Shown: piece after piece, positions 1-64,000 of the stretch
Layout of the letters: every line of letters starts with the position of its first letter
Numbering within the stretch: the stretch's first letter is position 1
NCBI RefSeq assembly: GCF_011397635.1
Contig: NC_064761.1
Location: 43,674,143 to 43,738,142 of the forward strand
Reading direction: 5' to 3'
Length of the DNA: 64,000 bases
Source: Epinephelus fuscoguttatus
Taxonomy: Eukaryota > Chordata > Actinopteri > Perciformes > Serranidae
The notes under the pieces: generated by a model
Told to the model about the DNA's origin: nothing
What the model saw: the letters and a program-made list of their open reading frames with translations, nothing else
Database searches by the model: none
Made by a program: the position numbers and the translations under genes

Positions 1-1079
<1,079 letters not shown>

Positions 1080-1680
1080 CACTCATCCTCCGCCTCTCCA
1101 CATCCACCTCGACATCACATCACCTGTGCACTTTCTGTTCCCATCGCTCTGCTCATGGCCAACTCCCTCGTCACTCTATCCTTTATTTTTCTTTCTACCT
1201 TTAATTCTGTTTTATATAGGACTTTTGAACTCACTCGTGCTCTTCTCTTCTGCCATGAAAGAAAACTTCAAGAAGCCTTTATGTCATTGGTCAGTTGAGT
1301 TGTTCGTGGAGTTAATGTGAAGGTTCCTGCAATGCAGGAACAAGGCAGTTGTGCTGTCTTAATGAAGCCTGTGAAGTTGTAAGTTGTGTGAACTGAACTG
1401 AAACTCTGTCGTGAACAGGGAGGTTGTGAAATACATTTCAATGGTTACCACTAGATGGTGCTGTGTAAATAAACTACAGGCAGTTACTCCAACATGGTGA
1501 AGCAGTATTATGCATTTGACAGCTTGGTTCCTCAAACTTTCTTCTGACATCAGATAAGTTATCATGCCAAAAATGTCCTCATTATGTATTTATTGAAGAA
1601 TATTTGGCTTAAGTTGTCATTGTTTTACTTTAAATTCAAGAACTGTATAAATTTACAATAAAATTCTTGACAAAAGAGAA
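1080..1680 (+). other. rab11b 3'UTR
   Basis: This follows the rab11b stop codon and contains no further coding signal. It ends about 20 bp after an AATAAA hexamer at 1657-1662, the best candidate poly(A) signal, so the mature transcript probably ends near 1680. Confidence 0.65.
1657..1662 (+). terminator. Poly(A) signal of rab11b
   Basis: An exact AATAAA lies about 580 bp downstream of the rab11b stop in AT-rich sequence, with no earlier exact hexamer noticed. Cleavage would fall around 1675-1685. Confidence 0.6.
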
Positions 1681-2039
1681 GTGTTGAGTTTATGTCAAAG
1701 TATCTGCAGGAATCCTGGGGTACATTTAACACCGTTTCAAAGAGCTTGTTTAAGACCCTTCCCATACATACAGATCTTATTGTTGCCACTTGGAGCTTTA
1801 ACCAGTCACATCAGTGACTCACTTGAACTTACATCGACTATATATATTGTTTGTGCTGTAAGATGGCACAGCTGAACAGTATCAGCTTGTGATAACTCCA
1901 TGGACCAATGTGTCAATGAATTTCACTACATGTACTTGTATAACCTGTAAAATGTCAAAAAACAAACAAACTCAGCTTTGTTTGCATTAAAAAAACAACA
2001 ACAACCAAAGCAACCAAAAACAAAATAACGTAAATTAAG

Positions 2040-5000
2040 TTATTCAAAAAAGTTACTGTATAGTCCGCCATAAAAGTTTTATTTTGAAATAAATCATAGC
2101 ATAGTATGCAATAAAAATTTGAAAAAGTTGTCATATTATCCCGTTAACATTTCATTCATGGTTTTGTATGTCATAAAAAATCATCTGTGAAAGTCATAGT
2201 GTATTAAGCTGTGAAAATTTAACCTAAAGTATGTCAAGTATATCATCAAGTATGTCATCAAATTATTATTAAAAATCATAGTATAATATACCAAAAATGT
2301 TTTAGAAAAAAAGTTGTAGTATATTTTGCAAAAAAATAAAAATAAAAACAATGATAGTATTGTATGTCATATAAACCTCAGCAAGAAAGTCACAGTACAG
2401 TATGTCACAAAACTGTTGTAAAAAAAATTCATAGTATAATATTTCATACAACTTTCATAAAACAAATCATAGGATGCCAAAAAAAGAACCTGATCAATAA
2501 AGTCATACTGCAGTACATCATAAAACTAAAAAGGTCATGGTATAACACACCTACACATTTTAATTTAAAAAACACATAGTATAGTATGCCATAAAAATAT
2601 TACAAATGTGCCATAAAAAAATATCATGAAATATGTTATAGAATGTCACAAAAATATAATAATGTGTCATAGTAAAGTTTGCTTTAAACATATAAAGAAA
2701 AGTCAAAGTACAGCATGTCAAAAATAGAAAGTGATAAAAATGTCAAAATGATGTATTGAATGTAGTATGTCATGAAAACATCAGAAAATATCATAGTATA
2801 GCATGTCAATGAAACATGAGTAAGAAATGTCATCATATAAATGTAATAAAAATGTCACAGTATAGTATGTCATAAAAATGATCATGAAACATCTCATAGT
2901 AAAATGTCTAAATAACATGATAGTACAGTATGTAATAATTATATAACTGAAAATGTCATAGTATAGTAAGTCTTAAAAATATCATTGAAAAATCTGTTGT
3001 ATAGTATTATTTGAAAATATGATAAAAAAATGTCATAGTATAGTTTGTCATATAAATTTAATAGAAATTATCATTAAACATTTCATAGTATAATGTTAGA
3101 CAAATATGATAAAGTCATAGTACAGGTTGTCATAAAAATAGGATTGAAAGTTTAACAGTTACAAAAAAATGTCAGTATAGTATGTCACCAAAAATCATAA
3201 AAAAACGTCATAGTATAGCATGTCGTCAAAAATCATGAAAAAAGTCATAGTATAGCATGTGGTCCAAAATCATGAAAAAAAAAAATCATAGTATAGCATG
3301 TCATCCAAAATCATGAAAAAAGTCATAGTATAGCATGTCATCCAAAATCATGAAAAAAGTCATAGTATAATATGTCATCAAAATATCATTAACAAAGAAG
3401 TTATAGTATAGCATGTCGTCCAAAATCATTGAAAAAGTCATAGTATAGCATGTTGTCAAAAGTCATGAAAAAAAGTCATAGTATAGTATGTCATCAAAAT
3501 ATCATTAACAAAGAAGTCATAGTATAGCATGTCATCCAAGATCATGAAAAAAACGTCATAGCATAGCATGTCGTCAAAAATCATGAAAAAAAGTCATAGT
3601 ATAGCATGTCGTCCAAAATCATGAAAAAAGTCATAGTATAATATGTCATCAAAATATCATTAACAAAGAAGTTATAGTATAGCATGTCGTCCAAAATCAT
3701 TGAAAAAGTCATAGTATAGCATGTTGTCAAAAGTCATGAAAAAAAGTCATAGTATAGTATGTGGTCCAAAATCATGAACAAAAAGTCATAGTATAGTATT
3801 TCGTCAAAAGTCACGAAAAAAAGTCATAGTATATAGTATGTCGTCCAAAATCATGAAAAAAAAGTCATAGTATAGTATTTCGTCAAAAATCATGAAAAAA
3901 AGTCATAGTATAGCATGTCGTCCAAAATCATGAACAAAAAGTCAAAGTATAGTATTTCGTCAAAAATCATGAAAAAAAGTCATAGTATAGTATTTCGTCA
4001 AAAGTCATGAAAAAAAGTCATAGTATAGTATGTCGTCCAAAATCATGAACAAAAAGTCATAGTATAGTATTTCGTCAAAAATCATGAAAAAAAGTCATAG
4101 TAAAGCATGTTGTCAAAAAATCATGAAAAAAAGTCATAGTATAGTATGTCGTCAAAAATCATGAAAAAAAGTCATAGTATAGTATGTTGTCAAAAAATCA
4201 TGAAAAAAAGTCATAGTATAGCATGTTGTCAAAAAATCATGAAAAAAAGTCATAGTATAGTATTTCGTCAAAAGTCACGAAGAAAAAGTCATAGTATAGT
4301 ATGTCGTCCAAAATCATGAAAAAAAGTCATAGTATAGTATGTCATCAAAATATCATTAACAAAGAAGTCATAGTATAGTATGTGGTCCAAAATCATGAAA
4401 AAAAGTCATAGTATAGTATGTCATCAAAATATCATTAACAAAGAAGTCATAGTATAGTATGTCATCAAAATATCATTAACAAAGAAGTCATAGTATAGCA
4501 TGTCGTCCAAAATCATGAAAAAAGTCATAGTATAGTATGTTGTCAAAAATTATGAAAAAAGTCATAGTATAGTATGTCGTCAAAAAACATGAAAAAAAGT
4601 CATAGTATAGTATGTCATCAAAAATCATGAAAAAAGTCATAGTATAGTATGTTGTCAAAAATTATGAAAACAAGTCATAGCATAGTATGTCGTCAAAAAA
4701 CATGAAAAAAAGTCATAGTATAGTATGTCGTCAAAAAACATGAAAAAAAGTCATAGTATAGCATGTCGTCCAAAATCATGAACAAAAAGTCATAGTATAG
4801 TATTTCGTCAAAAGTCATGAAAAAAAGTCATAGTATAGTATTTTGTCAAAAATCATGAAAAAAAGTCATAGTATAGTATTTCGTCAAAAGTCACAAAAAA
4901 AGTCATAGTATAGTATTTCGTCCAAAATCATGAAAAAAAGTCATAGTATAGCATGTCGTCCAAAATCATGAAAAAAAGTCATAGTATAGCATGTCGTCCA

Positions 5001-6990
5001 AAATCATGAAAAAAAGTCATAGTATAGTATGTCGTCAAAAATCATGAAAAAAAGTCATAGTATAGCATGTTGTCAAAAAATCATGAAAAAAAGTCATAGT
5101 ATAGTATATCGTCCAAAATCATGAACAAAAAGTCATAGTATAGTATGTCGTCAAAAGTCACCAAAAAAAGTCATAGTATATCGTCCAAAATCATGAAAAA
5201 AAGTCATAGTATAGTATTTCGTCAAAAATCATGAAAAAAAGTCATAGTAAAGCATGTTGTCAAAAAATCATGAAAAAAAGTCATAGTATAGTATGTTGTC
5301 AAAAAATCGTGAAAAAAAGTCATAGTATAGTATGTTGTCAAAAAATCGTGAAAAAAAGTCATAGTATAGTATTTCGTCAAAAATCATGAAAAAAAGTCAT
5401 AGTAAAGCATGTTGTCAAAAAATCATGAAAAAAAGTCATAGTATAGTATGTCGTCAAAAATCATGAAAAAAAGTCATAGTATAGTATGTTGTCAAAAATC
5501 ATGAAAAAAAGTCATAGTATAGTATGTCGTCAAAAATCATGAAAAAAAGTCATAGTATAGTATGTCGTCAAAAATCATGAAAAAAAGTCATAGTATAGTA
5601 TTTTGTCAAAAATCATGAAAAAAAGTCATAGTATAGTATTTCGTCCAAAATCATGAAAAAAAAGTCAAAGTATAGTATTTTGTCAAAAATCATGAAAAAA
5701 AGTCATAGTATAGTATTTCGTCAAAAGTCATGAAAAAAAGTCATAGTATAGTATGTCGTCAAAAATCATGAAAAAACGTCATAGTAAAGCATGTTGTCAA
5801 AAAATCATGAAAAAAAGTCATAGTATAGTATGTCATCAAAAGTCACCAAAAAAAGTCATAGTATAGTATATCGTCAAAAGTCACGAAAAAGTCATAGTAT
5901 AGTATGTCGTCAAGTCACCAAAAAAAGTCATAGTATAGTATTTCGTCCAAAATCATGAAAAAAAGTCAAAGTATAGTATTTCGTCAAAAGTCACCAAAAA
6001 AAGTCATAGTATAGTATATCGTCCAAAATCATGAAAAAAAGTCATAGTATAGTATGTCGTCAAAAATCATGAAAAAAAGTCAAAGTATAGTATTTCATCA
6101 AAAATCCTGAAAAAAAGGTCATAGTATAGTATATTGTCAAAAATCATGAAAAAAAAGTCATAGTATAGTATTTCGTCAAAAGTCACGAAAAAGTCATAGT
6201 ATAGTATGTCGTCAAGTCACCAAAAAAAGTCAAAGCATAGTATGTCGTCCAAAATCATGAAAAAAAAGTCAAAGTATAGTATTTCGTCAAAAGTCACCAA
6301 AAAAAGTCATAGTATAGTATATCGTCCAAAATCATGAAAAAAAACTCATAGTATAGTATGTCGTCAAAAGTCACAGTGTAATATGTCAAAAAAAGTCATA
6401 GTGTAGTATGTGGAAAAAAGTGATAGTATAATCTATCAAAAAAAAGTCATAGTATCGTATGTCAAAAAGAGTCATAGTGTATTCTGTTAAGCAAAGAAAG
6501 GATTTCCGCACACTTACATCTGTGCTATACACTTTAATGTGAGCTTTCGGTCTAGAAGACCTTCATCAGAGCATATAGTGTAGTCTCTTAAAAAAGAAAA
6601 TGGTTTCGTATCTCAAAAAGTTCTAGAATGTCGACAAAATTCGTCCCAGCGCCATAATGTGGTATGGTGAAAAATGTGATAGTATAGTATGTCGAAAAAA
6701 ATGTAGACAAGTCATTCTATACTATGTAAAAAAAAAAAAGTTAAAAAAAAGTTAAAATAGGTCATAGAATAGTGTGTCGGAAACAAAGTCATTGTATAGT
6801 TTGTCTAAAAAATATTTATAGTATAATTCAAGCAGTATAACATTTATAGTAGAGTATGTCGAAACAAAAGTCATTGTAGATGAAGTCATAAAGAAATGTT
6901 CAAAAAGTCATTGGATAGTACGTCAACAAAAATTGTTAAAAAATGTAATAGTATAGCATGTTGAAAAGAAGTCATGGTATAGCATGTCAC
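2040..6990. repeat. Large AT-rich minisatellite, unit about 38 bp
   Basis: A tandem array whose unit reads approximately gtcatagtatagtatgtcg followed by tcaaaaatcatgaaaaaaa. The ends (2040-3170 and 6380-6990) are diverged and partly broken. The core (about 3170-6380) is homogeneous, with variants carrying gcatgtcgtcc, tatttcgtc, ttgtcaaaaaatc, or a longer atcaaaatatcattaacaaag form. Higher-order copying is visible: a block of about 140 bp starting near 3359 recurs near 3630, seven units later. Stop codons occur in every frame, so it is non-coding. The array separates rab11b from the orphan SAMD9-like 3' exon at 7225. Confidence 0.95.
6488..6575. repeat. Dispersed repeat fragment within the minisatellite
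   Basis: About 85 bp of unrelated sequence, containing gctttcggtctagaagacc and ttcatcagagc, interrupts the degenerate end of the array. The words match a common fish interspersed repeat as I remember it. I cannot assign a family. Confidence 0.45.
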
Positions 6991-7224
6991 GTTTTGTCTT
7001 TTCTTCACTACAGTGATCTGGTCCACACTGTCCCACCTCACTGGTTGCTGCTGTGATGTAATTGTGCCAACTCCTCCCTCCATGGCTGCTATTAACAAAT
7101 GTAACACATGTAACAGTCACCACACCTGACCCTGACCTGATTTATTGATGCTACGTTTAAATAAATGATGCTAATTTCTTGAACACAAAAGCCGATTATG
7201 TTCTAAACAAACATCATATAATAC

Positions 7225-7640
7225 ATAAACATCTTGTGATGGTGAGGAAGACACAGTGAAGTCAGACTCATCGTCCTGCTCCAGATGTGAACACAAGAAA
7301 AAGGAAGAAAAAATGGTTTCAAGATGAATGTCTAAATAAACTTGCCTTCATGCATGACAGCTGGACAAGTGCCTTAAGATTCATATTAACTGATTTTCAA
7401 TGAAAATGCTGAAGAGCATTGATTTAAACTTGTCCTCAGACTTGTGATGTTCTCATGCATCAAAATCTCTCAGGAGTGTGTCTCACTGCTGTCCACATGG
7501 GGGCAGTATTTCACCATTTTGTTGTTAGCTGACTAAAAGAGGAGGAAGAAAACAACAAGATATTTTTCTTGTTTGTTTGGGGTTTCGGTGACGACTAAGA
7601 TCTCTGTGACACTGATGTCATGTAAACTAAACTACTGGTA
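7225..7640 (+). pseudogene. Orphan 3' exon and 3'UTR of a SAM-SAM-PYD paralogue
   Basis: This stretch aligns by eye with the last exon and 3'UTR of the gene at 14633-15992 (its 15850-16290). Shared words include acatcttgtgatg, gtcagactcatcgtc, cttgtgatgttct and ctgctgtccacatg. The recognisable peptide is an acidic then basic tail (SDSSSCSRCEHKKKEEK) ending in a stop. No SAM or pyrin exon precedes it: the sequence upstream is the minisatellite. It is best read as what is left of a third gene copy whose 5' part was deleted or replaced, though a terminal exon of a rearranged transcript cannot be excluded. Confidence 0.7.
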
Positions 7641-7649
7641 GTGAAGGCT

Positions 7650-8384
7650 GTGAGGTCATCAGTGCGTTAACTGTGAAAGGTTAAAGTCTCACCAGCTTTA
7701 AAACCAGATTGAAATTGATTCTCCATAACTTTTAATTTAATCTGACGAGTGTATGACATTATTCACACTGTAAGTGTATATTATATATTATTATATTATA
7801 TTATAAGTATGTAGATTCAACCTAATTTAATTTAATTCTAATTTGCATTTTAATTTCTTGTAAAATTGCTGAATAAATGAACTTGCCTTACTGCTTTTGT
7901 CCTCACTCACTCATCCAGTGGTGTAAGATGGTTACAACAGGCTCTAGTGCACGCTGTTGTGCACATATCGTCTTTTCACATGATTAAACAGAGACTACTG
8001 TACCTATATATTACCCAGCAATCATCACTGCATCTATATATGACAAAAACACCAAAGAAAATACAAAATTATTCATTTCATTTAATCCTTAATAGGTTTT
8101 TTTTTTTTTTTTACAGTTTATATGGACGAAGCACAATTTTATTATAAACAATAAACATGACACAGATGGATTTGCCTTCTTTAAGGGCATATATAGCAAA
8201 TGGCACCTTTTTGAATCTAATGAGGGTTCTTCTTTGAACAAAGGCATATTTCTAAGGTAGCAGTCACACAAAATGACCCATTCTCCGCCCAAAACATTGT
8301 TGGAGGGCCCACTCTCTCTATGGGCCCCCTAACTCACAGGCCCCAGCGCAACTGCACAGCCTGCACTATCAATATTTACGCCCC
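7650..8384. other. AT-rich intergenic stretch, nothing identified
   Basis: It contains TATTA-rich simple sequence near 7780-7810 and a poly-T run near 8098-8113. No exon, RNA gene or complete repeat is apparent. Confidence 0.5.
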
Positions 8385-8629
8385 TGCATCCATCCATTTT
8401 CATCCTCTTATCCGGGGCCGGGTCACGGGGGCAGCAGGCTGAGGAAAGTCTTCCAGACGTCCCTCTCCTCAGCGACGCTTTCCACCCCTCCTGGAGGTGT
8501 TCCCAGGCCAGATGAGATATATAATTCCTCCAACTTGTTCTGGGTCTGCCCCGGGGCCTCCTACCAGTGGGACGTACCCCAAACACCTCTGATGGGAGGT
8601 GTTGAGCAGGATCCTGATCAGATGCCTGT
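8385..8629 (-). mobile_element. Non-LTR retrotransposon 3' fragment
   Basis: Read on the minus strand this encodes a decayed peptide with GRRPRGRPRTSW, YISHLAWEHL and CCPRDPAPDKRMKMDG, the widespread C-terminal end of a fish non-LTR element. The nucleotide word atccattttcatcctctta with tccggggccgggtcac is also typical. There is no catalytic domain, so it is a 5'-truncated copy. A SINE adjoins it at 8630. Confidence 0.65.
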
Positions 8630-8812
8630 AAGATTATTTTTTCAGCTTTTGCTTTTGTTTGACAGGACGGTGTGAAAGGGGGAGAGAGAGGGGATGGTGA
8701 CATGCAGCAAAGGGCCCCAGGTTGGACCCGAACTTGTGGGTGCTGCGGAAAGGACATCGCCCTTGTACATGGGATGCCCACTCTACTCACTGAGCCATTG
8801 GGCGCCTCAACT
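8630..8812 (-). mobile_element. tRNA-derived SINE
   Basis: On the minus strand it begins gcgcccaatggctcagtgag, resembling a Pol III A box (TGGCTCAGTNNG), and about 45 bp later has agttcgggtccaac, resembling a B box (GGTTCGAATCC). The tail carries the same pyrimidine-rich ctctctctccccctttcac block as the copy at 31425-31612. It is a SINE and not a tRNA gene, because the cloverleaf cannot form. Confidence 0.7.
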
Positions 8813-8929
8813 GGCCCCTTTAGGAGCAGCTCTACGCCGAGTTCCCTCTTGAAGTTGCGTAGCTGTACTATGCTGTGATTCAATGTTGTAATCAAGCTTT
8901 CGTTTATCACTGAGTAACATTTTCTGTTC

Positions 8930-9575
8930 CTTCTAACAACATTTCCTGTTTTGTGAAGAAAAGGAATTTCCAGTAAAGGGAAGTGATTCTGCCTCCTGAG
9001 GATCTGGAGGCGTCGTCAGGCAGGAGTGTGTCTTCAGCTGAGCAAGTCTGTTCACAGTGTTTTTATCTGCACTGACGGCCACACTGCAAGGTAGGATGAA
9101 ACTGCACACACACACACGTCAAAGTGACAGTAGCTGTGTGAAGAATGAACAACAGACTAACAGAGCTTTGAGCTAAATGCTACTGTCATCATGCTAACAC
9201 TCTCACAGTGAGACTGCTAACATACTGATTGACAATGTTCATCCTCGTAGCGTAGCCTTTAAGCATGCTAACATTTGCTAACTAATGCTTAGTTACACAA
9301 TAACTGCTGAGACATTTTACTCAAAAACAAAAATGTCAGCCAGCTGGTGACGGCAGAGGAAAAGTAATCGAAGATCAGCAGGATTTATCCTCTGGGGAAC
9401 ATGAATGTCTGTACAAACTTACTTACTGTACTGTCATGACAATACCTCATTCTCATTGGCTGTCATAGATGCAGAGTACCTGTTGGTAGGGCGAATTGAA
9501 AATACAGAGTTAGTGATGTAAGAAAAAACTTGATAAGTCCACCAAGGAGGATGACTAAAAGGTGAACTAATGCTG
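8930..9575. other. Intergenic, nothing identified
   Basis: No gene or complete repeat is recognised. A short CA run lies near 9108-9117, and words such as tgctaacac recur, as in much fish intergenic DNA. Confidence 0.4.
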
Positions 9576-9579
9576 CATT

Positions 9580-10735
9580 AAAAGGTCAGTCTGTAGGATT
9601 CAGGGGGATATATCTGCAGAAATGGAATATAATATAATAAGTGTGTTTTCTTTAGTGTATAATCACCTGAAAATAAGAATTGTTGTGTTTTTGTTTGGCT
9701 CTGACACACCAAGCCAACAGGTGGCTGTCCATCATTGTCGGGCCATTGGTGACAATCCATGACCCAAGTTTTTGCGGTGTGCAGTGTGGAGCCTGTGGGT
9801 GAATTAAATCGCTCTGAGTGTCATTTCTGCTCAGCACATGAGAAGAGAGGAAAGTAAACAAAAATCAAGAGGAAGTGAGACTGAAAGAAACTTGTTCCAT
9901 AAGGTTTTTCTCTTTAGCAGAAGCATTTCCTGATGGTTTGTGTCATTGTTCACTGGCGCACAGCAAATTCAACAATGGACTGTGTTGTTAATGTGCTAAC
10001 TGGCTAACTAGTGTTAAGACGGGAACAGCCCATTGGTTCGACAGCCCATTGGTTCGACATCCCATTGGTCCGACCATATTAAACCCATTGTTCCGAAGTC
10101 CGTTCTGAAATCATCATGATGCCCTGTGGTTAAGGTCTGGTTAGGTTTAGGCACAAAAACCACTTGGTTAGGGTCAGGAAAAGATCATGGTGTGGGTTAA
10201 AATGAAAAAGAAAGTGACAAACACATAAGCTGTGAGCCTGCTCCGCCTCAAGCCGGTCGCGGCGCACCATACGCCCGCTGCGAGCCGTTCAGCACCGCGG
10301 ACAGTCGGACTAATGGGATGTCGAACCAATGACATGGACCCGTTAAGACAGTCTTCCTGTTTCCCTTTTTGAACAACGGTTAAAGACGACTGCCGTCTGC
10401 TAATGGTGAGATTTATTTCCTCTCATGCAGGTGCAGAACATACGTGCTGACGTTCACGTGCAACTTTCTAGCCAGGATACAGGTGACGTGAGGCAACAGA
10501 ACGGTTGGCTTCCGTTACTGCTAGCTCTTTGACGTCGGTTTATTGTGTCTGGGCCTTTAAGATGAGCTGTTTATATCTACATAGAGAGTCAGCCCTTGTC
10601 TGAGAACGCCACGTTGCACCACCATGTTGCTACAGTAGCCCAGAACAGACAAACCAAACACTGACTATAGGGACATTCACATTGTCACGTCGGCCACTGT
10701 AGTTAGCAGCCGCACAAATATGGTCACGGCTAGCT
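9580..10735. repeat. Dispersed repeat split in two, with an hAT MITE in the gap
   Basis: The left part (9580-9692, including gtctgtaggattcaggggga and tgtataatcacctgaaaat) and the right part (about 10555-10735, including gtttatatctacatagag and gctacagtagcccagaac) look like the two halves of one fish repeat that I recall as contiguous. About 860 bp lies between them, part of which is the hAT MITE at 10021-10341. The family is unassigned. Confidence 0.4.
10021..10341. mobile_element. hAT-type MITE with 8-bp target duplication
   Basis: The element starts gggaacagcccattggttcg and ends with the near-complement, ccaatgacatggaccc. The terminal inverted repeats share CATTGGTTCGACATCCCATT. It is flanked on both sides by GTTAAGAC (10013-10020 and 10342-10349). 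An 8-bp duplication with short terminal repeats and no coding capacity fits a non-autonomous hAT element 321 bp long. Confidence 0.85.
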
Positions 10736-11289
10736 CCAAAAAACCAAGATGGCAACAGCTTAAGTGCCAGGCTTTAAAACAGGAGTCACTGATTATTTTT
10801 AGTTTTACACGATGTTGCTACCTGTTGCAAAATCACTAAAATATTTATGCACCTGTCTTGTTATGAGGGTTAATGTTAATAAATGTATTAACTAATCTAG
10901 GCCACTCTATGGACAGCAACAAACTGTTTTGAAACCTCATACCGTATTGCAAATTATATGTGACCAAAAATTGACATATGTGACTTAATAAAAGTTTCTG
11001 TATGTTTCTGTGTATATGACGTCAAAACTGTTAGCTCATGTACCAGAATTTTCGCTGACTTTCCGAGTTGTTGTTCTGACGTGGGGCTTTCATGCAAATT
11101 TCCCAAGTAGAGAACTAATTTTTCCAATTAATTCAAGACCACATGAATGCAACATAGTTCGCTCAAGACCATCGATTCCAAAAGCCACCTTTCATGTCAG
11201 TGTGACATTTTGTAACACAGCCAGACAGCACCTGTTGCCGCAGCATGACACGTAGAAAGGAGGCGTCAGGAGGAGGCGGCCTTCTGAAT

Positions 11290-14017
11290 TAGGAAAACAT
11301 GATTAAGTATGTAAATATATGTCTTCTGTTCAAAATTATACATGGCTTAGATCCTCCTCCTCTCTGATCTTTTGTTAAGATTAGAACAAGTACAAATCAA
11401 ATCACAAGGGGGGTCTCAAGAGGGGACTGTGTTGTTCCACTAAAGAAAAGCTCCTTTAGTCAGTCAGCGTTTTCTGTTAAAGCCTCCCAAGAGTGGAACA
11501 ACATCCCAACACATATTATGGATATCGGGACATATGTGATATTTAAATCTCATTTAAAACTATGGGGTGCCGTTTGTAAAGTGTCTCACGCTGAAAATAA
11601 CATCAACATTTTGCCACATTTAGCTTCAAACAATGTTTAAAAAAGTATTGTGATTTTTTTAACGTCACCTTTTACCACATTTACAGCAATATTTGTTAAC
11701 TTAGAAATATATTAAATAGTTAAATCTAAATATTAAATGTGGCACCTAAATGTTAAATGTTAAATCTAAATATTAAATCTAAATCTAAATGCTAAATCTA
11801 AATCTAAATCTAAATATTAAATCTAAATCTAAATGCTAAATCCTAAATCTAAATATTAAATCTAAATCTAAATCTAAATGTTAAATCTAAATGCTAAATA
11901 TAAATATAAATATAAATGTTAAATCTAAATATTAAATCTAAATCTAAATGTTAAATCTAAATGTTTTGGGTGAAACTAAATATTTAGCTAATATGCAAAT
12001 TCACACTGCCGGTCACCGGAAGTACCAAAATAAAAGCTCGAGATGGTCAGACTGTGTTTATAGAAACAAATAACGAATTAAAACCAACTTATCGGTGGAA
12101 ATGGACACTTGAACACACATTAGCGTGATAATAACTACCTAAAATAACAAGAAACGTGTTTGGAGAAATTTTATTTGACGTGTACTTTGAGTTGTTAGTG
12201 TCCCTTCGGAGGGATTAACAACCTAAGCTAAGCTAACAACCGTCAGTTCTTAGCCCGTTAGCAGGGTCTGTAATGCCTCATTAACTCTTAAACGGTCCGT
12301 GACAAAAATATATTTTTCCAGCGGATGTCTTAGTTACAACATGATTGAGCTAGCAAAGCAGTTTTGTGTTGCTATGTGTGGTATTTATTCAGTTTTGGGA
12401 AATCACGATGTCTAGAAAGCACCAGTGGCCGCAGCAGCAGCAAAGCTATCAGGACGTCATCTGTTAAATGTCTCCCATTGTCGGATACGACATTAAATTC
12501 TCCAGTTAGCTCAATCATGTTGTAACTAAGACATCCGCTGGAAAAAATATTTTCTTCACGGACCGTTTAGAGTTAGTGAGTCATTACAGACGCTAACGGG
12601 GCTAACAGCTAACAGTTAGCCCCGCTAATCTACGATAACCATGTTATTAATTTCAGCCCGTGATAGTAATGTTTGTTCAGTCATAGTGTTTATAGGCTTT
12701 ACAAACACCAGAGTAGTCTAAACGGTGATACAGTGACGTGAAAAACGTGAGATGTGCATATATATATGTTGCTAAACTCCGCTGGTTTTCTACCCGGAAG
12801 TATTTGTAAACAACAAGGTGATTCCCTCAGAAGGGACACTAACAGCTCAAAGTACACATCAAATAAAATTTCTCCAAACACGTTTCTTGTTATTTTAGGT
12901 AGTTATTATCACGCTAATGTATGTTCAAGTGTCCATTTCCCCCGATAAGTTGGTTTTAATTCGTTATTTGATTCTATAAACAGTCTGACCATCTCGAGCT
13001 TTTATTTTGGTACTTCCGGTGACCGGCAGTGTGAATTTGCATATTAGCTAAATATTTAGTTTCACCCAAAACATTTAGATTGAACATTTAGATTTAGATT
13101 TAGATTTAATATTTAGATTTAGATTTAGCATTTAGATTTAGATTTAATATTTAGATTTAACATTTAACATTTAGGTGCCACATTTAATATTTAGATTTAA
13201 CTATTTAATATATTTCTAAGTTAACAAATATTGCTGTAAATGTGGTAAAAGGTGACGTTAAAAAAATCACAATACTTTTTTAAACATTGTTTGAAGCTAA
13301 ATGTGGCAAAATGTTGATGTTATTTTCAGCGTGAGACACTTTACAAACGGCACCCCATATAAAACAGTGGCTAATTAGTAACCAAATTTGTCAGCATTGA
13401 AAATTCTGTCAGCTGCTGCCACCTTGTTAATATCAGATGGTTATTTGGTCCCTATGTCATGTTCTATGTATGGCTTGTCCAATGTGAAATATCTTTCATG
13501 TTGTACCCTGTTCGTGCATAAGTGTTGTTTTGTATGCACTCTGGGCTAGTCACTCCGGTTCTGACTGATGTCTAACCAGCATGCTGCGTGGAGGGTTGGC
13601 TTGCTTATGTCTTAACTACGTATTGTCTTGCATACATGTTTTTAACTGCTTTCTTTCTTGCATGTTTATTTGCTTGCTGTGAAGGTCGTATTGTCCCTTG
13701 TGTTCTGTATTAATTGTAAGGCTGTCTTATGTTGTCTTGTTGTCAATTGTATATTAATTTTAGCAATGTCATTATTACTTGTTGTTCACACACTAATCAA
13801 TTTTAATTAGCTGTAGTTTATTGATCAGTGCTTTAAGATAAGACCGAGGTTTGTTCCCTCGACATAGTTCTACTTTGTTTTATTTCAGGGAGCCTTTGTA
13901 ACACCTGGCCAGGGACAACGGATGAAAATTAGCCTTTGGCTAAATCTGGCATATTTACAGAAATGTCTAATATGCTCTGTCCCTTCAAATAAACAAATAA
14001 ATAAATAAATAAAAATT
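11290..14017 (+). mobile_element. LINE (CR1/L2/Rex1 group) 3' end, interrupted by a fold-back element
   Basis: Positions 11340-11560 encode the C-terminus of a non-LTR reverse transcriptase protein: GVSRGDCVVPLKKSSFSQSA, then FSVKASQEWNNIPTHI. This parallels GDCFTKFRKTTFGQSAFSFQ at the far end of the window. Reading is broken by the element at 11561-13359 and resumes with a few codons to a stop near 13400. A 3'UTR follows, ending in an aaataaataaataaataaa tail at about 13985-14013. The copy is 5'-truncated, as LINEs usually are. Confidence 0.75.
11561..13359. mobile_element. 1.8-kb palindromic fold-back element, 6-bp target duplication
   Basis: The ends are tatggggtgccgtttgtaaa on the left and its exact complement on the right (ending cggcacccca-ta). 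The flanks carry TAAAAC at 11555-11560 and 13360-13365. The two arms stay complementary almost to the centre near 12430: for instance cagcggatgtcttagttac at about 12320 is inverted near 12520. Each arm contains a run of taaatc/taaata hexamers, longer in the left arm (about 11690-11960) than the right (13070-13200). No transposase frame is seen, so it is non-autonomous. It sits inside the LINE tail. Confidence 0.88.
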
Positions 14018-14029
14018 AAGTAGCTAGAC

Positions 14030-14622
14030 GATATGATACGCCACTGGTTGTTTGTCAGTTTGAAACACTGCCGCTAATGACATAATATAAGAAGCTGCAA
14101 ACACCGTATGGGGGGGCGGATGGGGTGGGAAGGGAAGTGGATGGGTCCAACAAACCCTGGACTTTAACATGCGAGGCTGCTGTTCGCTTCCCGTATGAAT
14201 GTAGAGCCAAACCATGATGTTTTTTTTCTAAAACTCACCATGTTTTGTTACACGGCGAAAATTGACATCCTGGAACATCAACAATAAGCGCAGGAGGATA
14301 CCGAGCATGAAATATGTAGACGTGAGTGCCACTGACCAAACGGCGATATGTGATAAGTTGGGGTGAGAACAGTTTGGCTCCTTGCAAAACAACAGTTGTG
14401 ATTTGACTGATTTGTTGTACTTCACTGAACTTGTGCTAATAATTGGTGCACAGTGCACATTCAAATACAAGGCAATGATCTCCACCTGGTGTTAACTTGA
14501 TCAGTATCTTGACATGTTATCTGGATAGCCACATCTGATCCTTGGGACATCTTGCATATATTTGCCATGTTGTGCGATGTGTGTGTTCATGCTCTTCTTC
14601 TGTTTCTTTGTTTCATTTTTAG
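14030..14622 (+). other. 5' flank or intron of the SAM-SAM-PYD gene
   Basis: No coding exon is visible. It ends with a pyrimidine-rich tract and the acceptor tttcatttttag at 14611-14622, immediately before a 10-nt leader (ctgatccaaa) and the start codon. The acceptor implies an upstream non-coding exon that I cannot locate. Confidence 0.5.
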
Positions 14623-14632
14623 CTGATCCAAA

Positions 14633-15992
14633 ATGAGCCAGTCCACGAATGAGTCAGCACCTGAGATTGAAACGTGGTCCAAAGAGGACATCCACCACTG
14701 GCTAATGACAGAGGTCAAAGTTCCTCAGAGTTGCGCAGACATATTCATTAAGGAGGAAGTGTCTGGAGAAGAACTCGTTGACTATGAGAAGCAAAATATT
14801 TTAGACTTAGGAATAAAACATGGCCCTGCTGTCAAAATCACATCCTATCTAAAAAGTCTTAAAGAAGGAACACAACATAAGTCACAGTTCCCAGCTGATG
14901 TGGAAAACTGGACAAAGGAGCAAGTGACCCAGTGGTTACTGCAGCACGTGAAGGTCGATGACAAAAAGGCAGAGAGGTTCCAAGAGGAGGATGTGTCCGG
15001 AGATTGCCTTGTTTGTTTCAGCGAGCAGGATTTTGTGGATATGGAGCTGAAAAAGGGTCCCGCTGGCAAGATCATGAAACAGCTACTTCGACTAAAAAAT
15101 GAGGAGTCGGCGCTGCAGCCCGTCAGTCGCCCCTTCAGATGGTCCCTTAGGGACAAAAATAAGCAAGAAAGCACGAAGCCAAAGCCGTCGTCACGGGCGA
15201 CAAAGAGTAAAGAAACTACGGAGGTAAAACTTCAGAATCATCTGCACTGCAGGTCAAATTAAATACAGATAGATGAGAGGTCCCACTGCAGCACTCTGTT
15301 CAATCCAGGTTAAGATTTGATGTTTCATTTTCTAATTTCTAATTTCTCATGCAGAATCCTGCCCCGCTGATCAGAAACACCCTGGATGAACTTTCTACAG
15401 AGGATCGCAAGTCTTTTAATTTCACGCTACAGCTTTACACTGCCTCGAAGTGTAAACCCATTCCTAAGGGCAAACTGGAAGGTAAGGACAGCATGGACAT
15501 CGCCACATTAGTGACCAACCACTACGGACATGAGGAGGCTTTACGTATCACACGAGATATTCTTCAAACCATACATCAGTGTGAACTCGCTTCTAAACTG
15601 GTCAGATACACAGGTAAGAAAACTGAGGTACCTCCGACTCTCTACATACACACATGCTGTATGTTTACACGTGTGTGTCAGAAGTGCAGCATGCATTCAC
15701 TGCAGTGAAGCCTTCAGATTGATCCAGTCTGATTCTGTTTCGCTCGGTGTAACTTTACTGTTGGACTTTATAGAATTCTAATCATTAATCGCTTCATCTG
15801 TGACCTCATTTAATTATTTATACAGATCAAGAGAAGCTCCGTTGCACATCTTGTGATGATGAGGAGGACACAGAGGACTCAGAGAAGTCAGACTCATCGT
15901 CTCGTTCCAGACGTAAACCCAAGAAAGGAAAAGAACAAAATCGTTTCCGTTTCCAGATGAATATGAAAATAGACATGCCATGCTGTAAATGA
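14633..15992 (+). CDS. Short SAM-SAM-pyrin protein, SAMD9-like N-terminal paralogue
   Basis: The exons are 14633-15223, 15355-15613 and 15826-15992, joined at GT-AG sites in phases 0 and 1, giving 338 residues. Residues about 10-73 and 88-150 are two SAM domains, each with a W-[ST]-K-E-x-[IV]-x-x-W helix and a GP-A-K-I end helix; SAM domains mediate self-assembly. Exon 2 (about 198-283) is a pyrin/DAPIN death-fold domain (NTLDELSTEDRKSFNFTLQL, then IPKGKLEGKDSMDIATLV), like those of fish ASC and NLR proteins. Exon 3 adds an acidic-serine stretch, then a lysine-rich patch (RRKPKKGK) that could be a nuclear signal, and stops. Nothing of the SAMD9 SIR2-like, P-loop, TPR or OB parts follows. It may act as adaptor, decoy or regulator of the long protein at 30141; that role is inference. 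The gene structure is well supported; expression is unknown. Confidence 0.85.
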
Positions 15993-16299
15993 CCGTATTT
16001 AAAGTGGCAGCTGGACATTAAAAGAGGCTCAAATTTCTTCTTAGTGGATGACAATGACAAAGGACATTGATTTGAACTTGTCGTCAGACTTGTGATGTTC
16101 TTGAGCACCAAAAGCTCTCAGGAGTCTCTCCCACTGCTGTCCACATGGTGGCTGGATTTCACCATTTTGTTGTTTCCTAAATGAAAAGAAAGAAGAAGAT
16201 GACAGTAGGTTTTTTCCAGATGGTTTGGGATCTTTCCAAATAGTCTTGAAAATGCTGATGTAATGTGAACTAAACTAATGTAAGTAAATGCTGTCAGGT

Positions 16300-18440
16300 C
16301 GCCTGATTAAAGTCTGACTACTTTTGTTTAAATCCTTTTAATTACATTTGAGGCACTTATTACATAACGCACGCTGTACTGTCTTCTTCTCTTTCTTTCT
16401 GTTTTTATCTTTTCAGTTTCTGTGTTATCTAATTGTGTATAGATGCAGTTAACATCTCAACAAAACCAAAAAATACCAAAAACAAAAAGCCACAACGTCT
16501 CAAGCATTAACAGGGTGCTTACACTGCACTCATAGTTGCACTGTGTATCAGAGGAAGTTAGGCTGTTACGGCATCAGGAGGAAACATGGACAAAGGAAGT
16601 GGCTTTTAAAATGTTCGTATTTTATGTTACATAGAGCCACATCTTCCCTATATCATAAAGCTGATACTGTATGATCTTCATATCACCATGTTTTAGTTTA
16701 ATGGTTGCTTTGTGGGATTTAGGTTGGACTCATATGTCATAGCATGTAAAGCAGTATGTGTGTCTGCATGTGTGTGTGATGTACTGTGGTTATACTCACT
16801 TATGGTGACATGAGCCAAACCCCTACATGGTCAGATACTGTCAAACAGCAAACTGCGTTTTAAATATATTAAAAAATTGTCCGTCGTCTCATCATGAACT
16901 GGGCTTAAAAGGATATAAAAAGAGACAATTTTTCTTTCAGAGGCCTGCAGGGTCCCTTGTCTCTCTGAACCATATTTTCCTGCTTTGTCTCAGTCAGGAA
17001 ACGGATTATCATATAGAAACTTTTAGCTTCCTCTGTGAAACTCATAGCCACTGAAAGTTAACTGTGAGTGGTTTCTGTAAAGCAGGCCTAAGCATGAATA
17101 GCGGAAGACCCAGAGACATTTGCACTCCCAAGGTCCCCGACTCTATTGCAGGGCCGTGAACAGGGAGCCAAAGAGATTCATGTCAGCTGGTTTATAGACT
17201 GCTCTCCTTTGAAAAATAAAGAGATCCAAATTAAGGTGATACATTTTAACAAATCCAAATTTAAAATCAGCTCTGCCTAATTCAAGGGCTTATAAAAGCT
17301 ATCCAGACCAGTTCATCCGTTTTTATACTGTTTCTGTCATTTTTACAATCTTGGATTTTAATGATTTTTCTTTGTTTTAAATAGTTTTACCTTTTCCCAC
17401 ATTATTTGAATCTGAAAGAAAAGCCTGTACTGAGGGAATTAGGAGTAACAACTTGAGACATTTTTCTCTGAACCTTTATTTCTGGTGAGAAGACCACAAA
17501 CACCAGAGAAAGGGGTTTTGTCTTCATAAGCTCACTGTAGGGCCCCCAAGGGATAAGCTGCAGTGCATCTCACACCACGCCAGCACACAGATGTAGACCA
17601 GCACACCTCATAGTGCATAGGGACCCTTCCCCGGGCCTTCCAGGAGAAGAGATAGGTGGACCTTTATAGCTGTTATGTTCTGTAGGCTAGGAGCGAATAA
17701 GATAGAATTATAATTATTACTAAAATGCACTATTTTAGCTAACGGGTGAAATCAAATTAATGACCAAATTAAGAGGTGTAAACAAAACTTTTTGAACAAA
17801 GTTGATCAATTTGAGATCTAAATGATTTAAAACTTTCCTGAAGGGTTATCTAAGATGGAGGCATTTTTTGACAGGCTATTGCGTGTAAAGGGCGTCCCGT
17901 GGATACCTTTGTTTTTCTTGCATGCCTCCACAGAAAATGGCAAACATATTGATTTATTGATTGATTGGGGGTCCCCGTTTAACAACAGCAAAACTATATA
18001 AAAATATCTGTTTCCAGAATCTTGTGAAACAAACTCATGCAATATAACCCAGGTCTTGTATATCATGTCATGTGCTCTGTACTTCCCAAACACGTGAAGA
18101 TTAACTAGAACCCTATTTTTCAAAACTAAAAGTGAAACTTATCCATGCTCTCTTCAAAGTCAGACCAAAGAGTTATGTCAATCATTTATATAGTCGATGC
18201 CTTTGGCATATTCAAGATGATTATTGGGTCATTTTTTGCCATCAAGGTAGGCTATTAATGTATTATCATCACAAGAAGTAGGCCTAATAGTAGTAGCAGT
18301 GGTAGAATGTAATTATTAAACTAATGTCATGTAATGGCATGTAACTGACACAGTGACATAGACAGAGACCAGGATTGAGCGCTCTCCTTAATGTGTTTAA
18401 GAAAGAGAGAGAAACAGACTGAAAGGAAAATAAGGTTGAA
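16300..18440. other. Intergenic stretch, no gene identified
   Basis: The 3' flank of the SAM-SAM-PYD gene grades into AT-rich DNA. I found no exon with family resemblance, no tRNA and no complete transposon. Open frames here are short and of biased composition. Confidence 0.45.
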
Positions 18441-18791
18441 CATGGACAGACATATCAGCCTGGTTTGGCAACCTCACTCAGCGTACAACTGAAGGCCCAA
18501 ATTACCAGGCTTATCCAGAGAACCATGAAGATCATGGGAGTCAGGCAGCATGCCATGCTCCAGTCTATCTTTCAGCAGACCATAATCAGGCAGGCGCAGA
18601 AAATTATTTCAGACCCCACCCATGTCCTCCATCATGAGTACCAACTTCTCCCCCCAGGCAGATGCTTTAGAGTTCCCCAGTGCAGGCTAAACCGCTTTAA
18701 GAACTCTTTTGTCCCCCTGTCCATTAAAGCCTTAAATGGGAAGCTAACTGTAGCTTAACTATACGTGTATGTATTGGTATACATGTATATA

Positions 18792-20391
18792 CAGTACAGG
18801 CCAAAAGTTTGGACACACCTTCTCATTCAATGCGTTTTCTTTATTTTTATGACTATTTACATTGTAGATTCTCACTGAAGGCATCAAAACTATGAATGAA
18901 CACATGTGGAGTTATGTACTTAACAAAAAAAGGTGAAATAACTGAAAATATGTTTTATATTCTAGTTTCTTCAAAATAGCCACCCTTTGCTCTGATTACT
19001 GCTTTGCACACTCTTGGCATTCTCTCCATGAGCTTCAAGAGGTAGTCACCTGAAATGGTTTCCACTTCACAGGTGTGCCTTATCAGGGTTAATTAGTGGA
19101 ATTTCTTGCTTTATCAATGGGGTTGGGACCATCAGTTGTGTTGTGCAGAAGTCAGGTTAATACACAGCCGACAGCCCTATTGGACAACTGTTAAAATTCA
19201 TATTATGGCAAGAACCAATCAGCTAACTAAAGAAAAACGAGTGGCCATCATTACTTTAAGAAATGAAGGTCAGTCAGTCCGGAAAATTGCAAAAACTTTA
19301 AATGCGTCCCCAAGTGGAGTCGCAAAAACCATCAAGCGCTACAACGAAACTGGCACACATGAGCACTGACCCAGGAAAGGAAGACCAAGAGTCACCTCTG
19401 CTTCTGAGGATAAGTTCACAGCAGCTCAGATCAGAGACCAGATGAATGCCACACAGAGTTCTAGCAGCAGACCCATCTCTAGAACAACTGTTAAGAGGAG
19501 ACTGCGCGAATCAGGCCTTCATGGTCAAATAGCTGCTAGGAAACCACTGCTAAGGAGAGGCAACAAGCAGAAGAGATTTGTTTGGGCCAAGAAACACAAG
19601 GAATGGACATTAGACCAGTGGAAATCTGTGCTTTGGTCTGATGAGTCCAAATTTGAGATCTTTGGTTCCAACCGCCGTGTCTTTGTGAGACGCAGAAAAG
19701 GTGAACGGATGGATTCCACATGCCTGGTTCCCACTGTGAAGCATGGAGGAGGAGGTGTGATGGTGTGGGGGTGTTTTGCTGGTGACGCTGTTGGGGATTT
19801 ATTCAAAATTGAAGGCACACTGAACCAGCATGGCTACCACAGCATCCTGCAGCGACATGCCATCCCATCCGGTTTGCGTTATGCTTAGTTGGACGATCAT
19901 TTATTTTCAACAGGACAATGACCCCAAACACACCTCCAGGCTGTGTAAGGGCTATTTGACCAAGAAGGAGAGTGATGGAGTGCTGCGGCAGATGACCTGG
20001 CCTCCACAGTCACCGGACCTGAACCCAGTCGAGATGGTTTGGGGTGAGCTGGACCGCAGAGTGAAGGCAAAGGGGCCAACAAGTGCTAAACACCTCTGGG
20101 AACTCCTTCAAGACTGTTGGAAAACCATTTCAGGTGACTACCTCTTGAAGCTCATGGAGAGAATGCCAAGAGTGTGCAAAGCAGTAATCAGAGCAAAGGG
20201 TGGCTATTTTGAAGAAACTAGAATATAAAACATGTTTTCAGTTATTTCACCTTTTTTTGTTAGGTACATAACTCCACATGTGTTCATTCATAGTTTTGAT
20301 GCCTTCAGTGAGAATCTACAATGTAAATAGTCATGAAAATAAAGAAAACGCATTGAATGAGAAGGTGTGTCCAAACTTTTGGCCTGTACTG
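18792..20391 (+). mobile_element. Complete but inactive Tc1-like transposon
   Basis: The element is 1600 bp, bounded by inverted repeats starting cagtacaggccaaaagtttg and flanked by TA at 18790-18791 and 20392-20393. The inverted repeats run to about 150 bp and include tccacatgtgttcattcat. It carries one transposase gene on the plus strand. Confidence 0.93.
19205..20227 (+). pseudogene. Tc1-like transposase, broken
   Basis: The protein would bind the transposon ends and cut and join DNA by a DD34E mechanism. It opens with a helix-turn-helix (MARTNQLTKEKR, then VRKIAKTLNASPSGVAKTI). The catalytic motifs are WSDESKFEIFG (first Asp), FQQDNDPKHTS (second Asp) and SPDLNPVEMVWGELD (Glu). Two lesions inactivate it: an in-frame TGA at 19367-19369 just after GTHEH, and a frameshift near 19865-19895 just before the second Asp. 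Tc1 transposases are about 340 residues; the summed pieces match that length. Confidence 0.9.
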
Positions 20392-20699
20392 TATATATAT
20401 ATACATTTTAACGTAACTATGTAACTTTTTTTTTTTATGATGACTTTGTAAAACAGATGTGTGTGTGCAATGGGCAGTGTGCAATTTGTTGGCTGATGGT
20501 AGTCTGTACATGTACTGTAGATACTGAGTGTGTGAGACTGTGAATAGTGACAGCTCTGTTTGTGGATTGTATATATGTAGGAACTGTATGTGTCAACTTT
20601 TTGTGTCTTTTAACAGCAGATACTGCATGTATCCAAGACAAATTTCCTTCGGGACAATAAAGTTTATCTTATCTTATCTTATCTATTGCACACAATGCT

Positions 20700-22200
20700 T
20701 TTGTAAGTTACTTGTTAATAGCTTATTTGGAACGCTGCTTTGTCACTCTTTGACCGTCCCGCCTGAACCACTGTCCCCTGTACTGAATGGAGGAGAGATA
20801 GACATTATGTCATTTCAGTGTTGTAGCAATCCACAGAATAATGACAGGAAAGTAAAGATAGATCATATTTCCTTAAATGGTCTAATGGTGTCTTTTGTAG
20901 TTAGTTGTGCTTCATCTTAAATTTTAAAAGTTCATCCTCAGGATTATGACTGATGATCATAAGCTGTTTTGGTGCCCCCTCCAGCACTCGATGCCCTACA
21001 TCAGTGATACTCAACGTACAGCCTGTGGGCCAAATCTGAATCTGAAATCTGTCTTTGTTGTTTAAGCATTTAAAACAAAATGTTAAAATCTTTTAAGACA
21101 TTAATTGTAAAAATTATTTGCTACTTGACTCCCTAGAACTGTGTTTTTAGTTATCTCTTCTCTTTCAATTTTATCAGACACTGTATTATTGTATGTGTAC
21201 TGTTATGAAATAAAGTTATACAGATGCCTGTTTGAATCCTTGTATTCAGTCAAGTTAAAAAAAAAAAAAAAAAAGAAAGAGGACGCAGGCATGTTTGGTC
21301 CCTCGTGTTCTTGCTTGTGAGTGTAAACAAAGCTTGACCTTGCTTTCAAATGGCTGTAACAGGAAGTGATGCAACAGGGATGGGCTGAACTTTCAGGAAG
21401 ACGTGTTGGCGATCACTCGGGTATAATGGCACAGAAGATAAAACTTCTGGTGCGCAGTGCAGTATTCATCTCAGCAAAATTTCCAGTATGTAGATGACTG
21501 TGCCGTTAAATTTTTGTTCAGACTAACACCACACCATGTTTCAAGACAGATGGCCAGCAGCTGATATCCAATCTGATGAGGCGTACACAGACTTCAGAAG
21601 GTGAGAAATCACTGGCTGCTCATGCTTTAAAAGACTTTTGCAAAAGCTAAATAATGACGTCCTCTTAATCTCAAATTCTGATTTATAACAAGATGTGTCA
21701 GATGTTGTGGTAAGCATTTGTACAAAGTTTCAGCACTGCCCTGTTGGTTGGTTCTATGCCAAAAGCTTTTGGCAGGAAATGGCTACTTGTATTTGTCGGA
21801 GAGATTTAGGTAGAGTGAATCACACAGGCTGCTGCAGAGTAAAACAACAGTGTTTTAAAGCTGTTTAGATGTAGGCAAGTCTATACATGATTATAAAAAC
21901 GCAAGAGCAGTGTCCTTACCTCACCCTGACTGTCAGAATGGGTGTTGGCTGACAAACTCACACTGCAGAAAGAAAAAAAGAATGCAAATATGTTGGCCTG
22001 TGTCATTAGAAGATACTACAAGACCTACTTTGTAAAGATATCTTATAAGAATTTAACAAATACATTAAAATCGCCGACAAGCATGGACGTTATTTGAGAG
22101 ATGTCCCCTGCAATTTTCCAGGAGGCAGTTTTGTCCCCTGCACTTTTTACCGTCCTAAGTCTCGCCACCAGACAATCAGAGATCTCCGCCTTCTGATAGT
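20700..22200. other. Intergenic, nothing identified
   Basis: It contains a poly-A run near 21257-21274 and short words resembling hAT termini (cctgtgggccaaatctgaat at about 21019). No exon is recognised. Confidence 0.4.
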
Positions 22201-22223
22201 CTGGGGACACTCCTTTCTAAAGT

Positions 22224-22600
22224 GTGTTTAACACACCGGAGAAAACGGCCGGCAACAAAGCAACGCCTCTTGCATTTTTGAAAACGACACTCCCTTCTGG
22301 AAATGTGCGCTCCCCCTTTTCTCGTCCACAAGGAAACAAACACACAGAGAGCTTGAAAATGGATGCCGAGAGATTTAACTCCGTTTTATCAAATGTGTGC
22401 TCAGTCCACAAGATTGTGGAAATGAAGGACTTACAGCGACTTTTTTTAAAACTTCTAACGCAGTCAGACTATGTTTATGAGCACAAGAGTTCAGCGAGCC
22501 ACAGAAGGACCGCCCTGCGGATTTACAATTGGTTCTGCAACGTAGGAAGTTTTTTAAAACTCTCAAATTGTATCCGCCCATTAGGGTTGGGTCGGTTCTC
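22224..22600 (+). other. Unrecognised open frame split by an hAT MITE
   Basis: An open frame includes MDAERFNSVLSNVCSVHKIV, RTALRIYNWFCNVGSFLKL and NCIRP. The codons stay open up to the insertion point of the hAT MITE (22582). When that element and one copy of its 8-bp duplication are removed, the frame continues about 12 more codons (positions 23319-23357) to a TAG. This looks like a small protein, or part of a transposon-encoded protein, interrupted by the MITE. I do not recognise the family and propose no function. Confidence 0.4.
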
Positions 22601-23310
22601 GGTAATACCAATTCGGTCTGATACTCCGTCTTGGACCGGGTTTTATTTTTTTAGACCGACCAGACCGCATACTCGGGCAGAACGTACGCGGAGCGGACGC
22701 CGCAGAGGTCCGCCCGGTGAAAGTGGACGTCCGCAAGCCCTGTGCACGCAAAGCATGACCGTGCGGACTTCGCTCCGCGCACCAGTGTCACACAAAAGAC
22801 TGTTCGGCATGTATTTTTCACATCGCAAGGATTTTTCACACATTTTTACACGGCGTCAGCTCCGCTTATAGTAAGCCCGAGTCTGTGAGCACCTGTGTCT
22901 GCCTCTTCACCAAGCGCACAGTAAGCAGGAGAGAGAGGGGGGTGGGGCGGGGACTGAGCTAGGAGGTGCGAGTGCGCATGCGCCTCTACTGTAGCCTGGA
23001 GTTTGTTTAATAGTGACGGGGACAATTTTGTCTCGACGAAATCAAAGAATGCGTCACTATGGCAACACTTTGGCTTTGAGCCAGACGAAGGAGGCAACCC
23101 TTGTTTGCACTGATTGAGTAAGCTGCAAAATTTATTTGTAAGGAATAAAAGAAACAACTTGTTACTGTCACTCTGTTGTCCTAAGGTCGTTTTTTATTTT
23201 AAATGTGTCAACTGCGCCCCCAAGTGGTGAAAATCCGGTATTACCGACTTGATGCGTTTTTTTTTACAAAAACCGGACTGTTTTTTTTTTTTCATACCGA
23301 CCCAACCCTA
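22582..23310. mobile_element. Non-autonomous hAT element, 729 bp
   Basis: The terminal repeats are TAGGGTTGGGTCGG and CCGACCCAACCCTA. The flanks are identical 8-bp duplications, CCGCCCAT, at 22574-22581 and 23311-23318. The interior is GC-rich around 22660-22760 and has no transposase. The perfect duplication suggests a fairly young insertion. Confidence 0.9.
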
Positions 23311-23491
23311 CCGCCCATCTAAACACAAAATCAGGGAGAAAGACATGAGTCTTTAGTTAAGCAAAGCGTCTAAAGGCTGACTTGTGAGTCTAGTCCTAAA
23401 ACAATGTTACACGCTAATAAACTGAGACGCATCGAGCACTAGGACCACACGGAAAACGGTCGCTCAAACTGAAGCCTGTTTCCCTTTAGAG

Positions 23492-24625
23492 CAGAGGTCT
23501 GCAGAGGGGTCGTGACATTTTTGGTTGATTAGACAATTTTTTTTTATATTTTCCCCCCCCAATTTTTTCCACAAATTATAATGTCTTTAAATACACATTT
23601 ACATTAATCCAATATATTGCAGCAAATGGATAAATGGAGGCAGAAGATGTTATCTTTCAGTCAGAAAGATTATCAATACATGTGATCAGCATGTAGAAAG
23701 ACATATTTCAATCTGCTCTGTCCACAGTCTCTCATTCACCACTATTATGATTTATGATCGCGCTTGTGGGCCTAACAGCACACTGTTAAAGACAAACTAA
23801 AATGAAAGATGCTGGTAGAGAGAGAGTGTGTGATAGATACTGTTAATGTCACTTATTATGCTTCTGTGCATTGATAACTCTTTTTTATTCTGTTTCTGCA
23901 CTATGTTGAGGAGGGCCATGCATGAATATTTATCTGTCTGTCTGTCTGTCTGTCTATATGCTAAAAAAAAAGTGGATCGGTCGCTGCTAAAAATGTGGCC
24001 CATCGACATTATCTGGTCTTAAAATCAGGCCCAGTTGAAATTGTAATTGAATAGCCCTGACCTAAAGATTGTGTTGTTGCTGTTATTTTTGTGATGTTCT
24101 GACTTTTATTTTCTTTTTTAAAAAGAAGCAATATATGCCTGTAATTTTGTTTTTTCTTTTTCTCTCTTTCTCAAAAATAGTATCGAGTACCATCCTTAGT
24201 ATCGATAGCGAGTTTGATATTTTAGTATCGTGACAACACTAGCACTTAGAGGCCATCACTCACTGTTGTTTCCACATTTATGTTTAAAATAGAAAAGTCA
24301 ATCTGAATAGCTTGCATGCTTGATTATCATGCGATTGACAGAGTGTTGATATTGTTGACAAGATATGTTTATAAATGGCAGTGGCAAGGCCCCCCTACTC
24401 ACTGGACCTTGCACATGTTTAAAATAAAAACATGAATATATGAACCTGTGTATTATTTGAATAGCTTAGTACTGAATGCACAATAACAAGGTACGTTTAT
24501 ACATGGTACTAGGCCCAGTGTAATATAAAACACAATTTAATATACAGTATATATAGTAAGGGGTCCCTGCTCCATCTCTCCATCAGTTCGGGGGTCCTTG
24601 GCCTGAAAAACGTTGAAGACCTCTG
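23492..24625. mobile_element. Non-autonomous hAT element, 1134 bp
   Basis: It begins CAGAGGTC and ends GACCTCTG, flanked by CTTTAGAG at 23484-23491 and 24626-24633. The interior includes a (ctgt)n microsatellite at about 23931-23955 and words such as gtggcccatcgacattatct and ggcccagttgaaattgtaat, typical of decayed hAT interiors. No intact transposase is present. Confidence 0.85.
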
Positions 24626-24726
24626 CTTTAGAGAGCATGATGAGAACCCCAATAGCAAACAAGAGCACAATGAACTATAAGTAATACCATTATAGAAAAC
24701 TACTTGAACTACTAGAAAGCACAGGG

Positions 24727-24895
24727 AACTAAAGGGGGTGCTGTACTGGGACAAAAGAGTTTTATTTTTATTTTAAAAGTTTATTTTTTCTCATGCTTTG
24801 TTATATATTAACTAAAGGGGATGCTGTACTGGGACAAAAGAGTTTTATTTTTATTTTAATTTTAATTTTTTGCATTCTTTGTTATATGTTAACAG
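24727..24895. repeat. Tandem duplication of about 84 bp
   Basis: Two adjacent copies each contain aactaaaggggntgctgtac followed by tgggacaaaagagttttatt and end near tttgttatatnttaac. They differ at a few positions. No gene is involved. Confidence 0.8.
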
Positions 24896-24999
24896 AAGGA
24901 AATTTACTGTTCACTTCACACATTCTGCTTTATTTCACAATCTTTATTGTTTCGATGCAAAATTTCTCAATTAATTTGATGGCCTGAACTGAACCTTTA

Positions 25000-26640
25000 A
25001 TTACAGTAAAAGTAACTTTAAAAAGGTGTCTGTGAAATTTCTGTCTATAGGCAGATATTCATTAATTCAAGCTTTATTTTAACTCGAAATTACACTGAGG
25101 GACACCCCTTATTTCCAGTATCGTCAAGTAATATCAGGGCACTGTTCAAGCAATAGGTGACTAACCCTCCCCCCCAGGACTCAAGACAGTTGTGCCCCCC
25201 CCCCACCTCTGAAATCAAAGTTTCGTCCCTGCCCACAAGAGAGGGAATTTAAAATAATTGACTTTTTTTAACTACAGGAATGGCATAAATTGTCTTCTTA
25301 CAAACAAGACAGTTAGAGAGGCTCAGACATGGAGTGACACATTCGAGGGTTTACTCACGAGAAAGCCAAAGAATTAGTCATCATGACAATTTATACTGTC
25401 TGACAAACAAGCAGTACCAGTTGACACACTTACAGCTTTCAAATACACATGAAAAGCTGTTTCCTGTCCCTCAAGCACTAATTTCCTGACATTGAGACGA
25501 CTAGCTCTGAGAAAGAGTGCTTCTCCTCACATACTGTATCTAAATTTGACCTGAATCAATGCCAGATCATGCATTTGCATACAATGCCTGAGAGTGCTTG
25601 ACTAGCTGAAAAGTGTGACAATGTTAGTGCTCAGTGGTGAGATGTTTTGTAATGTACTTCTCAACAAAGTTTTTTCACTGCTCCACTAAAAATATTACTA
25701 GAGTTAAGTCTGGGATCTTTAACAGACACTGAAAATGCTGTTAGGTGTGAGATTTTGACTGGTGACGTAATATCTGCTTGTGTGTGCGTGGTCATGAACA
25801 TACGTGGACACGGCGGCACATTTTTTGTTTGGTTTTTTTTTAACCTTAAAAGAGTTATGCACATGTGGCGTGGCTCTTCCCCGAGAACATTTTGAAAGTT
25901 CACACGGCGAAATCCTATTTTCATGTAATTTCATACAGAAATAGATAAATTCAAGGACTTTCAATGACCTGTGTACATTTATGCATAATTTCAAAACCTT
26001 TCCAGGACTGTAATTTTTTTAATTCACAAACTTTCAAGGATCTCAAGGACCCGTGGGAACCCTGTTGATTTATCATGTTTTATGTGGCCTTTTGACACTC
26101 AGTCATAAAACATGGGTTTAGCATCTGTGAGCCCCGGGAGAAACATGAGCAGTTAATTACCTGGAGTTTTCATTTGAAACAACCCAGTGTATGCATTGTG
26201 TGCAATTCTACATAATAAGGTCATGCTATAACTCAGCATTAACCAATTCATGTAAAATTATATGCTGTTCCCACGTTTGTCCACTAGATGGCTGTAGAAG
26301 GCAATGAGTGAACTTAAAGCGATACTGCAGCTTTATTCAGTCGATAGCTCTGTTGTCTTGGGTCATGGAATGCTGGCTATAGAAAAAACAAGAAAATTTG
26401 TAGGAGACTAGGGGAAGGATGAAGTAGCATGAAGTTCAGCGTAGCCCCACGAGACCTAAATTTGCTTTCTATATGCGGTCCGGTCAAGCCACACAATGGG
26501 CTGGATGAAAAAAAAAGAGAAAAAAAAAAGGACTCCGCAACGGTGGAGTGAGATTTCTTAAATGGGCATGAGAGTGTGACATTGATGGTGAAAGAGTTAC
26601 AGTCAAGCCAGATGCATGAGAGTTGGCAACCCTGCCATTA
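25000..26640. other. Intergenic, nothing identified
   Basis: C-rich runs occur at about 25169-25206, including the word tcaaagtttcgtccctgcc common in decayed fish repeats. No exon or RNA gene is seen. Confidence 0.4.
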
Positions 26641-26737
26641 TGCACTGTCACCCTGGGTCAGAGGGGAGCTAACATTAGCTAGCTAGCTGCTCATATGGTG
26701 ACAACAGTGGTTAACTCCATCTCAGTGGCAGACCTTG

Positions 26738-26985
26738 TCGCTGTGGAAACAATGTGCCCACCATTCGGACTCCCTCTAGGCTGCCCTGGTGAGTAAGTGG
26801 CTCCATTTTGCACCACAAAACCATTTTAGCTTTGTTTACTTTGTTAGCACCACTAGTTGTGCTGACATAGCTAACAACACAGTTAACAATGCTGAAGGGG
26901 TTTTACGACTCAAAATTGAGCCACTTACTCACCAGGGCAAGTTGTGGGGTGACCGGACGGTGGGCACAGTGTTTCCACCATAGAC
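26738..26985. repeat. Hairpin-forming inverted repeat
   Basis: Arms of about 67 bp (26738-26806 and 26916-26985) are complementary: aacaatgtgcccaccattcg with ccctggtgagtaagtggctc on the left, and their complements on the right. The loop is about 110 bp. It is probably a small MITE; I could not fix its ends or a target duplication. Confidence 0.65.
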
Positions 26986-26999
26986 TGTATATAAAAATA

Positions 27000-27420
27000 G
27001 ATGACATGTTTCCACTTACCCCCACTGTACAGAAGTGAAGCTAAAGTATCACGGATACAGTCGCTGCCATCTTGCTCTGTGATATCATTTGGAGCCAGAA
27101 TCTGTTCAGCAGTGATCCCCGTAGTCTCAAGTTTCCCACCCATACACCACTCTGACCAACCATGAGCAGCATCACTGAATGCGAGCTCACCGACTGGCTA
27201 ATACGGTTGTCAATCATGTTGTAATGTTCCCGTTTCATAGCATTAAATAACCAACTGAAACCAAACGTATCAGAAAAATGAACACTTGAAACAGCAGCGT
27301 GATTAAAAACTACTTTAAATGACAGAAATCATCTTTGGGAAAGATTAATTTGACATGTACTTTGAGTTTTAAGTTTGGACCATGTCCCACACACTAACAT
27401 GGGGGGGGGGGGGGGGGGCT
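27000..27420. repeat. Dispersed repeat related to the fold-back arm; 18-G run
   Basis: Positions 27280-27375 (gcgtgattaaaaactacttt, then tgacatgtactttgagtttt) resemble 12120-12200 of the fold-back element at 11561, suggesting a shared repeat family. An uninterrupted run of about 18 G follows at 27401-27418, which could form quadruplexes or be a sequencing weak spot. Confidence 0.5.
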
Positions 27421-27521
27421 TTATAACCTATACTGCAGCCACGCACCAGGGGGTGATCAAGATGTTTCAGCTTCAAGTCTGGGGAGCTGTCATGTCATCC
27501 ATCTTTATATACAGGCTACAG

Positions 27522-29846
27522 CAGGGGACCCCAACCTTTTTTGCACCACAGACCGGTTTAATGTTGGCATTATTTTCACGGACCGGCCTTCAAGGTGTGG
27601 CAGATAAATACAGCAAAAATATGGAATAATGGAAACCAACACGACCGGCATAAAAATGAATGTTACGTGCATGAACAATACAACTCTCATAACGCTGAAT
27701 CAGTGGGAGCCCTGGGCTTGTTCCTCTGCAACGAGATGGTCCCATCTAGGGGTGATGGGAGACAATGGCACCCGCAGTGTGCTCCTTATGTCCAGTCTGC
27801 GCTGTAATTTTGTCTTGGTTGCTGTCACTGCAGAAAAGCCCGCTTCACACAGATAGGATGTTGGAAATGGTAGCAGGGTTTTCAGTGCTCTTGTGGCGAT
27901 GTCAGGATATTCTGGCTTGATTTTCATCCAGAACATCAGCAGAGTTGTTGTCTCAAACGTACGTTTAAGGTCACCGTCATTTGCGATCTCCAGCAGCTGA
28001 TCCTCTTGTTGCACAGACATGCTCGATTCGCCCGGTTTGTTCACAAACGGGTCGTGGATCCATTCCTTTGCAATTCGTGGGTCTTTTGTGGTTGGGAAGT
28101 AGCGCTCAAACTCTTGTAAAAGCAAAGACAGGTGGTCGTGCACCAGCTGGGAGAATGCTGGCCCAGGTGAGGTGTCCTCCAAAATCCCTGCTAATGTTTG
28201 AAACATGTCAAATATCCCTCTGTCCACTCGCCGCCCCCACAATTCCAGTTGGCTTTGAATGCAGCTACTTTATCTGCCAACTTGAACACAGTTGTCATTT
28301 TCCCCTGAAGTGACAGATTGAGTTTGTTGAGCAGATTGAATATGTCGCACAAGTAAGCGAATTTGGTGACCCATTCCTTGTCACTGAAATGAGCTGCCAG
28401 TGGCAAGTTTTTTCTGAGAGAAATTTCTGCAGCGGCTCTCGTAACTCAAACACTCTGGCCAGTGATCTTCCTCTGGATAGCCATCTTATTTCTGTGTGTA
28501 AGAGAAGGCGTTTGTGCTCTGCATCCATCTCCTCACAAAGCTGCTCAAACAGACAGGAGTTGAGCGCATGTGCTTTGATGAGGTTAATAACTTTAACGAC
28601 ATCATTCAATACACTGTGAAGTTCAGGTGACATTTTTCGGCTAGCCAGCATTTCTCTGTGAATGAAACAGTGCGTGGACTCACATTCAGGTGCAACCTCC
28701 TTAATCCGAGTAGTTAAACCAGACAGCCGTCCAGTCATAGCAGCAGCTCCGTCCGTGCACACGCCGACACAAAAGGACCAATTCAGTTTTCCTGATAAAT
28801 AATCATTCAGAGACTTGAATAGTTCTGCGGCTGTGGTGTTGGTTGGCAGCTACAGTGCACATAACATATCCTCATGCACATCCTCCTGATAAAGATATCG
28901 CACATAAACAAGTAGTATTGCCTTGTTGTCAATATCAGTAGACTCATCAACCTGGATTGCGTACCACGGTGACTTTTTAATCCTCTCCAACAATTATGCC
29001 TCAATCTCCTCCGCTATGTCCCCAATGCGCCTGGTGATGGTGCTAGCCAAAAGAGGCACCCGTGCTACCTTTTTAACTGCAGCCTCTCCTAAAAGTTCAC
29101 AGCAAATGTCCTCGGCGGCAGGCATGATCAGTTCTTCTCCAATCGTGAAAGGTTTCTTAGCCTTAGCAATACGGTTAGCCACTAAGTATGATGCTCTCAG
29201 TGCACTCACATTTGTTGATGTGGTGGCCCTCAGTAATTGCTTCTGTCCTTCTTGCTCACGTTTTTTTCTTTCAAAAAACTCCAAAGGCTTATCTTTTAAT
29301 CCAGGGTGCTTAGTCTCCATGTGCCGAAGCAGTTTTGAAGGCTTCATTGCCTCGTTTGCCAGCTTGTCGCCACATACTATGCAGAGCGGACTTGGCGCGT
29401 GAGAGTCACCTGTTGCGATAGACCCGTATTTTAAGTAGCACTCCTGGTATTGTCTGTTAAAAGAAGCTTTCTTTTTCTTGGAGGTCGTAGGCTCCTCTTC
29501 TGGCTCCTCAGTTGGCCTTTTCCCCGTTGCAAAGAAGCTCTCCAAAGATGTTTGTTTTTTACTCATTTTCGCTAATTTCTGGGCATATTTTTTTGGGTAA
29601 TGTATCTGATACATTATACGTGATACGTCGTATCACATGACCGAGACAAGCGTATTGACGTGTCAAAAGGCACAGGTGAAAGTTAAATCGGAGAGAATCT
29701 GGTCGTTTTTCAAAATAAAACGTCTTTCAGACTCTGATAATCAATACAATGCAAATTTTATAAATTATTTGTTCTTTCTGTGCGGCCCGGTAACAAATGC
29801 CTCACGGACCAGTACTGGGCCCCGGCCCGGTGGTTGGTGATGTCTG
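27522..29846 (-). mobile_element. hAT transposon (Charlie-like), 2.3 kb
   Basis: It starts caggggaccccaacc and ends with the degenerate complement ggttggtgatgtctg. The flanks GGCTACAG (27514-27521) and GTCTACAG (29847-29854) form an 8-bp duplication with one mismatch. The interior holds one decayed transposase on the minus strand. This is the largest hAT copy in the window and lies about 300 bp upstream of the long SAMD9-like coding exon. Confidence 0.88.
27700..29614 (-). pseudogene. hAT transposase (ZBED/Charlie type), broken
   Basis: The N-terminus has MSKKQTSLESFF and a BED-type zinc finger (CIVCGDKLANEAMKPSKLLR, then HMETKHPGL). The middle has YAIQVDESTDIDNKAILLVY with a catalytic Asp, and MCTDGAAAMTGRL with the next. 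The C-terminus has a hATC dimerisation segment (FPTSYLCEAGFSAVTATKTK) and ends near DHLVAEEQAQGSH. Reading is disrupted by a TAA after GDIAEEIEA (about 28994), by a TAG near 28850, and by frame changes around 28300-28400. The product would be about 600 residues if intact, normal for this family. Inactive. Confidence 0.88.
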
Positions 29847-29854
29847 GTCTACAG

Positions 29855-30130
29855 GTTTACACAAATAGCGTTATTAGTAATAATGGCAGAATGAGCAACA
29901 GCGCTTACGCTAGCTAGCACCCACCGCAGCCGGCTGTGCAGTGTAGTAGACTGAAGAGTAGTAAAATTAACTTGTGGACCAACACGTGTAACTGGTCAAA
30001 AAATATTTTCAGTGGTTAACCAATTAATGGTTAACCATTGACATCCCTATCCAACATCTTCTTTTGTGAGGGCAATATGTTTTCTTACTGTTCCTTCCAT
30101 TTTTTTAATCTTTGACTGTTTCATTTTCAG
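29855..30130 (+). other. 5' flank or intron before the long SAMD9-like gene
   Basis: No coding exon is seen. Words such as ttaaccaattaatggttaac suggest a small repeat relic. It ends in the acceptor tttcattttcag (30119-30130), followed by ttgatccaaaATG, which closely matches the short paralogue's leader. A non-coding 5' exon is therefore expected upstream, perhaps beyond the hAT element. Confidence 0.5.
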
Positions 30131-30140
30131 TTGATCCAAA

Positions 30141-33100
30141 ATGACTACGGCAAAGCCTCCTTGTTCCATTGAAAACTGGACTGAGGAAGATGTCCACCAC
30201 TGGCTGATCACAGAGGTCAAAGTTCATCAGACAGATGCAGACAGATTCGTTGAAGAAGAAGTGTCAGGATCAAGTTTAGATGAGTTTAAAAAGGAAGACA
30301 TCTTGGACTTGGGAATAAAACACGGTCCTGCTGTAAAAATCACATCCTATCTAAGAAATCTGAAAAAAGGATCACAACATGAGCCGCAGTTCCCAGCATA
30401 TGTGGAAAAGTGGACAAAGGAGCAAGTGGCCCAGTGGTTACTGCAGCATGTTAGGATATACAACAAATATGCAGTACGATTCCAAGAGGAAGATGTGTCT
30501 GGAGATTGCCTTGTTTGCTTCACGAAGCAAGATTTACTGGACCTGGAAGTGAAAAGCGGTCCTGCTGTAAGAATTCTGTCAGAACTCCGTCAGCTGAAAA
30601 ACAAACCAGAGCCGACACTGGAACCCATCCTTCACACCAGCACAGACCAAACAGAAGCTCCAAATCCCACTCAACCTAAGCTGAGTCTGGCGCAGGCCAC
30701 GGCATCCGAACAACCAGAATCACGTGACAATATTGAATCAAAAACAGACAATACGGTGGAAAATGAACAAGAAAAGACTCAGCGACCATCCAAGAAAGCT
30801 TCAGAGAAGGAGGAAATTCAGCAGCCAAGGCCACGAGACTTGGGGGCCAGGAGAAAAGAGGTTTCTAAAGTAAAATTTCCAATGTTCTATTTTTCATAGT
30901 ATACATTATTGTATCCAGCTTGTTAATGGAGCATTTTGATATGCAACAAAAAGCTTTCAGGATTTTTACTTATTATAGAGTGTGATTAGTAAAGTTTACT
31001 TCTGTTTCTTCCTGCAGACTACAGTCCTACAAGACGCATCCAAGATTAAACTGGAGATAAAGAAGACCCTAGCCAACCTTTCACCACATGACCTGAAAGA
31101 TTTCCATTTCTGCTTACAAGAATACTCAAAATCCAAACATACACCTATTCCTCGGTGTAAACTGGAAAAGATTGACATCATGGACACAGCTACATTAATA
31201 ATTGAGCACTTCAGTAGCAAAGATGCTTTACAAGTCACAAAAGATGTTCTAAAAGAAATCAATCAGCTTCAACTCATCTGTGACCTGGAAAAGAACATGG
31301 GTAAGACAACCATTATAATACTATTCAAATTGTGAAGTTGCATGAAACAAATTGTTTGTTTATTTGTAGTTTGTGTTTTGCTGATTATTTGTGTTACAAT
31401 CTCGTCACCTGTTTTATTTATTTTTTAAGATTTTTTTCTTTTGGGGGGGGGGGCTTTTTGCCTTTAATTGATAGGACAGTATTAAGTGTGAAAGAGTTAG
31501 AGGGAGAGGGGGTGACACACAGCAAATGCTGCAGGCTGGAATCAAACCCACAGCCGCTACTGCAGGGACACTGCCTTTTGTACATGGGATCTATTGAGCT
31601 ACTGGGCGCCCCATCACCTGTTTTAATGACTGTTTTATACTGTTATTGACTTCTGATTCCTCACTCCGCAAGTTTTCTGCAAACTGGTTCAGCTAACAAC
31701 AACAAGCCGTACTCTTTGTTTCTGGATACATTTTGGCCTCACAATTACATCCTACCTATGTTTCAAATGTAATACATACCTGATAGCAGGACAACTCAAT
31801 CTGCATTGTGCAATGTGTCGCGGCTCTGTCAAAAATAGACAAGGCGCAATAGAGTGGCTGCAGTAAACTGGAGTGGCTGCCTGGCAGAGATCACCATAGT
31901 TCACCTTCCTGTGTGTTTTTAAACTTAATAATGCATTTATTTTACTGTTCATACAGGCCAACTGGAGCAGCGGACTCTGTCAGAACATGTTTTGAAGAAA
32001 GAAGCTAACCAGGGTGACAAACTAAAGAATTTATTAACTTGTGGTGGGAACTCACTGGATAATTATAACAGATTTGTTGTTGTAGTAAACAAGAGCAGTC
32101 CAGAACAAGTGCAGTATCTACAGTTCTTGAATAAGCTAAAACTGTTCTGTGTGTTAGATTTTGACCCCAACTCCATTGCTCCAGGTGGACTGTGTCATTC
32201 CTACAGAGAGTCAAGGGTAGCCAATCTTCACACTCCATCACAATATCAAGGACAAACTGAGTCAGTAATCAAGAACCTGAACCTCTGCAAACAGACCAGC
32301 TGGGTCTTCTGCAATGGCAGACATGATCTTGACAGTGACTCAAACAAGGAGTTAGACTATAGGAACTGGCTGAGGAAATCTTGTGGAGTTGTAGACCAAT
32401 TGGTTTCATTCATTTGCAACCCTGAAGTTCTTCTTCATGGAAGAAGTCTCATCATATTCCTCCTGCTTTCACCTGTGGATACTGAGAAAGACCCAATCTT
32501 TGACACCTACAAGTCTTTCATAAAATACACTGAAGAGGAAGGCATCGTCACAATTTGTGAATCTCAGCACTCATATGAGAAATGGAGGGAACTGATACAA
32601 GAAAAGTGTGAGTCTGACATCGACCCACGATCCATATACGCTCTGACCCTTAGCGAAGTCAATGGAACCATAATGGCACTGGGACCACTCAATCAGTCCA
32701 CTGGAAGGCTGCTTCCCTCCTCTGGTTCCAGTGCTGTTGTCCTGAAACAGAAGGATGAAGATTTCATGCCCGCTCTGGACATTTTGTGCCTGAATCAGTG
32801 TGAAAACATTTATGATGAAAACAGTCAAGAGTTTCATGATTTCAGGATCAAAGTTGAGGAGGAGTTCTACAGAGGAGGCAAAGTCAAATGGTGGAACTTC
32901 TACTTCTGTGACAAAGACAAAGACAAGCCATTTGTCAAGCGGGACAAGTATGAAAATGTGAAGAAGATGATCAGGTCTCAGTTGAGAGACTCAAAAAACA
33001 TATGTGCTCTGATCAATCTGTTTCACCATCCAGGCTGTGGTGGCACCACCTTAGCAATGCACGTGATGTGGGATCTCCGTCATGAGTTCAGATGCGCTGT

Positions 33101-35588
33101 GCTGAAAGACAACACACTGCCAAAGACAGAAGTTGCCATTCAAGTTCAAAGGCTCATGAAACTTGAAAGTGAGAGACCATCTCCAGTTTTGCTGTTAATC
33201 GATGACTCAAAGGAAACTGGGAATCCTCATGATCTTGTGAACTGCATACATAAAGCTGCATTAGAGGACAGCTTAAATATAAATATAGATGATGCACCAA
33301 ACTGCAAAGTGATCATCCTTAACTGTGTTCGTTCCCATAGTCCAAAGGACCAGTACAGACAGCACAATCCATCACAAGCTCAATACATAACTGCTTCATT
33401 GACACAAGAAGAACAGAAGGACTTTGAAAAGAAACTCAAAGAGCTTGAAGAAACCCATGAAAACCCTAAAAACTTTTACAGCTTCATGATCATGAAGCGC
33501 AATTTTGAAGAAAAATACATCAATGATCTTGCTCGTAACACACTGGTGAACTTTGATATCAGCAAAAAGGAGGCCCGACTGTTTGCCTTCCTGGCATTAC
33601 TGAACACCTACGTGGCAGGATCTGAAATTTCTCTCTCTCTCTGTGAAGATTTTTTGGGGATGAAAATGATTCGCTGGCAAGAGGACAGTATACTGGACAG
33701 AATGAAGCCATATTCAAACTTTCTCATCATAGACACAGTTGAAGACTGGGGAGGATACAAAGGAATCCGAATCCTTCATCACTCCATAGCATCTGCATGT
33801 CTTGATGAGTTTGAGAGAAGCTGCTATTTGAAAGTAAGCGATATCACTGTAGAGATTCTTCACTGTGATCTGTTCTTCAGTGTTGGAGTTGTCAAACACA
33901 GATTCATGCTATCAATTCAACGAATGTTGATTGAAAGGCAGCGCAAAAAAGGTGAGAGAGATGAGAGAGAGCCATTTTCTCCTCTCATAGGCAAAATCCA
34001 CAACCAGCAAGGGAGACAAACTGTCCAAGAAATCTTTGTGAAAGCATCATCCAGGTTTGTGACAAGTGCATCTATTCCACAGGCACTGGCAAGATATTTG
34101 TGCATCAATGAGCGTGACTTCCCAGAAGCTCTGAAATGGGCAGAAAAGGCCAAGAACATTAAGGAAAACCCATACACATTTGACACAATTGGGCAGATTC
34201 ACAAAAGCAATTTAAAATCTAACAACCACAAAGAAAAGCAGGAGACATCATGCAATCCAGAAGACCTAAACACAAACATTAAAATAGCAGTAAATGCCAT
34301 CACAGCATTTAGAAGAGCTCAAGAGCTGGCAAATGCAGAGGATGAACCTGAGATGGAGGCTGCTGATGATGAGTCAGATGACTATCCCAGAAAGTCATAT
34401 AATGTTTTTGGCTATGTAGGTGTGCTGGAAATTGCCTTCCTTGTCCTTGAGATTTTGAGCAGATTGCCGTTCTTTGAGCAAAGTGATCCAATGAAGAAGA
34501 AGTACTTGCAGAGTTTTCTGGAAAAAACAATCCCAATCACCAGCGTGTATAAGGAGGACAATGAGATCAACAATAGATACGTGGAGATCATCAAAGAACA
34601 CAAGCAGTTTCTCCTCAGTCTGAAAACTGAAGTAAAGGAAATGTTTGAACTTTTTGACTGTTACTTCACATATATAAAAGGGAACAATTCAGATTTTGAT
34701 TCAAAGAATCATCAGACCGTCTGTAGTCATTTCAAAGACTACGTAAATCTTTTTTGCACTGCGCCAGAAGAAAAAAAAAAAGAACGACAAAACAATCCTA
34801 ATCTTGATTTGAAAATCGATATTGAAGAACGAAAAATGTTTCTTGAAGAGAAAAATGCAGATACATTTGCAGGAATTATTCAGCATTTGTACAAACCCGC
34901 TGAAGAGATTGAGAGCATCACAGAATGCTATGCATTCTTACAAAAAAACTTTATCAACAAAAAACAAAACACAAAGGAAACAATCAATTACATTTTGTCA
35001 AACATAGTTCTTTACATTCTGAAACCAAAATCTAAACACGTCAAGAGTAGTAACCACCTCTCTGCTCTACTTTCGAAAACTCTGCAAGATGTAGGACTTG
35101 GGTTTCCCTTCCCCGACCCATACTACCTGGCTTTGCTCTTATTCTGGCCAAGTCCTACTCAGGAAAACACTGAAATCGGGGTATATGTGAGAGCAATTCG
35201 AAACTCATATCACAAGCGCCTGACTTTATGGTTTCGAAACAGGAGCACTGTTGCCCACTTCTTTTTGGGGAAAGAAGAGGGACTCAAGAGGCTTGTTTCT
35301 AAACCCCAACTGGATGAGAACTTTAAAGAGATGCGCCGTGATATCTTGGCACAACACTGGCGGAACGGAGATATATTTAAAGAAAAAGCAATAATTGACC
35401 GCCTTCAACGAGTCAGTGGAACCACTGAGCAAGGAGAGGTGTTTGCTAATTATGGAAAACTGAAGATCCCTGTTCGTCCAGCTCTTATTGCTGGTATAAG
35501 AAGTGGTTTCAGCACAGAAAAGGTTTCTTTCTACCTTGGTTTTGCTGTTAATGGACCCCTTGCTTATGACATCCAGTATGAAAACTAG
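30141..35588 (+). CDS. samd9l: Long SAMD9-like protein with two SAM domains and a pyrin domain
   Basis: The exons are 30141-30869, 31018-31300 and 31957-35588 (phases 0 and 1), giving 1547 residues; human SAMD9 has about 1589. SAMD9/SAMD9L are cytoplasmic antiviral factors that shut down translation. Two SAM domains occupy about 12-75 and 90-152, then a polar linker, then a pyrin domain from exon 2 (about 244-337; LANLSPHDLKDFHFCLQEYS). Exon 3 carries the SIR2-like region, the family motif FYRGGKVKWWNFYF at about 641, a STAND-type P-loop PGCGGTT at 696-702 without the usual lysine, and a Walker B LLLIDD ending at 754. A TPR-like helical part follows, and the OB-like end finishes KVSFYLGFAVNGPLAYD. 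The AlbA-type nuclease domain that precedes the SIR2-like part in mammals is absent, and the introns are too short to hide it. No internal stops are present. The family call is strong; the symbol is approximate because fish carry many paralogues. Confidence 0.92.
31425..31612 (-). mobile_element. tRNA-derived SINE in intron 2 of the SAMD9-like gene
   Basis: On the minus strand it reads gcgcccagtagctcaataga (A-box-like) and later gtgggtttgattccagcctg (B-box-like). The pyrimidine-rich body matches the copy at 8630-8812, and a C-rich run and poly-T close it. It lies between the pyrin exon and the large exon and does not touch splice sites. Confidence 0.75.
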
Positions 35589-35625
35589 GGTAGTTGACTG
35601 TACAAACACATGCAACACAAGCACT

Positions 35626-36143
35626 GAGAAAAAACAAAACAATCACCAGTGTGTATGAGGACAATGGGATCAATAACAGATATGCGGAGATAATCAAAGA
35701 ACACAAGCAGGTTCTCCACAGTTTGAAAACTGAAGGAACTGACTGTCTGTGGTCATTTTAAACAGTATGCAGTTCGTTTTTGCAACACACCAGAGGACAT
35801 AAGAGAATGACAAAACAATCCTAATCTCAATTTGAAAATGGATATTGAAGAAAGAAAATTATTTCTTGAAGAGAAACATGCAGATACATTCACAAGGATT
35901 CTTCTGCATTTGGACAAACCTGTCGAAGACGTTAAGAGCATTTCGAAACTCGAAAAGGAGCACTGTTGCCCAACTGAGACTCAAGGCTTGTTTCTAAACC
36001 CAAACTGGATGGAAAACTGAAAATCCCTGTTTGTCCAGCTCTCACTGCTGGTATAAGAAGTGGTTTCAGCACAGACAAGGTTTCTTTCTACCTTGATTTT
36101 ACTATGGATGGACCCCTTGCTTATGACATCCAGTATAAAACCA
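35626..36143 (+). pseudogene. Partial duplicate of the SAMD9-like 3' coding end
   Basis: Starting about 40 bp after the SAMD9-like stop, three blocks repeat parts of its last exon in order: aatcaccagtgtgtatgagg (like 34535-34640), aatggatattgaagaaagaa with aacatgcagatacattcac (like 34720-34930), and ctggtataagaagtggtttc to gacatccagtataaaacc (like 35460-35585). The intervening coding parts are deleted and frames are broken. This is a decayed partial tandem copy. Confidence 0.85.
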
Positions 36144-36144
36144 T

Positions 36145-37160
36145 GGGTAGGTGATTTTTACAGACATGTGAAACAAGTATTGAGAAACGAGCTGTACAGT
36201 GGAAAAAAGTGGTGTGGCATCTAGTGACTCACTGTAATGGAATTTCAACCACACCTCATAAAAACACACAAGCAAATTATAGGTAAAACAGATTGTGGGG
36301 TTAAATTAATCCTGCGGCTCAAGCTATATATGTATATATGTTTTTATATTCCTTTTATCTCATTTATTCTTTTAAAAACATTTTTTATCATTTTTCTAAG
36401 GATTTTTTGTTATCTCCTGCAGATAGCATATAGCATAGCATATACACCTATTGATTTATCTGTAAGTGCAAACATTATAATACTGTAGTTGAGCATTGTT
36501 ATTTTGTAGGACAAACAAATACAACATAAGTGCTGACCCATGAATTGGACAGAAAGGAAAAACAGGTGTGGCATCTAGTGACTCATTGTGAGGGAATTTT
36601 AAGTACACCTCATAAAAGCACAGGCAAATGATATGCAAGACAGACTGCAGGGTTAAATTCCAATCCTGCAGCTCTAGCTGTATTTATGTTTTTAGATCTT
36701 TTAATGTCATTTACATTTTTTTTTAATCTATTTTAGTTGTTTTGCTGCAAATTCATCAAACTGTCTCCTACTGATTTATCTGCAAGCACAATTAATGTAA
36801 TACAGTGGTTAACAGTGAACCTATTGCTCTTTTTGTTTGTTTGTTTGTTTGTTTTTTGAAGACGAAGAGATCAAGGATCCCCAGAGCTCCAAAATTCCAG
36901 TTGAGAGCCATTAATGTAGAAGACAGATTGCAGACTTAAATAGATAGCCTGCAGCTCTTGATGCATATATGAATATGTTTTTAGATTCTTTCTGTGTCAT
37001 TTTATTTTTTAACCATTTTATCCACTTTTTGTTTACTTTTTGTTTGTTGCAGAATTACCTAAATCCCAGCTGAGAAACACTGATCTATCTCTCAATAATT
37101 CTGTATTTTTCTGTTATTACACATTGTTCATTGTTATTGAACAGATGAGGGTAAAAAATG
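36145..37160. repeat. Three diverged tandem copies of about 315 bp in the 3' flank
   Basis: Landmarks recur in order. The word gtggcatctagtgactca occurs at about 36210 and 36570. The gcagggttaaat-like block with gcagctc occurs at about 36300, 36650 and 36930. A tactgatttatctg-like block occurs at about 36450, 36770 and 37080. The spacing is about 315-360 bp. The first words also resemble the sequence just after the real stop at 35589, so the repeats derive from the gene's 3'UTR. Confidence 0.7.
36862..36914 (+). other. Possible alternative terminal exon of the SAMD9-like gene
   Basis: A long T-rich tract (ttgtttgtttgtttgttttt) and AG at 36860-36861 precede a short frame reading DEEIKDPQSSKIPVESH and a TAA. 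It is in phase 1, the phase in which the pyrin exon ends (31300). Splicing exon 2 to it would give a short SAM-SAM-PYD protein like the neighbour gene, whose third exon starts similarly (DQEK). The frame is only 17 codons, so chance is a real alternative. Confidence 0.25.
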
Positions 37161-37259
37161 AAACAACGGGATCATTATCTCCTGTTCTTGTGTGAAAATG
37201 TGATTGATTGAAACAACATAATTTGCTGTAAATGTAACAGGGGTGCATCCATGAAGGGC

Positions 37260-38010
37260 AGTATCTGAAACCATGGCCACCCCGGGTACCACCCCGTTAT
37301 CCTAAACTATGATTGGCTGTGTGCCTGGTCCTACTTTGTATTTGTTGTTGTATTAAATGTAGATTTGAAGTTTACACCATTTTCACAATATTTTGTCCAC
37401 ACAAGTTTTTTTTTTTTTGTTTTAGATATTCCATACTGTGACTGTATTTCTAATATGCATTGTTTTCCTTTGTATGTAGCCTTCTTCTGGAGCAACAACT
37501 TTTTAAAGACGTAATCTGTTGAGAACCGTGTTAGACTTTATATTAACCTTATTAAACATATATGTCATTATAAACATTTTTGAACAAATCATTTTCAATA
37601 GTGTGGCTGATTGTTGTGGACAGCAAGTTTTCTAAAGGGACGGGATTTTGTTGTACAAAGGTTTTTCAGCTCTTAATGCTCAAGTGGCCACATGTAAAAT
37701 CTGTTTGACCATTCCTGGTGCCCCCCCCATTATCATAAACTATGATGTGCTATCTGCTGCCTGGTCAGAGGTCACAGACCTCAGTTTGTATTTTTGTATG
37801 GAAATTTTAAGTTTGGCACAATTTTGTCAATATTTTGTTCATACAGGCATTTTCCTTCATTATTATTGTCATTTTTTTAGTACTTGATATTTTGCTTTTT
37901 TTATTTGCATTTGTTTTTTTATGTAGCTGACTTTTGGAGATACGAGCTCTTTTTGAGGACTTAAGGAATAAAGGATGAAAGCTTCATATTATCTTTGTGT
38001 GGTGCCACTC
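37260..38010. repeat. Two diverged tandem copies of about 435 bp
   Basis: Matching landmarks are ccgttatcctaaactatgat / cccattatcataaactatga (about 37295 and 37726), cacaatattttgtccacac / gtcaatattttgttcatac (about 37384 and 37826), and atgtagccttcttctggag / atgtagctgacttttggag. An AATAAA at 37967-37972 could serve as a distal poly(A) signal for the SAMD9-like gene. Confidence 0.6.
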
Positions 38011-38029
38011 TGTTGTGTTGTTATTGGTC

Positions 38030-39100
38030 AATGTATGTTTGAAAGTTTGAATTTTAAAACCAGAAATATCAATAATAAATAATACATTTTATTTAAAGCC
38101 CTTTTTTAAAACTAAATTACAATGTGCTTTACACGGTTGATCCCAGATTTAAAACAATACAGAATTCAAGCAAATAAAATGAGGCAATTTTAAGAAAAAT
38201 ACACAGAACAAAAAATAAAGATAGAATACCGTCACTGAAGCAGATAAGCAAAGTTGGCAACTAATTGCCCTGTAGATTGCACTGTGGTACAGCAAATCAA
38301 ACAGTTAAAGTAATACAAAATAAAAGAATACAAAACTGTTGAGAACACGAGATAAAAACAATAAAAATAATACAATGAGACGTATATAAAATAAGCAGTT
38401 TGCTAAAACTAATAAAAGGCTTTTTTGAACAGATACGTTTTAGAAAGCGATTTAAAAGATGTCTCTGATTCAGCAATGTAAGAAACTGCAAGATACTGTA
38501 ATGTATTTAAAGTAAATATGAGTAGTGGAGACAGAAATGGTAAATAAAGGATATTTGACCAATGTGTGTTTGTGCATGCACACTTGCTTCATGTCTTAAG
38601 TCACTGCCCAACTTGGGCAACCACAGTCAAAAAGTTTTACAGCAGCAGTGTGTCAACGTGTGTTGTTCTGTGGACTGTCTGCAGCTCTTTAACAAGTCCT
38701 ATAATCTATTTTACAAATTTCAGGCCTTCATGAAAATCATGAAATTGTCTCAAATCTATTTTTTATTCTGTTTTTACCTTTCCCCCTCATAATGTGTCAG
38801 TTTTAGCAGCAGATTTTAAAAAACATCATCTTTAGCACCAATAGCCAATCAAATCCCTGCCTATAACTGGATCTAAGATTAATAAAAATAAAAAAAAGCC
38901 AAAAATGTGTTGTGCACTTACAGTCCTACACATGCACACACAAGTTTTATTCAAAGCAATCCATTTTATATCTTACGCACGTGCAGTCATATGAACTTTA
39001 CATCACACATAGCTTCACGGATCCTCGCGGTCATGCGGATTGTCAGAGCACTAGTCGTTGTGCTGCCACATAAATAGAGCCCACAAATGTACAATTTTCT
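38030..39100. repeat. AT-rich dispersed repeat relics, no gene
   Basis: The words gtgctttacacggttgatcc and aaaacaataaaaataataca, together with agaaagcgatttaaaagatg at about 38440, resemble a common fish repeat read on the plus strand. Its borders are unclear and no exon is seen. Confidence 0.4.
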
Positions 39101-39249
39101 CTTCAAGCCTGAAATGTAGGAAGACACTCACATTGCTGGGAACTGACAACTCTGTTGTATTTATTCAAACGCAGGCAAATTCAAAAACAAGAGTTACACA
39201 GAAACACAACCACTCCCTGAAACATCACTGAGTGACCTTATCTGGTTTG

Positions 39250-39760
39250 TCCAGTGTTTGGTTACAGTATCTTACTATATGATGATGAAAACTCTGTGTG
39301 TGTGTGTGTGTGTGTGTTCCACGTTTTTCTCCTCACTGACTTGGTCAATCCATGTGAAATTTGGCACAGTGGTAGAGGGTCATGGGAGGATGCCAATGAA
39401 GCAATATTACATCAATTGGCCACAGGGGGGCGCTATAGCAACCCACTGAAATGTCAAACTTTGAATGGGCATATCTCATGCCCCGTATGTCGTAGAGACA
39501 TGAAAACTAAACTTACTAAACTTGGTAGATATGTAGAACAGGACGCCTCAAGGTGACTGGAGAAATTTAACTCTAATTGGCAACTGGGTGGCGCTATAAC
39601 AACAGAAAAATGCTTCAAAATGGCTAAAATGCGACCGATCGCTGTGGCTCCCCCTGTGGACCAATGTTGGTGTTTGGTATGACTAAGTCATGGTATGGTA
39701 TGCTGCTGCAACAAGGGCTAGCTGCACCTTTCCCATGTGAACTACCAGTGCGCCCCACTT
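39250..39760. repeat. Decayed interspersed repeat with a (TG)n microsatellite
   Basis: A TG run lies at about 39296-39317. After it, ggggcgctatagcaacccac, gaatgggcatatctcatgcc and gtcgtagagacatgaaaac are words I recall from an abundant fish repeat. No coding capacity beyond short open frames. Confidence 0.5.
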
Positions 39761-40384
39761 TTAAGCCAATACAACATATAAACACTTTAACTATCTGCCT
39801 TTCAACGTGCTACCTCAACTACTAATGTACAGTTTTAGCCCACTAACTATCCCACTATTGGCAATGGTACTGCTGTACTTTCAATAAAGCAATCATACTA
39901 TCATATTCACAAACACTCTGTCTGAATACATTGCTCTTATAACCCTAATCACATGTGGAGACGAGGTCGAAAATAAACTAACGTTAAATGCAATCAAACT
40001 CCTGGGGTGTCCTGGAAAGTAACGTTAGTTACAGTAACGTTAGCTAACATTACTACGGATACGCTACTCGTGTAGAACTCAAAGTCTCTAGCACGCTAAC
40101 GTCAGCTGTGTAAATCAGCTTCACGTTCATGATACAGTAAAAGATGAGGGCCACATGTGAAAAACAAGAAACAAAGAAAAATAAAAAAGAATACGTACCT
40201 TTCTGTGTTGCCTGTCCCGGCTCCAACTTTCCTCCAAACATAACTTTCTTCTTCTCGCTCACTCATCTGTCTCACAGGTGGAAGCTCAGCACTGCCCCTA
40301 GAGGCCTGGAGCACTTCTGTTGTATGAGTGAATATGCAGCGTTTTCTTTTTGCAGTTGTTTTCTTATTTGCAGCGCGTTTCTCT

Positions 40385-41775
40385 ATTTGCAGCATAGATA
40401 TATATACGTAGATGCCGCATTCAACGGTGCTCCTCATTGGAGCGATACGTCAACGCGGCCGCCATCTTGCCCAGGTGGAGCCGCGCTGCCTCATGCATGT
40501 ATGTCTATTGAGGCGGGAGACTATTTATGATTAAAATCATCATTACTCGCTGAATTCTCAACCAATTTTCATACGCTTTGCTTCGTTACAATCGTCAGAC
40601 ATGTAGTTATGATACAGGATACTTGGTTAAATAAAAAATGCAGCTTTTCATACCAAAATATTTGATCTTATGTAGATAAAGTAACAGTAATAGTTCTACA
40701 ACACATTTAAACTAAACTTTCCCCATGTAATAAATATTCTTTTTTCTTACTAGATGTACAATGCCCACCATGATGTCATTTAATTATTAATTTTGACTGT
40801 AAATGTTTATTCACATTTTAAGTCACACAATGTGCAAAAAATAGTGTATCAGCAGGGTTGTGCCGAGCTGCAGTGTAGTTACACATTCTGATTAACAAAT
40901 GTTGGTTTTGTACAAGTGAAAATAAATGACTTAGAGCTGCATGTTTACACAACATTTTGCTTTAATCTCATATGTATAACACCACAGTGCTCATGGGAGC
41001 CTGGACACAGAACTGTTTACATTATTAGGTCATATTTACAAAAAATACAGTGTACAGTAGCTAGTATTATTTTTAGGAGTCTGCCCAGTCCTGTCGAAGT
41101 CCTCAGGTCTGAAGTGACAGCTGCAGATGACTGAGGAGTCACTCGGGACAAAGTCCTTTCTCCTCACTGCTGCTACCCATGCCCGTCTCCTATCTGTGTT
41201 TTTTGGGAAACTACACACAAAATAAGTGTGTCAGAAAAACGCAGTTCCACATAATTTGTAGTTACAATTCAGGCCACACGTTAACTACTATCGTTATATT
41301 GTGTTATGTCACGTTGGTGCCATGAAACAGATAGTTGACAATTTGGAATAACACATACACCGACATAGCTGTTTGACAAAGCATCATAATTTTATAAGTA
41401 ATATTATATAAATGTTAACCTTTTTTCATTAAGTTGTGTGACATAGCATTAGCTTAATTTGGCATTAGGTTACTTTACTTGATTAGCTTAAAAGAAGGAT
41501 CACTTTTTGAGATATATATCTCATTAAACATGTTCGTAACAGTAAAATATTGTAAAACAACTTCTTACCTGTGGAATGTTATTCCCTTCTGCTTGGTTTT
41601 AACACTTCTGTCATTCGTACACCCAAATGCAGAGCAAAAATGTGGCATTTTTGCCGAGTCTGACACGGGTCTGAACCGGTCAGAGCACCTAGGCAAGATG
41701 GCGGCGGTATTGACGCAGCCCACAAGGCAGGGTGCGGCATCTATGTATATATATCTATGTATTTGCAGTGCGTTT
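40385..41775. mobile_element. Terminal-inverted-repeat element with THAP relic
   Basis: The ends are near-complements: gcatagatatatatacgtag with atgccgca and cgccatcttgcc on the left (about 40391-40475), and the inverse of catagatatatatacatag, atgccgca and cgccatcttgcc on the right (about 41690-41770). The minus-strand THAP exons lie inside. THAP domains are found in P, Kolobok and related transposases, so this is probably a shrunken copy of such an element. No target duplication was fixed. Confidence 0.6.
41036..41648 (-). pseudogene. THAP-domain exons, truncated
   Basis: On the minus strand, exon 1 (41648-41569) starts MPHFCSAFGCTNDRSVKTKQ and ends at a good donor (cag|gtaagaag). The acceptor tgtgtag leads into exon 2 from 41210, with FPKNTDRRRAWVAAVRRKDF and SVICSCHFRPEDFDRTG. 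Together they give the C-x4-C ... C-x2-H zinc-binding pattern of a THAP DNA-binding domain. The frame then runs to a stop at 41036 without any catalytic or further domain. Probably the N-terminus of a lost transposase; a small domesticated protein is possible but unsupported. Confidence 0.65.
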
Positions 41776-41879
41776 GTCCTTGTCGGCCACCGTAAAAATC
41801 AACCTCCTGATGGATAAAACACAAGCAGGGCTTTACATATACATCATACCTAAACGTCACATGTGTTATTTTACCAGCT

Positions 41880-43370
41880 ACTAACCTGGAAAGAACAATG
41901 TAATGATGAGACGGGCAACAGGTTGAAAGGTTAGTGTGTTTCCTTCGCTCGCTGCTGTTGCACTGAAGACGAGAGTTGGAGCCTCACCAAGCGTCTCACT
42001 AAAGAGGCGATGCCCTCTTGTGGCGAAAATCAGGAACTGACTCCAAATATAAAAACACATACAATGAACTGGAAAAAGGCTCTTCAACAATAAACACATA
42101 AAAACTGAAACAATTAAATGACATAATGTGACCACACATTCATGGGTGTCACATTTGCACATGTGCATTGCAGCAGTAAGCACAGTGATGTAAATGGACA
42201 GATCTGAAACTGAAAATGTCCTGAAAGCTTCTTGCTAGCAGCTCACAGATCATACAGTTCCATATTTATGACATTTTATATTAAACATTAAATACATTGA
42301 AATCACATCTTGTAAGCCACATTTCACCCACCAGTGCAATGTGGCTTTGGAGAAATACCCTACACACTCATCAGTATCGTCTCCCTTTGACTTTAAACTG
42401 AACAAATGATCAAAGTAATTAAACAAGTTTGTAATTTGACATGTTGATGCTGTAACCACATTTTAGCTGGTTGAAAAGAGGTCTGAGACATTCAGACCGA
42501 ATATCAAACGATTTTCAACCAGAAAACAATGTTGAAATCCTGGTTGGTGTTCACTGGGAAAACATTTCAGTTTCACTAAATCAGCACAAATCCTATTTTA
42601 CAAAACAACAAAAAGAGATTTACTAAACTTAAGTCTGTGGGATAAAATAAAGCATCGCAAAAGAAACATAACGGCAGAAAAGAAGCAATACATCAATGAA
42701 AAATTCCCAGGAACTTCTTTATTAGCCACAGAAAATACAGATAAAGCCAATAACTCATAAATGTGATTAAAATAAATCAAAACACTCGTATAACAATGTA
42801 TTTAGTTGTGTGAGAGCAGGAAGAGGAGGGAGCGCTGATTCCAGGACGACCAGCAGCACTTTGAACTTTGTTTCCTGCTTTCAAATGAAGCCTCAGTTCA
42901 GTTTCCCCCCTTGTGCATTTATTGATTTTAAATTGTTGGTAAAAAAAAACTGTCAAGCTCAAAAATGTAATTAAATTATTGTTAAAGTCATCAGTTGAAT
43001 ATCAAATTTTCCTTTAAAATTGAAGATAAAATAAAAATACTTCTTAAATCATCATTTGTTGCTGCAGTTATTAATATGTCTGCCTTTACCTTATTTATTA
43101 TATTATTTGACAAATGAGAAATCAGCACTTACAACATGTGATATTGAGACAAAGACAGAAAACATACGAAGTGTTCTAAGTTCTAAGTGATTTATTTTAA
43201 TTCCATCCTACTCAAAAATGTCAAAACCATTTTTGAACTTGTTAAAATAAGTTGTCAGCTGACTAAAACACGTTAATGAAACAAACTTCATTTGTTTCTG
43301 CTGACAAACTTGTGTATTTGAAGCGTTACCCACTGACCCCATGAATCATATTTTAGAGTGCACCTGAAGA
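41880..43370. other. Intergenic flank, nothing coding identified
   Basis: It holds short repeat relics, such as ttcaaccagaaaacaatgtt at about 42516. A stretch at about 42810-42870 (gtgtgagagcaggaagagga followed by gggagcgctgattccaggac) resembles the TRIM 5' flank at about 45390-45450. Confidence 0.45.
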
Positions 43371-43533
43371 AACTCAAACATTTACACAACAACTCAGGAG
43401 AAGATGTCAAAGTCCCGCCCACAATGTTTGACTGACAGCTGATCTCAGTGCAGTGAAGAAACGCCACAACAATCAGCTGTCAGCAACAAACATGGAGACT
43501 AAAGACAGAGTTTAACCCTTAAATGACTTCTGA

Positions 43534-45193
43534 CTATTTCAGTTCACACAACTCTGCAGTGTCTCCAGGAAGATAAAGCCAAAGTCCAGCATAGAGAGGC
43601 TGAGTGAATGTGGTCTGGACTCTGTGGAGGAGAGTCATGGTTTCAGAGACGCTGTAGAAGGACAGAATACCTGCACTGTGATCCAGGTACACTCCTACTC
43701 TGGAGGACCGAGGACCTGAGACGGGAGTTTGGACTTTGTTGTGATAAAAGTAATAACTGTAATTGTAACAATCTAACGACCAAGATTTGTCATTGAATCC
43801 AAATCCACATTCACCCCCCCCTGCTCTGCTGATATTCTTGTATGCGACTGCTACATAAACTCCTTTCCCTCTCCACTCCACCTCCCAGTAACAACGTCCA
43901 GTCAGACTCTCTCTACTCAGGACCTGATAATAGCGAGTGAATCTGTCTGGGTGTTTAGAATAAGACTGTTGTTGACTCATTACTGTCACTTTCCTGTTCC
44001 CCTCAGATAATAACAGCAGTGTGTGTGCTGTGTTTGGATCCAGTGTGATGTGACGTGAATATCTGAAGAACTCAGCTCTGGTCTTGGGCTCTGGCAGTAA
44101 AACATCCACTTCAGTCCCTGTCAGTGAGACGTTTGTCCATGTGTCCCTCAGAGCGTCCTGTAGTTTATCTCTGACTCCTGACACAGCCGCTGTCACGTCC
44201 TCAAAGTAGCGGCGAGGACGGATGTTGATGCTGGATGAGTGTGTGGCTTCACTGAGTGCTGACAGTGAGGGGTAGTTGTGTAGAAACTGGTTGTGATCCT
44301 CTGTGTGAGAGCTGCTCCAGCTCAGCGTCTTTCCTCTTCAGCTCAGTGATCTCCTGCTCCAGCTTCTCCTGAAGCTCTTTGACTCGACTCACTTCAGTTT
44401 CCTGCTGCCATCTGAGCTGCTGCTTCACATCAGAGCATCTTTTCTCCATGAGACAGATCAGCTCAGTGAAGATCTTCTCACTGTGCTCCACTGCTTTATC
44501 AGCAGAGCGACTGATAGCCTCCACCTCCTGTTGGAGCAGCTTCACATCTTTCTCTGTGTCCTGGATTCTCTGCTGGATGTTTTGTCGACTCTCCAGCTCT
44601 CTCTGCCTCTCAGTCCTTTCTGCTGCAGCTGACACTGTGTCGTGGCCTTTATGTTCATCCACAGAGCAGAGATAACAGATACACTGCTGATCAGTGCGGC
44701 AGAACATCTTCATCACCTCATCATGACGAGAGCAGATGTTCTCCTGCAGCTTCTTGGAGGGCTCCACCAGCTTGTGTTTCTTGAATGGAGCCGAGTCACG
44801 ATGAGGCTGGAGGTGTTTCTCACAGTAAGAGGCCACACACTGCAGACAGGACTTGAAGGCTTTCCGTTTCCTCCCAGTGCAGACATCACAGGCCACATCT
44901 TCAGCTCCAGCATAGCAGTGATCAGCAGGAGCAGCTTGGAGTCCAGTCTTCTTCAGTTCCTCCACTAAATCTGCTAACTTGATGTTTTTCCTCAGGACAG
45001 GCCTCGGTGTGAAGCTCTGCCTACACTGAGGGCAGCTGTAGATTCTCTTCTCATCCTCTCCATCCCAGAAGCTTTGAATACAGTTGATGCAGTAGCTGTG
45101 TCCACAGGGAAGAGTCCCCGGATCCTTCAGTAGATCCAGACAGATGGAACAAGACAAGGTTTCTCGGTCCAGCTCAACTCCTCGCTGCGCCAT
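43534..45193 (-). pseudogene. TRIM copy 1 (RING, B-boxes, coiled coil; SPRY out of frame)
   Basis: A single-exon TRIM gene (finTRIM/TRIM25-like group) encoding a ubiquitin E3 ligase. From [11 protein letters not shown] at 45193 it encodes a complete RING, two B-boxes and a coiled coil. A 2-bp loss in a (TG)n run at about 44299-44307, compared with copy 2, then shifts the frame and gives a stop near 44249. The PRY-SPRY part stays open in another frame (44196 down to 43534), ending YAGLWLYLPGDTAELCELK, the usual form of the family tail. It could still make a RING-B-box-coiled-coil protein of about 314 residues without the ligand-binding SPRY, so it is either a recent pseudogene or a truncated variant. 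An in-frame upstream ATG lies at 45226. Confidence 0.85.
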
Positions 45194-47237
45194 TTCACCT
45201 CGTGGCAGTGACTGTGTGAGTTTCACTCTCTGAGAAGTGAAAGTAGTTTGAGCTCTGATCTAAACATCATGTGTTCCTGCAGTGAATGGAACCTGTCAGC
45301 TCTCTTACGTCACCACCGTGTTGGTTCCACACTGTAGATCTGAAGGGGAGGGAACAAGGAAATGTGTGGACAGAGTGGAGCTGGCTGTGTGTGTGAGAGC
45401 AGGAAGAGGAGGGAGGGCTCATCAAGCGCTGAGTCATTCCAGGAAGAGGAGCAGTTTGACAGAGATACTGTGTGTTTAACACTTGTTTACAACAGAGCTC
45501 ATTTCTCATTTAAAAACACTGATCACTTCATCTTTTAGGAGGTAAACTCTTCTAAGAATCAGAGGGTTTGGAGACGGCTCCACAGTTTTCTAAACTGTCC
45601 CGTAATGAAGTTTCATCAAAGTCATGATTGTTTACAATAATTCTAAAACAGTAAATATGAGACACAGAATTTAATCACTGCTGTAAAGGTAATGAAACTC
45701 CAACAATTAAACTATTAGCAGATGAAAGTCTTTAAGTTATGTTTGAGAGAAAACAGATTCAATTCAGAAAGTCATTTTGAGTAAAAGATGTATTTTGATG
45801 ACAAATACATTTAAACAGCTGATTCAAATTAGTCACTTGGTGCAGATCTGAATCCCCACAGGACCTGAATGCACCAGATTATTTGGTTCTGCAGTTTAGT
45901 TTGTGACATGTTTGTACAGGTGAATATAAAAAGGTTTCTTTTTTATCTTCACCATCAGCCGTTAAACTGAAAACAGGAAACAATACAGGTTCCTGTCAGG
46001 GATTTCAAAATAAAAGGAGGCCGATGAGCAGCAACATTTAAAAAAGCACAATTGGAAAAACATCTACAAGCTAATTGCAAGATTTATCGTTATAAGTAAT
46101 AAAGTAATAATGTTTAGTAAACATGTTTACAGCCTGCTACAAAAACAGTTTTGGTCTCTATAGCTAATTTCTACACTTGTGACAACTGTACACGGGGTGA
46201 ATTTGAACGTAACATTTTTTAAGGCCCAAAGTTACACATATTTAACCCTCTGAACCCTGAGCTCAGTGGTGAGGAAACATGAAAAAAAGACAATGAGAAA
46301 CTTGGTGAGAAGATTTTTCAATGACAAAAAAAATAAAAAACATTTAGGTTTATTTTCAAAGCTCGGGAAAATCTAAACTTATAATTATTGTTATGATTAT
46401 TACATTTTAAAATGATGTTACAGAATTATTATCATTTTTAAGCGCTCTTTCCAGGTTGTTTCATTTTTCATATTTTCTTGTTTTTAACGTTCAATAAATT
46501 TTTGGGTCATTTCTTCTTTAGTCGCCTTTTTCACGCGTTGTTAAAAGAAATAAAGCCAGTTTGCTCAGGTTTCAGAGGGTTGTGGGCGGGGCCGCTTTGA
46601 GTGACAGATTGTCTGCGAGGCGTCGCTACAGTCCACAGCTCTATGGAGTTAGATTTGTGTCTTTATTACATGCGAGAAAATAAATATGAGAGAACAAAAA
46701 TGTTTGAGAGAAAAAATAATATTTGAGAGAAAAAGTTTTCACACTGATAGCAAAAAGTAATAATATTTGAGACTAAAAAAAGTTTTGAGAGAAAGTAATT
46801 TGTAATAGAATAAAAAAAATAATAATTTGAGATTTAAAAAATGATTTCCGAGAAAAAAAACTCTCAAAAAACTTTTTTTTCTCTCAAATATTATTTTTTT
46901 GCTATCAGTGTGAAAACATTTTCTCTCTCTCAAAAAAAGTTTCTCTCAAAACATTTATCGTCTCTCTCTCAAAACCTTTGTTCTCTCAAAAGTCTTTGCT
47001 CTCGTGTCAGGATTTTGCTTTCTCTGTGAAAATAATGTCATGGGCAGGGCCACGTTCCTATTGGCCAGTCTCGATCGAATTGACAGCTGGATGAGGATCG
47101 TCTTGGGAGTCGAATTCAACTGAATCATTCATCCACCATGGTCAATTCACTGTCATAGATGCACTGCGTTATTTGGGAGCGGAGACTCCAATGTTTGGGT
47201 AAGATGACGACACAGATGATGAATGATTCAGTTGAAT

Positions 47238-47507
47238 TCAATTCAGTTTTATTTATAAAGCCCAATATCACAAATCACAATTTGCCTCACAGGGCTTTAC
47301 AGCATACAACATCCCTCTGTCCTTATGACCCTCACAGCTGATCAGGAAAAACTCCCCAAAAAAACCCTTTAACGGGGAAAAAAAACAGTAGAAACCTCAG
47401 GAAGAGCAACTGAGGAGGGATCCCTCTTCCAGGACGGACAGACGTGCAATAGATGTCGTACAGAACAGATCAGCATGATAAATTAACAGTAATCCGTATG
47501 ACACAAT

Positions 47508-47550
<43 letters not shown>

Positions 47551-48915
47551 AGAGAAGGTGCCCGGTGTATTATAGAGGGGTCCTCCGGCAGACTAGGCCT
47601 AGGTCAGCCTAACTAGGGGCTGGTACAGGACAAGCCTGAGCCAGCCCTAACTATAAGCTTTATCAAAGAGGAAAGTCTTAAGTCTAGTCTTAAATGTGGA
47701 GACGGTGTCTGCCTCCCGGACCGTAACAGGAAGATGATTCCACAGGAGAGGAGCCTGATAGCTGAAGGCTCTGGCTCCTGATCTACTTTTGGAGACTTTA
47801 GGGACCACGAGTAACCCTGCGTTCTCAGAGCGCAGTGTTCTGGTGGGATAATATGGCACTATGAGCTCTCTAAGATATGACGGAGCTTGACCATTTAGAG
47901 CTTTATAAGTTAACAGTAGGATTTTAAATTCAATTCTGGATTTTACAGGGAGCCAGTGCAGAGAAGCTAAAACAGGAGAAATATGATCTCGTTTCTTAGT
48001 TCCTGTTAGTACACGTGCTGCTGCATTCTGAATTAGCTGGAGAGTTTTTAAGGACTTACTAGAGCTACCTGATAATAGAGAGTTACAGTAATCCAGCCTT
48101 GAGGTAACAAAAGCGTGGACCAATTTTTATGCATCTTCTCGGGTCAGGATAGGCCTAATTTTCACAATATTACGCAGATGAAAAAATGCAGTCCGTGAGG
48201 TTTGTTTTAAATGAGAATTAAAAGACAAATCTTGATCAAATGTTACTCCGAGGTTTCTTACGGTAGTGCTAGAGGCCAGAGCAATGCCATCTAGAGAAAC
48301 TATGTCATCAGATAAAGAGTCTCTGAGTTGTTTGGGGCCAAGAAAAATAACTTCAGTTTTGTCTGAATTTAACATCAGGAAATTGGTGCTCATCCAAGTT
48401 TTTATGTCTTTAAGGCAGTTATGGAGTTTAGTTAATTGATTACTTTCTTCTGGCTTCATTGATAAATACAACTGAGTATCATCCGCATAACAATGGAAAT
48501 TTATAGAGTGATTTCTAATGATGTTACCTAAAGGAAGCATATATAGAGTAAACAGGATTGGTCCGAGCACAGAACCTTGCGGAACTCCAAAACAAACTTT
48601 AGTACGTAAGGATGGTTCATTGCGAACATCAACAAATTGAAAACGATCATATAAATAAGATTTAAACCAGCTTAGTGCTGAACCTTTTAAGCCAATTAAG
48701 TGATCCAGTCTCTGCAGTAGAATTTGATGGTCAATTGTGTCAAACGCTGCACTAAGATCTAATAAAACAAGTACAGAGACAAGTCCTTTGTCTGAAGCAA
48801 TCAGAAGGTCATTTGTAATTTTAACTAGTGCTGTCTCAGTGCTATGATGCACTCTAAATCCTGACTGAAATTCCTCAAATAAATTATTATTATGGAGATG
48901 ATGGCACACAGAGCT
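47238..48915 (-). mobile_element. L2-type LINE, 5'-truncated
   Basis: On the minus strand it encodes a reverse transcriptase: [58 protein letters not shown] and the catalytic CYADDTQLY. The C-terminal part follows ([32 protein letters not shown]). A TAA near 48127 interrupts the frame. The 3'UTR contains a (GA)n run at about 47513-47547 and ends ctttataaataaaactgaat, the usual L2 tail. The endonuclease is missing. Confidence 0.9.
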
Positions 48916-49048
48916 CGATGGGTAGCTAGCTGAGCAAGTTGGTTATCAAAATCATTCCTATAATGAATCGCTTTTCTCACCTAACGTTATTTTACTGAGA
49001 TTGGGTTATTAACTGCACTAGCCAGCTAGTGTTAACTTTACATCTATA

Positions 49049-50478
49049 CTGAACAAAAATATAAACGCAGCACTTTTGTTTTTGCTCACATTTTTCATGA
49101 GCTGAACTCAAAGATCTAAAACATTTTCTATATACACTAAAGACCATTTCTCACAAATATTGTTCACAAATCTGTCTAAATCTGTGTTAGTGAGCACTTC
49201 TCCTTTGCCGAGATAATCCATCCCACCTCACAGGTGTGGCATATCAAGATGCTGATTAGACAGCATGAATATTGCACAGGTGTGCCTTAGGCTGGCCATA
49301 ATAAAAGGCCACTCTGAAATGTGCAGTTTTGCTTTATTGGGGGGCTCTGGGGGGGTCAGAAAACCAGTCAGTACCTGGTGTGACCACCATTTGCCTCACG
49401 CAGTGCAACACATCTCCTTCGCATAGAGTTGATCAGGTTGTTGATTGTGGCCTGTGGAATGTTGGTCCACTCCTCTTCAATGGCTGCGCGAAGTTGCTGG
49501 ATATTGGCAGGAACTGGAACACGCTGTCACATACGCCGATCCAGAGCATCCCAAACATGCTCAATGGGTGACATGTCCGGTGAGTATGCTGGCCATGCAA
49601 GAACTGGGATATTTTCAGCTTCCAGGAATTGTGTACAGATCCTTGCAACATGGGGCCGTGCATTATCATGCTGCAACATGAGGTGATGGTCGTGGATGAA
49701 TGGCACAACAATGGGCCTCAGGATCTCGTCACGGTATCTCTGTGCATTCAAAATGCCATCAATAAAATGCACCTGTGTTCGTTGTCCATAACATACGCCT
49801 GCCCATACCATAACCCCACCGCCACCATGGGCTACTCGATCCACAGCGTTGACATCAGCAAACCGCCCCCCCACACGACGCCACACACGCTGTCTGCCAT
49901 CTGCCCTGAACAGTGAAAACCGGGATTCATCCGTGAAGAGAACACCTCTCCAACGTGCCAGACGCCACCGAATGTGAGCATTTGCCCACTCAAGTCGGTT
50001 ACGACGACAAAATGCAGTCAGGTCGAGACCCCGATGAGGATGACGAGCATGCAGATGAGCTTCCCTGAGACGGTTTCTGACAGTTTGTGCAGAAATTCTT
50101 TGGTTATGCAAACCGATGGGTGGCTGGTCTCAGACGATCTTGGAGGTGAACATGCTGGATGTGGAGGTCCTGGGCTGGTGTGGTTACACGTGGTCTGTGG
50201 TTGTGAGGCCGGTTGGATGTACTGCCAAATTGTCTGAAATGCCTTTGGAGACAGCTTATGGTAGAGAAATGAACATTCAATTCACGGGCAACAGCTCTGG
50301 TGGACATTCCTGCAGTCAGCATGCCAATTGCACGCTCCCTCTAAACTTGCGACATCTGTGGCATTGTGCGGTGTGATAAAACTGAACATTTCAGAGTGGC
50401 CTTTTATTGTGGCCAGCCTTAGGCACACCTGTGCAATAATCATGCTGTCTAATCAGCATCTTGATATGCCACACCTGT
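49049..50478 (-). mobile_element. Tc1-like element, one end truncated
   Basis: The left end starts tactgaacaaaaatataaac. The inner inverted repeats (caggtgtggcatatcaagat, about 49231 and, inverted, about 50475) are present on both sides, but the outer right repeat is lost at 50478, where the fold-back arm resumes. It differs from the Tc1-like element at 18792. Confidence 0.85.
49368..50364 (-). pseudogene. Second Tc1-like transposase, broken
   Basis: On the minus strand it starts MPQMSQV, then TAG, then RERAIGMLTAGMSTRAVARE of the DNA-binding helix-turn-helix. The catalytic motifs are LFTDESRFSLF, LQHDNARPHVARI and SPDMSPIEHVWDALDRR, a DD34E set. A frame change near 50104-50111 and a TGA directly after DRRM interrupt it. 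The residual end LREANGGHTRY and stop match the family end. Confidence 0.88.
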
Positions 50479-51265
50479 CTTCCAACATTCCATGCATAAC
50501 CTTAACCTTAATGTTTGCATATCCGCTCCCAAACAACGCAACACATCTATGCCGGTGAATCGACCATGATGGATGAATGATTCAGTTGAATTCGTCTCCC
50601 AAGACGATCCTCACCCAGCTGTCAATTTGACTGAGACTGGCCAATAGGAACGTGAGAGAAAAGATAAATGTTTTGAGAGAAAATGTTTTCACACTGATAG
50701 CAAAAAAAAAAAAGATATTTGAGAGTAAAGAAAAGTTTTTTGAGAGAAAGTTTTTTTTTCTCGGAAATCATTTTTTAAATCTCAAAACTTTTTTTTAGTC
50801 TCAAATATTATTATTTTTTGCTATCAGTGTGAAAACCTTTTCTCTCAAATTTTTTTTCTCTCAAACATTTTTTTTCTTCTTTCATATCATTTATTTTCTC
50901 GCATGTAATAAAGACACCAATCTAACTCCATACAGCTCCACCCTCTCCTCCAAATATGGTCACTTCTGGCTCCAAGAACCAAGATGGCCACGGCTGAAAT
51001 GTCCAAAACCCAAAGGTGACATCACAGTAGCTCCATCCATTATTATAGACAGTCTATGGTCTTTCCCCAAGCAAGAGAAAGGAAGTGAGGAAGAAAGGAA
51101 GAAAGGAAAGGGAAAGAAAGCAAACTGACTTCATAAGAAAAGTATTCAAAAGGTGTGTGAGAGAGAGATGGATCAAGAGGGGAAAGGTGCGGGGCCCACA
51201 CAGACTGCTGATGCAAAGGATCCAATATGTGGTGCTACATCCCTGAACAGAGGAGGTCAAGGATA

Positions 51266-53270
51266 ACATTTAAAAAATACTTTCACCTGCTTTTATTTTG
51301 TTCTTGACCTTTAACCTTGAGTTTCTTTTTACATTCATCAATCATCACTCACAACACAAAAGTGTCATTTAAGGAAAGTGTGTGAAGGAGCAAAACGTGA
51401 TTCAACAAACTGGAAGTTATGAAATATTCGTAATGGGAGTGATGAAATGTGTGAGAAGTGAAAAATAGAGGGGTTCAAGTGGATGTAAAATGAAAAAAAG
51501 AGCTGATTATCAAGTGACTTGATTCATTTTTCTACCACTCATCACCCTGTTCTACTTCGAAAGGGAAATGCCACAACTTCTGGTTTGAGGTTGCTCTGAT
51601 TGATGGAACTTTGTGCAACTGCTGAAATGACACTTCCCCCAAAATCCCCAGTAACACATTTCAAATATCCCAGTGGTGGTTTAATGTTTTGGATTTCTCG
51701 TGTCTCTGCAAAGTGCTGTCTGCTGGGGACATTTTCCTCTTATTAATACTGTCATGTATACACATTATAAATGTTTACAATTAAAGTTAGAACTTTAAAG
51801 TAAGAGCTCAAATTCAGTAATAAATCATGCGTCTGCTGGCGACATCTAGTGGCCATTTTTGCTCAAAACTACTAAATGATTCAACAACAAATTAAACTTG
51901 AGGGAATTCTGAGGGCACAAATTATTATCTGCATCAAAATGAGCATAAACAAAAAATGATACTAAATACTATAGATAGGAAATGAAGCTGAGAAATAAAT
52001 GAGTGGCATCCAGGACTGTGGTGCCGCTGTTTCAGTGAGGAAAGTTACAGGAGGAAAAGTGCCTCAGTTATAATCTCAAATCAGTGTCACGTTTTCTCCA
52101 TCAGGTTTGTCTGATCCCCTGGAACGAGGACGAGAAGAAAAGACTTTTTTCAAACGTGTGTATTTATATGTCAACCTTCAGTTTGTTCACACACCCCATC
52201 AGTAAAGTCTGTTCAGTGATTTGGGACTTCATTTATCCACACAGTCACTTTATTTATTCAATACCAGTTCTCAATATCTTCCCGAGACCCAGTGTCCTCA
52301 CATGAGGACGTCACATTTTGGCTTTGCTTGACCTTATTTTTCATTCTCCTTAACTCAGACCTGCTGTCCTTATACGTGGACACTGTTTGTGCCATCTAGT
52401 GGCAGTAAGAGCACAATACACTGATCCATGTAAAAACAAGATGGCAGCCATCTCTGCCAAGTCAGTCTGCAGCTGATCCCGACACAAAGGTCAACAAGGT
52501 CTAAAACCTGATCACATGTTATGGTTGAAACTTGTTTATTTATGATTAATAATGTTTGTAGTTTGATATGGCAACAAATTTGACAGCAGTAACAAGATGC
52601 TGTTAATTAGGAAGTACTCGTTTGAGGACACTGAGACTTATTATAGTTGACAGTGTTTAGTTTTTTATACTTATCAGGTGCAACTGATCCCAAAAAGCCA
52701 GGAGAAGTTGAAAATGCACAGCAAACAAAAGCTTGGGTCTCAGGAGGATATAACAGAAGAGCCCCATGCCAACTTTAATTCCTCCCAAAATGATCTTGCT
52801 GATAGTGCTGCAGGCTCACTGCATGAGACACTCAACTCTCTGAAGAAGACAGACAACAAAAAGGAAGTTAGCTCCATGGCATAAGCCGGGAATTAAAGCA
52901 AGTTCCTTTCTTGTGGTGCCATCTTCCAGTTTCATTCTGTCTCCACATTTAAAGAAACGTTTCATCAATGGAAATGTGGTCTTTTCATAACACTGGGCTG
53001 TCAGTGCAGACGAAAGATGCTGATCGTCACCTTGGAATTATACGCTTCTATCTGACCTTTCTGTCAAAATGTGGACTTTTTAGTTTGAAAACAAAAAGGT
53101 TCATATCATTGATGTTATTTGGAGTGCTAAACTTTGAAGCTCAATGTCTCAAAACCGCTCAGACCACAGATAGAACCTTGTAATTCTTTGTTTGTTGGGT
53201 TTTGTTTTCAGACATTTTTAATGTTTCTTTAACAACATACAAACTGCTATACAGCTTTGCAAAAGAAAAA
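51266..53270. other. Spacer between the TRIM copies
   Basis: It is mostly unassigned single-copy-looking DNA. Words such as gcgacatctagtggccattt (about 51839) and cctcacatgaggacgtcaca (about 52292) are common fish repeat remnants. One possible terminal exon is listed separately at 52678. Confidence 0.4.
52678..52884 (+). other. Possible orphan terminal exon
   Basis: After a T-rich tract and AG (52676), an open frame of 68 codons reads QLIPKSQEKLKMHSKQKLGS, later SLHETLNSLKKTDNKKEVSS, and a TAA. It is polar and acidic/serine-rich, like a protein tail. No matching upstream exon is recognised and no family is known to me. Chance is a serious alternative. Confidence 0.2.
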
Positions 53271-53273
53271 CAG

Positions 53274-53277
<4 letters not shown>

Positions 53278-53334
<57 letters not shown>
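53278..53334. repeat. (CA)n microsatellite
   Basis: About 28 uninterrupted CA units, followed by a shorter impure CA stretch to about 53370. The histidine-threonine frame read from it is an artefact. Confidence 0.97.
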
Positions 53335-53339
<5 letters not shown>

Positions 53340-53805
53340 TGTACAGGCACAGGTACACACACACACACAGACAGATACCTACAAACATACAGAAACTTTA
53401 AAGGGACAGACAGTTGCACGGGATAAAGGTCCAATCAGGGTCTAACCTATTACGATCAGCTACTCTACTTCACGTGCAGTTATCAATAGCGTGGGGGTTT
53501 GGAGTCTAGCTTTTATATATTCCATAAATTGACTCCAAATTCTCATAAATTGATCAGACGAGCAAAGTGAATCTTATTTTCTCAAGTTTGAGATGTTGTA
53601 TCTCAAACTACAAATTTTGTTATTTCAAGTTTAGATACTGAAAGATTCTTGTTTTCCTCTCCTGCTGTGCCAAAAATAGCTGTCAAGGGATCTGGGTGAA
53701 TGTTGATTGTAAATATATCTTACAGTGCTTTGAAGATTGGACTTCAATAAGTGGACACATGAGGACACAGCGAGAATGAGAGTGTGCTAAGGATGCAGGA
53801 GAAAG

Positions 53806-54255
53806 TCACCGGTCACATGTGGAATTAACATCTGGGAACATTTGAGAGAGTTGGACTTTTGAGAAATGAAGGCGATGCAGCACCTTAAATTGAATGAGGC
53901 CATGCCGACCCCCTGGAGGGCTCTTCCCCCACTGCTCAACTGTCACAGCCACCCCCAAAATTTGATCTCCCAAATAGACCTCAGATATGTGAGTGATGGG
54001 TCTTAGAAATGTGGAAATAAATGAAAGATAACGCACCGCTTTTGGAGGCCTCAGAAGAAAATGATCTCCAGACAAGTTGAGAAGAGACGCTGCATTAGTT
54101 TGAATACAGAACCTTATAATTCTAAGGTGGTGAAATACTTTTGAAATTGGTGCTACATGAGCAGAGGAAACAGAAAATAGGACTGTGGGATTCACTTTTC
54201 TCCACGAGGTAGAAAACTTGTAACGACCTGAATGTACAGCGTCGCACCGGACCAA
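53806..54255 (-). mobile_element. L1-group LINE fragment
   Basis: The minus-strand peptide has LSFISTFLRPITHISEVYLG, GRHGLIQFKVLHRLHFSKVQ and FPDVNSTCDR. This is the region after the reverse transcriptase in fish L1/Tx1-type elements, where the last words are normally followed by a cysteine; here a TGA follows. It is a short, inactive fragment. Confidence 0.65.
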
Positions 54256-54359
54256 TCAGTGCTCCTGCTGACAGGTGACGTATTGCCAACTCATCTGTTT
54301 GACACAATGGTGTCAATGTTCCTGAAAACATGTGACTTTATAGGAGAACATATGGATTA

Positions 54360-55270
54360 AATGGAGTCCTTATGGTCTTTGAGGACATTTGTCACAATCA
54401 TGAATTGAGACAACACAGAGAGGACGACTCAAACTGTGAAGACAACAGTCAGGAACAGGCTGACAGGTTGGAAACAGGGTGGCAGTCCCAACAGTCAAAG
54501 AAATCCAAGAAGAGAAGAAGAGAGCAGGAAGAGGAAACAGGTGCAGACACAGGAGCAGGTCTGAAGACAGCAGCTTCAGGCAGAAAGCAACACTGACAAT
54601 CTGTCAGGGAATGAGTGGAAACGTGGAGCTTCTATACTGCAGGGCTGATGAGGGAAAGTGGAAACAGGTGAGCAGGTGAATGAGAGAGTCAGGGGACTGG
54701 GACAGGAGGGAAAGTGTGAGGACATCTGGTGGATGGATGGAGGTGATGCAGGGGGCTGGAGGGAGGGACAGAGAGGCAGAATGGGAGAAGCAGGACTGAG
54801 GAGGACTTTGTGACACAGTTCTCCAACCACAACAGTCTTTGGTCTGTATTCTACAAGCTCAGGAACAAATCATGTTTGTGCTGGCCACATCTGATCAAAA
54901 CAAAGATTTAAACAACAAATTTCACTTGAATGACTTGTGACGACACAAATTATGATCTGCATCCAAATTTATTTGATGCTCACGGACACAAAAACAGAAA
55001 GCAAACACTATTAAATGACTCTTGTTCAGTGATTTCATGTTCAGATTCACTTCATCCGCACAAGAATCTCAGCTGTGTACAAGACAATAATGAATGATGT
55101 CCTTATTGATTATGATCAGGATCATTACACTTCTATTAAACCTCATAACAACAACAACATTTGGTCTGCCAAACAATTAAATGTGATTATAGATTTCTTT
55201 ACAGATGAACACAAAGAGAACAAAGTGTGGAGGATAAAGGAAATGACACAGACAGGAAGGAGCGCCACCT
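54360..55270. other. Spacer before TRIM copy 2, unassigned
   Basis: An open frame at 54372-54596 encodes a charged, glutamine/lysine-rich peptide (QSKKSKKRRREQEEETGADT) of low complexity. It has no recognised domain. Nothing else is supported. Confidence 0.35.
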
Positions 55271-55423
55271 ACACACACTCAAACATTTACACAACAACTC
55301 AGGAGAAGATGTCAAAGTCCCGCCCACAATGTTTGACTGACAGCTGATCTCAGTGCAGTGAAGAAACACCACAACAATCAGCTGTCAGCAACAAACATGG
55401 AGACTAAAGACAGAGTTTAACCC

Positions 55424-57133
55424 TTAAATGACTTCAGACTGTTTCAGTTCACACAACTCTGCAGTGGCTACATGAAAAAAAAGGAATAATTGAGAAAAAT
55501 AAAGACGTAGTCCAGCGTAGAGAGGCTGAGTGAATGTGGTCTGGACTCTGTGGAGGAGAGTCATGGTTTCAGAGACGCTGTAGAAGGACAGAATACCTGC
55601 TCTGTGATCCAGGTACACTCCTACTCTGGAGGACCGAGGACCTGAGACGGGAGTTTGGACTTTGTTGTGATAAAAGTTATAACTGTTATTGTCACAATGT
55701 AACGACCAAGATTTGTCATTTCGTCCAAATCTACATTCACCCCTCCCTGCTCTGCTGATATTCTTGTATACGACTGCTACATCAACTCCTCCTAATCCTC
55801 TCCACTCCACCTCCCAGTAACAACGTCCAGTCAGACTCTCTCTACTCAGGACCTGATAATAGTCAGTGAATCTGTCTGGGTGTTTAGAATAAGACTGGTG
55901 TTCACTCATTAATGTCACTTTCCTGTTCCCCTCAGATAATAACAGCAGTGTGTGTGCTGTGTTTGGATCCAGTGTGATGTGACGTGAATATCTGAAGAAC
56001 TCAGCTCTGGTCTTGGGCTCTGGTTGTGGCAGTAAAACATCCACTTCAGCCACTGTCAGTGAGACGTTTGTCCATGTGTCCCTCAGAGCGTCCTGTAGTT
56101 TATCTCTGACTCCTGACACAGCCGCTGTCACGTCCTCAAAGTAGCGGCGAGGACGGATGTTGATGCTGGATGAGTGTGTGGCTTCACTGAGTGCTGACAG
56201 TGAGGGGTAGTTGTGTAGAAACTGGGTGTGATCCTGTGTGTGTGAGAGCTGCTCCAGCTCAGCGTCTTTCCTCTTCAGCTCAGTGATCTCCTGCTCCAGC
56301 TTCTCCTGAAGCTCTTTGACTCGACTCACTTCAGTTTCCTGCTGCCATCTGAGCTGCTGCTTCACATCAGAGCGTCTTTTCTCCATGAGACGGATCAGCT
56401 CAGTGAAGATCTTCTCACTGTGCTCCACTGCTTTATCAGCAGAGCGACTGATAGCCTCCACCTCCTGTTGGAGCAGCTTCACATCTTTCTCTGTGTCCTG
56501 GATTCTCTGCTGGATGTTTTGTCGACTCACCTCCAGCTCTCTCTGCCTCTCAGTCCTTTCTGCTGCAGCTGACACTGTGTCGTGGCCTTTATGTTCATCC
56601 ACAGAGCAGAGATAACAGATACACTGCTGATCAGTGCGGCAGAACATCTTCATCACCTCATCATGACGAGAGCAGATGTTCTCCTGCAGCTTCTTGGAGG
56701 GCTCCACCAGCTTGTGTTTCTGTAATGGAGCCGAGTCACGATGAGGCTGGAGGTGTTTCTCACAGTAAGAGGCCACACACTGCAGACAGGACTTGAAGGC
56801 TTTCAGTTTCCTCCCAGTGCAGACATCACAGGCCACATCTTCAGCTCCAGCATAGCAGTGATCAGCAGGAGCAGCTTGGAGTCCAGTCTTCTTCAGTTTC
56901 TCCACTAAATCTGCTAACATGGTGCTTTTCATCAGGACAGGCCTCGGTGTGAAGCTCTGCCTACACTGAGGGCAGCTGTAGATTCTCTTCTCATCCTCTC
57001 CATCCCAGAAGCTTTGAATACAGTTGATGCAGTAGCTGTGTCCACAGGGAAGAGTCCCCGGATCCTTCAGTAGATCCAGACAGATGGAACAAGACAAGGT
57101 TTCTCGGTCCAGCTCAACTCCTCGCTGCGCCAT
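55424..57133 (-). CDS. TRIM E3 ubiquitin ligase (RING, B-box, coiled coil, PRY-SPRY), copy 2
   Basis: An intact single-exon TRIM protein of 569 residues from [11 protein letters not shown]; an in-frame ATG 33 bases upstream (57166) would give 580. The RING is complete (Cys15, Cys18, Cys30, His32, Cys35, Cys38, Cys54, Cys57). B-box 1 spans about 102-131 and B-box 2 about 154-184. The coiled coil covers about 190-300, and PRY-SPRY about 375-555 with HITLDPNTAH, RCYWEVEW and RVGVYLDHRAGILSFYS. RING TRIMs attach ubiquitin; the SPRY recognises the target; many fish members are interferon-induced. MAQRG is preferred because fish relatives start there. The tail is odd: a roughly 20-bp insertion replaces the usual WLYLPGD by RLYFSQLFLFFHVA, and the normal TAG is read as CAG, adding five residues. 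The closest group is finTRIM/TRIM25-like; the exact orthologue is unresolved. Confidence 0.92.
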   Translation of the reverse strand: MAQRGVELDRETLSCSICLDLLKDPGTLPCGHSYCINCIQSFWDGEDEKRIYSCPQCRQSFTPRPVLMKSTMLADLVEKLKKTGLQAAPADHCYAGAEDVACDVCTGRKLKAFKSCLQCVASYCEKHLQPHRDSAPLQKHKLVEPSKKLQENICSRHDEVMKMFCRTDQQCICYLCSVDEHKGHDTVSAAAERTERQRELEVSRQNIQQRIQDTEKDVKLLQQEVEAISRSADKAVEHSEKIFTELIRLMEKRRSDVKQQLRWQQETEVSRVKELQEKLEQEITELKRKDAELEQLSHTQDHTQFLHNYPSLSALSEATHSSSINIRPRRYFEDVTAAVSGVRDKLQDALRDTWTNVSLTVAEVDVLLPQPEPKTRAEFFRYSRHITLDPNTAHTLLLLSEGNRKVTLMSEHQSYSKHPDRFTDYYQVLSRESLTGRCYWEVEWRGLGGVDVAVVYKNISRAGRGECRFGRNDKSWSLHCDNNSYNFYHNKVQTPVSGPRSSRVGVYLDHRAGILSFYSVSETMTLLHRVQTTFTQPLYAGLRLYFSQLFLFFHVATAELCELKQSEVI

Positions 57134-57172
57134 TTCACCTCGTGGCAGTGACTGTGTGAGTTTCACTCTCTG

Positions 57173-57185
57173 AGAAGTGAAAGTA
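57173..57185 (-). promoter_or_regulatory. Possible IRF-binding element upstream of TRIM
   Basis: The plus strand reads agaagtgaaaagt, containing the AANNGAAA core bound by interferon regulatory factors, about 40 bp upstream of the preferred TRIM start. The same word stands at 45233-45245 before copy 1. One short match could be chance, and the position may be in the leader. Confidence 0.25.
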
Positions 57186-58729
57186 GTTTGAGCTCTGATC
57201 TAAACATCATGTGTTCCTGCAGTGAATGGAGCCTGTCAGCTCTCTCACGTCACCACCGTGTTGGTTCCACACTGTAGATCTGAAGGGGAGGGAACAAGGA
57301 AATGTGTGGACAGAGTGGAGCTGGCTGTGTGTGTGAGAGCAGGAAGAGGAGGGAGGGCTCATCAAGCGCTGAGTCATTCCAGGAAGAGGAGCAGTTTGAC
57401 AGAGATACTGTGTGTTTAACACTTGTTTACAACAGAGCTCATTTCTCATTTAAAAACACTGATCACTTCATCTTTTAGTTTGTGACATGTTTGTACAGGT
57501 AAATATAAAAAGGTTTCTTTTTCATCTTCACCATCAGCTGTTAAACTGAAAACAGGAAACAATACAGGTTCCGGTCAGGGATTTCAAAATAAAAAGGAGG
57601 ACGATGAGCAACAACATTTAAATATGTACAATTGGAAAAACATCTACAGGCTAATTGCAACATTTATCATTATTTTTATAATGGATATTTTCATTCATGT
57701 ATATGTTTAGACGTAATGATATAGTTGTTTTTTGTTTTTTAATTTGCCCCAAGTAATAATGTTTAGTAAACATGTTTACAGCCTGCTACAAAAACAGTTT
57801 TGGTCTCTATAGCTAATTTCTACACTTGTGACAACTGTACACGGGGTGAATTTGAACGTAACATTTTTTAAGGCCCAAAGTTACACATATTTAACCCTCT
57901 GAACCCTGAGCTCAGTGGTGAGGAAACATGAAAAAAAGACAATGAGAAACTTGGTGAGAAGATTTTTCAATGACAAAAAAAAGTAAAAAATATTTAGTTT
58001 TTTTTTTTAAAGCTCCAGAAAATCTACAGTTATAATTATTGTTATGATTATTACATTTTAAAATGATGTTACAGAATTATTATACTTTTTAAGCGCTCTT
58101 TCCAGGTTGTTGTATTTTTCATATTTTCTTGTTTTTAACGTTCAATAAATTTTTGGGTCATTTCTTCTTTAGTCGCCTTTTTCACGCGTTGTTAAAAGAA
58201 ATAAAGCCAGTTTGCTCAGGTTTCAGAGGGTTATGGGCGGGGCCGCTTTGAGTGACAGATTGTCTGCAAGGCATCGCTACAGTCCACAGCTCCACCCTCT
58301 CCTCCAAATATGGTCACTTCTGGCTCCAAAAACCAAGATGGCCACGGCTGAAATGCCCAACTTGAGTCCACAAAACCCAAAGGTGACATCACAGTAGCTC
58401 CATCCATTATTATAGACAGTCTATGGTCTTTCCCCAAGCAAGAGAAAGGAAGTGAGGAAGAAAGGAAGAAAGGAAAGGGAAAGAAAGCAAACTGACTTCA
58501 TAAGAAAAGTATTCAAAAGGTGTGTGAGAGAGAGATGGATCAAGAGGGGAAAGGTGCGGGGCCCACACAGACTGCTGATGCAAAGGATCCAATATGTGGT
58601 GCTACATCCCTGAACAGAGGAGGTCAAGGATAATGCATGCGTTTCTCAGTCCTCCATCTGTATGACTCTTAAAAACTGATTTTTTAACAATTTCTACAAT
58701 CCTCTTACGGCTCTTGTTTTAGACATTAC

Positions 58730-60770
58730 TTTTTAAATAGTGTATGTTTTATCCGGTCCGTGGATTTTAAACATCGGCCTGACAAAACGTAAGATTTTAA
58801 CCAGACCGCCTGAGCTGTGCAACATAGCCGCACCAACAAGTGCTAGCCTTGTTTTTAGCCAGGCTGCTAGCCACCACCAGCTGGAGCATACCCAGCCGAG
58901 GACTCTCCGGGTGTCAAGATGCTTCTTAACACCTGTTCCACAGCCTGAAGCCTGATCTCTGCACCGGGCCCAAGTGTAGGGCCCCTGCTGGTAAGTCCCG
59001 CCTCTGATATCCTGCCCTGTGCTGTGCTTTCTGTGAGTCACTTCTGCTAAGCAGCTTCGTCACTGTGGGCTCCAGTTGGAGCCCCTGCGTGTAAGTCCCC
59101 GTGCCCTCCCTGCTTCTCTACCCCTTACCTGCTACCCACATCACCAAGCCTGAACTAAGTACTTTTAGCACTTGTACTGGCCTCCCCTTTTCTCTCTATC
59201 CTCAGTTACTACATTCAACCTATGGCTCCACTCACCTCTCCACCCGGCTGTGTCAGCTGCACCCGCCTCGCCAACAGGATCACTGAGCTGGAACAACGTA
59301 TATCCTCGCTACATCAAATCTGTGAAGCTGAGCTGCAAATGGATACCATCATCTTCGGTCCTGCACAATCTGAGTCTCCATCTGCCACCTGTCCTGTCGC
59401 TGATGCTGCCTCTCCCCCAACGTTTGACGTCACCGCTCCTGGTCCGGCTGCTGCTGTGCCTTCTCCGAACACCAACCCGGACGACACCTGGATACAGCAG
59501 GGGGCCAAACCCAAGTTCCTGCCCAGCTCCACTCCATGTGAGCATCTCATCATAGCATCCAGCTGGAGAACAGATATAATATCCTCAATCTGCATGGCTT
59601 CCCTCTCTTAGCTGGAGAAGCCCCAACTTCACCACCATCCACCCAGCAGTCCAAAAACAAAAACAAATCGCCAACTCGGATCCCCCCTCCAGTAAACCCT
59701 GAGCGCTCCTCTTCCCGCGGGTCTCACCGTCTCTCCTTACCACAGTTTACACCGGCACCGCATTGTGCTCCTGTCCGCCTCTCTGCCCGTCCATTACTTT
59801 CCACCTCACCATCGACCGTTAAGTCTTCCTCAAAATCCACTCTCCCATCACCCAGCCCAGTGAGTCCACTGTCAGCATCTCCGCGCCCCCTTTTTCCTCC
59901 GACCACCCTGATAGTTGGTGACTCCATCACCAGAAACATCCGATTCTTCAACGCGGTAACACACTGTTTCCCTGGAGCCATGGTCTCTGTTATCTTGGCA
60001 AAACTCCCCGACCTGCTACACTCACTACCACCGTCTGTCCACAGAATTATGATCCATGTTGGTTGCATGAATGCATCCCGCCGACAGTCAGAAATCACCA
60101 AGGCTGAGTTCAGCGAACTTTTTCAGTATCTCAACACCTGTGGAAAATCAGTATTCATCAGCGGGCCGCTCTCTCTTCTCGGCTGCAGTGTGGAAATCTT
60201 CAGCAGAATCCTTTCCCTCCACACATGGCTCCTATCTGCCTGCAGGACATGCAGTGTGGGCTTCATTGACAATTTTAATTTATTCTGGGGTCGACAGTCC
60301 TTTCTAAAAAGTGACGGTTTTCATCCCAATAGGCTGGGCAGCCAAATGTTAGCTGCCAATTTACAGCACGCTGTGCAAAGCTACCCACGTGACTGACTGA
60401 TGTTTACCCACACACCGTCTTGCTCTCTGGTGTCATCTCTGGGAACCTCCTCCTGCTACAGCTCCTCCTACAGGCCCGAGCTGTCACTGTCCCCTCCTGC
60501 TGCTGCTCTCCTCATTCAGTCTATCATCTCAGTCAGACCACTCCGTCCCTATAACAGGTCCAACTCTGTGAACAAATGTAACCTCAAACACGTCAAACGG
60601 TCCAACCCCAACCTCCGCCAACTCGCCCATTCCTCACAGCCAATCGCACAGCAGCATTTCCTCAAACTGGCACTGCTAAACATCCGTTCACTCAACAACA
60701 AAGCACTCATCTTAAATGAATTCATTACTGACAACAACCTAGACTTCCTCTGCATCACGGAATGATCCAT
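58730..60770 (+). mobile_element. CR1/L2-type LINE, 5' part (UTR, ORF1, start of ORF2)
   Basis: A 5'UTR-like GC-rich leader (about 58730-59221) is followed by ORF1 (59222-60396) and the first part of ORF2 (60400-60765). ORF2 includes an endonuclease start (LALLNIRSLNNKALILNEFI, LDFLCITE) and then a TGA where Trp is usual. The element is cut off at its 3' side, the reverse of normal LINE truncation, because another LINE begins at about 60775. Confidence 0.75.
59222..60396 (+). pseudogene. LINE ORF1 with SGNH-type esterase domain, frameshifted
   Basis: It starts MAPLTSPPGCVSCTRLANRI with a short coiled-coil-like segment (ITELEQRISSLHQI). The frame shifts near 59540, and the rest continues through a proline/serine-rich linker to TTLIVGDSITRNIRFFNAV, where GDS is the esterase nucleophile block. 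IMIHVGCMNASRRQSEITKA follows (normally GGND), then SDGFHPNRLGSQMLA, the His block. ORF1 proteins of CR1/L2-clade elements carry this esterase fold. The frameshift and the changed GGND block indicate inactivity. Confidence 0.75.
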
Positions 60771-60774
60771 GGAG

Positions 60775-63700
60775 TCAGTTCATCTCCTACTCCACGATAC
60801 TGAACGATGGAAAAGCGACTGCTCCTATAAAGCGGCTACGATCCATGGAGAGAGAAAAGCCATCTAAACAGCTAAGGAGATCAGTCAGCTACCTTGTTAT
60901 CACACTCCTGCTTGCTGGCGATGTCCACCAAAACCCTGGACCTAACTTCAGCTGCAATGGTGACCCACGGTGCGCTATTGCGTCCATCAGACAAGGTACT
61001 GTTGATCCTACAGGTAACTCTGAGTTGCCCCAGCGAAGTGACAATAATCCACCGTCTTCTAAACTGTCTGTCACACTGACAAATGTGACTGGAGTGCTCC
61101 CGGCTATCTCCAACGTGTGTAGTAAATTCCCCGTTCACAAACAGCGTAACTTTGTGCTTTTTCAAACAACCAACCATGCGAAAGTTCTATGGGACCCACA
61201 CGCAAAGCCTAAGGGGCTACTCGGGGGACATTTAAACATACGAAGTGTCGCTTCAAAAATGGATCAACTCGAAAAACAGCTCATGGACTCAAATCTAGAT
61301 TTCCTTTGTTTATCAGAATCATGGCTGACGGACTCATCACCTGACACAGCATATATTGTACCAGGGTATAATATTTTTAGAAAAGATAGAAAGTCTGGCA
61401 AAGGAGGTGGGCTATCGATGTATATCAAAAACTACATTAATTGTAAGGAAATTGAACTGAACTGTATGGATATGGAATGTATGGCAGTACAAATGATCTT
61501 ATCTACCAACATGTCATATACTGTTATTTGTATATACAGACCACCTTCATCAAATAGTATGTTTTATGAATACTTGAGCAACACTTTGAAAGAATTTGAC
61601 AAGAAAAAATAACTAATTCTGCTTGGAGATTTCAATATAAACTGGACTGAGAAATTGAAAAGGAAAAAATTCAAAGACATTACAAACCAATTTGATCTTA
61701 CACAATTAATCCAAGGCTCCACCAGAATCACCCCATCATCTCAAACACAGCTCGATCTAATATTTAGTAACAAGCCAGAGAGAATAACTAAAACATTTAA
61801 TTTTCTGACCGGGCTATCAGATCACAATCTGACACTGATATCAAGGAAGCTAACAAAACAAAGGTTTATGTATCGACAGGAAAGTAAAAATGTTTTTAAC
61901 ATCATACCAAAGAGGCTTATCAATGATTTGAAAGCCAACTCCAACAACTCTCCTGGAGTGAGTTCCTTTCCACAGATAACCTTGATGATGCTTCTAAGAG
62001 CTTAATGACCATGATTGACAAAGTTAAAAGTGAATTCAGTAAAAATATTACTTACTCCAGAAAAAAGCAAAACTTGCCCTGGCTAAATGAACAAGTGTGG
62101 GCTTTAATGAAGCAAATGGATTATGCATTAAAAACTGCAGTTAAGTCTGGGTTAGCCCACGATAGGAGAACTTTTCAACAGTTACGTAATAAAGTTGTAA
62201 AGGAATTGAGAAAGTCTAAAGCAAATTTCTTTATCACTTATGATTCCAAAGGAAACAGCAGACAAACTTGGAAAAACATTAACATGGTCTTAAAAAAGGA
62301 TAATAACAATAGAGACAAAGGGTTTGAACTACAAGTGCAGAGCACCTTAACTCAAGATAAAGCCAAAATCTCTTCTGTGTTTAATACTTATTTTATTGAT
62401 TCTGTTCGAGACTTAGCGAAAAACTTTGGCCCCAGAGAGAAGAACACTACACCACCAAATGATAATCTCCCACTTTTTAACATATCTGAAGTGACAGAAC
62501 CATCTGTAGTTAAAACCATAAGCCAGTTTAAGAACTCTAAGGCTAAAGATGTTTTTGATTGTGACTGTGCATTTGTGAGGAAGTATAAAAACATCCCCTC
62601 CACGCCAATTACACATCTGGTCAATCTGTCTGTTAAACATGTTTTTTTCCCCCATGGCCTGGAAGTCAGCAGTGATAACTCCTGTGTTTAAGGCTGGTGA
62701 TGTAACTGATGTTACCAACTACAGACCTATAAATATACTTCCTGTTATCTCCAAAGTAACTGAAAGGATAGTGTGCGACCAGTTGATAGCCCATTTAAAT
62801 CAAGGCCATTTTCCATTGCATTCTATGCAATTTGGGTTTAGGAAACATCACTCAACAGAGACAGCAAACTGCTATTTTATTGTGCAAATTAAATCCAGCC
62901 TTGATAATGGAGGTGTTGTTGGTGCTGTTTTCATAATGTTCTGTTGTCCAAGTTGTCAAACTTTAACTTTTCCTCTAAAGCTCTGACATGGATGGAGTCT
63001 TATTTAGACTCAAGAAAGCAGTGCACCAGAATTAATGGTGTATGCTCTTCTTTTGTAAATAGCACCATTGGAGTCCCACAGGGATCAATTTTAGGACCAA
63101 TTTTATTAAGTTTATATATTAATGACCTGCCTCTGATTTGCCCAGACGTCCATACCCAAATGTATGCAGACGATACAGCCATCTATACCCATGCAAAAAA
63201 TAGAGAACAGGCTGCATCAAAACTCACTGCAGTGCTACACAAAGTCTCAAACTGGCTAACTAGCAACTGTCTGACTCTCAGTGTAAGTAAAACTGTTGGC
63301 ATGTATTTCTCCAACAAGAGAAATGCACAGCAACAACCTGATATCCTTGTCAAAGGAGAGGTGATTAAAATTGTTGACAACTTTAAATACCTGGGCATAA
63401 TCATTGATTCTAACCTAACTTTTAAAAAGCATATTAGAAAGATATCCAAAAATGTCAGAACTAGTTTAATTAATTTTAGACATATTAGACATCAATTACC
63501 CATACATGCTGCTAAATTATTTATGCATTCAATGATCCTTTCACACCTATCCTATTGTGCTACAAGCTGGTCCCAGGCATGTGTGACTACGCTGAAACCT
63601 TTGTATACTCTTTACAAACAGGCTGTGAAAGTTTTTGATAAAAAAACAAGAAATTACCACCACTGAACCATTATAAAAAAACAGAATTTGTTAACCTTTG

Positions 63701-64000
63701 ACAGTTTTCTTTTGTTTTCTGACATGTGCTTGATGTACAAATTGATTCATGACCTTGCACCACCACCACTCAAGCAATGTGTGTCATTCTGCAGGGACAA
63801 TGTAAAGGTATCCAGGGCCTCAATGAGAGGCGATTGTTTCACCAAATTTAGGAAGACCACTTTTGGGCAATCAGCATTCTCATTCCAAGCAACTGGAAAA
63901 TGGAACTCAGTCCCATGCCATATTAGAAACTGTGCAGGTCTTAACAGTTTTAAACAGTCTCTGAAGACATGGCTAAAAGAGAATCAATCATGCGATCATT
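60775..64000 (+). mobile_element. Second LINE (CR1/L2/Rex1 group), runs off the window
   Basis: It begins within the ORF2 of the preceding LINE and continues past the window end. It carries one long decayed ORF with a 2A-like motif, endonuclease and reverse transcriptase. The C-terminal part at about 63700-64000 (KQCVSFCRDNVKVSRASMRG, then FGQSAFSFQATGKWNS) matches the LINE tail at 11340-11560, so both belong to one family. Confidence 0.8.
60845..63666 (+). pseudogene. LINE ORF2: 2A-like motif, endonuclease, reverse transcriptase (broken)
   Basis: The N-terminus reads SYLVITLLLAGDVHQNPGPN; GDVHQNPGP (60917-60943) is a 2A-like translational recoding signal with His where Glu is usual. The endonuclease has HLNIRSVASKMDQLEKQL, LDFLCLSESWL, VICIYRPPSS and LILLGDFNINW. 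The reverse transcriptase has QFGFRKHHSTETAN, STIGVPQGSILGPILLSLYI and MYADDTAIY (63160-63183). Lesions are a TAA at about 61609 before LILLGDFN, frame changes at about 62000 and 62690, and a small deletion near 62935 that removes the first catalytic Asp block. Not functional as it stands. Confidence 0.85.

Follow-up and report, generated by a model that had tools for sequence, protein, structure and literature searches.

Eukaryotic STAND proteins otherwise work by recruiting adaptors, and PMC13245274 presents the direct tRNase output of SAMD9 as a break with this pattern. Human SAMD9 and SAMD9L have one N-terminal SAM domain, an AlbA/tRNase domain (residues 156-385) and a collinear core that runs from a SIR2-like region through a P-loop and a TPR part to an OB part. 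According to the portions of PMC5445408 at hand, a GGT/S-type P-loop is the signature of the SAMD9 family. The gene characterized here shares the collinear core, the GGT-type P-loop and the N-terminal SAM with the human proteins; unlike them, it has two SAM domains, and a pyrin domain (PYD) stands at the position of the AlbA/tRNase domain.

Mekhedov, Makarova and Koonin (2017, PMC5445408) described a subfamily of fish proteins that combine SAM with Pyrin; their text also reports loss of AlbA_2 in some SAMD9-family members. By titles and abstract beginnings, this paper alone was relevant to SAMD9 and pyrin in fish among the open-access matches listed, and it predates the tRNase finding. Compared by that text, the fish SAM + Pyrin proteins are like the present gene in domain pairing, and the SAM-Pyrin architecture is anticipated there in outline. 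New here are the exon model, a controlled test for the absence of AlbA, same-genome paralogues with tRNase residues, and a sibling gene without the core. A SAM-Pyrin SAMD9 has gained interest since AlbA was identified as the tRNase effector.

Gene structure, domain order and the nearby sibling

The window, a stretch of 64,000 nucleotides, corresponds to C10:43674143-43738142 in the 1.05-Gb, 26-contig genome of Epinephelus fuscoguttatus. The three predicted exons of the gene (Table 1) spliced in frame to 4644 nt, encoding 1547 residues, and the introns, 148 and 656 bp long and in phases 0 and 1, were bounded by GT/AG. This agrees with the original prediction of a three-exon SAM-SAM-linker-PYD-core order: the SAM pair is encoded by exon 1, the PYD by exon 2 and the SAMD9 core by exon 3. 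Pfam found two SAM stretches (SAM_1, E 2e-17), at residues about 11-69 and 90-153. The second is joined to the PYD by a low-complexity linker of ~95 residues (about 155-250), rich in E, T, P, Q, S and K.

Table 1. Positions of the gene, its sibling and the 3' remnant within the window
Feature	Coordinates	Strand	Description and evidence
Sibling gene, SAM-SAM-linker-PYD, 338 residues, without SAMD9 core	14633..15992 (exons 14633-15223, 15355-15613, 15826-15992)	+	Pfam; shared splice phases
Exon 1, first coding exon	30131..30869 (coding 30141-30869)	+	10 nt presumed 5' UTR behind AG acceptor; ATG at 30141; two SAMs; linker
Exon 2, pyrin domain, residues 244-338	31018..31300	+	Phase 0 in, phase 1 out; Pfam, AF2, Foldseek
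Intron 2, 656 bp	31301..31956	+	Dispersed repeat at about 31450-31620
Exon 3, SAMD9 core (SIR2-like, P-loop HHPGCGGTT, TPR, OB) up to stop	31957..35588	+	Aligned to human SAMD9
Broken remnant, duplicated 3' end of core exon	35624..36142	+	Pieces 79-96% identical in DNA; stop inside one

When the whole protein was searched with phmmer, residues 351-1544 aligned to chain 246-1448 of human SAMD9 (9zjr) in a single stretch (868 bits, 1.1e-259). In the P-loop, GGT/S replaces GKT/S. The sub-domain names used for the core are those given for the human family in the available text of PMC5445408, as Pfam returned no match for these parts. The gene thus has the features of the family, namely the core in one order, the GGT-type P-loop and, as in vertebrate members, SAM. 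Its assignment as a SAMD9-family STAND-like protein that has lost AlbA/tRNase, with a PYD on its own exon in its place, is well supported.

By eye, an AG acceptor lies 10 nt upstream of the ATG, and the same layout is present at the sibling (14623-14633); this suggests that each of the two genes has a non-coding 5' exon. Skipping exon 2 in silico shifted the frame, giving a stop 12 residues past the join, after 255 residues, and the first in-frame ATG of exon 3 is 238 codons in. A protein with the whole core therefore needs exon 2. The longest frame in translated intron 1 was at most 49 residues, and in intron 2 no Pfam family exceeded the cut-off in the two longest plus-strand frames (2 of the 10 frames given). 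The dispersed repeat of intron 2 had at least 40 genome matches including itself; 40 of 2604 candidates were scored, and all of these matched. Transposon-like frames lie immediately upstream of the gene. A tblastn search (E up to 1e-4) of the 100 kb flanking each side recovered no SAMD9 copies apart from the two window genes and the 3' remnant.

The sibling lies about 14 kb upstream of the gene and matches PYRIN at 8.9e-12 (C10:43689512). Its exon boundaries and phases around the PYD are those of the larger gene, which provides an independent check on the splice model. Its last exon is short and encodes an acidic stretch, then a basic stretch, then a stop. Its SAM-SAM part matched three places in the genome: itself, the larger gene and the SAM of a relative on C13. 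Between the two window genes, dN/dS was 0.22 (NG86) or 0.33 (YN00) for SAM-SAM and 0.45 (NG86) or 0.66 (YN00) for the PYD, the latter below 1 yet not low; silent divergence was about 0.6-1.2. In the assembly of the larger protein, the sibling may act as adaptor, brake or regulator.

The pyrin exon in place of AlbA

The identification of exon 2 as a pyrin domain, made in the original prediction, was supported by profile, by sequence match and by predicted fold. Pfam PYRIN matched above its cut-off, at E 1.7e-18 for exon 2 alone and 4.3e-16 within the whole protein. The AF2 model, made from a two-sequence input, had six helices (pLDDT 84, pTM 0.77), so that exon 2 combines the PYRIN profile with a predicted death fold. 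When this model was searched with Foldseek, the top 12 rows were PYD-bearing structures (TM by query 0.75-0.83), and 32 of the 34 best rows were titled PYD, NLRP, pyrin, ASC, pyrin-only or AIM2 (0.65-0.83). Rows 27 and 28 were egg cytoplasmic-lattice chains. None of the 213 matches reached an E-value of 0.001, and we attribute this to the domain being small; the fold call therefore leans on TM and profile.

A profile built from the PYDs of both window genes matched pyrin (2.1e-12), NLRP3 (5e-10), ASC (4.7e-05) and zebrafish ASC (1.2e-04) in the PDB, pyrin and NLRP3 being the nearest among solved structures. For a query comprising the linker, the PYD and the first core residues, the PDB matches up to E 10 numbered 23, and every one was a PYD protein. 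Within the genome, the nearest PYD was that of the sibling (47% identity, 2.6e-14), and seven others passed 0.001 at 31-39%. Like NLRP3-type sensors, the gene places a death-fold output ahead of a STAND-type P-loop module. Unlike them, it has SAM domains ahead of the PYD and a P-loop without the usual lysine, and no NACHT or LRR family was matched by Pfam in its protein up to E 1.

The absence of AlbA was assessed with a profile built from three AlbA domains of the same genome. As a control, a profile from the C19 domains only recovered the C13 domain at 1.3e-34. Neither the protein nor its sibling was reported up to E 10, and there was no match among 6806 open frames in the surrounding 264 kb (best E 0.92), in accordance with the earlier proposal that this domain is missing here. 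Whole-genome searches with the C13 and C19 AlbA domains each gave three matches, one on C13 and two on C19, and none on C10; such searches score the best candidates only, and a very diverged AlbA could escape them. Pfam AlbA_2 was rejected as an absence test: on three AlbA-bearing paralogues it gave one E of 0.08 and two proteins with no AlbA match up to 0.1. For this reason, the empty genome search with PF04326 is uninformative.

The fish AlbA profile matched the crystallized domain of rabbit at 1.8e-47 and that of human at 2e-47, and it fills chain 22-199 of 9zjr, while the core of the present gene aligns only from chain 246. The missing block is thus the tRNase, and the PYD stands at the AlbA position, as had been proposed. 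In the C13 relative, the AlbA block as excised comprises residues 93-318 and similarity to the present gene begins at 318, which places the start of exon 3 at the AlbA/core border. In our searches of the gene, the AlbA domain with acidic and basic active-site residues that characterizes tRNase-type SAMD9 was not found.

SAMD9 relatives in the same genome

A genome search with exon 3 gave 11 matches. Besides the window gene itself and a gene on C13, they comprise a pair on C19, each gene of which is hit in two pieces, two C23 genes, and three pieces of the 3' remnant. In the C13 gene (5.33 Mb), a single open frame of 1522 residues covers SAM, AlbA and core, and each gene of the C19 pair (25.24 and 25.25 Mb) likewise has them in a single frame (1548 and 1573 residues). 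No Met precedes the SAM in the C13 frame and in one C19 frame; in these two genes translation may begin in an exon further upstream. The SAM of C13 was below the Pfam cut-off, yet it matched the SAMs encoded in the window (2.2e-07 in one search and 4.8e-07 in another).

The tRNase residues, given in the available part of PMC12331169 as E184, E196, E218 and D241 together with K198, K214 and R221, were placed by counting along alignments, an inferred mapping by which none of the seven is changed in the C13 gene and six of seven are retained in the C19 genes, with K for R221. By this sequence comparison, E. fuscoguttatus keeps nuclease-type SAMD9 genes on other chromosomes. The predicted exchange of a nuclease for a death fold therefore applies to the window gene and not to the fish as a whole.

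The C13 and C19 genes have the same core as the window gene (28-34% identical) and, unlike it, contain AlbA. In a core tree of six sequences, with long branches and no outgroup, the C10 gene grouped with C13 against C19 and C23 (SH-aLRT 96.8, ultrafast bootstrap 94). Compared with human SAMD9 by phmmer, C10 (core only) scored 868 bits, C13 (including AlbA) 944 and C19a 587, and the C13 AlbA alone scored 140 bits against 7ksp. By this rough measure, the core of the window gene is no farther from human SAMD9 than the core of C13, which carries AlbA. Because C10 pairs with C13, and AlbA is present in C13, in the C19 pair and in human, the simplest order of events is that AlbA was lost on the C10 branch. 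Introns lie at the SAM-SAM/PYD and PYD/core borders of the window gene, whereas the AlbA-bearing relatives are uninterrupted from SAM to OB; this placement would suit exon shuffling.

One C23 gene has a CARD exon behind its OB end, in matching splice phase as judged by eye. No N-terminal exons were recognized in the 6 kb upstream of it (tblastn, seven proteins). No PYD-CARD gene was established as ASC among the PYD and CARD matches listed for the genome. Among viral contigs, none of 7 pattern matches was confirmed as a relative.

Signalling output and alternatives

We consider it reasonably probable that this AlbA-less SAMD9-family protein, in which a PYD replaces the tRNase, signals in an inflammasome-like manner via ASC. 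The C-terminal TPR/OB part would sense a viral or damage signal, upon which the P-loop core would open and oligomerize. The two SAM domains would help to cluster the protein, and the clustered PYDs would seed a PYD filament, most likely via ASC, which would in turn recruit a caspase-1-type caspase. To the extent that domain content predicts output, the protein probably raises an alarm rather than stopping protein synthesis. Teleost NLRP3 may bind ASC through PYD-PYD contact, and caspase-1 has a CARD in vertebrates other than cyprinids, according to the excerpts of PMC8122782 available; ASC would therefore be the natural link in most fish. As stated in parts of the respective papers, SAMD9L belonged to the genes with raised levels in salmon gill infected by poxvirus (PMC7509425) and was higher in reovirus-resistant grass carp (PMC8265083).

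Pyrin domains may also be inhibitory or serve other partners, which counts against the inflammasome-like scheme. It could be, although we think it unlikely, that the SAM-SAM-PYD part is a regulator that caps other PYD filaments, or AlbA-type SAMD9 proteins via SAM contacts, and so damps inflammasome or tRNase activity. Pyrin-only proteins regulate PYD filaments in mammals. Such proteins were among the PDB matches of the window PYD profile, the neighbouring gene is a SAM-SAM-PYD protein without the core, and at least 104 PYRIN matches in the genome, two of them in the window, offer many possible partners. A pure brake, however, would have no need of the complete collinear core, which is about 1200 residues long and has the family P-loop. 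We give somewhat less credence still to the idea that the PYD only oligomerizes the protein while the effector proper lies in the core, in the SIR2-like domain or another one, and acts for example on NAD or RNA. We know of no enzymatic activity of the SIR2-like part of SAMD9 alone. This region is nevertheless retained and aligned to human SAMD9; it is required for in vitro tRNA cutting by rabbit SAMD9, as reported in the available text of PMC12331169, and the predicted structure of bacterial Avs5, a Sir2-bearing STAND protein, resembles SAMD9 in the account excerpted from PMC12931631. The same text of PMC12331169 places the human tRNase activity in AlbA and makes it dependent on the acidic and basic residues of that domain, the very block not found in the window gene.

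The broken duplicate of the 3' end and the transposon-like frames next to the gene might suggest a decaying or mis-assembled locus, the architecture of which is a functionless accident. This is most improbable, as 1547 codons are open across three exons in matching phases and the sibling repeats the exon boundaries. In 2000 simulated runs without indels, a neutral 338-codon frame stayed open in 1.7% at 0.1 substitutions per site and in 0.05% at 0.2, against a silent divergence several-fold greater between the two genes. Moreover, every architecture shown in PMC5445408 is stated there to be conserved, if only within a small subfamily.

Returning to the inflammasome-like reading, a bolder extension of it is possible, and we offer it tentatively. 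One fish genome may employ a single antiviral SAMD9-core sensor chassis with several outputs, tRNA-cutting AlbA in the C13 gene and the C19 pair, pyrin in the window gene and probably CARD on C23, and the window pair may be a new inflammasome, consisting of a SAMD9-type sensor and a SAM-SAM-PYD adaptor of its own that arose through partial duplication. A nuclease-less, PYD-bearing paralogue would show the same sensor wired to either output, and such a natural domain swap would provide a way to ask what the SAMD9 core senses, apart from translation arrest.

Neighbours of the SAMD9-family gene

The sibling gene carrying SAM-SAM-PYD ends in a tail that is acidic and then basic, with PCCK as its last residues. 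One of the transposase-like frames gave a weak match to a BED-type zinc finger, under the Pfam cut-off. TRIM gene 1 is divided between two frames, and is therefore shifted, spliced or broken.

Features in the window and in L025 (G000:C23:16911356-16916974), a stretch of contig C23 of the same genome
Feature	Position	Strand	Remarks
SAM-SAM-PYD gene without core	14633-15992	plus	
Transposase-like frames	27700-29632	minus	directly upstream of the window gene (30141-35588)
Partial, broken duplicate of the core exon 3' end	35624-36142		
TRIM gene 1	43534-45259	minus	RING, B-box, coiled coil, PRY-SPRY
TRIM gene 2	55424-57199	minus	RING, B-box, coiled coil, PRY-SPRY
SAMD9-core relative	L025, 1303-4206		ORF, P-loop to OB
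CARD frame	L025, 4667-4918		

Pyrin and CARD domains elsewhere in the genome

A search of the whole genome returned at least 104 PYRIN matches; a big PYD cluster lies on contig C8 (10.67-10.94 Mb). Contig C23 holds two more CARDs, at 16940147 and 16961960.

The core relative in L025 is likely a C-terminal CARD fusion, because a donor directly follows the OB end and an acceptor, phase-matched as read by eye, precedes the CARD frame ∼500 bp downstream.
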